From Glutamicibacter sp. PS (lineage in GTDB: Bacteria > Actinomycetota > Actinomycetes > Actinomycetales > Micrococcaceae), in contig JANCMB010000001.1 in NCBI GenBank assembly GCA_031317595.1, forward strand, positions 1,482,971 to 1,546,970: a stretch of DNA of 64,000 nucleotides, read 5' to 3'. Made by a program: the position numbers and the translations under genes. Positions 1 through 64,000 of the stretch are shown piece after piece (position 1 is the stretch's first letter; every line of letters begins with the position of its first letter). Under the pieces are notes generated by a model. It worked only from the letters and a program-made list of their open reading frames with translations. It searched no databases and was not told the DNA's origin.

Positions 1-1083
1 TTCAGTCACGATCGCATCCACCCGCGGGGACTCTTGCACCTCCCCGTCCTCCAAGGTCGCGACAATCCGAACCGCGTCACCGTCCTCCGTAGAAACCAAC
101 CGCATCGGAGTGGCGCGTGGGGCAAGTGCCTCGATCACCTGCACGGCCTTCTGAATCCCCACACCATCGATGAGCACGTGCACCCGATCCACCGTGACGT
201 CCTTGAAGAGCGTGGACAGATCCGGGTATTTTCCCTCCTGGCAGAGCACGCGTGCTTCAAACTCGTCGCCGATCATGGCCACGGCCTCAGCCTCTTTCGT
301 TTTCGTTGGCTGGGCGCCATACAGCCTCAGCTTGAACTCGCCACCAGCGAGGATCTTCTTCAGCCGCGGCCACTCCTTGCCCGGAATGAGCGCCCGGGCG
401 GAAGCCTGACCGCCGAGGTCACCGGCCTCAAGGAGCGCGACCGGCATGCTGGCCCGCGCCATCCGAAACCGGTCGGTGCCATACACCGTCAGCTTCCCGC
501 CCTCGATGACGATCTGCACGCAGGTCAAAACCGGCGCCACGTCATCCTTCGAAGCGAACGGGATCACCCGGTCAACACTCCGGATGAACTCCTCAACGTC
601 GACCTCGACCTGCGGGCCACGTTCCAGCCCAGCAAGGATGCTCGGGTTCTCGATCTTGTCGAGACCCACCTTTTCGACGGCGGCGGCAATGCTGTGCGGG
701 ACCGCGAGGCGGTAACCCTCAACCTCCACGTACAGTGCCTCGCGGCCCTGAAATTCTTCCCAGCTCAGCGTGACGTCTGAGTCCTTCGGCACGACCTTCA
801 GCACCTCGCGGATCGTGCGATACAGCCCGTTAGCGTGCGCGACCTTCGCAGTACCTGCGGCACCAGTTGGGCCCTGGCCATGACTTGCCATGAGCGCGGT
901 CTGATAGTCGAAGGAGCTGGCCGCGACCGCAGAGCCTGCAAAGCGCAACACCACCACTCCAGCGGCCGGGACCGGAAGTCGACCCGGAGGCAAAACCTTA
1001 GCCAAGAGCTCCTGCCAATCCTTGCCCGGACGGGTCGCCTTGAATGGTGTGATGGTGGTGTGTTCGGTGGTTTGTGTGCTCAT
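1..1083 (-). CDS. Phage DNA polymerase III sliding clamp (beta subunit) homologue, partial at left edge
   Basis: The frame is open for 361 codons from ATG 1083 to the window edge, so the C-terminus is missing. Residues near 35-65 (LPPGRLPVP then SSFDYQTA) resemble clamp domain 1 of actinobacterial DnaN. A later stretch (SVDRVIPFASKDDVAPVLT, then YGTDRFRMA) matches the start of domain 2 with its ATDGYRLA-like motif. Family role: the clamp rings DNA and tethers the polymerase. Here it presumably serves phage replication rather than being the host dnaN, because it lies last in a phage early operon. Its ATG overlaps the upstream whiB stop (ATGA), indicating translational coupling. It could in principle be a clamp-like decoy, but length and motifs favour a full clamp. 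Confidence 0.8.
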   Translation of the reverse strand, partial: MSTQTTEHTTITPFKATRPGKDWQELLAKVLPPGRLPVPAAGVVVLRFAGSAVAASSFDYQTALMASHGQGPTGAAGTAKVAHANGLYRTIREVLKVVPKDSDVTLSWEEFQGREALYVEVEGYRLAVPHSIAAAVEKVGLDKIENPSILAGLERGPQVEVDVEEFIRSVDRVIPFASKDDVAPVLTCVQIVIEGGKLTVYGTDRFRMARASMPVALLEAGDLGGQASARALIPGKEWPRLKKILAGGEFKLRLYGAQPTKTKEAEAVAMIGDEFEARVLCQEGKYPDLSTLFKDVTVDRVHVLIDGVGIQKAVQVIEALAPRATPMRLVSTEDGDAVRIVATLEDGEVQESPRVDAIVTE

Positions 1084-1406
1084 TGGTCCTTGTCCTTCCG
1101 CTCTGCTTTCTGTCTTCTTCTGAGTTCGCTCTGCCTCTGGGCTGGCGAGAGCCCACCGTAGATTCCCTCTTTGACTTCTCGGTGCTCCAGCGCGTAGTCC
1201 AAGCACGCCTCCCGCACTGGACAATCGGCGCAGATCAGGAACGCTTCTCGCCCCTCGATCACGATCTGCGCAGGGTGTGGAAACCACGGGTCTCCGTTGG
1301 TTTTGAAGTCGTAGGTGCGGCAGGCAGCCTGCTCTCGCCAGTCCTCAGACTTCGAGTGGGTGGCCGGCTGGTGCTTCACGGTGCTCGCAGATCCCCGGGT
1401 CAGCAT
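1080..1406 (-). CDS. Phage WhiB-family iron-sulfur transcription factor
   Basis: This 108-aa protein carries the four WhiB cysteines (about C29, C59, C62, C68; the last three in ICADCPVREAC), followed by the EGIYGGLS turn and a basic C-terminal tail (RQSELRRRQKAERK). WhiB proteins bind a [4Fe-4S] cluster and usually act with the vegetative sigma factor. ATG 1406 overlaps the end of the preceding gene by a few bases and gives the normal WhiB length; a longer in-frame extension to 1664 would be antisense-type low-quality sequence. Phage WhiB proteins are known (mycobacteriophage TM4 WhiB interferes with host WhiB2 and superinfection), so a role in host takeover or exclusion is possible here, but that is inference. 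Confidence 0.85.
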   Translation of the reverse strand: MLTRGSASTVKHQPATHSKSEDWREQAACRTYDFKTNGDPWFPHPAQIVIEGREAFLICADCPVREACLDYALEHREVKEGIYGGLSPAQRQSELRRRQKAERKDKDQ

Positions 1407-1816
1407 GGTGGCTCCGTCTCTGGGCGATTGCTGCCCTTGGAGAGATACGGAAGCCCGTCGACAAAGTTCACAAAGAACCACTCGACCGACCGGCAGAACT
1501 CGCGCGCTTGCAGCACTTGCTTCTCGGCCTCGCGGAGCGCCTCCGCCTCGTCGCTGAATGATTTGCGCCAGATCGGATCTTGCTTGGCGTCCCAGACTGT
1601 CACCATCCAGACGCGCTCCCCCGCCGCGAGACCCGGAATGCACCGGATACCAGCGCGAGGCCAAGTCACTGCAGCCGATTCCTGGTGCGTAAAAGGCGTC
1701 TTGCCGCGGTCGCGGTCGATGATGCGCGGCGCCGGAGCCGCTGAGGCCGGGTGCTTCGCCACGCAGATCTGCCGGCGGATCTCCGCCGCGCTGACCTCAC
1801 GTACGGCCGCGGTCAT
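1400..1816 (-). CDS. Hypothetical phage protein, 138 aa
   Basis: I do not recognise this protein. Its start ATG 1816 overlaps the stop of the parB-like gene as ATGA, and its own stop overlaps the whiB start, so it is embedded in the coupled early operon. The sequence has a short N-terminal AAVREVSAAEIRRQI helix, then a central WMVTVWDAKQDPIWRKSF strand-rich part and a charged helix (DEAEALREAEKQVLQAREF). No membrane segment or cysteine cluster is visible. An upstream ATG at 1846 is possible but would lose the coupling. Confidence 0.65.
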   Translation of the reverse strand: MTAAVREVSAAEIRRQICVAKHPASAAPAPRIIDRDRGKTPFTHQESAAVTWPRAGIRCIPGLAAGERVWMVTVWDAKQDPIWRKSFSDEAEALREAEKQVLQAREFCRSVEWFFVNFVDGLPYLSKGSNRPETEPPC

Positions 1817-3321
1817 GCCTTGCCCTCGCTCTCGCACGTCGGGCACGGGCTACCAGGCTGGCCATGTGCGATCGACTGCTGACCGCACCGGCCACACACC
1901 TGCTCACATTCCGCCGGCAGATCCACGTTGTAGGCCTCGACATTCGGACCCTCAGTATCGAGCTCGCGACCCAAATTGATCGCCGCGACCTCATCGCTAT
2001 CCGGGATGTATCCGAAGAATTGGATCAGGCGGTTGTACCAGACAGCCAGCGGACGCCAGCGGTTGCGCTTCTCCCACGAGCCACGGTCGTACCAATTGAA
2101 GCGATAGGACTCTTCCTCGGCTTCGATCTGCTGCAACCAGAGGTAGAGGCGGATCTGCTGGCCAAGAGTCAGCTTCATGACCAATCCCTCGGCCTTCACG
2201 CGCCATTCGTCCCGGCGCTTCGACAAGGATCCTAAGTACTCCTGCTCGTCGCCCTCCGGCTCCGGCGAAGCGAGGCTAATCACCTCACCAACGGCACGAC
2301 ACAGGGCACCTGTGTGGCATTGGGACATGATGTGCTGCGCGAACAGGAGACGATCCTCGATGTCGGCTAGAGCCTGCTTGTCGCGGATCTTCTCGATCGT
2401 AAAGGCGCGCCGTGCACGTTGCGCGGCCGGCAGCACACCGTTCAGACGGCGGATCATCTCCTTCCGGGCCGCGATCACCGGATCGACCCTTGGTGCGGAC
2501 TTCGCCAGCTTCTCCCACCAGGTCACTCCACTTTCGTCGACCTCGTACAGGTGGCCGGCGGCGATGTGCTCCTGATGGCTCAAGACCTTGTCAGTCTTGC
2601 GGTACTTGCCCGAGTAGCGGTGCTCTGAGGCGAGCTCCTCGGCGCCGAACCCGGTCATTTCCTCACGGATCTTCGCCTTCTTTGCGGCCGACTCGGCCAG
2701 AGCGATTTCGCGCTCCACGTCGGCGGCGCCGTACTTCACCCAATGCTTCACGGCGATCTCCGAGGTGACGTGCTCCACCAGATCGGTGGCGCCGGTCTTC
2801 TCCTCATACTCCATAAGCTTGGCGACACCGAGCAGGTCGAGCTTGCCCGTATCGTGCTTCGCGGCGAGCTGTGGGCGCTTACCCAGACCAGCACGGGCCT
2901 TCACCTCGGCCTTCGGGATCGCGAAGTTTCGGGCGATCCATGCCTCAGACTTGCCCTCAGTGAGCATGCCCTGGATAGCGACGCCCTGCTCAGTCGTGGA
3001 CAGCGGGGCGTGGTTGGTGCCGGTAGTCAGCGCCTCGGCGTACAGGTCAGCCTTCGGGGTAGCCGGGGTCGGGATGATACGGCACAAGATCGTGGCCAGA
3101 TCGGCGCGCAACGCGGCCTGGTATCTTCTGTGCCCGCCCTGGATCCGGTACTGACCCTCGAGGTCCGGGTGCTCGTACACGGTGATCGGGTCCATCTGGC
3201 CGATGGCCTTCAGTTCTTTGGCTAGACGGTCCAGATCACCCATGTCCTTGCGTGGGTTATCGGGGTCTGGGTGCACCGCTGAGAGCGGTAATTCTTGAAT
3301 CTCGCCGTGATTTTTGGACAC
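1813..3321 (-). CDS. ParB/Srx-domain protein with C-terminal zinc ribbon (phage)
   Basis: The protein has 502 aa. Residues about 10-100 form a ParB-type N-terminal domain: LPLSAVHPDPDNPRKDM, then the box IQGGHRRYQAAL (residues about 58-69), which corresponds to the CTP/nuclease motif of ParB-like proteins. A predicted helix-turn-helix follows (STTEQGVAIQGML to IPKAEVKARAGL). The C-terminus carries CxxC pairs (CEQVCGRCG and CPTCE) like a zinc ribbon. GTG 3321 has an AGGAGG Shine-Dalgarno six bases upstream. Such proteins are frequent in actinophage early regions. A partition or transcription-regulator role is possible; no parA partner is seen in this part of the prophage. Confidence 0.8.
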   Translation of the reverse strand: MSKNHGEIQELPLSAVHPDPDNPRKDMGDLDRLAKELKAIGQMDPITVYEHPDLEGQYRIQGGHRRYQAALRADLATILCRIIPTPATPKADLYAEALTTGTNHAPLSTTEQGVAIQGMLTEGKSEAWIARNFAIPKAEVKARAGLGKRPQLAAKHDTGKLDLLGVAKLMEYEEKTGATDLVEHVTSEIAVKHWVKYGAADVEREIALAESAAKKAKIREEMTGFGAEELASEHRYSGKYRKTDKVLSHQEHIAAGHLYEVDESGVTWWEKLAKSAPRVDPVIAARKEMIRRLNGVLPAAQRARRAFTIEKIRDKQALADIEDRLLFAQHIMSQCHTGALCRAVGEVISLASPEPEGDEQEYLGSLSKRRDEWRVKAEGLVMKLTLGQQIRLYLWLQQIEAEEESYRFNWYDRGSWEKRNRWRPLAVWYNRLIQFFGYIPDSDEVAAINLGRELDTEGPNVEAYNVDLPAECEQVCGRCGQQSIAHGQPGSPCPTCESEGKA

Positions 3322-3370
3322 GGGAGTCCTCCTAAGTACAGGTAAAAACTTGGTTGAAAGAGTCCGCGGG

Positions 3371-3598
3371 CTACGCGGTGTGGGTGCTCTCGAGAGCGTT
3401 GGCTACAGCATCGGCATGCAATAGGTCGCACCAGGCGCCGATAGCAAGTCCGCCAGCAAAGAGCATCATCAGAGTGCTCACGCCGCTTGGGATGCTCGCG
3501 GTCACGAGAATGACAATCAGGATCAGCGTCATCGTGGGCAGATAGATCATCCACATACGCCGGGACGCCCGGGCGCGGATCTGGTCGGCCGAGTGCAT
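3371..3598 (-). CDS. Small phage membrane protein, two TM segments
   Basis: This 75-aa protein has two hydrophobic stretches: about residues 15-35 (MWMIYLPTMTLILIVILVTA) and about 40-58 (STLMMLFAGGLAIGAW). The start overlaps the stop of the preceding gene (TAATG), so it is translationally coupled. The function is not recognisable. Confidence 0.6.
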   Translation of the reverse strand: MHSADQIRARASRRMWMIYLPTMTLILIVILVTASIPSGVSTLMMLFAGGLAIGAWCDLLHADAVANALESTHTA

Positions 3599-3918
3599 TA
3601 GCGTCCACCGGCATCGAACAGCGCGCCGGCCGGCACTGGGGTGGGCAGGTCATCGATCACCACGAAGTAATGCGTCTGCGTACTGCCGACGTGGATCGCG
3701 CCCTTGCCCTCGGCAGTGTCTGGCGAGATGGTGCCCATCTCCACGAACACATCTCCCTTGGCGGACTTGTAGAAAGCCCGGGCCCACAGGGCAGCGGCCT
3801 TGCGTGCCTGAATGGCCTTGTCTGCCTTCGGGTAGTGGCGCCACTTGATATCGAGTTCGGCCACGTGGTGGGCGCGACCGACGGGGATGATGCGGACTTT
3901 GCCCGTATGCGTGCTCAC
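3598..3918 (-). CDS. Hypothetical phage protein, 106 aa
   Basis: I do not recognise this protein. GTG 3918 overlaps the upstream stop as GTGA, which supports the start. The N-terminal half is basic and helical (KWRHYPKADKAIQARKAAALWARAFYKSAKG). The second half looks like a small beta domain (GDVFVEMGTI, HYFVVIDDLP). No signal peptide or transmembrane segment is visible. It is the middle member of an unbroken coupled series with the genes on both sides. Confidence 0.6.
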   Translation of the reverse strand: MSTHTGKVRIIPVGRAHHVAELDIKWRHYPKADKAIQARKAAALWARAFYKSAKGDVFVEMGTISPDTAEGKGAIHVGSTQTHYFVVIDDLPTPVPAGALFDAGGR

Positions 3919-4208
3919 GACCGATCACCCACTGCCGACTGATCCCGGAAAGGTTCTGCCACGTCCTGCAGCTCTCGCAGGCGCTCGACGAGCTCTTCGC
4001 CACGGACGATGGTGTGGTTGATTGCGCCGTCGATGTTGCCGGTGCTGTCGAAATCAAACCAGACTCCGAGTGCGGCACGAAGGCGATCCGTAGCAAGCTT
4101 CGCCGCCTGGTGCGCCTCGCGCTGCCGGTGGGCCGCCGAGGCCGCCGCTACATCACGCGGAGTCGGGCTCTGGCCTGGTGCCAGCTTCGGGAAGAACCGA
4201 TCTCTCAC
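3915..4208 (-). CDS. Hypothetical phage protein, 97 aa
   Basis: The protein begins VRDRFFPKLAPGQSP and is mainly helical (AHRQREAHQAAKLATDRLRAAL; GEELVERLRELQDVAEPF). GTG 4208 overlaps the stop of the 48-aa gene upstream as GTGA, which decides the start over an ATG at 4295 that would run through that gene. The function is unknown. Confidence 0.6.
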   Translation of the reverse strand: MRDRFFPKLAPGQSPTPRDVAAASAAHRQREAHQAAKLATDRLRAALGVWFDFDSTGNIDGAINHTIVRGEELVERLRELQDVAEPFRDQSAVGDRS

Positions 4209-4351
4209 GCCGCCACCTCCTCGGCCACGACGCCACCCTGGGCTGCCACTTCGGCGAGCCACGAGGCGTACACGCTGGCAGCCCCGACGATGCACTGCTC
4301 TCGAGACTCCACCGCCGAGGGCTTCTCACCCTGTGCTTGTAGACTGGACAT
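4205..4351 (-). CDS. Very small phage protein, 48 aa
   Basis: The open frame runs from ATG 4351 to TGA 4205-4207 and encodes MSSLQAQGEKPSAV... ending EEVAA. A clear AAGGAG lies eight bases before the ATG (4358-4366 region, minus strand), and the stop overlaps the GTG of the next gene as GTGA. Both support a real, coupled gene. No function can be assigned. Confidence 0.55.
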   Translation of the reverse strand: MSSLQAQGEKPSAVESREQCIVGAASVYASWLAEVAAQGGVVAEEVAA

Positions 4352-4392
4352 TGAAATCACTCCTTACTTGCCTGTTCGGTTTTGGTTTCATC

Positions 4393-4426
4393 GCCCTCAC
4401 CAGCTGCAACTGGTGAGGGCTTTTCT
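4393..4426 (+). terminator. Hairpin A, terminator-like on the plus strand
   Basis: GCCCTCACCAG pairs with CTGGTGAGGGC and is followed by TTTTCT on the plus strand. It lies just upstream of leader A. A close relative occurs at 6153-6186 after the second cassette. Confidence 0.6.
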
Positions 4427-4439
4427 ACATCCGGAGCCC

Positions 4440-4521
4440 CCGGACGTTGACCCCTCTCGGTAGACTCAGAGGCTCCTACACCCGCACACATTGGTGCTCC
4501 GCCTACCGAGAGGGAAATCCA
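4440..4521 (+). repeat. Leader element A: inverted repeat that includes the Shine-Dalgarno, ahead of a TTG start
   Basis: The 82-bp leader begins CCGGACGTTGACCCCTCTCG. The left arm CCCTCTCGGTAG (4452-4463) is the exact reverse complement of the right arm CTACCGAGAGGG (4503-4514). The right arm contains the Shine-Dalgarno, and TTG 4522 follows seven bases later. The same element, with identical 39-base loop and spacing, lies at 5839-5920. Folding of the RNA would hide the ribosome site. No well-spaced promoter was identified. Confidence 0.75.
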
Positions 4522-5406
4522 TTGGGAACCACTGAAAGAGCGACCGTCATGGGTGCCGCTCGGAAGCTCCTTTGGGGCAATCACCACCTGGCACGACTCA
4601 AGGCTTCGATAAGCGCTTTCAACAAAACGCATCCGACGCGAACGACCTTGAAACTCAAGCGAGACAATTCCCAGGAGGGCGTCTTCCACGCAGAGTGGTC
4701 CATCGTCGAGGCCACTCTCCCAGACGGAAACTGGCCCTTGATGATCGGAGACGTGCTCAACTGTTACCGCTCCGCCCTCGACCACATCATCAGCGAACAT
4801 GTCCGAAGTGTGCACAAGTTCAGCGCCTCTGACCCTGCTCTGAAGTACCTGTCGTTCCCGATCTCGGACTCCCCCGCTGACTTTCGACGCGACACCAAGA
4901 AGCTTCGCGATGTGGCCGCCCCAGAGTTCCTGGCAGAACTTGAGCGGACGCAGATCTACAGATTCGAACCTGACGCGTACGGCGACTTCTTCAGCCTGAC
5001 CGCCCTCCGAGACCTCAATAACTTGGACAAGCATCGGGGACTTCCATTCACCGACAGCTTCTGGGACCCGAATGACACCATCGCCTACCCGTCCGCGATG
5101 ACCATCTCCGGTTTCGAAACCATCGGCACACGGTGCGAGCCGGGCGCAGTATTCGCCACTGCCCAAGTCGCCGGCAGCACTGCTGAGACTTACATGCAGA
5201 TGGAGCTCAAAGCCACGCGCATAGAAGCGGTACACATCCCGGGAGTCACCGAACCGCAAGACGTTGTTGGCCTCCTCGAGACTCTTGGTCAAGATGTCAT
5301 GGCACTCTGCGGCGCATTTTTCAGCCACCCCGGAGAACCCGAACCGAGCAACCAGCGGGGGTGCGTATTTCCGCACACAGAACCCTGGGAACTTCCCCAC
5401 CCCTAG
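4522..5406 (+). CDS. Prophage cassette protein with RSALDH / LNNLDKHR motifs (HEPN-like candidate)
   Basis: The protein has 294 aa from TTG 4522, chosen because the Shine-Dalgarno in the leader repeat sits seven bases upstream and the second cassette starts at the identical position. The sequence contains CYRSALDHI (about residues 82-90) and LRDLNNLDKHR (about 162-172). From memory these resemble a widespread, uncharacterised bacterial family with a LRSALDH...LNNIDKHR signature. RSALDH fits the R-x4-H pattern of HEPN ribonucleases, so an RNase or defence role is a hypothesis only. It is read opposite to the surrounding early operon, like a moron (an extra prophage gene with its own signals). 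The reverse-strand frame of 366 codons over the same DNA is a shadow. Confidence 0.75.
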   Translation: MGTTERATVMGAARKLLWGNHHLARLKASISAFNKTHPTRTTLKLKRDNSQEGVFHAEWSIVEATLPDGNWPLMIGDVLNCYRSALDHIISEHVRSVHKFSASDPALKYLSFPISDSPADFRRDTKKLRDVAAPEFLAELERTQIYRFEPDAYGDFFSLTALRDLNNLDKHRGLPFTDSFWDPNDTIAYPSAMTISGFETIGTRCEPGAVFATAQVAGSTAETYMQMELKATRIEAVHIPGVTEPQDVVGLLETLGQDVMALCGAFFSHPGEPEPSNQRGCVFPHTEPWELPHP

Positions 5407-5456
5407 TCCATGTGGATCACGCCCGTCCTGGACATTATTTGAGTAACCCATGGCCA

Positions 5457-5651
5457 CTAACCCAGGAACTCAGTCATGAGCATGAGCCATCCACCGAGCA
5501 CCAAGAGCGCTACCAGGATCGCAAAGACCAGGAAGGGAACTACCCAAATCCCGGCAACCAACGGTGCGAGCCAAAGAATCGCCCAGATGTAGAGCGTGAT
5601 CACGACTCCCAAGCCCAATACCCCAACTACCAGCCCTAAGAGATCCCACAT
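5457..5651 (-). CDS. Small membrane protein, 64 aa
   Basis: The protein begins MWDLLGLVVGVLGLGVVITL and consists almost entirely of two to three hydrophobic segments (ILWLAPLVAGIWVVPF; LVALLVLGGWLMLM). ATG 5651 has GGAAGG seven bases upstream. A longer frame starting at 5756 overlaps the stop of the gene upstream as ATGA, so a 99-aa form cannot be excluded. It lies between the two leader-carrying cassettes but is read with the early operon. Confidence 0.6.
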   Translation of the reverse strand: MWDLLGLVVGVLGLGVVITLYIWAILWLAPLVAGIWVVPFLVFAILVALLVLGGWLMLMTEFLG

Positions 5652-5752
5652 GATGCTTCCTTCCCTGATCCACGCGCAGTTCGTGATTTGACGCGCCTGC
5701 GCTTCGGGTGAGCTCTCGTACACCCACCAATTGATTCCTGGTTTAGCCCCAC

Positions 5753-6457
5753 TCATCGCGACCGCCGCGCAGCCATACTCTGGTCGCCTCCGTCGCCTTT
5801 CGCCGGGCCTCGAGCATTACCGCGAGGCTTCGCCGCTGCCGGACGTTGACCCCTCTCGGTAGACTCAGAGGTTCCTATACCTGCGCCATACGGCGCGCCA
5901 TCTACCGAGAGGGAAGTACTTTGAGACTGGACGAATGGTTGGATGTCGAGTTGAACCTCGCGCTGGAGAAGTTTTCCAACGACACCCTGGCCGACAAGGT
6001 TGGCATTCTGAATAAGGTCGTCGCCGCCCAACACGCCACTATCAAACTCATGCTCAAGCGGATGGAGGTCGCCGGACTGACTTTCCCCGATATGGACATT
6101 CCGGAGTAAGCGATCGCTACACTCACGGAGATCTTCACGAAGGCTCCCTCCGCCCTCACCAGTTGCCGCTGGTGAGGGTTCTTTCGTTTCCGCTGTCCGC
6201 TTGTAGTCGCGCCAAGCTTGAGCTACTTCCAGCGCGTTGGCCTGCATTAGTCCTAAGAACGCGTACTTGGCTTCTTCCGATTCCTTAGCTTGGCGATACA
6301 GCTCAATGCCTGAGACATCCTCGCCGTAGACCAACAAGCTGTCTGCGAGCTCTACGGCGAGGTTTTCGCGGTAGCGACGAGCTTTCTCCCAGGCGTCCAT
6401 GGCTTCGGTGAGTTGGTCGGCGGCTTCTTCGAGTTCGCGTTTCAGTGACTCGCTCAT
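5753..6457 (-). CDS. Hypothetical coiled-coil protein; C-terminal half doubtful
   Basis: The first ~100 residues (MSESLKRELEEAADQLTEAM... VAQAWRDYKRTAETKEPS) are a convincing helical, coiled-coil protein. ATG 6457 overlaps the stop of the XRE regulator as ATGA. Beyond about position 6150 the frame runs antisense through hairpin B, the 62-aa gene and leader B, and becomes low-quality sequence ending SMAARRSR. The true gene may once have ended elsewhere: the reading EPSPAATGEG across hairpin B resembles EKPSPVAAGEGD across hairpin A, near another early-operon stop at 4357. I infer that the cassette insertion changed its 3' end. Confidence 0.5.
   Translation of the reverse strand: MSESLKRELEEAADQLTEAMDAWEKARRYRENLAVELADSLLVYGEDVSGIELYRQAKESEEAKYAFLGLMQANALEVAQAWRDYKRTAETKEPSPAATGEGGGSLREDLRECSDRLLRNVHIGESQSGDLHPLEHEFDSGVLGGDDLIQNANLVGQGVVGKLLQREVQLDIQPFVQSQSTSLSVDGAPYGAGIGTSESTERGQRPAAAKPRGNARGPAKGDGGDQSMAARRSR
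5839..5920 (+). repeat. Leader element B: second copy of the inverted-repeat leader
   Basis: It starts with the same CCGGACGTTGACCCCTCTCG. Arms are CCCTCTCGGTAG (5851-5862) and CTACCGAGAGGG (5902-5913). The loop is 39 bases, as in copy A, and TTG 5921 is seven bases after the right arm. Differences from copy A lie mostly in the second half of the loop, and both arms are intact. Confidence 0.75.
5921..6109 (+). CDS. Small prophage cassette protein, 62 aa
   Basis: TTG 5921 begins a protein reading (M)RLDEWLDVELNLALEKFSND and ending FPDMDIPE. It is acidic, probably all-helical and amphipathic, and has no membrane segment. The start is set by the leader repeat: the Shine-Dalgarno GAGAGGG lies seven bases upstream, exactly as for the gene at 4522. 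A terminator hairpin follows at 6153. It is unrelated in sequence to the first cassette gene, so the leader rather than the protein is what is shared. Confidence 0.6.
   Translation: MRLDEWLDVELNLALEKFSNDTLADKVGILNKVVAAQHATIKLMLKRMEVAGLTFPDMDIPE
6153..6186 (+). terminator. Hairpin B, terminator of the second cassette
   Basis: CCCTCACCAG (6153-6162) pairs with CTGGTGAGGG (6169-6178), followed by TTCTTTC. It closely resembles hairpin A at 4393 and ends the plus-strand transcript of the 62-aa gene. Confidence 0.7.
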
Positions 6458-6777
6458 GCCACCCTCACTCCACTCGATTTTTCGTTTTCTACAACACTTG
6501 TCACTGTGGGCACGACTTCATGCTCTTCGAGGACGAAGAGGTCCTCCCAGTCGGTGAACAAGCGAGCCGAGATCAGCAGAGCAAGGTCCTCGGACAAGGT
6601 TTTCATCTTGCCGGTTTCGAGCTGGTGGATCGTCGCTTGCGATCGCCGCACCAACACAGCCAGATCGCGCTGACTGAATCGCTGATTAATTCGCTTCCGC
6701 CGCAATGCGGCGGGATCCTTCACCCTCATCCAACTCTCCTTTCGAACGAGATTCAGATTCCTCCGGGCCTTACGCAT
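6454..6777 (-). CDS. XRE-family helix-turn-helix regulator (Cro-like)
   Basis: The 107-aa protein contains an XRE DNA-binding domain (RRKRINQRFSQRDLAVLVRR, then SQATIHQLETGK) in its first half. A short C-terminal part is acidic (DWEDLFVLEEHEV). ATG 6777 has GAAGGA nine bases upstream. It is the first gene of the leftward early operon and is divergent from the repressor at 6956, the usual position of Cro. It could instead act as an excision regulator. The shared intergenic region holds repeated CACTTTTC boxes. Confidence 0.8.
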   Translation of the reverse strand: MRKARRNLNLVRKESWMRVKDPAALRRKRINQRFSQRDLAVLVRRSQATIHQLETGKMKTLSEDLALLISARLFTDWEDLFVLEEHEVVPTVTSVVENEKSSGVRVA

Positions 6778-6791
6778 CACTAGTATTCCTT

Positions 6792-6911
6792 CCACTTTTC
6801 ACTTTGACAAGTCTATCTTGAAACACTCGGCATCTAGTTGTCAATCCGAAAAGTGGATTAAGCCCCGCAATTGTTGGGAAGATGCACTTATCACTTTTCA
6901 TCTTGGAAGTG
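6792..6911. promoter_or_regulatory. Divergent immunity control region with repeated CACTTTTC operators
   Basis: CACTTTTC occurs at 6793-6800 and 6892-6899 and, inverted, as GAAAAGTG at 6849-6856. The last forward copy is part of a near-palindrome CACTTTTCATCTTGGAAGTG. Two opposed TTGACAA boxes (6804-6810 and, on the minus strand, 6844-6838) look like -35 elements of overlapping divergent promoters; -10 elements are weak. Confidence 0.55.
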
Positions 6912-6955
6912 GCTCGCATTGAGCAAGTGAGAGTTGATCGTAGAAAGTCGTGGTT

Positions 6956-7609
6956 GTGAACGATACAGATTCCCTCAAGGGACTAGTCGAGATTGCGGTT
7001 GAGCGGCACGATACGTCCGTGCGTCAACTCGCGGCGAAGGCCCATGATGCTGGTTTCAAGGTCACGTACACGACGCTCCACCAAATCCGATCCGGGAAAT
7101 ACAAATCGGCACCCGGCGAGCAGACTGTACGCGCCATCGCCTACTTGGCCGGTGTTGAGGAATCCGTAGCGTTCGCAGCAGCGGGACAACCAGTCCCCGG
7201 CCCGCCACTCGCCGACGAACTACCACCTGGCGCGGACAACCTGTCCCCGAAATCCCGGAAAGCAGTCGTAGACATGGTGCGGGTCCTCGTCGACCTAGAG
7301 GCACAGACCAATGCTCAACACGAACAGCATCCACAAGACAAGCCACCGCGTTCTATGCGATCCGTGGCGACGGCCGATCACCCTGGCAAGGGACAGAAGA
7401 GCGAGACTTACCCGCGGCCGAATGACATTGAGCTCGACATAGACCGAGCAGGGATCCCTCAACTACACGGCAACGAAGCCCAGGAGCATCCGCTCCCACC
7501 ACTGGAGCAGCTCGCCGCACACCCGTACTTCGAATCCGAGCGTGAGAAATTTGACCGTATACACGGCACCCGAGGCGAAGATCACCAGAACTCAGAAGTA
7601 GACCCCTGA
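6956..7609 (+). CDS. Prophage immunity repressor (HTH)
   Basis: The protein has 217 aa. The N-terminal ~65 residues form an XRE-like DNA-binding domain (LVEIAVERHDTSVRQLAAKA, VTYTTLHQIRSGKY, EQTVRAIAYLAGV). This is followed by a proline- and glutamate-rich variable region. Of GTG 6950 and GTG 6956, the second is better spaced from AGAAAG (6942-6947). Gene order (divergent from a Cro-like gene, same strand as ImmA and integrase) makes this the likely lysogeny repressor. It would bind the CACTTTTC boxes upstream. Confidence 0.75.
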   Translation: MNDTDSLKGLVEIAVERHDTSVRQLAAKAHDAGFKVTYTTLHQIRSGKYKSAPGEQTVRAIAYLAGVEESVAFAAAGQPVPGPPLADELPPGADNLSPKSRKAVVDMVRVLVDLEAQTNAQHEQHPQDKPPRSMRSVATADHPGKGQKSETYPRPNDIELDIDRAGIPQLHGNEAQEHPLPPLEQLAAHPYFESEREKFDRIHGTRGEDHQNSEVDP

Positions 7610-7666
7610 TTTCAGTCACCACTAAACATTGACCCAGAAAATGCATGTAGAAAGTAGTTGGCAGCG

Positions 7667-8938
7667 ATGGCTATTCCCATTGAGCTTGAACCTGCAGGAC
7701 GCGAGATTCAAGATGCGTATGGCCAGGTAATTACCGCCATTGAGAGCACAGCGTCCGAATTTTCCCAGTGGGTCGAACTTGGGCAATCTCCTCGAGTCAT
7801 GAACGTCCAGAAGGCGATTCTTAGTTACTTCAGGCGACACACTGAACTATTTGAGGATCTGGCTCGAGATTTCCTCGGACAATTGAACCCACAGAACCTG
7901 ATTGGCCTAAGGAAACTTCTAACAGGCGCCAAGGGTCGTATCAAACTCGCCCAAAACCCCACTTTCGAAGGGTGCCAGAAGGCCATCAGTTGGCTCAATA
8001 ACGAGTTTTCGATGGACTTCAATTTGCGCGCCTGGTTTCCTAACCTGCCAGAAGGCGACAGCCGCCGGGGTCGCATCAACGAGTTGGCCCTCGACATTCG
8101 AGACCTGTCCCGGATTCTAGAATCCGAGCAGCATCTCTCAGCACTTGATGCAGCCGTAGCGTCGTCTCAATCCTTAAAGAAACAAGTCGCAGAATTGGAA
8201 GCTCTTGGGCAAAATCTCAAGGGCCTACCAGATCGCTTCAACGCATACGAAAGCAACGCTCAAGAGACTCTCGCGCATTTTGAGAAGTCTGCAAGTAACC
8301 GCTTGATAGAGATTAATGATCAGCTATACCAAGCACAAGACATGGCTAGTCAGGCGCAAGCCGCTCTGGAGAAAGCACAGCGAGAAGCCGAGGCGTCGGC
8401 ATCCGAGAATCTAAGTACTACATTCTCGGACCTTGCCAAGCAGTCCAAACGGAGCTTCGTCACTTTCACTTGGCTGGCCGGCTTGCTATTTGGTGCCGCC
8501 ATCATTCTCGCCTTCTTTACATCCCCCTTGGCGCACCCCGAGCGGACCATGGAACTTACGGAAACCATTTACCGCCTAGCGTTGACAGGTGGCGCATTTG
8601 GCCTGGCAACTTACCTCAGCCGTCAGGCCGCCCACTACAGAACACTTTCTACGTGGTCCAAAGTGACCGAAGTTCAGATCACAGAGTTTCGCGCATACAC
8701 AGATTTGATTGCGAACACAGCCCAAAGAGACGAGATTAGACGAGCTTTCGCAGCTCGGATTTTTGGTCCAGACCCAACCCTCCCAAGCAAACTTGGGCGC
8801 GCACGGGAAGGGGCGGAAACCCAGGCTGAACCAAGTGTCACAGATCCTGAGAGCGACAAGGCTGTTTCGACAATCACCCCGGCCGAAGTAATTGACTTAC
8901 TCCGACGCTTGCCCATGACTACCGGCAAATCTGATTAG
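7667..8938 (+). CDS. Coiled-coil protein with two C-terminal TM segments (lysogeny-module accessory gene)
   Basis: The 423-aa protein has a soluble N-terminal half, a long coiled coil (about residues 150-260: KKQVAELEALGQNL ... QAQAALEKAQREAEAS) and two membrane segments (TWLAGLLFGAAIILAFF and ETIYRLALTGGAFGLATYL). A short cytoplasmic tail follows (TEFRAYTDLI ... EIRRAFAARIFG). I recognise no catalytic motif. Base composition is visibly less GC-rich than in neighbouring genes, and it sits between repressor and ImmA, where temperate phages often keep exclusion or defence genes. Start ATG 7667 (AGAAAG upstream) is chosen; TTG 7658 is possible. Confidence 0.7.
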   Translation: MAIPIELEPAGREIQDAYGQVITAIESTASEFSQWVELGQSPRVMNVQKAILSYFRRHTELFEDLARDFLGQLNPQNLIGLRKLLTGAKGRIKLAQNPTFEGCQKAISWLNNEFSMDFNLRAWFPNLPEGDSRRGRINELALDIRDLSRILESEQHLSALDAAVASSQSLKKQVAELEALGQNLKGLPDRFNAYESNAQETLAHFEKSASNRLIEINDQLYQAQDMASQAQAALEKAQREAEASASENLSTTFSDLAKQSKRSFVTFTWLAGLLFGAAIILAFFTSPLAHPERTMELTETIYRLALTGGAFGLATYLSRQAAHYRTLSTWSKVTEVQITEFRAYTDLIANTAQRDEIRRAFAARIFGPDPTLPSKLGRAREGAETQAEPSVTDPESDKAVSTITPAEVIDLLRRLPMTTGKSD

Positions 8939-9034
8939 TCAACAAACGTCACAATTCATCTAATCCAAGAACCACTTCGGCCAATCACCTAAGGCACTTC
9001 GTCGCACTGGGCTAGAAAATCCTGCATGTAACAT

Positions 9035-9069
9035 TTGAGGTCACATGTACTCGAACATATCTTCTAATC
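9035..9069 (+). promoter_or_regulatory. Leaderless promoter for the ImmA-like gene
   Basis: TTGAGG (9035-9040), a 17-bp spacer and TATCTT (9058-9063) place the expected transcription start at or next to the A of ATG 9070. No Shine-Dalgarno is present, which fits a leaderless mRNA. TCGAAC (9051-9056) between the boxes matches one half of an actinobacterial LexA box; the other half is poor. Confidence 0.5.
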
Positions 9070-9471
9070 ATGTTGCACCAGCCGACGCACAAACCACCTA
9101 TCGCCCCAGCAACAATCATCTGGGAGCGCCCCAACCACGCCATTCCCGCAGCTACCGACGGCGAGCGCATCTGGATTGATCCTGATCTGAGTCGCGCCGA
9201 GATCCGCTGCGCCTTGATGCACGAAATGTTCCATATCAGTAGTGGTCATCGTGGTTGCCAGCCGCCAGCTGTTGAACGCGACGTTTGCCTCCAAGTCGCT
9301 CGGTACCTGGTCCCCTACGAAGACCTTCGGCGTGTTGCGGGTTGGGCTTCTTGCCCAGCCGATATGGCTGAAGAGCTTGGGGTTACCGAGCAGGTGATCA
9401 TCGATCGGCTGCGGACCCTCGACGGTGATCAGATCCAGGAGCTGTGGCCGCCGAGCGACCACGTCGCTTGA
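9070..9471 (+). CDS. ImmA/IrrE-family metallopeptidase
   Basis: The 133-aa protein has the zinc-protease motif HEMFH (HExxH, about residues 50-54) and the downstream segment VERDVCLQVARYLVP, which supplies the conserved E/A-rich helix of ImmA/IrrE proteins. In ICEBs1 the ImmA protease cleaves the ImmR repressor, and IrrE/PprI cleaves DdrO. Here the obvious candidate substrate is the repressor at 6956 or the XRE protein at 6454, which is inference. The gene follows a probable leaderless promoter and precedes the integrase. Confidence 0.85.
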   Translation: MLHQPTHKPPIAPATIIWERPNHAIPAATDGERIWIDPDLSRAEIRCALMHEMFHISSGHRGCQPPAVERDVCLQVARYLVPYEDLRRVAGWASCPADMAEELGVTEQVIIDRLRTLDGDQIQELWPPSDHVA

Positions 9472-9564
9472 GCTGGATTCCACTGTGCGCTCTGCATCGT
9501 CCCCTTTTGATGGCGTGCAGCGCCAGACTCAGAGCAACCTCTTACGAAGCGAGGAAGTGACGTC

Positions 9565-11019
9565 ATGAACGCCAAGAAAACTACGCCGGTGCGGCCCCGC
9601 GCCGTGCTCTACCTCAGGCAGTCGATCGCCCGCGAGGACTCCATCAGCCTCGAGCTGCAGGAAGATGCCGGCCGGCGATACTGCGAGCAGTCCGGCTACC
9701 AGGTCGTGGCCGTCGAGGCCGACCCGGGCATCAGCGGCCGCACCTGGAACCGCCCCGCCGTACAGCGCGTCATGGGCATGATCGAGAACGGCGATGCCGA
9801 GGTCATCGTCCTGTGGAAGTGGTCGAGGCTCTCGCGCGCCCGCCTGGACTGGGCCGTGGCCATCGACAAGGTGGAAAGCGCTGGCGGCCGCATCGAGTCT
9901 GCCACCGAGTCCGTGGACGTCTCCACCTCGACCGGCCGGTTCGCCCGCGGCATGCTCGCCGAGTTCGCTGCCTTCGAATCCGAAAGGATCGGTGACACGT
10001 GGCGCGAAGCCCACCGGCGCCGAGTCGAGAGCGGCCGGCCAGCGAGCGGCAGGAAACGCTTCGGATACAACTACAACCGCTCGACAGGGTTCACCCCGCA
10101 CCCCATCGAGGGCCCTATCGTCCAGGAAAGCTACAGGCGCTACCTACTCGGCGATTCCTTCCAGACCATCGCCGCGTGGCTTAACAGCACCGACGTACGC
10201 CCCAGCCCCGGCTACGGCCCCACGAAATCCGGCCTCTGGTCCGACCGTGCCATCAAACGGGTCCTAGATAACCCGTTCGCCTCCGGCAAGTTCACGCACA
10301 AGGGTGAGCTCTATCAAGGCATTCACGAGCCCCTGATCACCGAAGAACAATGGGAAGAGTACCTGGTGCGTAGGAAGGCCCGTTATGTGCACCGCCGGGG
10401 AGAAAAGACCCAGTACCTTCTCACCGGGTACATCTGCTGCGGACAGTGCGGCTACGGCATGTATGCCGGTCTTTTTGGCCACGACCGCACACTCAAATAT
10501 CGGTGCTCGGGAGCAGCCAATTTCCGGATCCACCCGGGCGGGTACGTCACCGAGAAAGTCATCATGGCAGCGCTACGCTCTTGGCTCGGTGAACTCGTCG
10601 AGGAGCTCAACGCTCAGGCGGCGAGCGCCACCGTGAAGATGCCGGTGCTGCCGGACAGGACTGCGGCGTTGAACCGGCAGTTGATAAAGAACAGCGCGCG
10701 CTTGGACAATCTCACCACTCGGTTCATCGATGAGCTAATCCCAGCAGACGTGTACCAGCGGATGCGGGACGAGCTTCTGTCGGAGAAGAGCCGGCTAGAG
10801 AATGACCTGATGGAGGCGCGGGTGATTTCCCGGAAGCCGGCTGTGGAGTTGGCGCCGGATTTGATGGACCACTGGGATCAGATGCCGTTGACGGTGCGGC
10901 GGGAGATCCTGTCCCGTGTCGTGGGAAAGATTGTCGTGACGTCGAAACGACCTCAGTCGGAGGTTAGGATTGTCGCTAAATGGGAGGATAAGCCCAAGTC
11001 AGAGCCGAGTAGCAATTAG
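9565..11019 (+). CDS. Large serine integrase
   Basis: The protein has 484 aa. The resolvase catalytic domain occupies about residues 12-155 with nucleophile Ser20 (YLRQS) and arginines in KWSRLSRARLD. The recombinase domain follows (GYNYNRSTG ... WSDRAIKRVLDNP). A zinc ribbon has Cys292, Cys295 and a partner in KYRCSG. The C-terminal coiled coil (AALNRQLIKN ... DELLSEKSRLENDL) is typical. ATG 9565 has AGGAAG at good distance. The enzyme recombines attP and attB and, with a directionality factor not identified here, excises the prophage. The gene ends within 15 bp of the inferred host junction, as expected for the integrase-proximal end. Confidence 0.95.
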   Translation: MNAKKTTPVRPRAVLYLRQSIAREDSISLELQEDAGRRYCEQSGYQVVAVEADPGISGRTWNRPAVQRVMGMIENGDAEVIVLWKWSRLSRARLDWAVAIDKVESAGGRIESATESVDVSTSTGRFARGMLAEFAAFESERIGDTWREAHRRRVESGRPASGRKRFGYNYNRSTGFTPHPIEGPIVQESYRRYLLGDSFQTIAAWLNSTDVRPSPGYGPTKSGLWSDRAIKRVLDNPFASGKFTHKGELYQGIHEPLITEEQWEEYLVRRKARYVHRRGEKTQYLLTGYICCGQCGYGMYAGLFGHDRTLKYRCSGAANFRIHPGGYVTEKVIMAALRSWLGELVEELNAQAASATVKMPVLPDRTAALNRQLIKNSARLDNLTTRFIDELIPADVYQRMRDELLSEKSRLENDLMEARVISRKPAVELAPDLMDHWDQMPLTVRREILSRVVGKIVVTSKRPQSEVRIVAKWEDKPKSEPSSN

Positions 11020-11060
11020 ACCCTATTCACGAGAGTAATCATTACCCAGCCGGGTACGTC
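11005..11060. other. Probable right attachment junction (prophage/host)
   Basis: The minus-strand pilin-like frame is host-like through ...GWVMITL (down to about 11,031) and then reads NRV and stop, where the family continues MTAGL. The serine integrase stop is at 11,017-11,019. I place the crossover near 11,028-11,040. The exact core dinucleotide needs the other junction. Confidence 0.55.
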
Positions 11061-11165
11061 TCCGCGGCTATCGCGCACGGTAGGCGCCCAGCGTGCCCAC
11101 GTACGTTCAACGATCCGGCGCAATGTGTTCAGTAGTTGTAAAAAGATAGTGGTCATGCGGTCCAT
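11016..11165 (-). pseudogene. Tad pilin-like gene, 3' end removed by prophage integration
   Basis: ATG 11165 (AGGAGA seven bases upstream) begins MDRMTTIFLQ; the frame reaches RDSRGDVPGWVMITL and then ends after NRV. From memory, actinobacterial Tad clusters encode a small protein with the motif RGDVPGWVMITLMTAG followed by a hydrophobic helix; here that helix is missing. Its position directly after tadC and directly beside the integrase end supports disruption by integration. The missing 3' part and the tadE/tadG-type genes should lie at the far end of the prophage, outside this window. Confidence 0.65.
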
Positions 11166-11223
11166 GGTGAGTTCTCCTGATCGGTTAGGGTAGCGGGAAA
11201 TTGATGAACGGCGGAGGATTTGG

Positions 11224-12165
11224 TCAATAACTCACCTCCAACAATGCGAGGCCAGGAAAGACCGCAAAAATGACGGTAAGGGGCAGAACGCCGAACACTA
11301 TGGGGACCAGCATGCTGATTTCTCTTTTGCCAGCGACTTCCATGAGTTCACGCTTCGCCGCATCTCGAACGTCTTGGGCTTGGTCTCGCAGGACTTGCGC
11401 AATGGGAGTTCCGCGTTCTGTGGCGACGTTGACCGCGTCGACAAAGCGCGTGATCGCACTGACCTGGACTCGGTCGGCCATCTCATTCAGTGCTTTGGCA
11501 ACGGAGGATCCAGCACGAATTTCGTTGATCATGGCCGCAAATTCTTCACCGATAACTCCACGGCACGTTGCAGAGATCCGTTCAATGGCACCTACCGTTG
11601 ACTCACCGGCCCCGACGGCCAAGGCCATAACCTCGGCCACGGTGGGAAATTGTGTCAGGATCTTGCGACGACGTCTTGCCACTTGTTCACCGAGGATCCA
11701 ACCTCTGAACAGGTAGGCCACTACGCCACAGGTGGCGACGAGGAAGACAGATGGCACTAGGTCCAAACTGCGGCCGAAACCTGCCAACGTCACCACTACT
11801 GCCCCAAGGATGATGCCTGCCATCATGCTCAGTACCTGTTGTGTTCGGAAATCGATGACCGACATCTTCGAACCGGCAGCGGCCAGTCGTTTACGCAATA
11901 CCTGATTTCCGGGATTGTGGGTTCGAATGCGACGACGGATCTGCTCAACGAGCGGGTCAAGGAACTGGACCAGAGCCAAACGGTTGTGGTGTTGTGTCCA
12001 TCCTTCGACGAGCAGCCGCGAAGGGCGCTGACCGACACGAATATGCGGGGCAATGCGGTCGACAAAAGTACTTGAGCGCCAAGCTGGAACCCGTGCCACG
12101 ACAAGACACAATCCCACGCCGATGCCGAGCCCGCACAAGACTGCCCACCCGAAATAGCCGCTCAT
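11224..12165 (-). CDS. tadC: TadC-like pilus platform protein (type II secretion F domain)
   Basis: The protein has 313 aa. It starts with one membrane segment (MSGYFGWAVLCGLGIGVGL), has two central ones (VLSMMAGIILGAVVVTLAGF; LVPSVFLVATCGVVAYLF) and a C-terminal one (ISMLVPIVFGVLPLTVIF). Between them lies the T2SF fold (TQFPTVAEVMALAVGAGES ... AATERGTPIAQVLRDQAQD region). ATG 12165 overlaps the tadB stop as ATGA; longer in-frame starts run antisense. With TadB it forms the inner-membrane platform that the TadA ATPase drives. Confidence 0.85.
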   Translation of the reverse strand: MSGYFGWAVLCGLGIGVGLCLVVARVPAWRSSTFVDRIAPHIRVGQRPSRLLVEGWTQHHNRLALVQFLDPLVEQIRRRIRTHNPGNQVLRKRLAAAGSKMSVIDFRTQQVLSMMAGIILGAVVVTLAGFGRSLDLVPSVFLVATCGVVAYLFRGWILGEQVARRRRKILTQFPTVAEVMALAVGAGESTVGAIERISATCRGVIGEEFAAMINEIRAGSSVAKALNEMADRVQVSAITRFVDAVNVATERGTPIAQVLRDQAQDVRDAAKRELMEVAGKREISMLVPIVFGVLPLTVIFAVFPGLALLEVSY

Positions 12166-13013
12166 GTCAGTACCCGCTCCTCCACTGGCAGGGTGCCTAG
12201 GCGCAGCATGATGCGGTAGCAGATTAGCGAGATGACCAGTCCGCCGATGAGTAGCATCACCCCGGCTGGGCTTGTGTACGCCTGTTGCGCCGCGTCTTGT
12301 GTGCCAAGGACTAGCAATAAGATCCACGGTGCCGCGACGGCCAGACGAGATGCCGAAACGATCCACGATTGGCGGGCTGCCAATTCACCACGAGTGCGTA
12401 CCTCATCGCGGAGGAATGCGGCGAGCGTGCTGAGCGTCGTCCCCAGATCGGTGCCACCGACTTCACGAGTGATTCGCAAAGTGGTCAGAATCTTATCCGC
12501 CACCGGGTCTGCTAGGCGGTCGGCGAGCTGCTCCAAGGCGATGGTGAACTTTCCCGTTGCCCGGTAATCAAGCGCAAATTCATGAAAGGCGGGGCGCAAT
12601 ATCTCCGGCCCAACCTCAGCGAGTTGGCTAAGCGACTCGGGTAACGACAGACCGGCTCGGATCGCACTGCGAAGGTGGTCGACAACCTCGGGCCATTGTT
12701 CGCGCAACAAGGCTTGTCGTTTCGTGGCCTGATGCCGCAGGTAGGCCCATGGCGCACCGGCGCCAAAAAGGAAGAAGATGGCTGCGAAAAGCATCGAACC
12801 GGTCAGCGCTATCGTCAGCAGGGCACTGACGGTAGCGCAGGCGAAAGCAATCATGACAAATTTCGCCGGGCTCAGTCCGATAATGCCGGCCCGGAGTAAG
12901 GCTTGCCGGATTCGCGACGGTTTCCGCACCGGTTTGCGCCAAGGGTCGAACAGTAACCAGTCCACAGCGAAGGCGATGCCTAACCCAAATGTGGCTCCAA
13001 TGAGCAGGCTCAT
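12162..13013 (-). CDS. tadB: TadB-like pilus platform protein (type II secretion F domain)
   Basis: The protein has 283 aa. Membrane segments are visible at the N-terminus (LLIGATFGLGIAFAVDWLLF), in the middle (FVMIAFACATVSALLTIAL; FAAIFFLFGAGAPWAYL) and at the C-terminus (AAPWILLLVLG; GVMLLIGGLVISLICY). The T2SF signature lies at about residues 105-215 (WPEVVDHLRSAIRAGLSLPE ... REVGGTDLGTTL). ATG 13013 overlaps the tadA stop as ATGA. It is the second gene of a coupled tadA-tadB-tadC operon. Confidence 0.85.
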   Translation of the reverse strand: MSLLIGATFGLGIAFAVDWLLFDPWRKPVRKPSRIRQALLRAGIIGLSPAKFVMIAFACATVSALLTIALTGSMLFAAIFFLFGAGAPWAYLRHQATKRQALLREQWPEVVDHLRSAIRAGLSLPESLSQLAEVGPEILRPAFHEFALDYRATGKFTIALEQLADRLADPVADKILTTLRITREVGGTDLGTTLSTLAAFLRDEVRTRGELAARQSWIVSASRLAVAAPWILLLVLGTQDAAQQAYTSPAGVMLLIGGLVISLICYRIMLRLGTLPVEERVLT

Positions 13014-14239
13014 ATCCGGTCCCCCAACATCTGGGAAATGTTCACACCGGCCAACTCGAACTTTCGATGGCTGAAATCCGCGCCGCCCGCCGGAACGAGC
13101 CGGTCGCCGTGCCGTTCAAAGAGCGTCGACGTCTCGATCTGACCACCGTCTTCGACACGGTTCTTCAGGCCGATAATTTCTTCCACGTAGCGCTGCCCTT
13201 CAGCGTCTCTTGTGCAGTGCACGACAAGATCAATACAGGACGCCACCGTTTTCGTTACGAAGTCAGCTGTGATGTTTGGTCCCGCTAGTAGCGGCAGTGT
13301 ACAGATTTTGGTGATGGCGTCTCGCGCGGAATTGGCATGCAGGGTGCATAGACCGGCGATCCCGGAATTCAACGCGATCAGCATGTCGAGCGACTCTGCC
13401 TCGCGGACCTCACCGATCACGATACGGTCCGGGCGCATTCGCAACGCCTCCTTGACCAGACGCCGCATCGAGATTTCTCCAGTGCCTTCGAGATTCGGCA
13501 AGCGGGTCTGTAGCCCGACCACGTCTCGATGGGACAGTTTCACCTCAAAAATTTCCTCAATGGTGATAATTCGTTCGCGGGAGCCAATCGCGGAGGCTAA
13601 GCAGTTGAGCATGGTCGTTTTACCAGCCTGTGTGGGGCCGGTGACCACAATATTCATGCCGGCGGCGATCGACCAGGAAAGAAACTGTGCGGCCGTTTCG
13701 CTGATGGAGCCCAGTTCGATGAGATCTTCTAGGGATGCCGCGCGGGCCACAAATTTGCGGATGTTCACGGCCCAGTGCTCATGGGTAATGTCGGGAATTA
13801 CCACATGCAGACGCGACCCATCGGGTAATTGGCAGTCGACGAAGGGTTGTGAGAGGTCGAGACGTCGCCCCGACATTTTCAGCATGCGTTCGACCAGATC
13901 CGCGATTTGACCAGCATCCAGCCGGATATGCGTTAACTCGCTCTGGCCGCTGCGTGCGCAAAAGACCTGATGCGGGGCGTTGATCCAGATTTCCTCCACG
14001 GATGGATCGTTCAACAAGGGCTGCAACGGGCCGAATCCGGCAATATTGTCGTGAATTTGTCTACGCGCCGCGGCTAACGACGGCAACGGTGGTACCGCAC
14101 CCAACACGGCCCGCTCGTCGTAATCGGCAACCGCTTCGTCGATCAGCTTCGACAACGCGGTGGTGTCTTGCGCGGGGTCGATCCCCCGCCGACGCACCAT
14201 TTCGCGTACGTCGCTTTCAATTGATCCCAGTGGGTCCAT
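13010..14239 (-). CDS. tadA: TadA/CpaF pilus assembly ATPase
   Basis: The protein has 409 aa from ATG 14239. Walker A is GPTQAGKTT (about 201-209), the Asp box is RIITIEEIFEVKL, Walker B/His region is MRPDRIVIGEVREAESLDML, and LCTLHANSARDAI completes the type II/IV secretion ATPase signature. It energises Flp pilus assembly. An in-frame extension to 14461 exists, but MDPLGSIESDVREMVRRRG matches the usual N-terminus of actinobacterial TadA and has AAGGAC nearby. No cpaE/ssd-like gene precedes it: the next gene is divergent. Confidence 0.88.
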   Translation of the reverse strand: MDPLGSIESDVREMVRRRGIDPAQDTTALSKLIDEAVADYDERAVLGAVPPLPSLAAARRQIHDNIAGFGPLQPLLNDPSVEEIWINAPHQVFCARSGQSELTHIRLDAGQIADLVERMLKMSGRRLDLSQPFVDCQLPDGSRLHVVIPDITHEHWAVNIRKFVARAASLEDLIELGSISETAAQFLSWSIAAGMNIVVTGPTQAGKTTMLNCLASAIGSRERIITIEEIFEVKLSHRDVVGLQTRLPNLEGTGEISMRRLVKEALRMRPDRIVIGEVREAESLDMLIALNSGIAGLCTLHANSARDAITKICTLPLLAGPNITADFVTKTVASCIDLVVHCTRDAEGQRYVEEIIGLKNRVEDGGQIETSTLFERHGDRLVPAGGADFSHRKFELAGVNISQMLGDRI

Positions 14240-14521
14240 GATCTCGTCCTTGAGCCGGACACTACGGCGTTTCCCGACTTCGGCGGGATCTACCAAGGCC
14301 GCCAGGCCAAGGCCAACATTCTCGCCCCTGCGTTGGGCGACGGGTTCGTTCTTGAACGGAATGCTAATGGGGCGCCCCGGTGGAAACAAGAGCGAAAAAG
14401 CGATTGTGCATAACCCCGTATTGCTATCCACAGACGGCACCGAGTGCTCCTTGACCTGCACGAATACCCTTCAGTCTGGGGTGGACGACGCATGCAAATA
14501 TGACGTGGAGGACTGCCGACG

Positions 14522-17500
14522 GTGATTAGTTACGAACTGCTTTTGGCCCACAGTAAGGGCTCTGTCAGCGTGCGCCAATTCAATCTCACGGTGACCGAGG
14601 CGCTCGATGGGCCGGGGCTGGCTCGACTGCTGGAAAGCCACTACGGGCCGGTGCGCTGGTACCTCGGCGCGCAACGTTTAGCTCAATTAGAACGCCTTGA
14701 CCCGCAGCGTCCGCTACTCCTTAGCGACGTGCCTAGCCTCGAATCGGTGGCAGATTCTCAACCGTTAAGCACCTTGGAGCTCTTTGTGGCCGACGGAATC
14801 GATGCCGGCGCGGCGCTCACCTTGCGGCCGGGGCGCTACATCTTGGGGCGCACGGGCGCGCTGGGGCTACACGACTCAACGGTGGCCCGGCAGCATGCCG
14901 AACTCGTCGTCACTCATCTGGAGCTCCGGGTGAGCGCCCGGCCCGGTTGTGAGCTGCAGGTCGCCGAGCCTGACGAGGACTTTCATCCTGTCACGCAGGC
15001 GGTGTTGCGGCGCGGCATGCGGCTCAAACTTGGCCACACCATCTTGCATGTCGACGATCCCATCGCGCTGTCTGACCCGGCGGTCCTGGCGCGTTCGCGA
15101 GTGGGCGCGGCCCCGGCGAATCCCGACAGTAAACGCGCGCTGTCGTATCTAGCGGCCGCAATAGTTCCGCTTATCAGTGGTCTGCTGCTCGCCACGCTCA
15201 CCGGATCGCTGATTTTTCTAGCGCTCTGCGGTGTCTCGGCGCTAATGGGGATCGTCCCGGCCCTCGGGCTGCTACGAGCGCGCCGAAAATTCCGTCGCGA
15301 ACTACGCCATTACCTGACCGCCTTGCAAGTACATCGGCAGCATCAGGCGGAGCCGGTGGGCGTGGTGGCCCGCGCCGGGCTGGCGCGGCGCAGGCTCGGT
15401 CTTTCCTGTGGTGCTGCTCCGGTATTACGTTGGGGCACCGGCCGTTTTGCGCCCTACCAGGCCGAACCCGCCGATGAGAGCTCGTCGTCGGCCCGGCGAC
15501 GTCGCGAAAAGGCACGGGCCCTACGGCTAGATATTGACTCACCCATCTTTACGGTGATGCGGCCGGGAACCTGGCAACTGGTCGGCGAGCGCGATGAGCC
15601 CTGCGCCGAATTACTCGCCGCCCTCATTGCCGGAATGCTGCCAGAGCTCACCGGCGGCCGGCTACGGTTGATCCTCGAACCGGCGCTGGGCATGTTGCCC
15701 TCAAACCTCTTACTGCTGCCAGAGGTGAGCACCGGTTACATTCCCGCGGCTTCGACTCGGAAGCCTCAGCCCGGGGATACCGTGCGCACAATTTATGTGG
15801 GCACGCGATTGCAGCCGGCCCCGGAAGCATCGCTCGTGCTCTATGTGGGAGATCCAATTGTGCGCACCGAGTACTGGGTCGATGTACATGGGGCGGGCGC
15901 CAACCTCGCCGAGGTCGGGGCCCACTTGCAGACTCTGGCACGACTTTGCCCCACCCGGCTCTCGCGTCTTGTCGAGGAATACCTTCGGCTTGAGTTGCGC
16001 GATGCCCCGCGGTCGCCTGCTCGGCTAGGTTCGTCGGTGCATCCCGAGCCCTCCGCAGCGGGATGTGTGATCGGCAGCGCACCGCAGGGTGCCGAAGTGA
16101 CACTGGATCTGCTGGCCGATGGCCCACATTTCTTGCTCTGCGGCACGACGGGATCCGGTAAGTCGGAGGCGTTACGCCGGATCGTAGCAGCTCTCTGTTC
16201 TACTCATGCGCCCGAAGAGTTGGCGCTCATCCTCGTTGATTTCAAGGGCGGCGCTGGACTGGGACCGCTGGCCGGGTTACCGCAGGTGCAATTGGCCTGC
16301 TCGGATTTGGATGAAGCGGCGGCACAGCGCCTCCTCGGGCAGCTTGAGGCGGAGATTCTGCGTCGCGAACGGCTTTTCGCGGCAGCCGGGTGTAGCGATA
16401 TTGCCGACTATCAACGGGTGGGCGCGACGCCAGCGGTTCCGCGGCTGCTAGTTGTGATCGACGAGTTCCGCGTTTTCATCGAGTCGCTGCCAGCTGCCAC
16501 GGCTCGCGTGGAACGGCTCGCGACCGTGGGTCGCGCGTTGGGCGTACAGCTACTGCTGAGCACCCAGCGCCCCGGAGGTACGCTCACCGGTCAGGCCCGC
16601 GCGAATATCGCCACGGTCATCGCACTGCGTGTCACCCAGGCGGCCGAGTCCATGGAGCTGCTTGGCAGTGCGCGCGCCGCCGAACTCACCGAACCGGGGC
16701 AGGCGGTGATCAAACGGGGCTCGGGGGCGGTCACCGAGTTCTGCTTCCATCGAGCAGTGCCCGGTGCGGCCCACGGTTGGCTGGCCGAGCGGCAGGTCAT
16801 GGGTTTCGCTCTAGCACCGGCACGGCTGGTGGGCCACCCCGATGACGAACGCACCCTGCAAGAGGCGCTTGCCGAACGCGTAGACGAGCTCGCGCAACAC
16901 GCCACGACCCTCCCCACGAACCCCTTCGCCGCACCCCTACCGGAAACCCAAGAGGTGCATCAGGTCGCCCAACGCATGGGCCTGGCCGACCCCGACATGC
17001 TCGGCCTAGTTGATGACATTCCCGGTGGCACGCTTCGGGCATTGAGCTTGGACCGGCAACGAACCCCAAGCTTGCTGGTCAGCGGCCTGCCCCAGGCCGG
17101 CGGCGCGATGCTCAGCCAATTGCTCCTCACCTCGGGGCGCCACGTGGTGCTGTTCGGCGCGCTACCCTCCGGCTTCGCGACGTCCCCCGGTCTGATCCAT
17201 GCCGACGGCGATGATCCGTATCATTTCGAGGACGTTCTAGATATGGTGCGTGATGCGCCGGATCAGCAGGAGAGCATCGTGCTGGTGCGCTACCCCGCCG
17301 ACCTGCAGCAGCGCATGCCTCCACGCCGGTTCGAACGGCTCGACGAGACCCTGTGCATGCTGTTGCGCACGAGTCAGGGAACCCAGAAGCAAGTCGTGAT
17401 CATGGCCGATCGTGACCAATCGTGCCTCAAAGCCAGTTCGATGTGTGCCGAACAGTGGTATTTCCCGCTCGATGCACCACAGTCACTACGAATGCTCTGG

Positions 17501-18283
17501 CCGCAACTACCACCGGTCGGGGAGAACGAAGGGCGCGGGATACGGGTACGCGCCGGACTGCAGGAAGAATTTCAACTTTGCGCGCCCGAACCACGCCGTG
17601 CCGATCAGCTCTCGGACGTTGCGCACAGGCAGGACCCCGTGCCGGTGTTCGGCGGTGGCGCCTTCGAACTCGGGGTCAGTGGATTTCAACCGCGCACAGT
17701 CGCTTTGGTACCCGAACCGATGTCGGTGGTGCTGGTTGCCCGTTCAGCGCTGAGGGTTCGGGTGGCCCAGGAATTGTGCCGACTATGGGGTGTCGACTTG
17801 CTTACCGGGGCAACGGAACTGTCGTCCCGGTGTACGCCCGAGACCGACATACAAAACTCGCCGATCTACGGTGTGCTCTTCGATTCGACGGCTCCGGCTG
17901 CGGTGGCTACATCGATACAACAGGCGCTGGCATGTGGACTTCGGCTGGTTCTCTTTGTGCCTCCGGGGGTGCGCCTACCCTACGAGCTTGGCCTCGGCGC
18001 CGGATTCGACGAACGGACCGTGGCGGCGGTCGAACCGTTACACTCCATGGATGTCCAGCCGCTGAGTTGGGCACCGCTCTCGCCCCGGTCTGCATCCGAT
18101 CGCCAGAACGACCGAACCCCCGTGCGCGCGCTGACCCTCGTCGAGAGGGAACCGCGCTTGATTCGACTACCGCTGACCGACGGGCTTAACGCTGTGGACG
18201 GTCCCCCAGATAGGCCGTCGTCGCCGGAGCAAAAAGCAGGATCAGGGCGCCACCGGCGATCAACAATGCCACCAACGCAATGA
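14522..18283 (+). CDS. Orphan FHA-FtsK/SpoIIIE-type multi-ATPase membrane protein (EccC/EssC-like)
   Basis: The protein has 1253 aa. After an N-terminal ubiquitin-like/variable part there is an FHA domain (about 98-185: GRYILGRTGALGL ... TVARQHAEL). Two TM segments follow near 208-255, then an FtsK/SpoIIIE domain with Walker A GTTGSGKSE (about 541-549) and Walker B LLVVIDEF (about 642-649). Two further ATPase-like modules in the C-terminal half have degenerate P-loops (SGLPQAGGAML), as in EccC proteins where only the first ATPase is strongly conserved. GTG 14522 follows GGAGGA by nine bases. No WXG100, EccB, EccD or mycosin gene is nearby, so substrate and partners are unknown. Confidence 0.85.
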   Translation: MISYELLLAHSKGSVSVRQFNLTVTEALDGPGLARLLESHYGPVRWYLGAQRLAQLERLDPQRPLLLSDVPSLESVADSQPLSTLELFVADGIDAGAALTLRPGRYILGRTGALGLHDSTVARQHAELVVTHLELRVSARPGCELQVAEPDEDFHPVTQAVLRRGMRLKLGHTILHVDDPIALSDPAVLARSRVGAAPANPDSKRALSYLAAAIVPLISGLLLATLTGSLIFLALCGVSALMGIVPALGLLRARRKFRRELRHYLTALQVHRQHQAEPVGVVARAGLARRRLGLSCGAAPVLRWGTGRFAPYQAEPADESSSSARRRREKARALRLDIDSPIFTVMRPGTWQLVGERDEPCAELLAALIAGMLPELTGGRLRLILEPALGMLPSNLLLLPEVSTGYIPAASTRKPQPGDTVRTIYVGTRLQPAPEASLVLYVGDPIVRTEYWVDVHGAGANLAEVGAHLQTLARLCPTRLSRLVEEYLRLELRDAPRSPARLGSSVHPEPSAAGCVIGSAPQGAEVTLDLLADGPHFLLCGTTGSGKSEALRRIVAALCSTHAPEELALILVDFKGGAGLGPLAGLPQVQLACSDLDEAAAQRLLGQLEAEILRRERLFAAAGCSDIADYQRVGATPAVPRLLVVIDEFRVFIESLPAATARVERLATVGRALGVQLLLSTQRPGGTLTGQARANIATVIALRVTQAAESMELLGSARAAELTEPGQAVIKRGSGAVTEFCFHRAVPGAAHGWLAERQVMGFALAPARLVGHPDDERTLQEALAERVDELAQHATTLPTNPFAAPLPETQEVHQVAQRMGLADPDMLGLVDDIPGGTLRALSLDRQRTPSLLVSGLPQAGGAMLSQLLLTSGRHVVLFGALPSGFATSPGLIHADGDDPYHFEDVLDMVRDAPDQQESIVLVRYPADLQQRMPPRRFERLDETLCMLLRTSQGTQKQVVIMADRDQSCLKASSMCAEQWYFPLDAPQSLRMLWPQLPPVGENEGRGIRVRAGLQEEFQLCAPEPRRADQLSDVAHRQDPVPVFGGGAFELGVSGFQPRTVALVPEPMSVVLVARSALRVRVAQELCRLWGVDLLTGATELSSRCTPETDIQNSPIYGVLFDSTAPAAVATSIQQALACGLRLVLFVPPGVRLPYELGLGAGFDERTVAAVEPLHSMDVQPLSWAPLSPRSASDRQNDRTPVRALTLVEREPRLIRLPLTDGLNAVDGPPDRPSSPEQKAGSGRHRRSTMPPTQ

Positions 18284-18599
18284 CGAACATCGAGGTCTGC
18301 AAGTAGGTGACGGCCATAATGACCTGGAAAAGTTGCCAAACAATAATGGCCGCCCGCGTCCACGCTCTGCCGCGGAAAAAGTTCACGGCTACGCTCAACT
18401 GCCACGCGGCAGCACCCACGCACAGGACGAGCATGAAAATGCGGCCGCCAATGTTCAGTTCTCCTGCATCGCCAAGATGCATAAGGTAGTACACGGCGTA
18501 GCCAAGTACGGCGAGAGCTTCGATGAGCACCAGTGCGGCCACCACCATCACGGTGGCGGGACGGGTGGCAGGTGTCTGTGTGTTCGTCACGGGATTCAC
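18186..18599 (-). CDS. Small integral membrane protein, four TM segments
   Basis: The 137-aa protein has hydrophobic helices at about 17-42 (VMVVAALVLIEALAVLGYAV), 52-75 (IGGRIFMLVLCVGAAAW), 83-100 (AAIIVWQLFQVIMAV) and 103-126 (MFVIALVALLIAGGALILLF). Its function is unknown; similar proteins are common in Micrococcales. Its 3' end overlaps the convergent FHA-FtsK gene by 98 bp. Confidence 0.75.
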   Translation of the reverse strand: MNPVTNTQTPATRPATVMVVAALVLIEALAVLGYAVYYLMHLGDAGELNIGGRIFMLVLCVGAAAWQLSVAVNFFRGRAWTRAAIIVWQLFQVIMAVTYLQTSMFVIALVALLIAGGALILLFAPATTAYLGDRPQR

Positions 18600-18923
18600 A
18601 GTACTTTTGGCCCTGTGACAAACTCAAACTAGATGGGGACTAGGCAAATGTCGCGGGAGCTGGTACGCCGTATCCGATGTGACAAAGCACTCAGCCCATG
18701 GGCTATTTTTCGCCGCATTCACCCTTGTTTACTTCCACGTAACATGAAAACCTTATGAGGTTGGTTCAGCCGGGCGTTCATCGTCGGCGGCCAGCCATTA
18801 CGGAGGCCTTCCCGTATACCCCCATTATTCGCACTGCGCTCGGCCGTTGATATGCCCCGGGTGCTGGGTGGGAACGGATCAGACGGCCCAGAATGTACAG
18901 AATTTCAAGGAGCATCATTAAGC
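18600..18923. other. Intergenic region upstream of whiB1
   Basis: No gene is supported here. TGTGACAAA occurs twice (about 18,616 and 18,679), each a half-site of a CRP-type TGTGA-N6-TCACA box; neither has a good second half. AAGGAG lies 12 bases before the whiB1 ATG. Confidence 0.35.
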
Positions 18924-19172
18924 ATGGATTGGCGTAGCCGCGCAGCGTGTCTGGACAAGGACCCTGAACTGTTCTTCCCGGTGGGCAACACCGGTCCGGC
19001 ATTGCTGCAGATCGAGGAAGCCAAGAGCGTTTGCCGTCGATGCGAAGTTACCGAGACCTGCCTGCAGTGGGCCATTGAGTCCGGTCAGGATGCCGGTGTA
19101 TGGGGTGGCATGAGCGAGGACGAGCGTCGCGCACTTAAGCGCCGCGCCGCACGCGCTCGTCGCGCGTCCTAG
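18924..19172 (+). CDS. whiB1: WhiB1 transcriptional regulator
   Basis: The 82-aa protein is nearly colinear with M. tuberculosis WhiB1: MDWRSRAACLDKDPELFFPV, cysteines C9, C37, C40 and C46, the GVWGGMSEDERRALKRR turn and DNA-binding helix. WhiB1 is an essential [4Fe-4S], NO-sensitive partner of the housekeeping sigma factor. ATG 18924 is chosen over an upstream ATG at 18852 because of family length. A strong terminator follows, so it is monocistronic. Confidence 0.93.
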   Translation: MDWRSRAACLDKDPELFFPVGNTGPALLQIEEAKSVCRRCEVTETCLQWAIESGQDAGVWGGMSEDERRALKRRAARARRAS

Positions 19173-19203
19173 TCGTCAGCATCGCGCCTCATCGGCCGCT
19201 TTT

Positions 19204-19245
19204 CACTATCCGCCAGAGCGTGATCTCTGGCGGATAGTGCTTTAA
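19204..19245 (+). terminator. Terminator of whiB1
   Basis: CACTATCCGCCAGAG pairs perfectly with CTCTGGCGGATAGTG (15 bp, 6-base loop), followed by CTTTAAAG. Confidence 0.85.
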
Positions 19246-19311
19246 AGCCAAAGATTCGGTCCGCGGCTGGGTATCGTATTAACTAGTACCCCTGTTCGAA
19301 AGGAGCCATTG

Positions 19312-19365
19312 GTGACGTTGGCCGCTCCCCTTCCTGCCCTTGGCGCCGGTGCGCGCCACCGATGA
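19312..19365 (+). CDS. 17-aa mini-ORF coupled to the kinase start
   Basis: GTG 19312 has the strongest Shine-Dalgarno in the region (GAAAGGAG, six bases upstream) and encodes MTLAAPLPALGAGARHR. Its TGA overlaps the kinase ATG as ATGA. The kinase itself has no good ribosome site, so translational coupling is likely. Whether the peptide has its own role is unknown. Confidence 0.45.
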   Translation: MTLAAPLPALGAGARHR

Positions 19366-21569
19366 GTCAGTCCCGCCCCGACCCGCTCGTTGGCCGTGTC
19401 CTCGATGAGCGATATCGCATCGACACGCAGATCGCCTCCGGTGGCATGTCGTCCATTTACCGCGGCATCGATCTGCGGTTGCATCGCTCCGTAGCGGTTA
19501 AAGTCCTGCACACCAACTACGCCAGCGAATCCACCGTACGCCAGCGGTTTGAATCCGAAGCGATCATTGCGGCCAATATTGTGCACCCGAACGTGGTTTC
19601 GATCCGTGACCACGCGGTTTCCGGCTCCATGGTGTACCTAGTGATGGAGTACGTACGCGGGCGGAATCTGGCCGAAGTCATTGCCGAGCGTGGGCGCTTC
19701 ACTCCCCGTCAGACGCTGAGCGTGCTCGAGAAGGTCTGCCGCGGGCTAGCCGCCGCACATGAGCAGGGCATCGTCCACCGCGATATGAAGCCGGCCAACG
19801 TATTGCTGGCCGATACCGGCGAGGTCAAGCTCATCGACTTCGGCCTGGCCCGCGAGGCCAGTGCGCACACCCAGTCGGCAACGCTGGTGGCGACCTTATC
19901 GCATGTCTCCCCAGAACTGGTCGCCGGTTCCCCCGCCGATGCGCGTAGCGACATCTACGCCGTCGGCATCATGATTTACCAGATGCTTACCGGTGCCCTG
20001 CCCTACGCGAATACCTCGGCCGCCGCGCTGATGAAACACCACCTAGATTCACCGATGCCGCTCCCTTCGGAGCTGGTCCCAGAGTTGGCGCCTGATCTGG
20101 ATGAGCTGGTGCGCTACTGCACCGAGAAGGACCCGGAAAACCGCCCGCAGCATGCCGGGTTTCTGCTCGATGACATCGCGCAGATCAACTCGACGCTTAG
20201 CGACGAGCAGTTGGATCTCGGGGCCGATGAATTAGGTAGCGTTGCCGACCTGACGCCCTACGCCACCTCGATGCCGACCTCGGTGCAGCAACGTCTGGAC
20301 GAGTGGCAGCGTTACCGCGAGGAACAGCGTGACCCGTGGTGGTTGCAGCCGCATCCCGCCTCGGATAACGAGTCCCATGGTGCCGGAGCTGAGGACTCAG
20401 ATTCCTCCGACGCGCTCACCACCGTGCTTTCGGAGGGGAGCCACGACGCGGCCACCGAGGTCATCGGCGCTGACCAACAGCACACCACGGTGATTCCATC
20501 CCTCGAGGAACCCAACGAGTCAGAGTCCACCACCGTGATGCCGCGCGAAGCACACGGCCCGTCGACCTCCTCGTCGGCTACGCCGGAATCCCCGGCGCGG
20601 CAAAGCAAGGCGGCGGCAAAGCGCGAAGCGAAAGCCTGGAAGAAGTCAGCGCAGGTTCCAACGCACCGCTTGCAGGCCCCGGCCTCGGCCGGCCGGAAGG
20701 TGTGGATCAGCCTGTTGCTGGTGCTTTGCCTCGCGCTGGTGGCCGGCGCGGCGTGGTTCTTCGGTCGTGGACCGGGCACCGTGCTGCGCATTCCGTCATT
20801 GACCGGAATGCTGCAAACACAGGCCGTCGCCCAACTCGACGAGGCCGGCATTCCGGTACGCGTGCAAGAGGTGTACGACGACTCCGTGGCGGTAGGACGC
20901 GTGGTCGCCACCTCCCCCGATGGCGGCGAGAATATTATGCGCTTTCAGGGGGTGGCGTTAGAGATCTCCCGGGGTCCGGAGCTCTTCGCCGTGCCCGAAC
21001 TGCAGGGCATGACTCAGGACGCCGGCCGCGAAAAGCTCAAGGAGCTTGGCATGACTCAGCTATCCGAACGTAGCGAGTATTCCGAGACCGTGCCGGCCGG
21101 GCAGATTATTTCCACGCAACCAGAGGCCGGGACCCAGGTCCCGCGCAAGCGTGAAATCACGCTAGTGATCTCCGACGGTCCGCCACCGGTGCCGGTTCCC
21201 GAAGTGATCGGGCTCAGTGAACAGGAAGCCCGCGAGAAGCTCACCGCGCAAGGCCTTGAGCCCACGCGTGGAGATGACCGCTATTCCTCGGAGGTTCCCG
21301 CCGGTCAGGTGGCCGAGCAGAGTCCCGCCACCGGTGAACTGGACCGCGGACAGAATGTGACGCTGCACCTGTCCAAGGGCCCCGAGTATGTGCAGGTGCC
21401 CCGCGTAACCGGTATGGAGGTCGACGAGGCGATACGCACCCTCGAAGACGCCGGCTTTACGGTCAAGACGCGCAGTGTCCTTGGCGGCATGAGCCACCAG
21501 GTACATATGCAAACCCCGATGGGTTCCACCGCGATCAAGGGTAGTGAAATTACGCTGTACACCCTGTAA
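19362..21569 (+). CDS. Ser/Thr protein kinase with C-terminal PASTA repeats
   Basis: The protein has 735 aa. The kinase domain covers about 18-285 with glycine loop IASGGMSSIYRG, catalytic lysine in VAVKVL, HRDMKPANVLL and DFGLA. The juxtamembrane region (about 300-445) is Ser/Thr/Glu-rich. One TM helix (VWISLLLVLCLALVAGAAWFF) precedes four extracellular PASTA repeats that normally sense peptidoglycan fragments. Neighbourhood with class II aroG resembles the pknL-aroG region of mycobacteria, but mycobacterial PknL lacks PASTA repeats, so I leave the symbol blank. The start is coupled to the mini-ORF upstream. A bidirectional terminator separates it from aroG. Confidence 0.93.
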   Translation: MSQSRPDPLVGRVLDERYRIDTQIASGGMSSIYRGIDLRLHRSVAVKVLHTNYASESTVRQRFESEAIIAANIVHPNVVSIRDHAVSGSMVYLVMEYVRGRNLAEVIAERGRFTPRQTLSVLEKVCRGLAAAHEQGIVHRDMKPANVLLADTGEVKLIDFGLAREASAHTQSATLVATLSHVSPELVAGSPADARSDIYAVGIMIYQMLTGALPYANTSAAALMKHHLDSPMPLPSELVPELAPDLDELVRYCTEKDPENRPQHAGFLLDDIAQINSTLSDEQLDLGADELGSVADLTPYATSMPTSVQQRLDEWQRYREEQRDPWWLQPHPASDNESHGAGAEDSDSSDALTTVLSEGSHDAATEVIGADQQHTTVIPSLEEPNESESTTVMPREAHGPSTSSSATPESPARQSKAAAKREAKAWKKSAQVPTHRLQAPASAGRKVWISLLLVLCLALVAGAAWFFGRGPGTVLRIPSLTGMLQTQAVAQLDEAGIPVRVQEVYDDSVAVGRVVATSPDGGENIMRFQGVALEISRGPELFAVPELQGMTQDAGREKLKELGMTQLSERSEYSETVPAGQIISTQPEAGTQVPRKREITLVISDGPPPVPVPEVIGLSEQEAREKLTAQGLEPTRGDDRYSSEVPAGQVAEQSPATGELDRGQNVTLHLSKGPEYVQVPRVTGMEVDEAIRTLEDAGFTVKTRSVLGGMSHQVHMQTPMGSTAIKGSEITLYTL

Positions 21570-21599
21570 GGCACGAAACGAACGACAGTACGCATAGCA

Positions 21600-21645
21600 A
21601 AGGTCCGGGTGGACCGGCCATTTGGCCAGTCCACCCGGACCTTTT
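21600..21645. terminator. Bidirectional terminator between kinase and aroG
   Basis: AAGGTCCGGGTGGAC pairs with GTCCACCCGGACCTT, with an inner GGCC/GGCC. T runs lie on both outer sides, serving both convergent genes. Confidence 0.85.
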
Positions 21646-21656
21646 GCGCACCTACC

Positions 21657-23048
21657 TTAGCGGCGGCCGCGCTTTTGCAACGCGGTGGAGACCAAGAAGG
21701 CCATCTCCAGCGACTGCCGGTGGTTCAGGCGCGGGTCGCAGAGCGACTCGTAGAGGCTGTCGAAGTCTTCCTCGCGAATTGGGTCGGCACCGCCGAGGCA
21801 TTCGGCCACGTCGTCGCCGGTCATCTCGACGTGCAGACCGCCCGGGAAGGTGCCCAGCGAGTCGTGCACCTCGAAGAAGCCGCGTACTTCGTCCATGACG
21901 TCGTCGAAGTTACGGGTCTTGTAGCCATTGGCACTGGTGACGGTGTTGCCGTGCATCGGGTCGGTAACCCACAGCACCTGAGCACCGGAAGCGGTAACCT
22001 TTTCGACCAGATTCGGCAGTTTCTCCCGAATGTTCTTTGCACCCATGCGGGTGATGAAGGTTAGGCGACCCGGCTCGCGGTTCGGGTCGAGCTTCTCGAC
22101 CAGGGCCAGCGCATCTTCGGGGCTGGTGTTCGGGCCAAGCTTCACACCGATCGGGTTGCGGACCTTGGCTAGGAAGTCCACGTGGGCGTGGTCCAGCTGG
22201 CGGGTGCGTTCACCGATCCACAGGAAGTGGCCCGAGGTGTCGTATGGGTCGCCGGTGCGCGAGTCGGTACGGGTCAGCGCACGCTCGTAGTCCAGCAACA
22301 GTGCTTCGTGGGAGGCGAAGAACTCGGTGCGCTTCAGGGCCTCGAAATCTGCGCCGCAGGCATCCATGAAACGGATGGCGGAGTCAATTTCGCTGGCGAG
22401 CTGCTCGTAGGCCGAGTGGGCCGGGTTCGCCATGAAGCCCTGATTCCAGGAGTGCACGCTACGCAGATCGGCAAAGCCGCCCTGGGTGAAGGCACGGATC
22501 AAGTTCAAGGTGGCCGAGGAGGTGTTGTAGGCGGTCACCATGCGCTTTGGATCGTGGGCCCGCGATTCCTCGGTGAATTCGTAGCCGTTGACGATATCGC
22601 CGCGGAAGGCCGGCAGGGTGACGCCGTCGCGGGTTTCGTCGTTCGATGAGCGTGGCTTAGCGAACTGCCCGGCCATGCGGCCCATCTTGATGACGGGCAT
22701 GGACGCGCCATAGGTCAGCACGACGGCCATCTGCAAGATGGTGCGCACGCGGGCCGAGATCTTGTCGGCGGTGGCGCCGTCGAAGGTTTCGGCGCAGTCG
22801 CCGCCCTGAAGTAGGAAGGCCTTGCCCTGCGCCGCGGCGGCTAGGCGCTCGCGCAGAATGTCGACTTCGCCGGCAAAGACCAGCGGCGGGCGCGAGCCTA
22901 GCTCCTGGATGGCCCCGGCATAGTCGGGGTGTTCACGCCAAGTCGGCTGCTGGGCAATGGGCAGGGAGCGCCACGCGTCCAGTTCCGGGTCGGTGGCGGG
23001 TCCGGCTACCGAGGAGCCGGCCAGTGGGGTTCGTTTTGCTTCGCTCAC
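21657..23048 (-). CDS. aroG: Class II (plant-type) 3-deoxy-D-arabino-heptulosonate-7-phosphate synthase
   Basis: The protein has 463 aa, normal for class II DAHP synthases. It condenses phosphoenolpyruvate and erythrose 4-phosphate, the first shikimate step. Recognisable blocks are LLQGGDCAETF, RMAGQFAKPRS, GRHxx-like SGHFLWIGERTRQLD, VGIKLGPN-like IGVKLGPNTSPEDAL, RMGAKNIREKLP, WVTDPMHGNT and GGLHVEMTGDDVAECLGG, which supply the metal (Cys, His, Glu, Asp) and substrate residues. GTG 23048 is the apparent start. It lies between a kinase and plsC as in other actinobacteria. Confidence 0.95.
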   Translation of the reverse strand: MSEAKRTPLAGSSVAGPATDPELDAWRSLPIAQQPTWREHPDYAGAIQELGSRPPLVFAGEVDILRERLAAAAQGKAFLLQGGDCAETFDGATADKISARVRTILQMAVVLTYGASMPVIKMGRMAGQFAKPRSSNDETRDGVTLPAFRGDIVNGYEFTEESRAHDPKRMVTAYNTSSATLNLIRAFTQGGFADLRSVHSWNQGFMANPAHSAYEQLASEIDSAIRFMDACGADFEALKRTEFFASHEALLLDYERALTRTDSRTGDPYDTSGHFLWIGERTRQLDHAHVDFLAKVRNPIGVKLGPNTSPEDALALVEKLDPNREPGRLTFITRMGAKNIREKLPNLVEKVTASGAQVLWVTDPMHGNTVTSANGYKTRNFDDVMDEVRGFFEVHDSLGTFPGGLHVEMTGDDVAECLGGADPIREEDFDSLYESLCDPRLNHRQSLEMAFLVSTALQKRGRR

Positions 23049-23132
23049 CCTGAAAATTCTACGACCACCGGGTGAAAAGGTCTGCCCCGAATGTAACGCG
23101 GTGGCGTAACACAGCCCGCGCTGGCGTTGGGG

Positions 23133-23825
23133 CTAGGGCTTTGAACCGGCTGGTGCTTTACGTGGGGCGTAGACATCGACGTAGCTCTGACCGGAGAGCT
23201 CGTTGATCGCCCGACGGATACTGTCGGCTACCTCACGCAGGACCTTCGGGTCGTCCGATGGGTGGGGGTAACGTTCCGGGTCGAAACGCAGGGGCTGGCC
23301 GATACGGATTTCAACTTTCCCCGGATGCGGCAGCCATTGACCGATGGGTTGCACCTTGTTGGTTCCGATCATGCCCACGGGGATCACCGGGACGCCCGCT
23401 TCGAGCGCCAGCTTGGCGACCCCGAGTTTGGCACGGTAGAGCCTGCCGTCGGGCGAGCGCGTCCCTTCAGGATAGATGCCCAGTAGTTGTCCGTCGGCCA
23501 ACGCGTCCAGCGCGCTCTTCAGTGACTTGGCCGAGCCCTCGCCGCCGGAGCGATCCATCGGGATCTGGTTAATGCTGCGGAAGAACCACGCGGTGATTCG
23601 CCCCTTGAGACCGGTGCCGGTGAAGTACTCTTCCTTGGCCAGAAAGATCACGGTACGGTCGAGCTTGGCGGGTAGGAATACCGAGTCGCAGACCGAGAGA
23701 TGGTTTGAGGCCAGAATCGCGGCGGAATCGACCGGGATATTTTCAACCCCGCTGATTTTCACGCGGAAGAAGATCCGCAGTAACGGTCGCACCGCGAAGC
23801 GCTTGAGGAAGTCGTACAGCACCAC
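23133..23825 (-). CDS. plsC: 1-acyl-sn-glycerol-3-phosphate acyltransferase (PlsC family)
   Basis: The 230-aa protein has the acyltransferase motif NHLSVCD (HxxxxD, about 41-47), a second block FRSINQIPMDR, the glycerophosphate-binding YPEGTRSPDG and GVPVIPVGMIG. It acylates lysophosphatidate in membrane phospholipid synthesis. Starts at GTG 23825 and GTG 23822 are both possible; the second is better spaced from AAGGAG. Its position next to aroG matches actinobacterial gene order. Confidence 0.9.
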   Translation of the reverse strand: MVLYDFLKRFAVRPLLRIFFRVKISGVENIPVDSAAILASNHLSVCDSVFLPAKLDRTVIFLAKEEYFTGTGLKGRITAWFFRSINQIPMDRSGGEGSAKSLKSALDALADGQLLGIYPEGTRSPDGRLYRAKLGVAKLALEAGVPVIPVGMIGTNKVQPIGQWLPHPGKVEIRIGQPLRFDPERYPHPSDDPKVLREVADSIRRAINELSGQSYVDVYAPRKAPAGSKP

Positions 23826-23936
23826 TACTCCTTGGGGTCGACCGGTGGTCTCAACGACGCGCTAGCTGAGGGCCTGCGCGCCCTTACATTGTGCACTACG
23901 CTCGAATCAGGTGACGAACGAAACGACGGGAACAAG

Positions 23937-24704
23937 ATGAACAGATTGGAACAGGCAGCTCCCGCGGGGCGTGATGCGGTGTTGCTGATTCATGGATTTA
24001 CCGGTTCCACCGCGGCCATGAAGCCGTGGGCTGAGCATTTTGAACGGCAGGGATTCGCCACCGCGACCCCGGTGCTGCCTGGACATGAGACCCGTTGGCA
24101 GGACATGCTCTCGGTACCCTTCGGTGAGTGGATCGCGGCCACCGAGCAGGCTTTCGATGACTTGCAGGCTCGCCATGCGCGGGTGTTTGTCGCGGGTTTG
24201 TCGATGGGCGGGGCGCTCGCGCTGCATTTGGCGACGCGTCGAAATGTCGCCGGGGTAAGTCTGGTCAATCCTGGGCTCATCGTCGACAATCGGGTGGCGC
24301 CATATACCAAGTGGCTGCGCTTGGCCGTGCGCAGCGTCAAACCCATTGCCAATGATATTGCTCGCCCAGGGGCCGATGAACGGGCTTATCCGCGCACGCC
24401 CGTGGCCGCCGTAGCGCAGCTATATGCGCTGTTCGCTCAGGTTCGTGCGCGGTTGCCGCTGGTGGATGCCCCGGTACAACTCTTCCGTTCCAGTGTGGAC
24501 CACGTGGTTTCCGACGAGTCGGTGCGGGCGTTGACGGCCGGATTACGACCGGGAATTTTGCGTGAGCAGGTGTCGTTGCCTGATTCACGGCATGTGGCCA
24601 CGCTTGATTATGATGCCTCGCTGATCTTTGAGCGTTCGGCGCAGTTTTTCACGGAGCTGGTTGCAGACGGCGAGGGGCTCGTCAGCGACCAGCGGCAAGA
24701 CTAG
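23937..24704 (+). CDS. Alpha/beta-hydrolase, carboxylesterase (Est30-like)
   Basis: The 255-aa protein has the N-terminal LLIHGFTGS oxyanion strand, nucleophile elbow GLSMGG, acid in SSVDHVVSD and histidine in DSRHVATLDYD, the catalytic triad order of small bacterial carboxylesterases and monoacylglycerol lipases. MNRLEQAAPAG is taken as the start (GGGAACAAG upstream); in-frame codons before it lie in the promoter region of the divergent plsC. It is followed 12 bp later by a small membrane-protein gene. Confidence 0.85.
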   Translation: MNRLEQAAPAGRDAVLLIHGFTGSTAAMKPWAEHFERQGFATATPVLPGHETRWQDMLSVPFGEWIAATEQAFDDLQARHARVFVAGLSMGGALALHLATRRNVAGVSLVNPGLIVDNRVAPYTKWLRLAVRSVKPIANDIARPGADERAYPRTPVAAVAQLYALFAQVRARLPLVDAPVQLFRSSVDHVVSDESVRALTAGLRPGILREQVSLPDSRHVATLDYDASLIFERSAQFFTELVADGEGLVSDQRQD

Positions 24705-24716
24705 GAGTAGTACTCG

Positions 24717-25187
24717 ATGAACCCAGGCGAGAACCAACCGTCGAGCACCCCGGACCCGCAGTGGGATGAACTGGTGCGCAATTTCCGCACCACCACCGGT
24801 GACTCAGCCGCAGACGCGGAGCACCGTGCCGAAGGCCCGCGGGATGCGGCCGCCGCCAAGGAGGCGAACGACCGTCGACTCCGTGAACTCTTTAGCACCG
24901 GTCCTGGCGCGGGCCCGCGCGACTATTCTCCGGCGGAGGATGAAGAGGCCGAGGACTTCGTGCCTCAGGAACCCAGCGCCCTTGGTTCGGGCGACCCGAA
25001 GATCAACCTCGCGTGGACCGGCGCCGCAGGCGGTCCACTGGGACTGTTGTTGTGCGTTCTGTTTTTCCGTTCGGCCCCGGGGCTCATCTTCATTCTTTTG
25101 GCGCTGATCACCGTGCTTGGGATCGGATATCTGCTCTACAGGCTTCCGAAACATCGAGATCCGGGCGATGATGGAGCTAGGGTCTAG
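24717..25187 (+). CDS. Conserved membrane protein, 156 aa
   Basis: The N-terminal ~100 residues are hydrophilic and acidic (WDELVRNFRTTTGDSAADAE; EDEEAEDFVPQEP). Two adjacent hydrophobic helices follow (GGPLGLLLCVLFF and GLIFILLALITVLGIGYLLY), with a short basic tail. It is probably co-transcribed with the esterase upstream. I do not recognise a function. Confidence 0.75.
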   Translation: MNPGENQPSSTPDPQWDELVRNFRTTTGDSAADAEHRAEGPRDAAAAKEANDRRLRELFSTGPGAGPRDYSPAEDEEAEDFVPQEPSALGSGDPKINLAWTGAAGGPLGLLLCVLFFRSAPGLIFILLALITVLGIGYLLYRLPKHRDPGDDGARV

Positions 25188-25297
25188 TCGAGTTGGCTGG
25201 ATCACAACCAGAGGGTTACTCTTGAGTAACAAACTGTGACGCGCCTAACGCCACAGCTTCCACGGTTTAGAGAATTACGTCAGGAGTTGAGCCACCG

Positions 25298-27106
25298 ATG
25301 CGCGAATTCACTTCGCCCCCTCGCATCCAGGTCCCGCAGGAATCGAATGTCACCGACTTGCTGGTGCGTCACGCCCGATCGGCGGCCAACCCGGCACTGT
25401 TCTCTACTCCGTCGGACAACGGGTGGAAAGACGTCACGGCCAGCCAGTTTGCCGCCGATGTGTCGGCGATCGCCAAGGGGCTCATCGCCAAAGGACTAGA
25501 GGTCGGCGACCGGGTGGGCCTGATGGCCCGCACACGCTACGAATGGTCGCTGGTGGATTTCTCCATCTGGTTCGCCGGGTGTGTCACGGTACCGATCTAC
25601 GAGACCTCCTCCCCCAGCCAGGTGGCGTGGATTATCAGCGATTCGGCCGCCGGCGCGGTCATCGTGGAGAGCGGACAGCATGAGAATGTTGTGCGGCAGG
25701 CGGCCCATCAGGAACGTCTCGATGGTCTGTCGCACGTCTGGCAGTTTGAAGGTGGGCTCGATGAGTTGCGGGCCGCAGGACGCGATATCTCGGACGAGGT
25801 TCTCGAGGAGCGTCGCCGAAGCGCCTCGTTGAGCGATGTCGCCACGGTTATCTACACCTCCGGCACCACCGGGCGGCCCAAGGGCTGCGAACTGACCCAC
25901 GGGAATTTCGTCGAGCTCTCCGAAAACGCGGCGCTGGCGCTGCCGCAGGCGGTCTACCCCGGCGCCTCGACGATCATGTTCTTGCCACTGGCTCACGTTT
26001 TCGCGCGGTTCATCTCCGTCCTCGCGGTGGCGGCCGCATGCCGTGTGGCACACACTCCGGATGTGAAGAACCTCCTCGGTGACCTGCAGTCCTTCAAGCC
26101 CACCTTCATCTTGGCCGTACCCCGTGTCTTTGAAAAGGTGTATAACTCGGCCATGCTCAAGGCCGAGGACGGCGGCAAGGGCAAGATTTTCCATGCGGGC
26201 GTCGATGTTGCGGTGGCCTATTCCAAGGCACAGCAGCAGGGCAAGATCCCGCTGGGGCTCAAACTCAAGCACAAGCTGTTCGACGCGGTTTTGTACTCGA
26301 AGCTACGCGAAGCCATGGGCGGCAACATCCGCTACGCCGTCTCCGGCGGCGCCCCGCTGGGAGAACGGCTGGGGCACTTCTTCAACGGCATTTCGGTGAC
26401 CATTCTCGAAGGCTACGGGTTGACCGAGACCACCGCGCCGCTGACCGTGAACACTCTTGAACGGATCAAGATCGGTACCGTGGGACGCCCACTGCCCGGT
26501 AACTCCGTCCGCATCGCCGAGGATGGCGAAGTGCTGGGCAAGGGCGTTTGTGTGATGCGTGGATATCACAACCGCGAAGACCTCACCGAACAGGCCTTCA
26601 CCGACGGCTGGTTCCACACCGGGGATATCGGCGAATTGGATGAGGACGGCTTCCTGACGATTACCGGACGCAAGAAGGAAATCATCGTCACCGCCGGGGG
26701 CAAGAATGTGATCCCGGCACAGCTCGAAGATCAGATCCGTGCCGATGCACTGGTCTCCCAGTGTGTGGTGATCGGCGATGGACGGCCCTTCATCTCCGCG
26801 CTGGTGACGCTCGATGCCGAGGCTGTGCCCGGTTGGCTCTCCCGGCACAACTTGGACACCTCGCTGAGCATGGAGCAGGTCATCGAACTGGATGAGGTGA
26901 AGCAGGAGATTCAGCGAGTGATCGACAAGGCCAATGAGAGTGTTAGCCGCGCCGAGGCCATCAAGCAGTTCCGTGTGGTCGCCAACGACTTCACCGAAGA
27001 ATCCGGACACCTCACGCCATCGATGAAGATCAAACGCGCCGTCGTCGTCAAAGACTTCGCAGAGGTCATTGACGAGATCTACGCTTCGGGCAGGCCCGTC
27101 GCCTGA
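25298..27106 (+). CDS. fadD15: Long-chain fatty acid-CoA ligase (FadD15-like)
   Basis: The 602-aa AMP-forming enzyme has P-loop YTSGTTGRPKG, GYGLTETTAP (motif II), the hinge HTGDIGELDEDGFLTITGRKKE and C-terminal lysine region SMKIKR. It activates fatty acids to acyl-CoA via acyl-AMP. Gene neighbourhood with plsC and aroG resembles mycobacterial fadD15, hence the symbol. The start ATG 25298 has AGGAG 12 bases upstream. The last 28 bp overlap the convergent gene at 27079. Confidence 0.9.
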   Translation: MREFTSPPRIQVPQESNVTDLLVRHARSAANPALFSTPSDNGWKDVTASQFAADVSAIAKGLIAKGLEVGDRVGLMARTRYEWSLVDFSIWFAGCVTVPIYETSSPSQVAWIISDSAAGAVIVESGQHENVVRQAAHQERLDGLSHVWQFEGGLDELRAAGRDISDEVLEERRRSASLSDVATVIYTSGTTGRPKGCELTHGNFVELSENAALALPQAVYPGASTIMFLPLAHVFARFISVLAVAAACRVAHTPDVKNLLGDLQSFKPTFILAVPRVFEKVYNSAMLKAEDGGKGKIFHAGVDVAVAYSKAQQQGKIPLGLKLKHKLFDAVLYSKLREAMGGNIRYAVSGGAPLGERLGHFFNGISVTILEGYGLTETTAPLTVNTLERIKIGTVGRPLPGNSVRIAEDGEVLGKGVCVMRGYHNREDLTEQAFTDGWFHTGDIGELDEDGFLTITGRKKEIIVTAGGKNVIPAQLEDQIRADALVSQCVVIGDGRPFISALVTLDAEAVPGWLSRHNLDTSLSMEQVIELDEVKQEIQRVIDKANESVSRAEAIKQFRVVANDFTEESGHLTPSMKIKRAVVVKDFAEVIDEIYASGRPVA

Positions 27107-27669
27107 TCAAAGATCGCTTCAAGTAAGGGCTCCGCTGCCAACCGGTTACTGCCGGCGGCAGCGGAGCCTTCAGCGTTAACCGGTACGCCGAAATCGGCGC
27201 CGAGGCGCACACGGCGGAACGAGGTTAGCGATTGCGAATCGTCGCCGGCGTGTGAGGACACGTAGATAAGATGCGTGGCCAGCGACTCGCGGCCGTTGGC
27301 CAACAGCCACGTCACCAAGTCCATCAGCCGGTCTTCGGGATCCTCAACCGCTCCGCCGAGCACCACGAGAATTCCATCGCTTGGCAGCGCCCCCGACAGC
27401 ACCGCTTCGGCGCGTGCCGGCCCGGCATAGGTGATGGACACCGGCACGGCAAGCCGCTCGGCGCGGTGCTCGAGTGCCTCGCCCAATGCGCTGTAGTCGG
27501 CCTCGGCATCCAGCGCGAAGAAGACCACGGACACCCGCTGACCGCGCGCCCGAAGGCTCTCGGCGATCTCAGCCTGTATCGTCGGCAGGTCTGGCTCGGC
27601 CGCTGGCCCGCGGCGGAAGCGACGGGCTAAGGCCTGGGGCACGAACCGAAATCTCGCCCTGCGGGTCAC
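27079..27669 (-). CDS. Hypothetical protein, 196 aa
   Basis: GTG 27669 has a perfect AGGAGG six bases upstream and begins VTRRARFRFVPQALARRF. The body looks like an alternating alpha/beta fold (VSVVFFALDAEADYSALGEA; VPVSITYAGPARAEAVL; DGILVVLGGAVEDPEDRLMD; THLIYVSSHAGDD), vaguely like a chelatase or glycosyl-binding Rossmann fold, but I cannot assign it. It converges with fadD and overlaps it by 28 bp. Confidence 0.65.
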   Translation of the reverse strand: MTRRARFRFVPQALARRFRRGPAAEPDLPTIQAEIAESLRARGQRVSVVFFALDAEADYSALGEALEHRAERLAVPVSITYAGPARAEAVLSGALPSDGILVVLGGAVEDPEDRLMDLVTWLLANGRESLATHLIYVSSHAGDDSQSLTSFRRVRLGADFGVPVNAEGSAAAGSNRLAAEPLLEAIFDQATGLPEA

Positions 27670-27735
27670 GTGGGTCCTCCTGAAAATGGCCGGGCGTCTT
27701 CGAGCTGCCGGCCAGTTGTCGAAATACATGCGAAA

Positions 27736-27775
27736 GCCGCGGGCCCATCGCCTTGGCAATGGGCCCGCGGCCTAA
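27736..27775 (-). terminator. Terminator of pyc
   Basis: GCCGCGGGCCCAT (27736-27748) pairs perfectly with ATGGGCCCGCGGC (27759-27771). On the minus strand it is followed by TTTCGC. Confidence 0.75.
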
Positions 27776-27788
27776 ACTATCGCGTCAC

Positions 27789-30700
27789 TTACTGTGGAGC
27801 AATCACCACGAGCAAATCACCGCCCTGAACCTGACTGGTGTCATCCAAGGTCACCTGGGTGACCACACCGGAAATTCCGGCGGTAATTCCAGCTTCCATC
27901 TTCATCGCCTCGATGGTTGCCACCGACTGGCCGGCTTCGACAAGGTCGCCGACCTGAACGTTGACGGTCACAGCTCCGGCGAACGGCGCGGCCACATGGC
28001 CCGCGTTGTTCGGGTCGGCCTTCGGCGCGGTCTTCACCGTGGATTCGACCGACTCGTCACGTACCTGTACCTGACGCTGCTGGCCGTTGAGGCTGACTAC
28101 GACGGTGCGCTGCCCCTTTTCGTCGGGCTCCGAGATCGAAATCAGCTTCACCAGCAGACGCACGCCGGTACCCAGGGAGATGACATGCTCGTTGCCTGCG
28201 GACAATCCGAAGAGGTAGTCGCGGGTATGCAGCACCGACAGGTCACCGTAGGTCTCCACGGACTTTTCGAAGTCGCGGGTCGGACCGGCGAACAGCAGGC
28301 GGTTCAACGTGGAGCGGCGCGTCAGCGAATCGGCCTGCAGGGCCGCAGCATCCTCGGGCTCAAGGTCTTCGACACGCGGACGGACGTTACGCCCTTGCAG
28401 TGCCTTGCTGCGGAACGGCTCGGGCCAACCGCCTGGAGGGTTGCCCAGTTCGCCGGAGAGGAACTGGATCACCGAATCCGGAATATCGTAGTTCTGCGGA
28501 TTGGCTTCAAAGTCGGCAGCGGATACGCCCGAGCCGACCAGCTGCAGGGCCAAGTCACCCACGACCTTCGACGAGGGGGTTACCTTCACGACGTTACCGA
28601 GCATCGCGTTAACCGACGCATACATGCCTTCGATGTCCTCGAAGCGGTCCCCCAGCCCCAGGGCAATGGCCTGCTGACGCAGGTTGGATAGCTGCCCGCC
28701 CGGGATCTCGTGCTGGTAGACGCGGCCGGTGGGAGCCGGCAGACCGGACTCGAACGGCTTGTACATGGCGCGGACCGCTTCCCAGTACGGTTCCAGCGAC
28801 GCCACCGCATCCAGCGACAGCCCCGAATCGCGCTCGGTGTTCTCCAGTGCCGCGACCAAAGCCGAGGCCGATGGCTGCGAGGTGGTACCGGCCATGGCGG
28901 CGCTTGCCACGTCCACGGCGTCGACACCGGCATCGATCGCGGCCATCAAGGTGGCCAGCTGACCGCCCGAGGTGTCGTGCGTATGCAGGTGAACCGGCAA
29001 ATCGAAGCGTTCGCGCAGCGCGGTCACCAGACGGCGAGCCGCCTCGGGACGGAGCAGACCTGCCATGTCCTTAATGGCTAGGATGTGCGCACCGGCGTCG
29101 ACGATCTGCTGGGCAAGGTCCAGGTAGTAGTCCAGCGTGTACAGCTTCTCGTTGCTGTCGAGCAGGTTACCGGTGTAGCACAGGGCCACCTCGGCCACGG
29201 CGGTGCCGGTGGCTCGAACGGCCTTGATGGCCGGGGCCATCTGCGAGACGTCGTTCAGCGCATCGAAAATACGGAAGATGTCGATGCCCGCGTCCGCGGC
29301 TTCCTGCACGAAGGCGTCGGTCACCTCGGTCGGGTACGGGGTGTACCCCACGGTGTTGCGACCACGCAGCAGCATTTGCAGTGGAATGTTCGGCAGCTCG
29401 GCACGGAGCAGTTCGAGGCGACGCCACGGGTCTTCGCCCAAGAAGCGCAGGGACACGTCGTAAGTTGCACCCCCCCAAACTTCCATGGAGAACAGCTGCG
29501 GTACGTTGTGTGCGTAGGCCGGCGCCGCGGCCAGCAGGTCACGGGTACGTACGCGGGTAGCCAGCAACGACTGGTGCGCATCGCGGAAGGTGGTATCGGT
29601 GATACCCACTGCCTGCTGCTCGCGCAGGGCACGTGCGAAGCCTTCGGGCCCCAGCTCGAGCAGCTTCTGACGCCATCCATCGGCTACGACGCGGCGAGGC
29701 GAGGGTCCATCGAACGGTGAACGCTCCGGCTCGTCGTGCTTGTCGCCCGGGAACTGTGGCAGTTTGGCGCGCGGGTCAATCCCTTCCACACGTTCGCCGT
29801 GGGGCTGGTTAACGGTAACGTGCGCCAGGTAGGTCAGTGCCTTGGTACCACGGTCCTGGGATTCGTTTCCGGTCAGCAGGTCTGGACGCGAATCGATGAA
29901 GTCGGTGGCGACATCTCCGGCCAAGAACTGCGGGTCGGAAAGCACGTTCTGGATAAACGGGATGTTCGTTGCCACACCGCGGACACGGAATTCGGCCAGC
30001 GCACGGCGGGCTCGCGCCACGGCCGTGGCGTAGTCGCGACCACGACAGGTCAACTTCACCAGCATCGAATCGAAGTGCGGCGAAACCTCGGCACCGGTGT
30101 AGATCGTGCCGCCGTCGAGGCGGACACCGGAGCCACCGGCGGAACGGTAGACGGTGATGGTTCCGACATCCGGACGGAAGCCGTTGGCCGGATCCTCGGT
30201 GGTGATACGTGACTGCAGGGCCCAACCGCGTACCGCGAGGTTCTCCTGCTTAATGCCCAGATCCTCGAGGGACTCGCCGGCCGCGATACGCATCTGCGCC
30301 TGCACCAGGTCCACGTCGGTGATCTCTTCGGTCACGGTGTGCTCAACCTGGATACGCGGGTTCATCTCGATGAACACGTGCTGGCCGGCGCGTTCGCCGA
30401 CGGTGTCGACGAGGAACTCCACGGTTCCGGCGTTCTGGTAGCCCAGCTCCTTAGCGAACTTCACCGCGTCGCGGAACAGCGCCTGACGGATCCCGTCGTC
30501 CAAGTTCGGTGCCGGGGCAATTTCGACGACCTTCTGGTGACGACGCTGCAGGGAGCAATCGCGCTCAAAGAGGTGAACGATATTGCCGTGCTCGTCGGCC
30601 AGGATCTGTACTTCAATGTGGCGCGGGCGCAGAACGGCCTGCTCGAGGAAGACGGTCGGATCACCGAAGGCGGTGCCCGCTTCACGCATCGCCGCACCCA

Positions 30701-31241
30701 GAGCCTCGGGAAGATCTTCGCGCTTATCTACTCGGCGCATACCGCGACCGCCACCGCCGGCGACGGCCTTGACGAAGATCGGGAAACCAATCTTGTCGGC
30801 CTCGGCAAGCAGAGTATCGACATCGTCACTCGGCTCCGAGGAGGCTAGTACCGGAATACCAGCGGCCTTGGCGGCCTTGAGCGCAGCGACCTTATTACCG
30901 GCCAGTTCAAGCACTTCGGCCTTCGGGCCAATAAACTTGATCCCTTCGCGCGCCGCGGCACGTGCCAGCTCCGGGTTCTCGGAAAGGAAACCATATCCGG
31001 GGTAAATGGCGTCGGCCCCGGCCTCTTTGGCCACTCGGATAATTTCATCGATATCAAGGTAGGCGCGTACCGGATGGCCTTCTTCGCCAATCTGATACGC
31101 CTCTGCGGCCTTCTGACGGTGAATAGAATTACGATCCTCATGAGGATAGACCGCGACGGTTTTCGCGCCGAGTTCATAACCTGCACGGAATGCGCGAATC
31201 GCAATTTCACCGCGATTGGCGACCAAGATTTTTTCAAACAT
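27789..31241 (-). CDS. pyc: Pyruvate carboxylase
   Basis: The protein has 1150 aa, the usual length. The biotin carboxylase domain is at about 1-460 (MFEKILVANRGEIAIRAFRA; ATP grasp VAGGGGRGMRRV). The carboxyltransferase domain starts near 535 (GITDTTFRDAHQSLLATRVR), and the C-terminal biotinyl domain contains EAMKMEAG, whose lysine carries biotin. It makes oxaloacetate from pyruvate and bicarbonate, the anaplerotic entry that the methylcitrate genes elsewhere in the window also feed. In-frame upstream codons to 31355 are not family-like. The upstream region contains a TGGTCTGACCA palindrome. Confidence 0.96.
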   Translation of the reverse strand: MFEKILVANRGEIAIRAFRAGYELGAKTVAVYPHEDRNSIHRQKAAEAYQIGEEGHPVRAYLDIDEIIRVAKEAGADAIYPGYGFLSENPELARAAAREGIKFIGPKAEVLELAGNKVAALKAAKAAGIPVLASSEPSDDVDTLLAEADKIGFPIFVKAVAGGGGRGMRRVDKREDLPEALGAAMREAGTAFGDPTVFLEQAVLRPRHIEVQILADEHGNIVHLFERDCSLQRRHQKVVEIAPAPNLDDGIRQALFRDAVKFAKELGYQNAGTVEFLVDTVGERAGQHVFIEMNPRIQVEHTVTEEITDVDLVQAQMRIAAGESLEDLGIKQENLAVRGWALQSRITTEDPANGFRPDVGTITVYRSAGGSGVRLDGGTIYTGAEVSPHFDSMLVKLTCRGRDYATAVARARRALAEFRVRGVATNIPFIQNVLSDPQFLAGDVATDFIDSRPDLLTGNESQDRGTKALTYLAHVTVNQPHGERVEGIDPRAKLPQFPGDKHDEPERSPFDGPSPRRVVADGWRQKLLELGPEGFARALREQQAVGITDTTFRDAHQSLLATRVRTRDLLAAAPAYAHNVPQLFSMEVWGGATYDVSLRFLGEDPWRRLELLRAELPNIPLQMLLRGRNTVGYTPYPTEVTDAFVQEAADAGIDIFRIFDALNDVSQMAPAIKAVRATGTAVAEVALCYTGNLLDSNEKLYTLDYYLDLAQQIVDAGAHILAIKDMAGLLRPEAARRLVTALRERFDLPVHLHTHDTSGGQLATLMAAIDAGVDAVDVASAAMAGTTSQPSASALVAALENTERDSGLSLDAVASLEPYWEAVRAMYKPFESGLPAPTGRVYQHEIPGGQLSNLRQQAIALGLGDRFEDIEGMYASVNAMLGNVVKVTPSSKVVGDLALQLVGSGVSAADFEANPQNYDIPDSVIQFLSGELGNPPGGWPEPFRSKALQGRNVRPRVEDLEPEDAAALQADSLTRRSTLNRLLFAGPTRDFEKSVETYGDLSVLHTRDYLFGLSAGNEHVISLGTGVRLLVKLISISEPDEKGQRTVVVSLNGQQRQVQVRDESVESTVKTAPKADPNNAGHVAAPFAGAVTVNVQVGDLVEAGQSVATIEAMKMEAGITAGISGVVTQVTLDDTSQVQGGDLLVVIAPQ

Positions 31242-31354
31242 TGTGTTCCTAGATCGAGTCGGTGCATCTACCGGGCGTGCCGGCGATGGCCATAGTGGGC
31301 TGAACCAGTGGTGCTCGGTCCCTGGTTGCGATGCGCGGCACCGCGTTATTTCCA

Positions 31355-31427
31355 TACCCTACAGTGACCCCTGCCACCATGTACAAATATTTACGAGTAT
31401 GGTCTGACCACATAGAAATGTAGGGTA
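31355..31427. promoter_or_regulatory. Candidate control region between pyc and the ParA-like gene
   Basis: TACCCTACA (31355-31363) and TGTAGGGTA (31419-31427) are inverted repeats flanking TGGTCTGACCA (31400-31410), an 11-bp palindrome of the type bound by FadR-subfamily GntR repressors. The remaining bases of the 334-bp gap between the two divergent genes show nothing else I can name. Confidence 0.4.
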
Positions 31428-31575
31428 TTCCCGGTGGGTGCGAGCCTAGGATGATTCGTGCGGGAAATCCCATGTTGCGGAGTCGGGATTAATTGCTTCG
31501 GCGCACTATGATAAGGAGAGACTAGTTAGCGGTAATACCGTTTCCCGGCAATTTTCGAAAGGCGTGGTCTGGCCC

Positions 31576-32394
31576 GTGCACGTAGTGAGCATCAGCAGCC
31601 TCAAGGGTGGCGTGGGTAAAACCTCCGTAACACTCGGCTTGGCCTCAGCAGCACTGGCCGCCGGCATCCCAACACTTGTTATCGACCTCGATCCTCATGC
31701 AGATGCCAGCACCGGCTTGGGTGTTCGCGCTAACGGAGTGCAGACGATCGGTCAGATGCTCAAAAATGCGCGGCGCGCCCGGATTCAAGACAATGTCGCG
31801 GCCAGCTCATGGCAGACCAAGGCGGCTGAGAAGAAGTCTCGCACACGTATCCCCGTGCTCGACGTTGCCGTTGGCGACGCCTTCACCGGCATTTATGACC
31901 GCCCAGATCTGCGCACCCGTGACCTGCGCCGCCTGAGCCAATTGCTCTCGCGGACTAGCGGCTACCAGCTGGTGCTCATCGATTGCCCGCCGTCGCTGAA
32001 CGGCCTGACTCGTATGGCATGGAGCGCTTCGGATCAGCTGCTGCTCGTTGCCGAGCCCAGCCTCTTTTCGGTGGCCGGCACCGAACGCACGCAGCGAGCC
32101 CTCGAACTGTTCCGCCGCGAATTCGCTCCAAGTCTTGGACCGGTCACCGTGGTTGCTAACCGAGTACGCAAGGACTCGGCCGAGCACACCTTCCGACTGA
32201 ATGAAATGCGCCAGATGTTCGGCACCTCCATGGTGAAGCCGGAAATTCCCGAACACCCCGAGTGGCAGCAGATCCAGGGTGCTGCCTACTCCGTCCACCA
32301 GTGGCCCTCGAAGAGCACCGGACAGATGCTCAGCCAGTTCGACGAGCTCCTCAAGGAAATCATGGCGTCGGCGGAGAAGCCGAAAAACTCATAG
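31576..32394 (+). CDS. ParA/MinD-like ATPase
   Basis: The 272-aa protein has the deviant Walker A SLKGGVGKTS near the N-terminus, LVIDLDPHADAS (A') and VLIDCPPSLN (Walker B). It is a second ParA-type ATPase in the window, distinct from the scpA-linked one. No parB lies next to it, so it probably positions some other cargo; the target is unknown. GTG 31576 (HVVSISS) gives the family N-terminus; GTG 31564 is closer to AAAGG and cannot be excluded. It ends with a strong terminator. Confidence 0.85.
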   Translation: MHVVSISSLKGGVGKTSVTLGLASAALAAGIPTLVIDLDPHADASTGLGVRANGVQTIGQMLKNARRARIQDNVAASSWQTKAAEKKSRTRIPVLDVAVGDAFTGIYDRPDLRTRDLRRLSQLLSRTSGYQLVLIDCPPSLNGLTRMAWSASDQLLLVAEPSLFSVAGTERTQRALELFRREFAPSLGPVTVVANRVRKDSAEHTFRLNEMRQMFGTSMVKPEIPEHPEWQQIQGAAYSVHQWPSKSTGQMLSQFDELLKEIMASAEKPKNS

Positions 32395-32423
32395 CTCTTC
32401 GCCCGCCGAGCAAGAGTAAAACT

Positions 32424-32462
32424 GTGGCCCTCGAATCCGATGATTCGAGGGCCACGGTTTTA
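32424..32462 (+). terminator. Terminator of the ParA-like gene
   Basis: GTGGCCCTCGAAT pairs perfectly with ATTCGAGGGCCAC, followed by GGTTTTAG. Confidence 0.85.
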
Positions 32463-32482
32463 GCTATTGATAGGTACAGGTG

Positions 32483-33073
32483 CTAGCCGACGTTACGCTT
32501 GGCGGCCTTAGCCGCTCGCCGCGCGGCGAGTTCGTCGACCGCTGGCTGTTCCGAGGATTCGCTCGGCAGTTGCGCCAAGGAGCCTTCGACTTCACGCCAT
32601 ACGCGTCCCACAGCGATGCCAAAGACGCCCTGTCCACCCTGCACCAGGTCGATCACTTCATCGGCGCTTGTGCACTCATAGACCGAGGCCCCGTCGCTCA
32701 TGAGGGTAATCTGGGCCAGATCATCCACACCACGTTCGCGCAGGTGCATTACGGCCGAGCGGATTTGCTGTAAAGATACGCCGGTGTCGAGCAAACGCTT
32801 GACGACCTTGAGCACCAAAATATCTCGGAAAGAATAGAGGCGTTGACTGCCGGACCCTTGAGCACCCCGAACCGCCGGTTCTACCAGGCCGGTGCGGGCC
32901 CAATAATCCAATTGACGGTAGGTGATGCCGGCGGCACGACATACGATCGGCCCACGGTACCCGGCATGCTCATCTAGCTGCGGAAGGTCGTCCGTGAAAA
33001 GCAATCCTTGGCCGACGGAACTACGCTCGCCAGCCATAGCCCCTGGCTGGGGACCGTTCTGGTTCGTCTCCAT
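32483..33073 (-). CDS. MerR-family regulator (Rv1830-like)
   Basis: The 196-aa protein has a MerR winged helix (ITYRQLDYWARTGLVEP ... QRLYSFRDILVLKVVKRLLD) at about 50-120. A C-terminal part (LMSDGASVYECTSADEVIDL) is seen in the mycobacterial Rv1830 type. ATG 33073 has AAGGAG seven bases upstream. Together with the next three minus-strand genes it reproduces the mycobacterial order garA-ftsR-nuclease-merR. Confidence 0.88.
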   Translation of the reverse strand: METNQNGPQPGAMAGERSSVGQGLLFTDDLPQLDEHAGYRGPIVCRAAGITYRQLDYWARTGLVEPAVRGAQGSGSQRLYSFRDILVLKVVKRLLDTGVSLQQIRSAVMHLRERGVDDLAQITLMSDGASVYECTSADEVIDLVQGGQGVFGIAVGRVWREVEGSLAQLPSESSEQPAVDELAARRAAKAAKRNVG

Positions 33074-33157
33074 CCGACTGCTCCTTGCATAGAGTGCTCT
33101 AACATTCGTCCAGGGATGACAGCGGGTTACACAAAGTGCGAGTGATGATGACCCACG

Positions 33158-33171
33158 GTCCGCATGCGGAC
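33158..33171. promoter_or_regulatory. 14-bp perfect palindrome upstream of the MerR gene
   Basis: GTCCGCATGCGGAC lies 85 bp upstream of the merR-like start in the gap after the nuclease gene. It could be a MerR operator. Confidence 0.35.
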
Positions 33172-33271
33172 TGGAATCCCTATATGTTGACGGTACGGCC
33201 AACGGGGCCCCGGGTCAAAGACCTTCAAGTATTAGTTTAAGCCGTGTCGCCCGTGGCGAGGTCAGCAAGAA

Positions 33272-33757
33272 TTAGGAGGAGAAATCTTCGGGGTCAATAT
33301 GCTCGAGGAAGTCACGAAATTCCTTGAGCTCATCCTCTGGGTTCTCGGCGTTCTGAGCTTCAGTGTCGATCTCCACCCCGGCGCTCTGGAGTACTTCTTC
33401 GGTGCATAGAATCGGGCACTCGGCCCGTAAGGCCAGCGCCACGGCGTCGGAAGAGCGCGCGTCAACTCGGGAGCCGTTACTAAGCACCAAGTCGGCAGTG
33501 AAGACCGCGTTGTTGACCGAAACGATCTCAATACGCTCCAAGCGGGCAGAGAGAGTTTCGAGAATGCTCATGATCAAGTCATGGGTCATCGGTCGTGGCG
33601 GGGTTAAGCCTTGCTCGGTCATTGCGATTGCCGACGCTTCGGGGGCACCGATCCACACCGGAAGGTAGATATCGGTCCCGGAACGCTTTAGCAGTAGCAG
33701 CGGCTGGTTGGATGGCAACTGGATGCGAATACCGGCAAACTCTAGTTCCAGCATCAT
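33272..33757 (-). CDS. Bifunctional nuclease family protein (DUF151, Rv1829-like)
   Basis: The 161-aa protein reads MMLELEFAGIRIQLPSNQPL, then LPVWIGAPEASAIAMTEQG, RPMTHDLIMSILETL and RVDARSSDAVALALRAECPI, the blocks of the DUF151 (BFN) family. Plant BFN1-type proteins have been reported as nucleases; the bacterial role is unsettled. The C-terminus is acidic. It lies between ftsR and merR genes in the conserved block. Confidence 0.9.
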   Translation of the reverse strand: MMLELEFAGIRIQLPSNQPLLLLKRSGTDIYLPVWIGAPEASAIAMTEQGLTPPRPMTHDLIMSILETLSARLERIEIVSVNNAVFTADLVLSNGSRVDARSSDAVALALRAECPILCTEEVLQSAGVEIDTEAQNAENPEDELKEFRDFLEHIDPEDFSS

Positions 33758-33792
33758 GCCCTCCTGCTCCGATGGACGTTTATGCTTCCACC

Positions 33793-34539
33793 CTAGCGAT
33801 CGATATGCGAAATAGCACGCTGCAAAAGGGCCTCGTGGATTTCGAGGCAGCGACGGGAGATCTCCTGCGCCTCTTCGGCGGCCCGTGCACGCGCGGCTAC
33901 GTCCTCCCGACGTAATTCGGCACCGACGATGGTTTCAAGCAGTGCGTACTCGCGATCTGCGGCGGTTTTGAACTGGCGCAGATGCCGGGCTTCGACGCCA
34001 TGCTGGGCCAGCTCGACCGCCGCCTTGGTCACTTTGACACAGTGCGCGTCAAAGAGTCCGTTATCGGCGGAGATAAGCCCGTAGTCGATCAAATCTTGAA
34101 TCAGGGACTCACTGGCCCCGGTGATCCCCTGTAACTGGGCCCGGGTCAGCGGCCGGGCATGACCGTCCAGCTCCTCAAGCATGTCCTGCGTGACGGCCTT
34201 GGGCGTCCCGCCTGGAAGGGCAGCCGGCGTTTCGCCGCGATCCACCGAATCCAGGTGGTCCTTGATGACCTTCAGTGGTAGGTACTGATCCCGCTGCACC
34301 GCCAGGATAAACCGCAGGCGCGTGACATCGGCCGGCGAGTACTTCCGATAACCCGCCGAGGTCCGCTGCGGGCTGATGAGCCCCTTGTCCTCTAGGAAGC
34401 GAATCTTCGAGGCGGTAACCCGTGGAAATTCGGTTTTGAGCTCACTGAGCACCTCACCGATATTGAGTGCCGCAGCCCTAGCAGATTGAGGGCGAATCTC
34501 CTCGAATCGTGGGCTGCGTGCGGCATCAAAGATCGGCAA
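33793..34539 (-). CDS. ftsR: MerR-family regulator FtsR (Rv1828-like)
   Basis: The 248-aa protein has an N-terminal MerR domain (LNIGEVLSELKTEFPRVTAS; KIRFLEDKGLISPQRTSAGYRKYSPADVTRL is split across about 25-75). A second HTH-like part (LTRAQLQGITGASESLIQDL) and a C-terminal helical dimerisation region (RHLRQFKTAADREYALLETI) follow. FtsR activates ftsZ in Corynebacterium; the same target here is inference. A small hairpin lies upstream. Confidence 0.85.
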   Translation of the reverse strand: MPIFDAARSPRFEEIRPQSARAAALNIGEVLSELKTEFPRVTASKIRFLEDKGLISPQRTSAGYRKYSPADVTRLRFILAVQRDQYLPLKVIKDHLDSVDRGETPAALPGGTPKAVTQDMLEELDGHARPLTRAQLQGITGASESLIQDLIDYGLISADNGLFDAHCVKVTKAAVELAQHGVEARHLRQFKTAADREYALLETIVGAELRREDVAARARAAEEAQEISRRCLEIHEALLQRAISHIDR

Positions 34540-34570
34540 CGGTCAAACACCTCGGTCTGCTTAGGTCTTG

Positions 34571-34596
34571 CACCGGGCTAGGCCCGGTAGCGGAAG
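34571..34596 (-). terminator. Weak hairpin between garA and ftsR
   Basis: ACCGGGC pairs with GCCCGGT around a three-base loop. It may attenuate read-through from garA into ftsR; there is no strong T tract on the minus strand. Confidence 0.3.
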
Positions 34597-34614
34597 TTTT
34601 AGGACTTCACTAGT

Positions 34615-35067
34615 TTAAGCGTTAGGTACACGCTGGTAGAAATTCAGGCGGAACTTGCCAATTTGTACCTGCATGCCGTTGGACAGGGTCACCGAATCGA
34701 TGCGGTCACCGTTGATGTAGGTGCCGTTCAGCGAGCCAATGTCGCGCAGGGTGTAGGTCGTTCCCTGACGCTCGAAGCGGGCGTGGCGTCGTGAGACGGT
34801 GACGTCGTCAAGAAAAATATCCGCGTCTGGGTGCCGGCCGGCGAGGCTTTCCTCCGTGTCCAGCAGGAAGCGAGCTCCCTTATTCGGGCCGGTGTGGGCA
34901 ATCAGCAGGGCCGAGCCCTCCGGCAACGCGGCAACGGCCTTGCGCTCGTCGTCAGAGAGGTTGTAAGTCACCGACGGCTCGGATACCGCTTGCTGGCTGG
35001 GCAAAGCAATATTCGTCGTTTCGGAGGCCGATTCAAAGGGTCCGTTTGCGGGTTCATGCGCAGACAT
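34615..35067 (-). CDS. garA: FHA-domain metabolic switch protein GarA/OdhI
   Basis: The 150-aa protein has an N-terminal phospho-acceptor motif ETTN (about 17-20) and an FHA domain (SLAGRHPDADIFLDDVTVSR, then RRHARF and GSLNGTYINGDRI). Unphosphorylated GarA/OdhI inhibits 2-oxoglutarate dehydrogenase and regulates glutamate metabolism; phosphorylation of the ETT threonines by PASTA or PknG-type kinases shuts this off. The mycobacterial partner gene gcvH is not adjacent here. The PASTA kinase at 19362 is a candidate kinase by inference. Confidence 0.92.
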   Translation of the reverse strand: MSAHEPANGPFESASETTNIALPSQQAVSEPSVTYNLSDDERKAVAALPEGSALLIAHTGPNKGARFLLDTEESLAGRHPDADIFLDDVTVSRRHARFERQGTTYTLRDIGSLNGTYINGDRIDSVTLSNGMQVQIGKFRLNFYQRVPNA

Positions 35068-35235
35068 GTGGGTCCTCCAATAAGTACGTACAAGCAGTCG
35101 CTTGGCAACCGGTGGTTCAACTGGACTTGGTGCAAACCACCAAGCTATCTCCAGATTATCCTACTCAACAGAAGTTGATAACAATTCAATACATTTTTTG
35201 CTGTCTCTTGGGCTGATTCATGGCATGATGCGGCT

Positions 35236-35805
35236 ATGAGCGATCGTACCGATGACTCCCGTCCTATCGACCAACCGAATAATGACCAGCCGCGCCGCTC
35301 GGGCAAGCGCACGGTAATCCTTACGATTACCCTCATCGTCGTGGCCGCCCTGCTCTACTTTGTGGCCGCGGTGTTCCTCCCCGTGTGGTGGGCACAGCGT
35401 ATTGCGTCGCAAAATGCGGGTTCGGCCACCGGCGGCTGGATGGCCGGTTTCAGTCTTGGCCTTATCTTCACGTTGGTGCCGCTGATCGTTGCCTTTCAGG
35501 CGCACTACAAACGATTGACGTGGAAGTGGCGCATTGCCATTTTCATCCTTGCCCTCATTGCGGCAACCCCCAACTGGCTCACGCTCGGAATCTTCGTGAA
35601 TCCAACCGGTTCGGCGGATAAGGCCCAGCAGATTCTGACCATGGGAGCGACCTGGTTTGGTGGTGCCTCGCTCTTCGGGGCCGCTCTTGGCGCAGTGCTC
35701 TTCCTCATCGGTATAGCCGGTTGGGCACTTTGGCATCGTCGCGGCACGAAGATCAAGGAACTGAAGGCAGAGCAACGCTCCCATGAAACCAGAGCTGAAG
35801 ATTAA
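35236..35805 (+). CDS. Membrane protein, four to five TM segments
   Basis: The 189-aa protein has a hydrophilic N-terminus (MSDRTDDSRPIDQPNNDQPR). Helices follow at about 26-52 (VILTITLIVVAALLYFVAA), 68-90 (GFSLGLIFTLVPLIVAF), 97-115 (WRIAIFILALIAATPNW) and 140-165 (GGASLFGAALGAVLFLIGIAGWALW), with a charged tail. Function unknown. It overlaps the DUF488 start by 23 bp, so they form an operon. Confidence 0.8.
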   Translation: MSDRTDDSRPIDQPNNDQPRRSGKRTVILTITLIVVAALLYFVAAVFLPVWWAQRIASQNAGSATGGWMAGFSLGLIFTLVPLIVAFQAHYKRLTWKWRIAIFILALIAATPNWLTLGIFVNPTGSADKAQQILTMGATWFGGASLFGAALGAVLFLIGIAGWALWHRRGTKIKELKAEQRSHETRAED

Positions 35806-36145
35806 GCGCGTATACGCTCCGGTTGACCCCGACGATGGGTACCGAATCCTCGTGGACCGCCTGTGGCCGCGCGGCAAGACGCGTGCCGAAGTCGCCATCG
35901 ACCGGTGGGCCAAGGGCATTGCCCCCTCCACGGCCTTGCGTAAATCTTGGAATCACGACGCGGCGCATTTTGAAGAGTTCGCGCAAATGTATCGCCACGA
36001 GCTTGCCGAGAATGCCGGGGTGGATGACTTTCTTGAGCTATTGGCGACGCAAGAGCGCGTAACGTTGCTCTACGCGGCACGCAATGAGCAAGCTAATCAC
36101 GCGATGGTGCTTCGAGACTTTCTGCGTGAGCAGCTGGCTCAGTAA
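35783..36145 (+). CDS. DUF488 family protein
   Basis: The 120-aa protein has the family blocks KRVYAPVDPDDGYRILVDRL, WPRGKTRAE, WAKGIAPSTALRKSWNHD and VTLLYAARNEQANHA. The biochemical role is not established. It is translated with the membrane protein upstream, and its last 53 bp are overlapped antisense by a small gene. Confidence 0.9.
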   Translation: MKPELKIKRVYAPVDPDDGYRILVDRLWPRGKTRAEVAIDRWAKGIAPSTALRKSWNHDAAHFEEFAQMYRHELAENAGVDDFLELLATQERVTLLYAARNEQANHAMVLRDFLREQLAQ

Positions 36146-36251
36146 TCTCTGCGGCAGACATGCTCCCACCCGGGATGACGCACCCCTCGGCCGTGCACCC
36201 GTCGGCCGAGTCACTGACGCTCAGTAGGTTAAAGGTAAAACCATCGCTCAT
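36093..36251 (-). CDS. Small protein with a CTAEGC motif, 52 aa
   Basis: ATG 36251 has GAGAGGA six bases upstream and encodes MSDGFTFNLLSVSDSADGC..., with CTAEGCVIPGG in the middle and an acidic tail. A TTGACC box and TGCTTAC at 16-17 bp spacing lie just upstream, after the terminator of the monooxygenase gene, so it has its own promoter candidate. Two cysteines four apart suggest metal binding or a modified peptide, but I do not recognise it. Confidence 0.45.
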   Translation of the reverse strand: MSDGFTFNLLSVSDSADGCTAEGCVIPGGSMSAAEITEPAAHAESLEAPSRD

Positions 36252-36337
36252 GGCGGTCCTCTCGTAAGCATGCGGTTCTGCATCTAGGTCAACACGAGAT
36301 GACGGACGGAAAATTCCCCGCGACGTCCGCGAAGTAC

Positions 36338-36387
36338 AACACCCGGCCTGATCAGCGCTCAAGAGCTATGATCAGGCCGGGTGTTTT
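36338..36387. terminator. Terminator after the monooxygenase gene
   Basis: AACACCCGGCCTGATC pairs perfectly with GATCAGGCCGGGTGTT. The T tract is strong on the plus side and weak on the minus side. Confidence 0.8.
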
Positions 36388-36400
36388 TGCACCGCGACGC

Positions 36401-38293
36401 CTATGCGGTTTGTTCGACCAGCAGCCCGTCGAAGACCGTGGCCAACTGCTCGGTCGCCTCGAGCGGCAGAATATGCGCGACATACTGATCCGGACGGACG
36501 ATGACCACCGCACCATCACGGCTTATCTGGCGGGCCTCAAAGATGTCGTTGCCTTCGAGCGCCGCGTAAACCTTCTCATAGTCCGTGAGGCCAAATTTTC
36601 CGGTGCTGGGCCGGAAGATCTTGGGCGCATCGGTGAAGTTAAACTCGGTGTAAGGCTGTTGGTAGATGACCTTGATGTCGAAGACCGAGTCAATGTCGGA
36701 GTCCCGCGGAGTGAAGCGTTTGACCGGGGATTGCTCGGATTCGGCCAACCACTGCGCCAGTGCCTCAACCTTCGAATCGTGGCCCGGGGCCGGCGCGTCG
36801 GCGAAGACATAGATGCGGTAGCGTCCGTCGGCGCGGTGGTGATGGCCCAACTCGACCGGGTTGTTATCCCCCAGCCGGGTTACCGGCGCGGATTTGAAGC
36901 GCTTGCCGACCGGGTAACCGCCAGCCAGCTCTTGGTAGTTGCGGTCGCCGGTCAGGATCGAGGGCTGGTACTCGGTCATGAACCCCGCCGGGAATTCGGC
37001 GGTGCGGACGTAGAAATCTTCCAGGTAGCTTGGATCCTCGAAGTCTTCGGGCTTAGCGGCCATCAGCGAGGACCACTGCTTGTCGAAGTCGATCAGGTTT
37101 TGCGCGATCACCTGACGTTCGGCCGAGTAGGTGCCAAGCAGCTCCGGTTGGGCGCGGCCCGAGAGGACGTAGCCGAGCTTCCAGGCGAGGTTGAAGCCGT
37201 CCTGCATGGAGACGTTCATCCCCTGCCCGGCCTTGGCGGAGTGGGTGTGGCAGGCGTCGCCGGTGATAAAGACGCGTGGGTGACGCTGACCGGCTTCCTC
37301 GGTAAGCACATCGTCGAATCGGTCGGTCAGTCGGTGGCCAACCTCGTAGACACTGTGCCACGGCACGTCGCGCACATCGAGGGTGTAGGGGTGCAGGATC
37401 TTTTGCGCGTGGTCGATGATCTCCTCCAACGAGGTCTGGCGCACCTTGCCGTGATCTCCCTCGGGCACTTCGCCGAGGTCGACGTAGAGGCGGAAGAGGT
37501 TGCCGCCCTCGCGAGGAATGAGCAAGATACTGCCTGCCTCGGACTGAATTGCGCACTTGGTGCGAATATCGGGGAAATCGGTCACGGCCAGGGTGTCCAT
37601 CACGCCCCAGGCGTGGTTAGCCTGATCACCAGACAGGGTGCACCCAATGGACTGGCGCACACCGCTGCGTGCTCCGTCGGAGCCTACGACATACTTGGCC
37701 GCTACCGTTCGTTCGGTACCGGTGTCGGGGCCGTCGGTGCGTACCAACGTGGCCTTGACCGGATACTCATCGCCTTCAACAACGCTCAAGGTCTTGAACT
37801 CCCAACCGTAGTCGGGGGTGATGCGCGCCGGCGAGTGCTGTGCGAATTCGGCAAAGTAGTCCAGCACGCGGGCCTGATTGACGATCAGGTGCGGAAACTC
37901 GCTAATACCGTGCTCGTCGTCCATGGCTCGTGCGGTGCGCACGATCTTCGATGGGTCCTGTGGGTCGGGCTTCCAGAAGATCATTTCGGTGATCCGATAG
38001 GCCTCGGCCGTAATACGCTCGGCGAACCCGAAGGCCTGGAACGTTTCGACGCTGCGCGCCTGAATACCGTCGGCCTGGCCGATGGCCAACCGGCCCGGTC
38101 GGCGCTCAATGATGCGGGTATTCACGCTGGGGAACTGTGCCAGCTGGGCGGCGGTGATCATGCCCGCTGGCCCGGAACCAACGATCAACACGTCCATTGT
38201 GTCGGGCAAGTCGGCGGGGCGATCGATACCCACGCCGGCGGCCGGCTGAATGCGCGGGTCTCCGGAGACGTACCCATTGTGGTGAAACTGCAC
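36401..38293 (-). CDS. FAD-dependent aromatic hydroxylase (phenol 2-monooxygenase / 3-hydroxybenzoate 4-monooxygenase type)
   Basis: The protein has 630 aa. FAD-binding GSGPAG (about 39-44), the DG motif VVGSDGARS and GDACHTHSAKAGQGMN place it in group A flavoprotein monooxygenases. The C-terminal ~180 residues (RLGDNNPVELGHHH ... HDSKVEALAQWLAES) form the thioredoxin-like domain typical of phenol hydroxylase and MobA. It uses NAD(P)H and oxygen to hydroxylate a phenol or hydroxybenzoate; the exact substrate cannot be told from sequence. Two same-phase operator-like repeats lie upstream. No ring-cleavage gene is adjacent. Confidence 0.88.
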   Translation of the reverse strand: MQFHHNGYVSGDPRIQPAAGVGIDRPADLPDTMDVLIVGSGPAGMITAAQLAQFPSVNTRIIERRPGRLAIGQADGIQARSVETFQAFGFAERITAEAYRITEMIFWKPDPQDPSKIVRTARAMDDEHGISEFPHLIVNQARVLDYFAEFAQHSPARITPDYGWEFKTLSVVEGDEYPVKATLVRTDGPDTGTERTVAAKYVVGSDGARSGVRQSIGCTLSGDQANHAWGVMDTLAVTDFPDIRTKCAIQSEAGSILLIPREGGNLFRLYVDLGEVPEGDHGKVRQTSLEEIIDHAQKILHPYTLDVRDVPWHSVYEVGHRLTDRFDDVLTEEAGQRHPRVFITGDACHTHSAKAGQGMNVSMQDGFNLAWKLGYVLSGRAQPELLGTYSAERQVIAQNLIDFDKQWSSLMAAKPEDFEDPSYLEDFYVRTAEFPAGFMTEYQPSILTGDRNYQELAGGYPVGKRFKSAPVTRLGDNNPVELGHHHRADGRYRIYVFADAPAPGHDSKVEALAQWLAESEQSPVKRFTPRDSDIDSVFDIKVIYQQPYTEFNFTDAPKIFRPSTGKFGLTDYEKVYAALEGNDIFEARQISRDGAVVIVRPDQYVAHILPLEATEQLATVFDGLLVEQTA

Positions 38294-38342
38294 GGTGATG
38301 TCCTTAGTCTATGAGCGGGCCGACGACGTCGGCGACCATCGA

Positions 38343-38377
38343 GTTCTATAATCGAACAACTAATTCGTTTATCGCAC
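38343..38377 (-). promoter_or_regulatory. Tandem operator candidate upstream of the monooxygenase
   Basis: On the minus strand, GTGCGATAAACGAAT (38377-38363) and GTTCGATTATAGAAC (38357-38343) share GTnCGATnAnnGAA and start 20 bp apart, two helical turns. This fits an IclR- or PobR-type aromatic regulator; no such regulator gene is adjacent. Confidence 0.4.
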
Positions 38378-38428
38378 AATCACTATAGGTCAGGTGTGAA
38401 CCGGCGCACAAGATGCCGCGAAGACTCA

Positions 38429-40114
38429 TCACCTCACGCGTCGCACGATCCCATCGGCGACCAGCAACTCCCCTGCTCCTCCCGGATGCTCAAGGAATCG
38501 CTGACGCCACCGCGGATCATGCGAAACACTACAGATGGCACCCGGATAATGCACCAACGCCTGCTCGAGTTGTTCAACCACGTCCGGTGCCAGATGATTG
38601 GTTGGCTCATCGAGTAATAACAGCGGCGACCGGGCACAGAGCGCAATCGATAGCTCGAGGCGCCGCCGCTGCCCCACCGACAGACTGGCCACGGGTTCCA
38701 GCAGCAGTTCTCCAGCCAATAACCCCACACGCAGGAGTTCCCGCGCGGCATCTTCGGCATAAAGCTGCAGCGCCCGGGCGAAGGCGCTGAGCACCGTACG
38801 CCCCTCGTAGCCTTCGCTGCTTTGCCGTAGCCACGTGGGATCCACCGACGCTCGACGGGTATAGCCTCCCGAGCTCAGCGGCGCTTCGCCGGCGAGCGCA
38901 CGAAGAAGGGTGGTTTTTCCGGCCCCATTTACTCCCGACACCAGCCATCGCTGCCCGTACTCAATACGCAGGTCTCCGATGATTAGAGCCGGCGCCGCGA
39001 CCACGGCATCACGCAATTCAACCAGAGCTCCGCCGTCGGCGACGGATGGTTCTGGTGCGTGCTCGGGGAGGGCGAAGGCGAGCGCTGGGGCCGGCGCTTG
39101 TACCGGGTCCTCCTGCAACATGGCGATTCGGGCCTTGGCCTGGCGTACTTTGCTGCCCGAACCATGGGCACGGTTTCGTTGCCGGAACTCCCCATGCCCG
39201 AATCCGGCCTTGGGCGCTTTACGCGGGATGGCGGCCGCCCTGGCCGCATTCTTCTCCACCAGACGGCGCGCATCCTGAACTTCAGCTTGCCATCGTTCAA
39301 ATCGCTCCGCTGCCGTTTGTCTTTCCCGGCGTTTGCTCTTCAGGTAGGCATCGTAGCCAGCACCGTAATGACGCAGCATACCGTCATCGAGTTCGAGCAC
39401 TTCATCGGTGAAGGCACGCAGAAAGTGGCGGTCGTGGCTGGCCACCAGCAGGGTTCCGCGAAACTGCTGCATGCGAGCAACGAGCCATCGCAAGGCCGAT
39501 TCGTCGAGATCGTTGGTTGGCTCGTCGAGCAGCAGGAGATCCGCCTCGGCACTCAGCGCACAGCCCAACGCCAGCCGGGCACGCTGACCACCCGAGAGGG
39601 TGGCGGTGGGGTGCTCCCAACGGAACTCCCCCAATCTCAGCTGAGCCAAGGCTCGCTGGGTGCGGCGGCGCCAGCCATCGGCACCCTGACTGAGATAGAG
39701 CTCGTTCACGGTGTTCCACTGGGCAAGGAGCGTCTGGGCCTGGGCCCCGGTGGCCTGACTCAGCCGCTGTTCGATCTGGTGACGGAGCTCTTCAAGCTCA
39801 AGTGCCGCTCGATGGAAGGATGCAATGACGGCGCCCACGGTGTCGAGCGTCGCAAAGTCAGGGTCCTGCGCGGCGTAAGCAATGCCGCCAGGCGCGACGA
39901 TCTGACGCGTACCGGCCTCGGCGCTCAGCACCCCGGCGATTATGCCGAGCAGGGTGGATTTTCCACTGCCGTTATCGCCCACGAGAGCAATCCGGCTGTG
40001 TTGCTGCACAGTCAGCTCGACGCCACGCAACACATCATGCTCGGCGAAGGATTTGTGGACGCCAGCCAGACTCACGGCGGGTTGGTTTGGGGTTGTAAGG
40101 GAGGAAGTAGTCAC
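38429..40114 (-). CDS. ABC-F ribosome-protection ATPase (antibiotic-resistance type)
   Basis: The 561-aa protein has two ABC domains and no membrane segment: GDNGSGKST, LSGGQRARL, LLLLDEPTND in the first; GVNGAGKTT, LSVGQRRRLE, LLLLDEPTNH in the second. The basic linker (KSKRRERQTAAERFERW ... AIPRKAPKAGFG) lies between. ABC-F proteins of this layout eject macrolides, lincosamides or pleuromutilins from the ribosome. GTG 40114 has GAGGAG six bases upstream, but that site can pair with CCTCGT upstream. The long leader with a mini-ORF and a GC-rich hairpin suggests drug-inducible expression. Which drug is unknown; a housekeeping role (Uup-like) is less likely given this leader. Confidence 0.85.
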   Translation of the reverse strand: MTTSSLTTPNQPAVSLAGVHKSFAEHDVLRGVELTVQQHSRIALVGDNGSGKSTLLGIIAGVLSAEAGTRQIVAPGGIAYAAQDPDFATLDTVGAVIASFHRAALELEELRHQIEQRLSQATGAQAQTLLAQWNTVNELYLSQGADGWRRRTQRALAQLRLGEFRWEHPTATLSGGQRARLALGCALSAEADLLLLDEPTNDLDESALRWLVARMQQFRGTLLVASHDRHFLRAFTDEVLELDDGMLRHYGAGYDAYLKSKRRERQTAAERFERWQAEVQDARRLVEKNAARAAAIPRKAPKAGFGHGEFRQRNRAHGSGSKVRQAKARIAMLQEDPVQAPAPALAFALPEHAPEPSVADGGALVELRDAVVAAPALIIGDLRIEYGQRWLVSGVNGAGKTTLLRALAGEAPLSSGGYTRRASVDPTWLRQSSEGYEGRTVLSAFARALQLYAEDAARELLRVGLLAGELLLEPVASLSVGQRRRLELSIALCARSPLLLLDEPTNHLAPDVVEQLEQALVHYPGAICSVSHDPRWRQRFLEHPGGAGELLVADGIVRRVR

Positions 40115-40197
40115 GAGGATCTCCTCGTCCGGCAAACGAGGACACCAGTCATCGAGTGCCGGAAGAAATTAGGGCGCCGTAGCGCTAGGAACAGAAG
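40115..40197 (-). promoter_or_regulatory. Attenuator-like leader of the ABC-F gene
   Basis: A GC-rich hairpin (GGCGC/GCGCC with inner CTAG/CTAG, about 40,173-40,207) begins inside the leader-peptide stop and is followed on the minus strand by CCTAATTTCTTCC, as in a terminator. A second hairpin, CCTCGT pairing with ACGAGG around TTGCCGG, covers the GAGGAG ribosome site. Confidence 0.55.
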
Positions 40198-40257
40198 CTA
40201 GTGCGCCGCACACGCGGCGGAGGTAACAGCGGAGCCTTGGCTCAACGCAATGCACAT
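40198..40257 (-). CDS. Putative leader peptide (19 aa) of the ABC-F gene
   Basis: ATG 40257 to TAG 40198-40200 encodes MCIALSQGSAVTSAACAAH. The stop lies in the base of the attenuator hairpin, the arrangement expected if a drug-stalled ribosome changes the fold. No strong Shine-Dalgarno is visible, so the call is tentative. Confidence 0.4.
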   Translation of the reverse strand: MCIALSQGSAVTSAACAAH

Positions 40258-40631
40258 CACTAGCTGTAGTACAACGTTCCCATGAACCTAGGCTAGGTCA
40301 GCTGGGACGGTCCGTCTACCCCCATCTCTAGGAGCAGCGCCTGATGTGGGCCACAAGCGGCCGGTGGGCGCACTGCCTTGATCTGTCGGACGCTGGCGCA
40401 CGGTGAGAAAAGAATGGCCTACTGGCCCCAGTCTCGGGAAGATGAGCAGCGGAGGATCGGTGGCGCCGACAAGCAGGTCGCTACAGTTCGACGTCATCAA
40501 CACGACGTAGCTATACGAATGTCCCCTGAATGGATTCTGTGTAGTCGGTGAAGATGGATGCACCGGCGAGACACGTCGGTTAGCGTGAGGACCGCCACCC
40601 GGTACACAGCTCTTCCTAGAAAGGAAAAGAC
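40258..40631. other. Intergenic region, no gene supported
   Basis: It must hold the divergent promoters of the ABC-F gene and the small acidic protein gene. I see no further coding frame with a ribosome site, and no clear promoter. Confidence 0.4.
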
Positions 40632-40793
40632 ATGAGTGACGCAGAGAAGAACGCACAGCAAGGCGTAGGACCAGATAAGACGCCCGAATCCAGCGAGAAC
40701 AAACCCAGCGTCCCGGATCGGGAGCAGGATCAGTCTGCACCGATTCCCTTCGCCCACGACGATGACGAGTCTGAGAACGACGAGGAAGACTAG
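40632..40793 (+). CDS. Small acidic disordered protein, 53 aa
   Basis: ATG 40632 follows AGAAAGGA by a good distance and encodes MSDAEKNAQQGVGPDKTPES... ending HDDDESENDEED. It is highly acidic and low-complexity, with no Cys, Trp or hydrophobic segment. A hairpin terminator follows. A nucleic-acid mimic or stress protein is conceivable, but nothing in the sequence proves it. Confidence 0.6.
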   Translation: MSDAEKNAQQGVGPDKTPESSENKPSVPDREQDQSAPIPFAHDDDESENDEED

Positions 40794-40809
40794 TCCACTA
40801 GCACTCGAT

Positions 40810-40840
40810 GCCCACCGTACGTTGTACGGTGGGCATCTCT
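40810..40840 (+). terminator. Terminator of the small acidic protein gene
   Basis: GCCCACCGTAC pairs with GTACGGTGGGC around a three-base loop, followed by ATCTCTC. Confidence 0.7.
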
Positions 40841-41053
40841 CATGATGAGCCCAAGGATTAATTGCCAGGAGGCACCCAACCTCGTCCGAGTTGGGCATAC
40901 TTTTCCGGCCGCTATTACTTCGCCGAGCTCAGGCCAATGGCTTTCGTTGAAATGCGTGCAGCGCACGCACGGCATTCTTCGACCTACCACGTATGCGTAA
41001 ACGCTCAGCAAGGTCAACCGGTAGACAACGTCTCACGAGTCCACTGCACACAG

Positions 41054-41081
41054 AAAATCCCGCCATTGCTGACGGGATTTT
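41054..41081. terminator. Terminator downstream of tRNA-Pro
   Basis: AAAATCCCG pairs with CGGGATTTT; it works in both directions. The rest of the 345-bp gap between the small acidic gene and the tRNA holds no supported gene; a plus frame there ending LTGFEPATS is a tRNA artefact. Confidence 0.7.
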
Positions 41082-41138
41082 CGATGACCCTACGGTCCAA
41101 TATTTACTTCTTCCGGTCGTGCTTTCACACGATCCTCG

Positions 41139-41215
41139 TGGTCGGGCTAACAGGATTTGAACCTGCGACCTCCTGACCCCCAGTCAGGCGCGCTACCAAG
41201 CTGCGCCATAGCCCG
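41139..41215 (-). tRNA. tRNA-Pro (anticodon GGG)
   Basis: The minus strand folds as a tRNA: acceptor CGGGCTA/TAGCCCG, anticodon stem CCTGA/TCAGG with loop CTGGGGG (T33, GGG at 34-36), T arm GCAGGTTCAAATCCTG, and an encoded CCA at 41139-41141. Confidence 0.95.
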
Positions 41216-41301
41216 ATGCCTTCGCAACCGTTCTCCCCTAACGTGAGATCAAGGGTACCGCCTGCGAAAAGCTCCTAGACAAGCCTACACCATAATTCGG
41301 A

Positions 41302-42834
41302 CTACCTTGTACGCCCACGCTTCTCGCGGATGCGCATGGAGACCTCAATCGGGGTTCCCTCGAAGCCAAAAGTCTCGCGCAGGCGACGCGTGATGTAGCG
41401 ACGGTAGCCCGGATCAAGGAAGCCGGTGGTGAACAGCACGAAGCGCGGCGGGCGCGCTGAAGCCTGGGTGCCGAAGAGAATGCGTGGCTGCTTACCACCA
41501 CGCACGGGGTGCGGATGGGCGGCAACGAGCTCGCCAAGGAAAGCGTTGAGCTTCGAGGTCGGGATGCGCTTATCCCAGGACTCCAGCGCCGTCTCCAACG
41601 CCGGGACGAGCTTGTCCTTGTGCCAACCGGTACGCGCCGAAATGTTTACGCGCGGTGCCCATTCGATGTGCGAAAGGTCACGGTCGATTTCCTGCTCCAG
41701 GTAGACGCGACGATCCTCGTCCATGGTGTCCCACTTATTGATGGCCAGCACCAGGGCACGCCCGGCTTCGATGGTCATCTGGATGATGCGCACGTCCTGT
41801 TCGGAGACGACCTCATCGGCGGCCAGTAGCACCACGGCCACCTCAGCCTTCTCCAGGGCCGCCTGGGTACGCAGCGAGGCGTAGTAGTCCGAGCCTACCG
41901 CCATGTGCTGGCGACGGCGGATACCGGCGGTGTCCACGAATCGCCAGACCTGGCCGCCGAGCTCAACGAGCTCATCCACCGGGTCACGGGTGGTACCGGC
42001 GTAGTTATCAACGACCACGCGCTCGGCACCGGCGAGCTTGTTCAGCAGCGAGGACTTGCCCACATTCGGGCGGCCGATCAAGGCGATGCGGCGCGGGCCA
42101 CCGCGCGGGATCACTCCCCCGTAGGCCGAGTGTTCGGGTAGCTTCTCCATGACCGCGTCGAGCAGGTCGGCGGTACCACGGCCGTGCAGGGCCGAAACCG
42201 GCCACGGCTGACCAAAGCCTAGGCCCCATAGCACCGCGGCCTCGGCTTCCTGGTTGAAATCGTCGACCTTGTTGGCCACCAGGAACACCGGCTTCTTCTT
42301 GCGGCGGAGCATCTTCACCACGGCTTCGTCGGTGGCCGTGGCCCCCACGTGGGAGTCGACCACGAAGACGATCGCGTCGGCCACATCGGCGGCAATTTCT
42401 GCCTGCTCGGCGACCGAGGCGTGAATGCCCTTGGCGTCGTGTTCCCAGCCACCGGTGTCCACGATGGTAAAGGGGCGGCCCATCCACTCGGCCTGATAGG
42501 AAACGCGGTCACGGGTCACGCCCGGGACGTCCTCCACCACGGCTTCGCGGCGGCCGAGGATGCGGTTGACCAGCGTGGACTTACCGACGTTGGGGCGGCC
42601 GATAACGGCCAGCACCGGCGGGATAACGACGTCTTCGTCATCGGCGGAGGTGTCATCCAGCCCGGCCAGCAGGGCCGCGTCCTCCTCATCCAGCTCGTAG
42701 TCTTCCAGTCCGCTTAGCAGCGCTTGGGCACGGATCGCCGCGTCGTCGTCGCTCAGCTCGGCCAGGCGCTCGGCGATATCGTCGCTGGCGGCGGGGATGT
42801 AGTCCTCGTCGTAGGCGGGATTGTTCTCGCTCAT
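41302..42834 (-). CDS. der: Ribosome-assembly GTPase Der (EngA)
   Basis: The 510-aa protein has two GTPase domains: [14 protein letters not shown] and NKVD in the first; [14 protein letters not shown] and NKWD in the second. A C-terminal KH-like domain follows. It has the acidic N-terminal extension (about 75 residues) seen in actinobacterial Der. It matures the 50S subunit. ATG 42834 has AAAGGG upstream. It is the last gene of the parA-scpA-scpB-rluB-tyrA-cmk-der series. Confidence 0.95.
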
Positions 42835-42923
42835 GTTTTCCCTTTCGGACCGTGGCCGGTTTCGGCCAGCGGCGTTGATCTTCGTCGGCTCTCGCCGAGG
42901 ATGGGCACCTAGGTGGTTTAGTT

Positions 42924-43595
42924 CTAGCTTTGTTGTGCCGCGCCGATGGCGTCAAGCACAGCCTGCACGGTCTGCTCGAAGTCCAGTTCCGAGGAGTCCA
43001 CCGTGATGACTCCGTCGGCCGCGGCGGTAAAGTTCACCACGGTCGAGTCTTTCTTGTCTCGTTCAATCACCTGCGTGGCCAGTTGTTCCTGGCTCTGCTG
43101 TCCGCCCAGCTGCAGGCCACGGCGGCGCAGTCGGGCCTCTTCCGAGGCGGTGAGCAGGATGCGGGCCTGAGCTTCGGGGGCGACCACCGTGGTGATATCG
43201 CGGCCTTCGGCGACGATCCGCTCGTGTTCGGCAATGATCTGCTGCTGGCGGCGCACCAGTTCGGCGCGTGCCTGCAGGTTGGTGGCCACCGCAGAAACCT
43301 GCTCAGAGATGCGCGGTTCGCGAATCTGCTCGGTCACGTTCTGCCCGGCGATCAGCACCTGCTCGTGATCGGGGTCGGTCGAAATCTTCAGGTCCGCCTG
43401 CTCAACGGCCTCGGCGACGGCCTGCGCGTCATTCAGGTCGGTCCCTTCGGCAAGCACCGCGAAGGTCACCGCCCGGTACATCGCCCCGGTATCCAGGTAG
43501 GCGGCGCCTAGGCGTCGGGCGACGGCCTTGGAGACCGACGACTTTCCCGACCCGCTGGGACCGTCGATGGCCACTACCAATGTGTTTTCGCTCAT
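42924..43595 (-). CDS. cmk: Cytidylate kinase
   Basis: The 223-aa protein has P-loop [11 protein letters not shown], then [12 protein letters not shown] and the NMP-binding/lid segments ([36 protein letters not shown]). It phosphorylates CMP and dCMP. ATG 43595 overlaps the tyrA stop as ATGA. Confidence 0.95.
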
Positions 43596-44695
43596 TGCGC
43601 TACCTTCCATCCGTTGCTGCTGAGCACGCTAATCAATTCCTCCCGGCGGCCCGGAAGCACCGAAATGTCCACCAGGCCGACCTGATAACCGGCCGAGTGT
43701 TCCATGCGCAGATCTTCGAGGTTGATTCCGGCTTCACCGATTTCGGCAAGCAGCCGCGCGATCTGTCCCGGCTTGTCGTCGACTAGGACGGTGACCTGCG
43801 CGAAGGCCTGCGGCGGTGCACCGTGTTTGCCCGGGATACGGGCGTGACCGGCGTTGCCCTCGGTCATCAGCTCGGAGAGATCCAGCAGGGCTCCGGGGCC
43901 CTGCGGATCCTTCAGCGTGGCAATGAGCCGGTCAAGATCCTGCTTCATCCCGCTGAGAATCGGAATAAGTGCCTCGGCATTATGCGCGAAAATCTGAATC
44001 CACAATTTTTCGTCGCTGGCCGCGATGCGCGTGGTATCTCGCAATCCGTTGCCAGCCAGCGCCAGCTGATGCGCCGGGGCGTTGAGCAGCCGGGAGGCGA
44101 TCATCGAGCTGGCCGCCTGTGGGAAGTGGCTGATCAGCGCCACCGATTCGTCGTGCTCGCGCGGGCTCATCCGGTGCACCGTGGCCCCTAGGTCGATGGC
44201 CAGCGCTTCGGCGGTTTTGACCGCCGAGGGCGCCGCCTGTTCATGGGCGCACAGCACCCACGGCATGGCGGTGAACAGCGCCCCACGCGCGGCCGAGGGG
44301 CCGGACTTTTCACGTCCGGCCATCGGGTGGGTGCCCACGTAGCGGGCCAGAGCTTCGGGTTCCACGCGCTCATCGGCGCGCACCGCGTCGAGAATCGAGC
44401 CCTTGACGCTGGCGATATCCACCACCACGGCGCTCGGGTAGTCCTCGAGCGCCTGCACCACAAGCCCCGCGGTGACATCCGGTGGCGCACCGATAACGAC
44501 GAGCTCCGGGGCGATGGGCTGCTCCGTATCCAGTGCATACCCGGCCCCGATGTCCACGGCGATACCCTGTGCGGTAGGGGAAATATCGCTCAGGTAGACA
44601 TCCACGCCCTTCTGGCGCAGGCCAAGTCCCACCGAGGTTCCCAGCAGGCCGGTGCCGATCACCAGCACCGGTCCGGCCAGATGCGACGATCCCAT
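43592..44695 (-). CDS. tyrA: Prephenate dehydrogenase with ACT domain
   Basis: The 367-aa protein has an N-terminal NAD-binding GTGLLGTSVGLGLRQKG, then SVKGSIL and HPMAGREKSGP. A C-terminal ACT domain (VTVLVDDKPGQIARLLAEIG, residues about 290-360) probably gives tyrosine feedback control. It converts prephenate to 4-hydroxyphenylpyruvate. It is closely spaced with rluB (two bases) and cmk (overlap). Confidence 0.93.
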   Translation of the reverse strand: MGSSHLAGPVLVIGTGLLGTSVGLGLRQKGVDVYLSDISPTAQGIAVDIGAGYALDTEQPIAPELVVIGAPPDVTAGLVVQALEDYPSAVVVDIASVKGSILDAVRADERVEPEALARYVGTHPMAGREKSGPSAARGALFTAMPWVLCAHEQAAPSAVKTAEALAIDLGATVHRMSPREHDESVALISHFPQAASSMIASRLLNAPAHQLALAGNGLRDTTRIAASDEKLWIQIFAHNAEALIPILSGMKQDLDRLIATLKDPQGPGALLDLSELMTEGNAGHARIPGKHGAPPQAFAQVTVLVDDKPGQIARLLAEIGEAGINLEDLRMEHSAGYQVGLVDISVLPGRREELISVLSSNGWKVAQ

Positions 44696-44697
44696 GC

Positions 44698-45786
44698 TTA
44701 CATCCCCACCAGTGCCATCAGGTGCCCAACCTCCTGGTTACCCAGCTGACGGATGGTGCCCTGCTTCTGATCGCCGAGCTGCACCGGGCCGATGGCGACG
44801 CGCACCAGACGCTGAACCGGGTGACCTACGGCGTCGAACATGCGGCGCACAATGCGGTTTCGTCCCGAGTGCAAAGTGACCTCGACCATCACGGATTTCG
44901 GGGTCGTGTCAATGATGCGGAAATCATCCACATTCGCCCAGCCGTCCTCGAGCTTCACGCCCTGACGCAGGGTATTTCCCACCGAGCGCGGCAGTGGTCC
45001 GGGCACCTGCACCAGATAGGTCTTGGGCACCTCGTACTTGGGGTGCTGCAGCCGGTTGGCCAGTTCACCGTCGTTGGTCAGGATCAGCAGGCCCTCGGTT
45101 TTGTAATCCAAGCGGCCGACGTGGAACAGGCGCAGCGACTGGTGCTGGTTCTTGAAGTAGTCGGAGATGGTGCGGCGGCCCTCGGGGTCATCCATCGTGC
45201 ACATCACGTGCTTTGGCTTGTTGAAGACGAAGTACTTCAGCGCGGTGTTCAGCTGCAGACGCATCCCGTCCACATGGATGGAGTCGCGTTCTGGGTCCAC
45301 CCGGGCACCAAGTTCGACCACGAGCTGGCCGTTGACTTCCACGCGGCCCTCGGTAATCATCTGTTCGCAGACGCGGCGCGAGGCGACCCCGGCGTTGGCC
45401 ATCACCTTTTGCAGGCGTATACCGTCCTGCTCGTTGTTCGCCGCGGCTTGGCTGGCGGCACGGGCCTGAGCCCGGGCGCGCTGCGTCGGACGGGCGTAGT
45501 TGCTGGGCACCGACTTCCCGAAACGCTCCTTGGCAAAGGCGCGCTCGGACTTGCGGGCCGGGGCCGCGCTCTCGGACTTTTTGCGCCCCTGCTGGGCACC
45601 GGGCTTCGACCCGGAGGCCGCCCCCTTAGCGTATCCCTTGCCAGCGGCGGAGCCGGAAGGCTTACCGCCGGTGGGCTTACCGCCGCGCGGGCCGCCCTTG
45701 GCGCCGAAATTCTTTGCGCCGCTGTTCTTGGCCCCGAAATTTTTGCCGCCGCGGGCCGGACGGCCGGAGGAGGAACGGTTATTCAT
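44698..45786 (-). CDS. rluB: 23S rRNA pseudouridine synthase (RluB family)
   Basis: The 362-aa protein has an S4 domain (IRLQKVMANAGVASRRVCEQ) and the pseudouridine synthase core with GRLDYKTEGLLILTNDGEL (catalytic Asp) and GRNRIVRRMFDAVGHPV. The first ~115 residues are a low-complexity Gly/Lys/Ala/Ser extension with NFGAK-type repeats. This long basic tail, common in actinobacterial RluB-like proteins, may bind rRNA. Confidence 0.92.
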   Translation of the reverse strand: MNNRSSSGRPARGGKNFGAKNSGAKNFGAKGGPRGGKPTGGKPSGSAAGKGYAKGAASGSKPGAQQGRKKSESAAPARKSERAFAKERFGKSVPSNYARPTQRARAQARAASQAAANNEQDGIRLQKVMANAGVASRRVCEQMITEGRVEVNGQLVVELGARVDPERDSIHVDGMRLQLNTALKYFVFNKPKHVMCTMDDPEGRRTISDYFKNQHQSLRLFHVGRLDYKTEGLLILTNDGELANRLQHPKYEVPKTYLVQVPGPLPRSVGNTLRQGVKLEDGWANVDDFRIIDTTPKSVMVEVTLHSGRNRIVRRMFDAVGHPVQRLVRVAIGPVQLGDQKQGTIRQLGNQEVGHLMALVGM

Positions 45787-45842
45787 GCTGTGGGTATCCC
45801 CTTGGTCAGTCGTTGAGCGTACCTATTGTCTCGCCTTGGCGC

Positions 45843-46433
45843 TTAGGCCAGGTCGGTTGCCGAGTCCAGCGATTCGAGGTCCTGCACACCGGGCAGGTAG
45901 GGAGCCAATGCCGGAAGTTCGTCAAGCGAATCCAGCCCGAGACGTTCTAGGAAGTACTCGGTGGTCACATACAGGGTGGCCCCGCCTTCGCCCACCTCGC
46001 CATAGGCGGCGATGAGCCCGCGGGTCTGCAAAGTGCGCACCACGGAATCGACGTTGACACCTCGAATCGCCGAAATACGTCCACGCGAGACCGGCTGTCG
46101 GTAGGCGATGACAGCCAGGGTTTCTAGGGCCGCCTGCGAAAGGCGTGCTGTTTGCCCGTCGAGCACATAACTGGAGACGAATTCGGCGTAATCGCGCCGC
46201 GAATAGAAACGCCACCCGGAGGCAACGCGTCGCAATTCAAATCCGCGCAAGCGATCGGTACTATCATACTCGCTAGCCAGCGCCTCTAGGGTCTGGCTGA
46301 CGCGGGCTTCCGGAACCTGAAAGAGTTGTGCCAAACGCCCTACCGGCACCGGCGAGTCGGCCACCATCAGCACCGCTTCGAGCCCGGCCGACAGACCTCC
46401 CGGCAGCTCGTCGATGCGGGGAACCTCACTCAT
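45843..46433 (-). CDS. scpB: Segregation and condensation protein B
   Basis: The 196-aa protein consists of two winged helices (LEAVLMVADSPVPVGRLAQLF; LSQAALETLAVIAYRQPVSR; GRISAIRGVNVDSVVRTLQTRGLI). ScpB binds ScpA and the SMC ATPase to form the condensin complex. ATG 46433 overlaps scpA by eight bases; longer in-frame starts fall within scpA. Confidence 0.93.
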   Translation of the reverse strand: MSEVPRIDELPGGLSAGLEAVLMVADSPVPVGRLAQLFQVPEARVSQTLEALASEYDSTDRLRGFELRRVASGWRFYSRRDYAEFVSSYVLDGQTARLSQAALETLAVIAYRQPVSRGRISAIRGVNVDSVVRTLQTRGLIAAYGEVGEGGATLYVTTEYFLERLGLDSLDELPALAPYLPGVQDLESLDSATDLA

Positions 46434-47322
46434 GATCCTGCTCACCTTTCGCCTCGTACTCATCCTCCAGCGCCTGCGCATCGAAGCTCACCTCACGGTG
46501 CAGTTCGACGGTTAGCTCCCCCAGCGCATGCTCCTGCAGGAAACTCACGCTGCGCTGGCGGAACATTTCCAGTAGCGCCAGGAAGCGAACCACCCGCACC
46601 AGATGGGTATCGGCGTCGGCGACCAGCTCGACGAAGGTGGCCCTTCCGCGCTCAACCAGCATTGCCTCAATGGCCTGTGCTTCCTGGGCAATGGTGACCG
46701 CCGCCCCGTGCAAGTGCCCGACCCCCACCTCGGTGGCCGGTTCGGGTTTCGGAGCCAGCGCCGCCTGGGCTAAGGCCGCTAACGCGTCCGGTGACAGGTC
46801 AAAGACCAGCGGGGGCAAAAGCTGGGCGTACTGCTCCTCGAGGGCCACATCGCGTGGGTGCCGCGAGGACAACGCATCGTAACGATCGGCGATCCACCCG
46901 GCCGCCTCCTTGAAGGCCTTGTACTGCAGCAGGCGGGCGAAGAGCAGATCGCGCTCCTCGAGTAGCTCGAAGTCTTCCTCACTGGCCATCTCGCCGCGCG
47001 GTAGCAACCGAGCGGCCTTGAGATCCAGCAGGGTCGAGGCGACCACAAGGAATTCGGTGGTTTCATCCAGTACGCGCAGGCTGCTGCCATCCGCGGCGGC
47101 CTGCAACTGCTTGATGTAACCAATGAACTCATCGGTGACCTCCGCCAGCGCCACTTCGGTGATTTCCAATTCTCGCTTGGTAATCAGGTGTAGCAACAGG
47201 TCGAAGGGGCCGGAGAAATTCTCCAGCGCGAGACGAAAGCCCGCGGACTGCTCGGGCGACGCGGTCTGCGGCCCGGGAACTTCCGGAGGCACGCTGACCG
47301 GTTCGGCGAGCATCGTACTCAT
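46426..47322 (-). CDS. scpA: Segregation and condensation protein A (kleisin)
   Basis: The 298-aa protein has the N-terminal kleisin block FRLALENFSGPFDLLLHLIT, the ASTLLDLKAARLLP segment and a C-terminal winged helix (VRVVRFLALLEMFRQRSVSF). It bridges SMC heads. The start ATG 47322 overlaps the parA stop by one base, so the three genes are coupled. Confidence 0.93.
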   Translation of the reverse strand: MSTMLAEPVSVPPEVPGPQTASPEQSAGFRLALENFSGPFDLLLHLITKRELEITEVALAEVTDEFIGYIKQLQAAADGSSLRVLDETTEFLVVASTLLDLKAARLLPRGEMASEEDFELLEERDLLFARLLQYKAFKEAAGWIADRYDALSSRHPRDVALEEQYAQLLPPLVFDLSPDALAALAQAALAPKPEPATEVGVGHLHGAAVTIAQEAQAIEAMLVERGRATFVELVADADTHLVRVVRFLALLEMFRQRSVSFLQEHALGELTVELHREVSFDAQALEDEYEAKGEQDHE

Positions 47323-48218
47323 TAGGGGGCGCCGCCACGGTAGATCAGTTCACGCGCCAGGTTGCGGTAGGCCTCGGCCCCCGGGTGGTTCGCCGCATAA
47401 GACGTAATGGGCTCGGCGGCGACGTTCGCGTCGGCGAACTTAATGGTGCGCTTGATGACGGTCTCGAAGAGCTTCTCCCCGAAGGCCTCGTCGAGTCGGG
47501 TGATGACCTCGCGGCTGTGCAGGGTGCGTGCGTCATACATCGTCGCCAGCACACCGTCGACCTCGAGCACCTGGTTGAGCCGGTCCTTGACCTTGTCGAT
47601 GGTTTCCATCAACAAGGCGACCGCACGCAAGGCGAAGAACTCGGCCGTCAACGGGATGATGACCCCGTGCGCGGCGGTCAGCGCGTTGATGGTCAAAAGC
47701 CCCAGGGACGGCTGGCAGTCGATCAGCACCACATCGTAATCATCGATGACATCGCGCAACGCACGTTCCAGTGCCTGCTCACGAGCGACCTCGTTGACCA
47801 GCTGGACTTCGGCGGCCGACAGGTCGATATTTGCCGGCACCAGATCGATGTTCTCGGTCTCGGTATTGCGAATCACGTCGCGAATTCCGGTGTTGCGATC
47901 CATCAACACGTTGTAGACGGTCAGTTCGAGTTCGTGGGGGTTCATCCCATAACCAGCCGAGAGTGCGCCCTGCGGGTCGAAATCGACCAGTAGCACCTTG
48001 CGTCCGTACTCGGCTAGCGCCGCGGCCAGGTTAATGGTCGAGGTGGTTTTACCCACCCCGCCCTTTTGATTCACCATGGCGATGACGCGGGCCGGGCCGT
48101 GCGAGGGCAACGGTGCCGGCTCCGGGAAAATGGTCAGGGGTTTGCCGGTGGGACCAACGGGCTTGGGCTCTTTCAGCAGCCCGGCGCCGCGGATTTTCCC
48201 AGCTTGTTGCTCACTCAC
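47322..48218 (-). CDS. parA: ParA-family ATPase linked to scpAB
   Basis: The 298-aa protein has deviant Walker A NQKGGVGKTTS, A' LLVDFDPQGALS and Walker B VLIDCQPSLGLL. GTG 48218 (SEQQAGKIRGAG) is chosen; an in-frame TTG at 48287 has no ribosome site. In actinobacteria this ParA commonly stands between xerD and scpA; here about 10 kb of other genes lie between it and xerD. Confidence 0.9.
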   Translation of the reverse strand: MSEQQAGKIRGAGLLKEPKPVGPTGKPLTIFPEPAPLPSHGPARVIAMVNQKGGVGKTTSTINLAAALAEYGRKVLLVDFDPQGALSAGYGMNPHELELTVYNVLMDRNTGIRDVIRNTETENIDLVPANIDLSAAEVQLVNEVAREQALERALRDVIDDYDVVLIDCQPSLGLLTINALTAAHGVIIPLTAEFFALRAVALLMETIDKVKDRLNQVLEVDGVLATMYDARTLHSREVITRLDEAFGEKLFETVIKRTIKFADANVAAEPITSYAANHPGAEAYRNLARELIYRGGAP

Positions 48219-48331
48219 GATCGAAGACCACACTTCCGGCTCGGTTGGTACGTACTTACCCTCAAGTTTATGGCGTGGGCACGACAAGATTCGTCGTTTT
48301 TGCCCGTCACGGCGAGCCTTTACCTTGAACC

Positions 48332-48814
48332 TTAACTCAAAGCTTGGGGGTCAGCTGAATGCGGTACGGCGGCGGAAATTTGCTCGGCTGCGTGATCGAA
48401 AGCCAACGGCAACAGGTCCGGAGCCGCCACACTGCGTGAGCCCGACGACGTCGGCACAATCACCCGGATCGTCGGGTAAGCATCGGCGAGTACCTGCCTG
48501 CACCGGCCGCAAGGACTTTTGACGCCGCGACCGTGATTGCCCACCGCCACAATCACTTGCGGATCGCGGGCCCCAGCGGCCCGCGCGGCGGCGAGCACGA
48601 CAAGCTCCGCGCAGGGTCCTCCGGTGAAGTGATACAGGTTTACCGCGCTATGTCGCGATCCGTCGCCGGCAACGAGTGCCGCGGCCATGGTGTGCCGCCC
48701 GTCTTGCCCGGGACCAGCATCGGTGTTGCTCTCGATGGTGTGTTCGGCGAGCGCGAGCAGGGCCCAGTCATCGTCGGTCAGTTCGCGGGCCGAGGCCGGC
48801 AAGTTTTCGTTCAT
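48332..48814 (-). CDS. Blasticidin-S-deaminase-like cytidine deaminase
   Basis: The 160-aa protein shows VNLYHFTGGPCAELVVLAAA and KSPCGRCRQVLADAYP, which from memory are nearly the sequence of fungal blasticidin-S deaminase (BSD). Zinc ligands are C68, C102 and C105, with catalytic E70. The CAE rather than HAE motif is general in tetrameric cytidine deaminases; the YHFTGGPCAEL context points to BSD. It may detoxify peptidyl-nucleoside antibiotics or act on ordinary cytidine. ATG 48814 has AGGA seven bases upstream. Confidence 0.82.
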   Translation of the reverse strand: MNENLPASARELTDDDWALLALAEHTIESNTDAGPGQDGRHTMAAALVAGDGSRHSAVNLYHFTGGPCAELVVLAAARAAGARDPQVIVAVGNHGRGVKSPCGRCRQVLADAYPTIRVIVPTSSGSRSVAAPDLLPLAFDHAAEQISAAVPHSADPQALS

Positions 48815-48888
48815 GACAGGATCCTAGACCTCCGCTACGCCGCACAGAACTGCGCACGGCGTCCAGTAGTGGACCGATGGCGCTTCAC

Positions 48889-48933
48889 AACAACACTGCT
48901 GCACGGTGCGAGGCACCATGCAGCAGTGTTGTT
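48889..48933 (-). terminator. Terminator between dctA and the deaminase gene
   Basis: AACAACACTGCTGCA pairs perfectly with TGCAGCAGTGTTGTT around a loop containing a further short stem. Confidence 0.8.
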
Positions 48934-48948
48934 ACGACGTTTTCCCTT

Positions 48949-50244
48949 TTAGTGAGCAGTCACGTCCAAGCTAGTTTCGTCAAAGGGCCGTTCACCGCCT
49001 AGTACGGCACGGGCCTGTGCAATATCCAGCTCGCCGGTCCATTTGCCGATGAGCAAGGTGGCCACCGCATTGCCGGTGAAGTTGGTCAGCGCACGAGCCT
49101 CGGACATGAACTTGTCGATACCCACGATGACGCCCATCCCGCCGAGCAGTTCCGGACGGTGCGCTTGCAGGCCTGCGGCGAGGGTCGCCAGTCCCGCGCC
49201 GGTGACACCGGCCGCTCCCTTGGAGGCGATGATCATGAACACCAGCAGACCGATCTGCTCGCCGAGGTTCATCGGCATGTTCATCGCGGTCGAGACGAAC
49301 AAGGCGGCCATGGTCAGGTAAATCGCGGTGCCATCGAGGTTGAAGGAGTAGCCGGTGGGCACGGTGATACCTACCACCGGCTTGGAGACGCCGGCGTGTT
49401 CCATCTTGGCGATGAGCCGCGGCAGGGCGGACTCGGAGGAAGACGTCGAGAAGATCAGCAGGTATTCCCGGGCCAGGTACTTCAGCAAGGCGAAAATGTT
49501 CAGGCCGGTCACCAGGCGCAGCAGGGAGCCGAGGACGACGGTGATAAACAGGGCGCAGGTGAGGTAGAACGCGCCCATGAGAATGGCCATCGAGCCGATT
49601 GCGGCCCACCCGGTGGCACCGACCACGGCGGCGATCGCACCAAAGGCACCGATCGGAGCGATCCACATGATCATCATCATGATCTTGAAAACAACCAGCT
49701 GAATGTTCTTCACCGCGGTGATCACCGGTTTGCCGGCTTCCCCCATGGATTGCAAGGCGAAGCCCACGAGGATCGCCAGAACCAAAGTAGGTAGCACCGG
49801 AATGTCACCGGGGATCATTTCCAACAGGAAGGCAACGGTCGCATTTTCCTGACCGCCTCCGGACTGGTACGGAGAAAGCTCCAGCCCCTCACCCGGATGG
49901 ATCACGTTACCCACGAGCAGGCCGATCCCCAGTGCAAGGGTGGACATGGCCAAGAAGTACAGCATCGCCAGACCGCCGACTTTCCCCACGGTGGCTGCTT
50001 TGGCGATAGAGCCAATGCCCAGCACAATCGTGCAGAAAATGACCGGGGCAATAATCATCTTGATCAGGGCCACGAAGCCGGTACCCAGCGGCTTGAGCGC
50101 CTTACCGACTTCCGGAGCCACTAGGCCAAGCGTGGCCCCGAGGACCACTGCGGCAATCACCGCGATATACAGCCAGTGGGTGCGATCCTTGCGGCGCTTG
50201 GTGGGTTGTTGCGGCTCGGGGTTCCGAGTAATGGTCTGGGCCAT
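48949..50244 (-). CDS. dctA: C4-dicarboxylate:cation symporter DctA
   Basis: The 431-aa protein has about eight to nine TM segments and the DAACS signature serine motif STSSSESALP, with TGYSFNLDGTAIYLTMAA and the NFTGNAVATLLIGKW substrate region. It imports succinate, fumarate or malate. ATG 50244 has AAGGAG six bases upstream. The divergent histidine kinase and regulator on the other strand are its probable control. Confidence 0.93.
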   Translation of the reverse strand: MAQTITRNPEPQQPTKRRKDRTHWLYIAVIAAVVLGATLGLVAPEVGKALKPLGTGFVALIKMIIAPVIFCTIVLGIGSIAKAATVGKVGGLAMLYFLAMSTLALGIGLLVGNVIHPGEGLELSPYQSGGGQENATVAFLLEMIPGDIPVLPTLVLAILVGFALQSMGEAGKPVITAVKNIQLVVFKIMMMIMWIAPIGAFGAIAAVVGATGWAAIGSMAILMGAFYLTCALFITVVLGSLLRLVTGLNIFALLKYLAREYLLIFSTSSSESALPRLIAKMEHAGVSKPVVGITVPTGYSFNLDGTAIYLTMAALFVSTAMNMPMNLGEQIGLLVFMIIASKGAAGVTGAGLATLAAGLQAHRPELLGGMGVIVGIDKFMSEARALTNFTGNAVATLLIGKWTGELDIAQARAVLGGERPFDETSLDVTAH

Positions 50245-50426
50245 AGCGTGCTCCTTGGTGCTACACAATGATGTGAGGCGCCGATGTCGACTCGGTGGTC
50301 GTCACGGCGGACTCAAGTAGTTCGTCACCTATCCTGCGCGCTAAGGTGATCAGGGTCTCATTTGCGTTCATATTGAACATGGCGGCGTCTCGGCACGCGG
50401 TTAGCGATCAGGAAGGCGGAGGACAG

Positions 50427-52148
50427 GTGAAAATCCGTAACTCCCGGGCACCGATGGCCCATCTGCAACGTCACGCCGGCCTGACCCGCGAATCGTGGAA
50501 TTTCGCCGCACGTATCTTTGCCCTGCAATTGATCATTGCGATTCTCACCGTCGGCGTCTTGGGTGTGCTCTCCTTCGACCGACAACGCCATACGGTCACA
50601 GAGGATCGTAAGGCGCTGGTCAGCACCGTGGCGCTAGGTTTGGCCAACGACCAATTCATCCGAGAAACGTTGGAAGAGCCCGACCCGTCCCGACGTCTCG
50701 AGCCCTATGTGGAACGGCTACGTCAGCGCGCCGGCACGGTGGATTTCATTACCGTGATGACCCCGGAAGGGCTACGCGTGACCCACCCCGATCCACGCCG
50801 CATCGGTGAACCCTATATTGGGTCCATCGAACAGGCGCTGCGCGGGGAAACTCAGGTTGAGCAATACACCGGCACGCTTGGCCCTTCGGTGCGGGCAATC
50901 ACCCCGGTGCATAGTGCCAGTGGCGAGATCGTGGGCATGGTGGCAGTGGGAGTGACGCTACGGTCACTGCGCGACCTGTACTACGACACGGTGCCGCAGT
51001 TGGTCGTGGTCAGCCTGGCGGTGTTCGTACTGGCCGCGCTCTTGGCCTGGGCCTATTCGCGGTATGTCCAACGCGCAACCCTGGGCTTTGGCCCCGGTGG
51101 CTTGAAGCGTCTCTACGCCTTTTACTTTTCCGCGCTGCATTCGGTCCGCGAGGGACTAGTCCTGTTGGATAATCGCCACCGGATTGTGCTGAACAACGAT
51201 GAGGCCGCGCGCATTCTCAACCTGCCACAGCCGCTACCACCGCAAGGACTCGATCCGCGCACGCTATCGGTACCCGAACCGCTACTCGACCTGATGCTCA
51301 CCGGCCGTGCCGCCACCGATGAGCTCCTGCTTACCGACACCGGAGCGATTGCCACCTCGCAGGCGGCGGCGACCGTCGACGCCGAACTGCTAAGCAAACG
51401 CAGGCGACGCCGTCGTGCGCTAGTGACCCGACACGATCCGCTACGCATCGGGTACGTGGTAAGCATGCGCGATCTGAGCCAGGTCCAGGAGCTCACCGGT
51501 CAGGTGCAGTCCCTGCAGACCCTCACCTTGGCGCTGCGCGCCCAAACCCATGAGCATGCGAACCGACTACACACCATTGTCACGATGATCGAGAACGGCC
51601 AGGCCGAAAAGGCCCGCGACTTTGCCCTGCTCGACCAGAGTAACGCTCAGGCACTGACCGACCGGCTCGTGGGCGGAATCGACGATTCCTACCTCTCCAG
51701 TCTGCTGGTCGCCAAAACCGCCGAGGCCCATGAGCGAGGAGTGTCGCTGCGTATCACCACCAGTGGCACCCTGGCGCCGGATCTGCTCGACGCCAGTGAC
51801 CTGATTACCATCGTGGGCAACCTGCTCGATAATGCCCTCGAGGCCTCGGTAGGGACCGCCGAAGCAACCGTCTACCTCGAGGTCACCACGCTGGCCACGG
51901 AGGTTATGATCGAGGTCGCGGATTCCGGCGCCGGAATCGACCCGGCCTTCATCGAGCGCGTCTTGCGACTCGGCGTTAGTTCGAAACCCGGCGAGCGCCC
52001 ACGGGGTTTCGGCTTGTCGCTCGTGCAGCAAGCGGTCGCCCGGCTGGGCGGCAGCTTACATATCGACAATGATGCCGGGGCGATCTTCACGGTCACCTTG
52101 CCACTTCCTCACCACCGAGCCGAGCCCACCGAGCGCAGGAACCCATGA
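50427..52148 (+). CDS. Sensor histidine kinase (DcuS/CitA family)
   Basis: The 573-aa protein has TM1 (FALQLIIAILTVGVLGVLSF), an extracytoplasmic PAS sensor (VDFITVMTPEGLRVTHPDPR ... IGEPYIG, the DcuS-like YxRxG ligand-type fold), TM2 (LVVVSLAVFVLAALLAWAYS), a cytoplasmic PAS and kinase core with RAQTHEHANRLHTI (H-box of the CitA family) and N box NLLDNALEA. It probably senses C4-dicarboxylates or citrate and controls dctA. GTG 50427 (GGAGG upstream) is chosen over an ATG at 50451. Confidence 0.88.
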   Translation: MKIRNSRAPMAHLQRHAGLTRESWNFAARIFALQLIIAILTVGVLGVLSFDRQRHTVTEDRKALVSTVALGLANDQFIRETLEEPDPSRRLEPYVERLRQRAGTVDFITVMTPEGLRVTHPDPRRIGEPYIGSIEQALRGETQVEQYTGTLGPSVRAITPVHSASGEIVGMVAVGVTLRSLRDLYYDTVPQLVVVSLAVFVLAALLAWAYSRYVQRATLGFGPGGLKRLYAFYFSALHSVREGLVLLDNRHRIVLNNDEAARILNLPQPLPPQGLDPRTLSVPEPLLDLMLTGRAATDELLLTDTGAIATSQAAATVDAELLSKRRRRRRALVTRHDPLRIGYVVSMRDLSQVQELTGQVQSLQTLTLALRAQTHEHANRLHTIVTMIENGQAEKARDFALLDQSNAQALTDRLVGGIDDSYLSSLLVAKTAEAHERGVSLRITTSGTLAPDLLDASDLITIVGNLLDNALEASVGTAEATVYLEVTTLATEVMIEVADSGAGIDPAFIERVLRLGVSSKPGERPRGFGLSLVQQAVARLGGSLHIDNDAGAIFTVTLPLPHHRAEPTERRNP

Positions 52149-52870
52149 ACCCCAATCAACAACCCTCCGCTAGCGATACCCCTGCGATCAGGGTGCTTGT
52201 GGTCGATGACGACGCGCAGACCGCGGCGGCCCACCGCGACTACGTCGAACGGGTCCCCGGATTTACCGTGGCGGCCGTTGCCACCAGCGGGCAGCAGGCC
52301 CTGACGCTACTGGCGGATTCGGGCGTCGACTTCGACCTGGTCCTGCTGGATATGACTTTGCCGGATCTGCATGGCATCGATGTGGCCCGGCGCATCCGGG
52401 GCCTGGGGTTGACCATCGACATCATTGCGATCACGGCGGTACGCGATGTAGCGGTCGTTCGCTCCGCGGTGGCCACCGGGATCACGCAATACCTGATCAA
52501 GCCCTTTAGCTTTGCGGCCTTTGCAGAAAAACTGGAGAACCATCGCAGCTTTAGCGCCGCGCTGGGCACTCCGCGTTCGGACACCGATCAACGGATGGTG
52601 GATTCGGCGTTCTCGGCCCTGCGCAGCACGCCGGTGGCCAGCACCTTACCCAAGGGCCTCATCCCCGAAACACTCGCCCAGGTGCTCGGGCGGCTCAGTG
52701 CGAGCACCGAGGCATATTCGGCCGCCGAACTGGCCGAAGAGCTGGGGCAAAGTCGGGTGACCGCGCGCCGCTATTTGGAGTATCTCACCGACACCGGCCA
52801 GGCCCTGAAGGAGCCGCGGCACGGTTCACGGGGGCGCCCGGAGTACCAATATCGCGCCCGGAAAAACTGA
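52145..52870 (+). CDS. Response regulator (DcuR/CitB family)
   Basis: The 241-aa protein has a receiver domain with DDD, phospho-acceptor LLDMTLPD and lysine in LIKPFSF. A C-terminal HTH follows (EAYSAAELAEELGQSRVTAR then RYLEYLTDTG). It overlaps the kinase stop by four bases, so the pair is coupled and likely regulates the divergent dctA. Confidence 0.9.
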   Translation: MNPNQQPSASDTPAIRVLVVDDDAQTAAAHRDYVERVPGFTVAAVATSGQQALTLLADSGVDFDLVLLDMTLPDLHGIDVARRIRGLGLTIDIIAITAVRDVAVVRSAVATGITQYLIKPFSFAAFAEKLENHRSFSAALGTPRSDTDQRMVDSAFSALRSTPVASTLPKGLIPETLAQVLGRLSASTEAYSAAELAEELGQSRVTARRYLEYLTDTGQALKEPRHGSRGRPEYQYRARKN

Positions 52871-52883
52871 CGTCCCGCCTACG

Positions 52884-52990
52884 GTGTATACAAAACCGGG
52901 CTATTTGGCGAAAAAATCCGCAAGAATCCCCGCAGACGCTCATATTGTGTATACACTGACCCTATGAGAGCCAGCGAGAAGGTATACACC
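52884..52990. promoter_or_regulatory. Three TGTATACA-type operators around the gntR start
   Basis: TGTATACA occurs at 52885-52892 and 52948-52955 (exactly 63 bp apart, six helical turns), with a related GGTATACACC at 52981-52990 inside the gene. They are good candidates for autoregulation by the GntR protein. Confidence 0.6.
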
Positions 52991-53617
52991 GCACTGCGCG
53001 AAGACATCGTGAACTGGACGCTCGAACCAGGCACCATGCTCGCCGAGGTGGATATCTCCGAACGCTTCAACGTCTCGCGTACCCCGGTCCGTGAAGCACT
53101 GGCCAAACTCGTGGCCGACGGACTGGCCGCGCCACAGCGCGGCCGCGGCATCGTGGTCTCGGAGGTCTCCGCCGAACACCTGCACGATCTATTCGCGCTA
53201 CGCCGACTGCTCGAATGCGAAGCCGCCCGGCTCGCGGCACGCAACGACGAGCACCGGGCCCACTTCGGCGAATTGGCCGAACTCTTCGCCCGCGCCGCCG
53301 AAGAACTGCCCGATGGGGTGGGCCGCGAAACCTACTACAAGCTCGTTGCCGACCTCGATGCGCACATCGACGCGGCCGCCGCGAACCACTACCTCACCGG
53401 GGCGCTCCGCTCCCTGCGCGTACACCTGCAACGCGTGCGCCGCATGGCCAAAGACCACCTGCCGCGGCTGACCGAATCGGCCCGCGAACATGAAACCATC
53501 GCTCGTGCCATCGCCAGCGGGGATGACACCCTAGCCGCGGCGAGTACCACCATGCATCTACACCGCTCACTGACCCATATTTCTAGCCACGCCACCGTCA
53601 TGGAAGGAAGCCAATGA
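52964..53617 (+). CDS. GntR-family regulator (FadR/FCD type) of the prp operon
   Basis: The 217-aa protein has an N-terminal winged helix ([39 protein letters not shown]) and a helical FCD effector domain ([20 protein letters not shown] ... MHLHRSL). It overlaps prpD by four bases and is first in the operon, so it presumably represses it until a methylcitrate-cycle intermediate binds. Other actinobacteria use PrpR here, so the regulator choice is unusual but not unique. Confidence 0.88.
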
Positions 53618-55131
53618 TCAAGCACCCCGTCCGCGTTTACCGCTCGGAAGAGAACCTGCCTCGCGAAGAACAACTGGCCCATAAGATCGCCCGGGTCGCC
53701 GCCGATCCGGTCGCACTCACCGAAGAGGTCAAGGAGATGATCATCAACCGCATCATCGACAACGCCTCGGTGGCCATCGCCTCGCTGAACCGTGCCCCGA
53801 TTGTTGCGGCCCGCGCGCAGGCGCTGACCCATGCTCCGTCCACTGGCGGGGCCGGAGCCAGCGTCTTTGGCATCGAGCAGAAGGTCTCCCCCGAATGGGC
53901 GGCGTGGGCCAACGGTGTAGCGGTACGCGAATTGGACTACCACGACACCTTCCTCGCGGCCGACTACTCGCACCCGGGCGATAACATCCCGCCGATTCTG
54001 GCGGTCGCCCAGCACACCGGCGCCTCCGGGGAACAGCTGCTGCGCGCCATCGCCACCGGCTACGAAATCCAGGTCAACCTGGTCAAGGCCATCTGCCTGC
54101 ACAAGCACAAGATCGACCACGTCGCGCACCTGGGTCCTTCGGCGGCGGCCGGCATCGGCACGCTGCTGGGGATGGACGTCGAAACCATCTTCCAAGCTGT
54201 CGGCCAGGGCCTGCACACCACCACTGCCACCCGTCAGTCGCGTAAGGGCGAAATCTCCACCTGGAAGGCCCATGCGCCGGCCTTCGCCGGAAAGATGGCC
54301 GTCGAGGCCGCCGATCGTGCGCTGCGCGGACAGACCTCCCCAGTTCCGATCTATGAAGGCGAAGACGGGGTGATCGCGTGGATGCTCGACGGCCCCGACG
54401 CCGCCTACGAGGTACCTCTGCCGGAGCCCGGAGAGGCCAAGCGTGCCATTTTGGACACCTATACCAAGGAGCACTCCGCGGAATACCAGGCGCAGGCCTG
54501 GATCGATCTGGCCCGCAAGCTGAACGGGCAGCACCCTGAGCTGACCGACCCGGCCAATGTCACCTCGATCCTCATCAAGACCAGCCACCACACCCACTAC
54601 GTGATTGGCTCCGGGGCGAACGACCCGCAGAAATACGATCCGCGGGCCTCGCGCGAGACCCTGGATCACTCGATTCCATACATTTTCACCGTCGCCCTGC
54701 AGGACGGTGCCTGGCACCACGTCGATTCCTATGCCCCGGAGCGCGCCGCCCGGCCGGATACCGTGGAACTCTGGCACAAGGTCACCACCGAGGAAGACCC
54801 CGAGTGGACCCGGCGCTACCACTCCTTGGATATTTCCGAAAAGGCCTTCGGCGGTAGCGTGGAGATCACCCTATCCGACGGGCGCGTGATTACCGATGAA
54901 ATTGCGGTCGCCGACGCCCACCCGCTGGGGGCACGGCCGTTCGCCCGCGAACAATACATCAACAAGTTCCGCACCCTCGCCGCCGGTCTGGTCGAAGAGG
55001 CCGAAATCGAGCGCTTCCTCGCCGCGGTCGAGAACCTGGAGAACTTGGGCGCCGGCGAACTGGACGCGCTGAACATTCTCGCCGCTCCCGGCGTCGTCGA
55101 CGTGAACAACGCCCCCAAGGGGCTGTTCTAA
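53614..55131 (+). CDS. prpD: 2-methylcitrate dehydratase
   Basis: The 505-aa protein is a MmgE/PrpD-family enzyme: [52 protein letters not shown] and [20 protein letters not shown]. It converts 2-methylcitrate to 2-methyl-cis-aconitate in propionate breakdown. It is directly followed by prpB (stop TAA then ATG, no gap). Confidence 0.93.
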
Positions 55132-56061
55132 ATGCTGTATTCGACCACCACCCCGGCCGCCAAGCGGCGGGCGCTGCGCGAGATGCTCACCCCGGGTGCG
55201 GCCCGGCAGTTCCCCGGCGCGTTCAACCCGCTCTCGGCCAAACTGATTGCGGAGAAAAACTTCGACGGGATCTACATTTCGGGCGCGGTGCTGGCCAACG
55301 AGCTGGGGCTACCCGACATCGGGCTGACCTCGCTGACGGAGGTGGCCACCCGGGCCGGGCAGATCGCACGAATGAGTGATCTACCGGCCATCGTGGATGC
55401 CGACACCGGATTCGGTGAACCGATGAATGTGGCCCGCACCGTGCAGGAGCTGGAATACGCGGGTCTGGCCGGTTGCCACATCGAGGATCAGTTCAATCCG
55501 AAACGCTGCGGGCATCTCGACGGGAAGAACGTGGTGGACACCGACACCATGCTCAAACGCATCGCCGCGGCCGCCGATGCCCGCATCGACGAGAACTTCC
55601 TGATCATGGCGCGCACCGACCTTCGGGCCGTCGCCGGGCTTGAGGCTGCGATCGACCGGGCCAAGGCCATGGCCGACGCCGGTGCCGACGCAATCTTCCC
55701 GGAGGCCATGAAGGACCTCGCGGAGTTTGAAGCGGTCTGCAAGGCCGTCGACGTCCCCGTGCTGGCCAATATGACCGAGTTCGGCAAATCCGAGCTGTTC
55801 ACCCGTGAGCAGCTCGCCGAAGCCGGGGTAGCGATGATCATTTATCCCGTGACCCTTTTGCGCAGCGCCATGGGTGCCGCCGAACGAGTGCTCGACGCGA
55901 TCAGTGCCGAGGGCACACAGCAACGCGAAGTGGATAGCATGTTAACTAGGTCACGCTTATACGAGCTGGTCGACTACGAAGCCTACAACCGGTTCGACAC
56001 GGGCATCTTCAACTTTCAGGTACCCGGGCTGGACATCGACACCAACAACGCCAACCTGTAG
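55132..56061 (+). CDS. prpB: 2-methylisocitrate lyase
   Basis: The 309-aa protein belongs to the isocitrate lyase/PEP mutase superfamily: DADTGFGEP, HIEDQFNPKRCGHLDGK (the KRCGH catalytic cysteine loop) and MARTDLRAVAGLEAAIDRA. It splits 2-methylisocitrate into pyruvate and succinate. The ATG directly abuts the prpD stop. Confidence 0.94.
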   Translation: MLYSTTTPAAKRRALREMLTPGAARQFPGAFNPLSAKLIAEKNFDGIYISGAVLANELGLPDIGLTSLTEVATRAGQIARMSDLPAIVDADTGFGEPMNVARTVQELEYAGLAGCHIEDQFNPKRCGHLDGKNVVDTDTMLKRIAAAADARIDENFLIMARTDLRAVAGLEAAIDRAKAMADAGADAIFPEAMKDLAEFEAVCKAVDVPVLANMTEFGKSELFTREQLAEAGVAMIIYPVTLLRSAMGAAERVLDAISAEGTQQREVDSMLTRSRLYELVDYEAYNRFDTGIFNFQVPGLDIDTNNANL

Positions 56062-56075
56062 GAGGGGCACGCACA

Positions 56076-57209
56076 ATGACCGAGGACATCAAAAAGGGAC
56101 TGGCCGGCGTCGTGGTGGACTACACCGCGATTTCCAAGGTCAACCCGGAGACCAACTCGTTGCTCTACCGTGGCTACCCGGTACAGGATCTGGCCGCGGC
56201 TAAGTCCTTCGAAGAAGTGGCGCTACTGCTGTGGAACGGTGAATTGCCCAGCGAAGTGGAATGCTCGGAATTTTGCGCCTTCGAGCGCGCCAACCGGGCC
56301 CTGGACTCGCGCGTCAAGGCGGCGATCGACCTCTTGCCGGTAGACTGCCACCCCATGGATACCGCGCGCACCGCGGTGTCGGTCATCGGGGCGAACCACC
56401 CGCTGGCCTCGGATTCCTCCCCGGAAGCCGAACTGCGCAAGGCCAAGGAGCTGTTCGCGGCCTTCCCGGCCGTGGTCGCCTACGATCAGCGCCGGCGGCG
56501 CGGGCTCGATCTCGTCGAACCGCGCGAGGATCTGAACTATGCCCAGAACTTCCTGTGGATGACCTTCGGGGAGGAGGCCGCCGAAGAGGTCGTCGACGCC
56601 TTCCGCGTCTCGATGGTGCTCTACGCGGAGCACTCCTTTAACGCCTCCACCTTTGCGGCCCGTGTCATCACCTCGACGCTGGCGGATCTGCATTCGGCCG
56701 TCACGGGCGCCATCGGTGCCCTGAAGGGCCCGCTGCATGGCGGGGCCAACGAAGCGGTGATGCACACCTTCGACGAGATCGGTATCGACAAGAACGAATC
56801 CCGTGAAGAGGCCGCCGCCCGCGCCAAGGCGTGGATGGAGAAGGCGCTGAGCGAAAAGAAGAAGGTGATGGGCTTCGGTCACCGCGTTTACAAGCACGGC
56901 GATTCCCGGGTGCCAACCATGAAGGCCGCCCTCGACCGGATGATCGAGTACTACTCGCGCGACGAAATCCTCGGTCTCTACGACGGGCTGCAGGTGGCCA
57001 TGGACGAGGCCAAGGGAATCCAGCCAAACCTGGATTACCCGGCCGGTCCGACGTACCACCTGATGGGTTTCGACACCGAGATGTTCACTCCGCTGTTCAT
57101 CGCCGCGCGCATCACCGGCTGGACCAGCCACATCATGGAGCAGCGGGCGTCAAATGCGCTCATTCGTCCGCTCTCGGCCTACAACGGTCCAGAGCAGCGC
57201 TCGTTCTAA
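56076..57209 (+). CDS. prpC: 2-methylcitrate synthase
   Basis: The 377-aa protein is of the citrate synthase family: LAGVVVDYTAISKVNPETN, LLWNGELPS, YAEHSFNASTF (catalytic His), GALKGPLHGGANEAV, MGFGHRVYKHGD and the C-terminal RASNALIRPLSAYNG. Placement with prpD and prpB indicates propionyl-CoA rather than acetyl-CoA use. An AGGAGG lies just upstream. Confidence 0.93.
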   Translation: MTEDIKKGLAGVVVDYTAISKVNPETNSLLYRGYPVQDLAAAKSFEEVALLLWNGELPSEVECSEFCAFERANRALDSRVKAAIDLLPVDCHPMDTARTAVSVIGANHPLASDSSPEAELRKAKELFAAFPAVVAYDQRRRRGLDLVEPREDLNYAQNFLWMTFGEEAAEEVVDAFRVSMVLYAEHSFNASTFAARVITSTLADLHSAVTGAIGALKGPLHGGANEAVMHTFDEIGIDKNESREEAAARAKAWMEKALSEKKKVMGFGHRVYKHGDSRVPTMKAALDRMIEYYSRDEILGLYDGLQVAMDEAKGIQPNLDYPAGPTYHLMGFDTEMFTPLFIAARITGWTSHIMEQRASNALIRPLSAYNGPEQRSF

Positions 57210-57225
57210 CCGCTCCGACACATGC

Positions 57226-57262
57226 GGTCCGCGCCCCTGCTTCGGGGTGCGGACCACATCTG
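57226..57262 (+). terminator. Terminator of the prp operon
   Basis: GGTCCGCGCCCC pairs with GGGGTGCGGACC around CTGCTTC (one G-T pair), then ACATCTGTTT. Confidence 0.75.
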
Positions 57263-57263
57263 T

Positions 57264-58025
57264 TTAACGCGCGGCGGAGGCGATGATTTGGAAGGAACCG
57301 CCCTCACGGTCGGCCACCGTGGCCAGCCGCCCAAAGGGGGAATCCATGGGGCCATCCAACAACGCGCCGCCGAGTTCGATCACCCGTTTCACCCCGGCGT
57401 CGACATCGTCGCACTGGAAATAGACCCGCCAGTAGGAACCGGCCGAGGCGGGCAGGAAACCTGCGGCGTCGCAGAGCCCGGCGGTGGCTTCGCGTTCCGG
57501 TCGATTCGTCACATAGTTTAAGCCGCCTTCGATTTCGGCAGGCTCCCAGCCCAGGGTCTGCCGGTAGAACTCCACATCGGCCGCGTACCCCTGACTCATC
57601 TGTTCGAACCAGACCGGGGTGCCCTGGGTTGCTTCGGCACCGAAACCGGCGAATTCGTCCCGCTGCCACAATCCCACGCTGGCCCCCGAAGGGGTCGCTA
57701 CCCGTGCCATGGTGCCTAATTCGCCAACCGGCATGGCCTCGTCGAGCACCATGCCGCCGGCGGCCGGGACCTGCGCAAGAAGCTCTTCGAGGTGCTCCGC
57801 GGCCAAATACACATTCCAGCCCACGGGTTCCTGCGGGGCGCCGGGTTGCGGTCCCGCGGCACCGCCGATCATCGTGCCATCGGGCGTGGACAGCATCTGG
57901 TAGTGGCCGAAATCCTCGCCCATGTCCTCGCTACGCCAGCCGAAAAGCCCCGCGTAAAACTCGGCAAATTCCTTGGGGTCACGATATGCGAGATCGATCC
58001 ATACTGGGTCGCCGACGCGTGCCAT
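57264..58025 (-). CDS. VOC (glyoxalase-fold) protein, two domains
   Basis: The 253-aa protein has two VOC units: VWIDLAYRDPKEFAEFYAGLF with WNVYLAAEHLEELLAQV, and VWFEQMSQGYAADVEFYRQTL with WRVYFQCDDVDAGVKRVIEL. These proteins include dioxygenases, hydrolases and resistance proteins; no specific one is indicated. ATG 58025 has GAGGGAG close upstream. Confidence 0.85.
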   Translation of the reverse strand: MARVGDPVWIDLAYRDPKEFAEFYAGLFGWRSEDMGEDFGHYQMLSTPDGTMIGGAAGPQPGAPQEPVGWNVYLAAEHLEELLAQVPAAGGMVLDEAMPVGELGTMARVATPSGASVGLWQRDEFAGFGAEATQGTPVWFEQMSQGYAADVEFYRQTLGWEPAEIEGGLNYVTNRPEREATAGLCDAAGFLPASAGSYWRVYFQCDDVDAGVKRVIELGGALLDGPMDSPFGRLATVADREGGSFQIIASAAR

Positions 58026-58109
58026 CTTCTCTCCCTCGACGCAGTGCTGTGTGCTCCGTCCATCATGCACCGGCAGAGATGGCTTGGCTAGGGGCCGCCC
58101 GCCGCGGAA

Positions 58110-58601
58110 CTACCAGAGTTCGAAGTCGACCCCATCGACCCGCACGTTATCCGTAGCCATCTGCACGGTAGCGGTGAAGCGCTCCCCCGCCAGGATCCGT
58201 GGTAGCCATCGGGCGGCGTCCTGCCACATGCGCTGCACCGGCAACGCATCGGTGCCGAACCACTGGGGGCGCAATTCCACAGTGGAGGTCAGCTCGCCGC
58301 CGAAGCGGCTGGCCGCAAAGACCTGGCAGTCCATGTCGGCCAGCGGTTGAGCGGGGAACCGGAAACGAATGGTAGCCACATGAGTCAGGTCCTCGGTGGA
58401 AACCTGGTAGCCGGTTTCTTCCTGTAGCTCGCGGACCGCGGCCTGTACCGGCAGTTCGCCGGGTTCCAGCTTCCCGCCTGGGGCCACCATATTCCCGGCC
58501 CCAAACCCACGGAGCTTGAGGCCAAGGAGCACTTCTTGGCGCGCCCGAGTGGTATCGCGGGTCAACAAGGTCAGCGCGACAGGCTGCGGCGGCCGGGTCA
58601 T
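58110..58601 (-). CDS. NUDIX hydrolase, MTH1/8-oxo-dGTPase type
   Basis: The 163-aa protein has the Nudix box GGKLEPGELPVQAAVRELQE with EETG following, preceded by GFGAGNMVAPGGK as in MTH1. The C-terminal VQMATDNVRVDGVDFELW segment is also MTH1-like. It probably removes oxidised nucleotides. Confidence 0.85.
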   Translation of the reverse strand: MTRPPQPVALTLLTRDTTRARQEVLLGLKLRGFGAGNMVAPGGKLEPGELPVQAAVRELQEETGYQVSTEDLTHVATIRFRFPAQPLADMDCQVFAASRFGGELTSTVELRPQWFGTDALPVQRMWQDAARWLPRILAGERFTATVQMATDNVRVDGVDFELW

Positions 58602-58646
58602 CGGCGGTACTCCCCCTCGGTGCTCGGGTTGATCTGCGGTGTTACC

Positions 58647-59645
58647 TTAGCGGGCACGGGGATGTGCCTGCAGGTAAGCGTCACGCAGCGTGGCAATGGT
58701 GACCTTAGTGTAAAGCTGGGTCGTGGTGACCGAAGCGTGCCCCAACAGTTCTTGAACCACACGCACGTCGGCCCCACCCTGCAAGAGGTGGGTGGCAAAT
58801 GAATGACGCAGGGTGTGCGGAGAGATTTCCACCCCGAGTTCGGCCTGCTTCGCGGCCTTGTTCAACAGCAACCACACCGACTGGCGCGAGAGCCGTCCAC
58901 CGCGCTGATTCACGAAGAGCGCCGGGGTGCCTTTGCCCTTGGCCACCAGCCCGGGTCGGGCCCGGACCAGATACTCGTCAAGGGCGGTGCGCGCGTAGCT
59001 GCCCACCGGCACTAGCCGCTGTTTCGATCCCTTACCGGTCAGGCGCACCACGTCGCGTTCGGCCAAATGCAGGTCATCGACGTCCAGCTCGATCAGCTCG
59101 GTGATACGGGCCCCGGTGGAATACAGCAGTTCGACGATGGCCCGGTCCCGCAGAGCCGCCGGCGTATCGCCGGTCACCGCTTCGAGCAGCGCGGTGACCT
59201 GATCAATGTCGATAGCTTTGGGCAGAGCCTGGGGGTAGGCCGGGGGTTGGACCTCGCGGGCCGGATTCGGCAGGCAGGTACCCTCGAGTTCCCAGAACTT
59301 GTGAAGCTGGCGCAAGGCCACGGTATGACGAGCAACAGAGCGCGCCGAGAGGGCCGGCTGCTCCGCGGTGCCACGGGCCAGCTGCTGCAAATAACCGGTG
59401 ACCGCCTCCGGCGTGATGCCACCGGGGGTACGAATGCCGCGCTCGGTCAATGCCCCGAGATAACGAACCAGATCCCTGCGGTATGAGGCCAAGGTGTTCG
59501 CGGCCAGGCCGCGTTCAATGCCCACATGTTGCAGGTACTCACGTAGCGCGGAGGCATGGTCGGTCGGCAGGTCTTCTAGGCGCCAGCTGGTTCTCGCGGC
59601 GAAGGCGGAACCCTCGGAGGCAGGTTCGGACGGCGTGGGGGTCAC
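58647..59645 (-). CDS. xerD: Tyrosine recombinase XerD
   Basis: The 332-aa protein has an N-terminal SAM-like domain (LREYLQHVGIERGLAANTLA) and the catalytic residues R (STGARITEL), K (GKGSKQRL), H-R (SPHTLRHSFATHLL), H (LLGHASVTTTQ) and nucleophile Y in LYTKVT. It resolves chromosome dimers at dif. GTG 59645, eight bases after the NUDIX stop, is taken as the start; the ribosome site is weak. Confidence 0.92.
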   Translation of the reverse strand: MTPTPSEPASEGSAFAARTSWRLEDLPTDHASALREYLQHVGIERGLAANTLASYRRDLVRYLGALTERGIRTPGGITPEAVTGYLQQLARGTAEQPALSARSVARHTVALRQLHKFWELEGTCLPNPAREVQPPAYPQALPKAIDIDQVTALLEAVTGDTPAALRDRAIVELLYSTGARITELIELDVDDLHLAERDVVRLTGKGSKQRLVPVGSYARTALDEYLVRARPGLVAKGKGTPALFVNQRGGRLSRQSVWLLLNKAAKQAELGVEISPHTLRHSFATHLLQGGADVRVVQELLGHASVTTTQLYTKVTIATLRDAYLQAHPRAR

Positions 59646-59653
59646 GACAACGC

Positions 59654-60316
59654 TTAACGATAGTTCGGGTGTGCGGTGAACTCTGCGTTGGCCGGGCGCA
59701 GGGATGCGTAGCCTGCATCGCGTGCGGCACTGGTAGCCAGCACTCCGGCGATGGCGGCCGGGTTGTGGATGCGCCCGTCGAGTACTGCCTGGACGGCCTG
59801 CTCCAGGGGCACCCACGCGAATTGCATTTCTGCTTCCTCGTCGGTGCGCTCATGACGCTGATCTTCGGCCACCAGCTGCGGTTCGCGGGCCAAGAAGATG
59901 CGAATCGCTTCGGAAGAGGACCCCGGAGAAAGGAACAGGTCGGTCAACACCGACCACTGTCCGGCGGTGCGGTCGGCCTCCTCCCAGAGTTCACGCTGCG
60001 CCGCAGCCAACGGTGGTTCGCCGGCCACGTCAAGCAGTCCGGCGGGAAGCTCCCACAACCGCATGCCCACCGGATGGCGGTACTGGTTGATGAGCAAGAC
60101 CCGGTCCTGGTCATCGAGTACGACCACGCACACGGCCCCGGGATGCTCGATATAGTCTCGCTCGATAACCGGGCCGTCTTCGGAAAGCTCCACGGAGTCA
60201 TGGAGCACGTTCCAGATACGTCCCTCATAGACTGTTTCACGCGCTAGTACCTGACGTTCCGAGATCTCATCACCAAAGACGTTCTCGGTTGCCTCCGAGT
60301 TTTGCTGTGACTGCAT
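59654..60316 (-). CDS. NUDIX hydrolase, ADP-ribose pyrophosphatase type
   Basis: The 220-aa protein has Nudix box GLLDVAGEPPLAAAQRELWE with EEA following, preceded by LLINQYRHPVGMRLWELPAG, the ADPRase signature. It cleaves ADP-ribose to AMP and ribose 5-phosphate. Two adjacent ATG codons follow AAAGGAG; the second (60316) is better spaced. It lies between pyrG and xerD, the usual actinobacterial order. Confidence 0.9.
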   Translation of the reverse strand: MQSQQNSEATENVFGDEISERQVLARETVYEGRIWNVLHDSVELSEDGPVIERDYIEHPGAVCVVVLDDQDRVLLINQYRHPVGMRLWELPAGLLDVAGEPPLAAAQRELWEEADRTAGQWSVLTDLFLSPGSSSEAIRIFLAREPQLVAEDQRHERTDEEAEMQFAWVPLEQAVQAVLDGRIHNPAAIAGVLATSAARDAGYASLRPANAEFTAHPNYR

Positions 60317-60367
60317 CATGCTCCTTTTCGCTGCAGTGGGGCACATCCAATGGGCCTAGAAAGCACG

Positions 60368-60399
60368 GCGGCCCGCCGAAGAGAACTTCGACGGGCCGC
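60368..60399 (-). terminator. Terminator of pyrG
   Basis: GCGGCCCG and CGGGCCGC with inner CGAAG/CTTCG form a hairpin 10 bp after the pyrG stop; the minus strand then reads CGTGCTTTC. Confidence 0.7.
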
Positions 60400-60409
60400 T
60401 AGACATATG

Positions 60410-62373
<1,964 letters not shown>

Positions 62374-64000
62374 TTACAGCGCGGCCGCCAGCTGGCGGGC
62401 CGATTCGAGGAGCTCTTCGGCGTGGGCGCGGGCCGTGTCGGAATCTTCCTGGCCGGCGAGCATGCGCGCGAGCTCTTGGACCCGGTCGTCGTCGGCCAAC
62501 TGCACCACATCGCTAGCGGTGAAGCCCGCTTCCCCGGCGCCACCCTTGCCGGAACTCTTGATCACCCGAATGTGATTGTTGGCGTAGGCCGCCACCTGAG
62601 GCAGGTGCGTGACCACGATGACCTGCACGTGCTTAGCCAGCATCGCTAGTCGTTCCCCAATGCTCACCGCGGCCTTGCCGCCGACACCGGAATCCACCTC
62701 ATCGAAGACGAAGGTAGGCACCGGATCCACGGCGGCCAACACCACCTCGATGGCCAGCATGACACGGGACAGCTCACCGCCGCTGGCTCCCTTACCGAGG
62801 GCGCGTGGGGCGGCCCCGGGATGCGGCGCCAACATCATATTCACCGCGTCCTGCCCGAAGGCACCGGGCTCTTCGAGTTCGGTGAGCTCGATGACCAGCT
62901 TGGCATCGGGCATCGCCAACGCGGTCAGTTCGTCGCTGACTCGACGTGACAGCGCTGCCGCGGCCTTGGCGCGAGCCGCGCTGAGTTCCGCGGCCAGCGA
63001 GCCTACTGTCTGCTCCAGCTCGGCCACTTGGAGTTCCAACTCTTCGATCCGGTTCGAGTCGTCGCCAAGCTCCTCGAGACGGCGAGCGGAGGATTCGGCC
63101 CAGGCGAGCACCTCATCAACACTCGGCGCGTATTTGCGGACCAGTTTGCTCAATTCGGCACGCCGCGATTCGATCTGGGCCAAACGTTCGGGCCCTTCCT
63201 CGTCCAGATCGGCGAGATAGCCAGACATATCGCTGGAAAGCTCCGAGGCGAGAATTCCTAGCTCGGCGGCCCGCTCGACAAATCCGGCCAAGGCCGCGTC
63301 ATCGCCACTGGCCTGCGCCAGAACGCCGCGCGCCGACTCAATCAGAGTGGAGATGCCCGGGTTCTCGAAGTCTTCCGAGTCGATAAGCGATCGAGCCTGA
63401 GTGGCGGCGGTTCGCAACGATTCCACATTGCCCAGTTTGATGGACATCTCGCGTAGCGATTCGTCCTCCCCCGGCTGCGGGTCGACCGCCTCAATTTCGG
63501 CCAGCGCCAACCGCAAATTCTCGGCCTCGCGCACGCGGTCACGAGACTCCTGTTTCAGGGTGGTCAGTTCCTTGCTGGAGGAACGCCACTGCCGGTAGGC
63601 GCGCTGGTAACGACTCAGGGTACGCCCGAAGCCGGTTCCGGCGAAGCGATCCAGGGCATCACGTTGCGCGGCGGGCTCCTTGAGTCGGATCTGATCCGAC
63701 TGGCCATGGACCGCCACCAACTCTTGGCCAAGCTCCGCGAGCAGGCCGACCGGGGCGCTACGTCCACCGATGGTGGCTTTGGAACGTCCCGCGGCGGACA
63801 ACGAACGGGTTAACAGCAGTTCGCTGTGGGCTTCGTCTTGGTCGATAAATGCTCCGGCATGGCTGGCCGCTTCGAGCACCGGGTGATCGTGCTCGAGGTG
63901 TATGACAGCTTCGGCCAAGGCGTGCTTGGCCCCGGTGCGCACGGCGCCGGCGTCAGCGCGGCGCCCCAAGAGCAAGGCAAGTGCGGTGATGACCATGGTC
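62374..64000 (-). CDS. recN: DNA repair protein RecN, partial at right edge
   Basis: The frame is open to the window end, so the N-terminus with Walker A is missing; the visible part starts at TMVITALALLLGRRADAGAV, which directly follows the GETGAGK motif in the family. LVAVHGQSDQIRL, the long coiled coil, ASGGELSRVMLAIEVVLA (signature) and FVFDEVDSGVGGKAA (Walker B) identify an SMC-like RecN. It acts in double-strand break repair. Confidence 0.95.
   Translation of the reverse strand, partial: TMVITALALLLGRRADAGAVRTGAKHALAEAVIHLEHDHPVLEAASHAGAFIDQDEAHSELLLTRSLSAAGRSKATIGGRSAPVGLLAELGQELVAVHGQSDQIRLKEPAAQRDALDRFAGTGFGRTLSRYQRAYRQWRSSSKELTTLKQESRDRVREAENLRLALAEIEAVDPQPGEDESLREMSIKLGNVESLRTAATQARSLIDSEDFENPGISTLIESARGVLAQASGDDAALAGFVERAAELGILASELSSDMSGYLADLDEEGPERLAQIESRRAELSKLVRKYAPSVDEVLAWAESSARRLEELGDDSNRIEELELQVAELEQTVGSLAAELSAARAKAAAALSRRVSDELTALAMPDAKLVIELTELEEPGAFGQDAVNMMLAPHPGAAPRALGKGASGGELSRVMLAIEVVLAAVDPVPTFVFDEVDSGVGGKAAVSIGERLAMLAKHVQVIVVTHLPQVAAYANNHIRVIKSSGKGGAGEAGFTASDVVQLADDDRVQELARMLAGQEDSDTARAHAEELLESARQLAAAL

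What the first reader, a model, noticed from the sequence alone, without database searches (positions are those of the whole stretch)
4440..5920. Duplicated 82-bp leader with an inverted repeat covering the Shine-Dalgarno, driving two unrelated TTG-start genes
Copies at 4440-4521 and 5839-5920 are almost identical over the first half, keep both 12-bp arms perfect (CCCTCTCGGTAG and CTACCGAGAGGG), have the same 39-base loop, and place TTG seven bases after the right arm in both. The proteins that follow (294 and 62 aa) are unrelated. This looks like a portable translational control element in prophage cassettes. It recalls the extended start-associated inverted repeats of cluster K mycobacteriophages, but the sequence differs. 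The frame is also open from a TTG at the same point in both leaders, so an N-terminal fusion peptide is an alternative.
Basis: partly seen in the sequence, partly recalled or inferred. Interest (0 to 1): 0.72.

Follow-up and report, generated by a model that had tools for sequence, protein, structure and literature searches.

The report
Antisense phage genes with hairpin-embedded promoters
Phages and prophages of Glutamicibacter and related bacteria carry small genes on the back strand of other phage genes, each started by the same compact hairpin leader that seems to hold both promoter and ribosome site, while the front strand is mostly kept readable across them.

Summary
In detail: one leader (E) occurs twice, at 4440-4521 and 5839-5920. 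It is a family: I count 26 copies in Glutamicibacter-type phages and related actinobacterial genomes. The 12-bp stem changes sequence but keeps pairing (7 of 12 pairs with two-sided changes in 20 copies). In 25 of 26 copies exactly one TANNNT hexamer lies in the 110 nt before the start, and its A is kept where the stem partner mutates. Best reading: a -10 box sits in the left arm, so the gene's own mRNA starts in the loop with a free Shine-Dalgarno, while read-through RNA hides it, as in T4 gene e. N-terminal fusion is rejected.

Unexpected: these genes lie antisense to what look like early lytic genes. In 24 of 26, one frame of the other strand is open through the whole gene, although its amino acids are not conserved. 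I infer a ribosome bridge, but codon usage explains part of this. No expression data; no -35 box found; stem mismatches are mostly A-C, not G-U, against a purely plus-strand RNA stem.

The parts
4440..4521 (+). Leader E1 (arms 4452-4463 and 4503-4514)
4461..4466 (+). TAGACT, proposed -10 hexamer at the end of the left arm (predicted RNA start near 4473, inferred)
   Evidence: only TANNNT in the 110 nt upstream of the start
4484..4497 (+). inner hairpin 2 (GCACA-CATT-GGTGC), with one mismatch in this copy
   Evidence: two of five pairs with two-sided changes across copies
4503..4514 (+). right arm containing the Shine-Dalgarno GAGAGGG
4522..5406 (+). gene 1, 294 aa, TTG start, no family match
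4393..4420 (+). T1, intrinsic-terminator-like hairpin followed by TTTT, upstream of E1
4357..5457 (-). open frame antisense to all of gene 1, E1 and T1; its stop is 5 nt before the next minus-strand ATG (4351)
5839..5920 (+). Leader E2 (arms 5851-5862 and 5902-5913)
5860..5865 (+). TAGACT, proposed -10 hexamer (predicted RNA start near 5872, inferred)
5883..5896 (+). inner hairpin 2 (GCGCC-ATAC-GGCGC)
5921..6109 (+). gene 2, 62 aa, TTG start, homologue of the E-gene of L005 (70.7% over 58 aa)
6152..6179 (+). T2, terminator-like hairpin about 43 nt after gene 2
5753..6457 (-). minus-strand ORF (234 aa) whose 3' part is antisense to gene 2 and E2; its stop TGA overlaps the ATG (5756) of the next open frame
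5457..5756 (-). next minus-strand open frame (99 aa, with a hydrophobic stretch) between the two cassettes

Best explanation
E is a compact gene-start module of genes carried antisense inside what looks like the early lytic operon. (1) The -10 hexamer (TAGACT/TAGGCT/TAGGAT) sits at the end of the left arm, so transcription should start in the loop, about 7 nt downstream. (2) The resulting mRNA contains inner hairpin 2 (where present) and the right arm, whose Shine-Dalgarno is then free, usually 7 nt from the start codon. (3) RNA that enters from further upstream contains both arms, folds the 12-bp stem and hides the Shine-Dalgarno. Together with the terminator hairpin T found just upstream of many copies, this makes the gene insensitive to read-through and dependent on its own promoter. 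(4) The other strand keeps an open frame through the gene and usually through E, often ending near the next start on that strand, so ribosomes can follow RNA polymerase across the insert and downstream genes are spared polar termination. (5) Strong lytic transcription would silence the antisense gene, so it would be expressed mainly in the lysogen. SHOWN by comparison: the family, pairing selection, the conserved hexamer, plus-strand protein constraint, antisense openness. INFERRED: that the operon is early lytic, promoter activity, RNA start, read-through block, bridge function, lysogenic expression.
For: 26 copies. Outer stem in 20 aligned copies: 7 of 12 pairs with two-sided changes; whole structure 94.0% of cells paired against 41-52% when slid; covariation score 0.223, reached by 0 of 500 shuffles (mean 0.106). 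TANNNT occurs once in the 110 nt upstream in 25 of 26 copies; at the hexamer's A, 23 of 24 copies keep A although the partner is mismatched in 6 of them. The hexamers TAGACT and TAGGCT also occur, once each, upstream of the 10 SAS sites of the Microbacterium phage AnnaSerena, where I read them as -10 boxes. SD P(unpaired): median 0.01 with the left arm, 0.51 without; higher without in 25 of 26. Precedent: T4 gene e (PMC3014915 passages). One antisense frame is open over 100% of the gene in 24 of 26: 23 in the codon-aligned frame and L138 in another frame that runs from the preceding gene's stop past the next gene's start. Antisense-stop codons: 2 in 2513 codons of 24 E-genes; 24.7 expected at the rate of hand-picked control genes of the opposite operon (P 6e-9). 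The next start lies -8 to +20 nt from the ORF stop in 18 of 26. Plus-strand proteins are constrained and minus ones are not: codon-position differences 18/12/33 and 7/7/26 in two homologous pairs; a third, nearly identical pair has 0/2/3.
Against: No -35 box recognisable; a sigma-70 scan of 4200-6300 found none. Stem mismatches are mostly A-C (14 cells) rather than G-U (2), plus 7 others, over 24 copies, which a plus-strand RNA stem does not predict. One covariation measure, the number of further pair types, does not exceed shuffles (12 against 12.4). L096b keeps the stem but has no TANNNT; in L097 the hexamer is displaced by 5 nt. In L140 the stem is weak and the fold test goes the wrong way (0.86 long, 0.53 short). 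L004a and L140 have antisense stops (open 79% and 78%), and the frame of L099 ends inside E. A strong T-like hairpin was found upstream in only part of the copies. Counting L138 and L140, codon-aligned antisense stops are 11 in 2909 codons (28.5 expected, P 1.6e-4); for the 15 Glutamicibacter-type genes alone 11 in 1732 (17.0 expected, P 0.085; without those two 2 in 1336, 13.1 expected, P 2e-4). Four DUF7882 genes of other genera have 1 antisense-stop codon in 434 and three of the four are open in that frame. No null was computed for the ORF ends. No RNA or protein data.
Confidence: 0.5

Rival explanations
1. The hairpin is in the gene's own mRNA (start upstream of the left arm) and is opened by a factor or condition: translational control.
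For: Stem covers the SD and is under pairing selection.
Against: In the 110 nt examined, no copy has a TANNNT other than the one at the arm, and in 9 of the 11 close copies a T-like hairpin ends about 33 nt upstream of the left arm. The hexamer's A is kept where pairing is lost, and mismatches are not of G-U type.
Confidence: 0.15
2. The arms are two half-sites or operators for a DNA-binding regulator; symmetry is needed in DNA, not RNA.
For: A-C and other mismatches tolerated with no G-U preference; copies in one genome tend to share arm sequence; ESAS inverted repeats were proposed to be protein sites (PMC3203893, PMC11373665, passages).
Against: Spacing between hexamer and start varies in steps of 3 (46 to 70 in 22 of 25) rather than in helical turns; no further arm site within 1 mismatch in the window; inner hairpin 2 covaries, which a two-site operator does not explain.
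Confidence: 0.15
3. The stem acts in the RNA of the opposite strand, near the end of the open frame.
For: A-C mismatches on the plus strand are G-U pairs on the minus strand (14 against 2).
Against: Plus-strand features (hexamer, SD, short spacing to a start codon) are tied to the stem; no U-tract follows it on the minus strand in the window.
Confidence: 0.07
4. The leader encodes an N-terminal fusion peptide.
For: Frame open in both window copies; E lengths 63, 60 and 51 nt are multiples of 3.
Against: L091 has TGA inside the frame; L094 and L095 have stops; L005 has TAG at the TTG position. The 3-nt phase is explained by the minus-strand frame.
Confidence: 0.01
5. The open antisense frames are only a by-product of codon usage in GC-rich genomes; the leader part of the model could still hold.
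For: Four DUF7882 genes of other genera, whose context I did not establish, have 1 antisense-stop codon in 434 and three are open in the same frame. With L138 and L140 included the Glutamicibacter-type excess is weak (P 0.085).
Against: 2 observed against 24.7 expected in the 24 genes; L138 is open in another frame, with 5 and 16 stops in the two other frames; 18 of 26 ORFs end near a next start; E varies in steps of 3 nt.
Confidence: 0.25

Closest known systems
Phage T4 gene e / soc / 49 / I-TevI leaders (PMC3014915, passages)
   Same: For gene e, the promoter lies in the DNA that encodes the 5' strand of an SD-sequestering hairpin; long transcripts are blocked, own transcripts are free.
   Different: T4 uses its late promoters; E has a TANNNT hexamer, is a repeated portable module, and sits antisense inside other open frames.
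SAS/ESAS of cluster K mycobacteriophages and cluster EF Microbacterium phages (PMC3203893, PMC7302621, PMC11373665, passages)
   Same: Repeated element directly upstream of starts (with inverted repeats in cluster K), proposed to contain SigA-like promoters.
   Different: Cluster K ESAS arms were reported not to support RNA pairing and lie upstream of the SAS; E arms covary and the right arm contains the SD. The 13-bp SAS consensus is absent from E.
Read-through protection of IS10/IS50 transposase (recalled, not read)
   Same: Stem with an upstream arm that sequesters the start region only in outside transcripts.
   Different: Transposon ends; no antisense host ORF.
Ambigrammatic narnaviruses (PMC8316113, passages; PMC8155312, PMC6884476, search listing only)
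   Same: Reverse strand kept open; reverse amino acids less conserved than forward; the act of translation proposed to matter.
   Different: RNA viruses; here dsDNA phage cassettes of 58-294 codons.

Membership tests
SAS/ESAS | 13-bp start-associated sequence (GGGATAGGAGCCC or GGGAAAGGACCCC) at the start | tested here: not met
   E right arms and SD sequences differ, by inspection
SAS/ESAS | 17-bp imperfect inverted repeats upstream of the SAS, spacer mostly 4-13 bp | tested here: not met
   E has 12-bp arms with loops of about 24 to 48 nt (arithmetic), and the right arm contains the SD
SAS/ESAS | E-like structure in a cluster EF phage | tested here: not met
   Model R2: no match up to E 5 in AnnaSerena 1-50000 of 56707 bases; by eye no arm complementary to the SAS in 10 SAS sites
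T4 gene e-type leader | stem sequestering the SD in long RNA but not in RNA starting inside it | tested here: met
   Predicted only: 25 of 26 copies
T4 gene e-type leader | promoter in the 5' strand of the stem | tested here: inconclusive
   TANNNT in 25 of 26, no -35; no RNA data
T4 gene e-type leader | read-through transcripts exist and are poorly translated | not testable with these tools
   needs RNA-seq and reporters
Rfam families | match to a described RNA family | tested here: not met
   none at E<=1 in 4300-6300
Ambigrammatic coding | reverse frame open, reverse amino acids unconserved | tested here: met
   2 of 26 not fully open; codon usage contributes
Ambigrammatic coding | reverse frame is translated | not testable with these tools
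   needs ribosome profiling or peptides

The most novel reading that the evidence does not exclude
Temperate phages of Glutamicibacter and its relatives carry 'ambigrammatic' cassettes: a lysogeny gene and its promoter/hairpin leader are written on one strand, while the other strand is kept stop-free purely so that ribosomes can carry the early lytic transcript across the cassette. One stretch of DNA thus serves as promoter, RNA insulator and coding bridge at once, and lets genes be added to a lytic operon in reverse orientation without polarity.
Probability: 0.38. Interest if true: 0.85.

Novelty: new variant of a known kind. Interest (0 to 1): 0.7.

Why it matters
If true, it shows how a temperate phage can insert lysogeny genes backwards into an essential lytic operon: the gene's leader blocks stray expression and the opposite strand stays translatable. 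It gives a direct, codon-level test of whether ribosome coverage protects phage operons from polar termination. It also gives a searchable signature (covariance model plus open antisense frame) for lysogeny genes that strand-exclusive gene callers would tend to miss.

Tried and rejected
N-terminal fusion peptide: rejected by in-frame stops. Sequence-specific operator shared with the immunity region: no further arm site within 1 mismatch in the window. Rfam: no match. Phage records: nothing similar to window 4380-6200 in 50,697 records; a 71-nt query gave 20 weak matches, best E 0.6; tblastn of four E-gene proteins gave none. A loose pattern gave 70 stretches; the others than known E copies looked unrelated. 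DUF7882 as the general key: 0 of 18 genomes of the genus and 6 of 295 of the family; of those six loci one is L095, and the five others showed no clear E by eye (L106 has a short CTCCG/CGGAG pair that I did not follow up). Empty versions of the minus-strand ORF by two N-terminal queries: only contigs already held. Model R2 on three Arthrobacter phage stretches and AnnaSerena: no match. Defence families: none for six proteins.

Rows dropped before counts: L003 and L019 (same E as L002 and L001), L102 (same contig as L096), a decayed copy without start codon at L096 1408-1477, pattern hits L015, L017 and L020-L023 judged chance, model hits L092, L100 and L101 (E 2.4e-4 to 4.9e-4) judged chance, and reverse-strand self-hits of the palindrome. 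L140 and L138 were added after and are not in those counts; one search adds them. Control genes were chosen by hand. Models R1 and R2 were trained on copies that they then match. The odds for the main reading, the bridge and the codon-usage rival were changed after the recount.
Full report
OBSERVATION. The two leaders are present exactly as described. The genome has 3,435,955 bases in 14 contigs. A genome of the same genus (G017) has a contig of 383,299 bases with the same E sequence as Glutamicibacter protophormiae NZ_BMPH01000003.1, also 383,299 bases, so I take the host to be Glutamicibacter. The region looks like the immunity end of a prophage: a repressor-like gene (6950-7609 +), a regulator-like gene (6457-6795 -), a ParB-like gene (1813-3321 -) and an integrase (9565-11019 +). 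The arrangement resembles that of the Arthrobacter phage Maja, and from this I infer that the minus-strand genes are the early lytic operon. The two E-genes read on the plus strand.

THE FAMILY. Exact and loosened patterns found E in seven distinct viral contigs besides the window (L001, L002, L004, L005, L014, L016, L018; L003 has the same E as L002) and in G. protophormiae. A covariance model (R1) matched 4 of 18 genomes of the genus at E<=0.001 (one, L092, judged chance) and 11 of 395 of the family (two, L100 and L101, judged chance). A second model (R2) matched 5 of 396 of the order, including two genomes of another family, and 1 of 38 of the genus of G248. Fetching the region next to a ParB-like gene (15 of 395 genomes) gave two more copies, L140 and L138, at E 2.9e-4 and 4.9e-4. 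In all I count 26 copies; dropped rows are listed under Tried and rejected. I did not establish for every genome copy that it lies in a prophage.

ANATOMY. From 5' to 3': a left arm ending in the hexamer TAGACT/TAGGCT/TAGGAT; a loop that in most copies holds a small covarying hairpin (absent for example in L014); a right arm that contains the Shine-Dalgarno; usually 7 nt (10 in L002 and L094); a start codon. In an alignment of 20 copies 7 of 12 outer pairs and 2 of 5 inner pairs show two-sided changes; 94.0% of cells pair, against 41-52% when the partners are slid by 1-3 columns, and no shuffle of 500 reaches the covariation score; the number of further pair types does not exceed shuffles. The alignment was made with a model that contains most of this stem, so it leans towards it; but arms such as CCCCATCTGT/ACAGATGGGG (L095) differ from the window's at several positions and still match each other.

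PROMOTER IN THE ARM. In 25 of 26 copies there is one and only one TANNNT in the 110 nt upstream of the start. In 24 copies compared, the A of this hexamer is kept in 23, though its stem partner is mismatched in 6 of these. In the second copy of L018 the left arm is eroded but TAGACT and the right arm are intact. Hexamers of the same kind, including TAGACT and TAGGCT, lie upstream of SAS sites in the Microbacterium phage AnnaSerena; published work proposes SigA-like promoters inside ESAS elements of Adephagia (PMC11373665, passages). I found no -35 box. RNA folding gives a median SD accessibility of 0.01 for RNA containing the left arm and 0.51 for RNA starting 7 nt after the hexamer; accessibility is higher without the arm in 25 of 26. 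This is the arrangement described for T4 gene e (PMC3014915, passages).

AGAINST A SIMPLE RNA STEM. Of the non-Watson-Crick cells in 24 copies, 14 are A-C type, 2 G-U and 7 other. Constraint on the hexamer and the SD may cause part of this, but it weakens the plus-strand RNA reading and keeps a DNA-level or minus-strand role open. L140 contradicts the folding test.

GENES. Gene 1 (294 aa) and gene 2 have no match in Pfam, NCBIfam, PHROGs or PADLOC. Of ten E-gene proteins scanned against Pfam, three are DUF7882 proteins above the curated cut-off and one is below it. Others are distant relatives of these or unrelated. Gene 2 is homologous to the E-gene of L005 (70.7% over 58 aa).

ANTISENSE NESTING. 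In one search the best of three antisense frames is open over 100% of the gene in 24 of 26; L004a and L140 reach 79% and 78%. In 23 it is the codon-aligned frame, which also runs through E except in L099, where it ends inside E. In L138 it is another frame, open for 254 codons from just after the preceding gene's stop to past the next gene's start, while the two other frames hold 5 and 16 stops. The 24 E-genes have 2 TTA/CTA/TCA codons in 2513; hand-picked genes of the opposite operon in the same phages have 81 in 8256, giving an expectation of 24.7 (P 6e-9). The recount tempers this: with L138 and L140 it is 11 in 2909 (28.5 expected, P 1.6e-4); for Glutamicibacter-type genes 2 in 1336 (13.1 expected, P 2e-4) without those two, but 11 in 1732 (17.0 expected, P 0.085) with them, L138 being open in another frame. 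Four DUF7882 genes of other genera have 1 in 434, and three are open in the same frame, so codon usage contributes. The next start on that strand lies -8 to +20 nt from the ORF stop in 18 of 26 by an automatic search that allowed about -11 to +60, without a null; by eye w2, L016a and L138 also abut or overlap. In G636 three such ORFs follow each other, the first two ending in ATGA overlaps and the third in a TGATG overlap; one has about 17 codons of its own before the antisense part. Distances from the hexamer to the start are 46, 49, 58, 61, 64, 67 or 70 nt, all 1 modulo 3, in 22 of the 25 copies with a hexamer (exceptions L097, L099, L140), as a coding constraint through E predicts. The plus frame cannot be the cause, because it is closed in L091, L094 and L095.

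WHICH STRAND CODES. For w2/L005 and L016a/L091, differences at codon positions 1/2/3 are 18/12/33 and 7/7/26; plus-strand changes are 30 synonymous to 33 not, and 24 to 16; minus-strand 13 to 50 and 7 to 33. A third pair, L016b/L018a, has only 5 differences. The plus protein is constrained; the minus one seems merely kept open. This resembles what is reported for ambigrammatic narnaviruses, where translation itself is proposed to matter (PMC8316113, passages).

MECHANISM. I propose that the cassette is a lysogeny gene with its own promoter, protected from read-through by T and by the stem, and that the opposite ORF is a ribosome bridge. Nothing here was measured; the steps are marked in Best explanation.

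NOVELTY. Searches for SAS/ESAS, read-through sequestration, antisense nested genes, Glutamicibacter prophages, ambigrammatic genes and T4 leaders listed no paper that, from its listing, describes this element; I read passages of six papers only, and the library lacks most subscription journals and all bioRxiv preprints.

Noticed in passing
window 4393-4420 and 6152-6179: Repeated terminator-like hairpin T; on the minus strand it reads as xPSPxAxGEG within the open frames, and similar hairpins lie about 33 nt upstream of E in 9 of the 11 close copies.
   Followed up: partly
window 4430-4445 and the same site in L001, L002, L004, L018, G636: A small palindrome of changing sequence (for example CCGG-N5-CCGG, GCCC-N4-GGGC) just upstream of the left arm; seen by eye, not tested.
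   Followed up: no
L117 (AnnaSerena), 10 SAS sites: By eye each SAS is preceded by a TANNNT hexamer 14 to 35 nt upstream, suggesting that these ESAS are promoters.
   Followed up: partly
L138 3341-4102: Open antisense frame through the E-gene in a different frame from all other copies.
   Followed up: yes
L148 (G029:C34) 5006-5077: Decayed E copy without start codon directly upstream of an intact one, suggesting tandem duplication.
   Followed up: no
L147 1831-2472 (-): Antisense gene resembling by eye the E-gene of L140, preceded by a T-like hairpin but no E; three antisense stops.
   Followed up: partly
L142 2366-3244 compared with L146 2048-2674: ORF of the opposite operon that looks like an HNH-type protein cut short by the antisense cassette, compared with a shorter ORF at the same place without one (by eye).
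   Followed up: no
L025, L051, L055, L063, L077 and other contigs: An unrelated long palindromic repeat (TCTCGGTAGGCATGC...) in many metagenome viral contigs.
   Followed up: no
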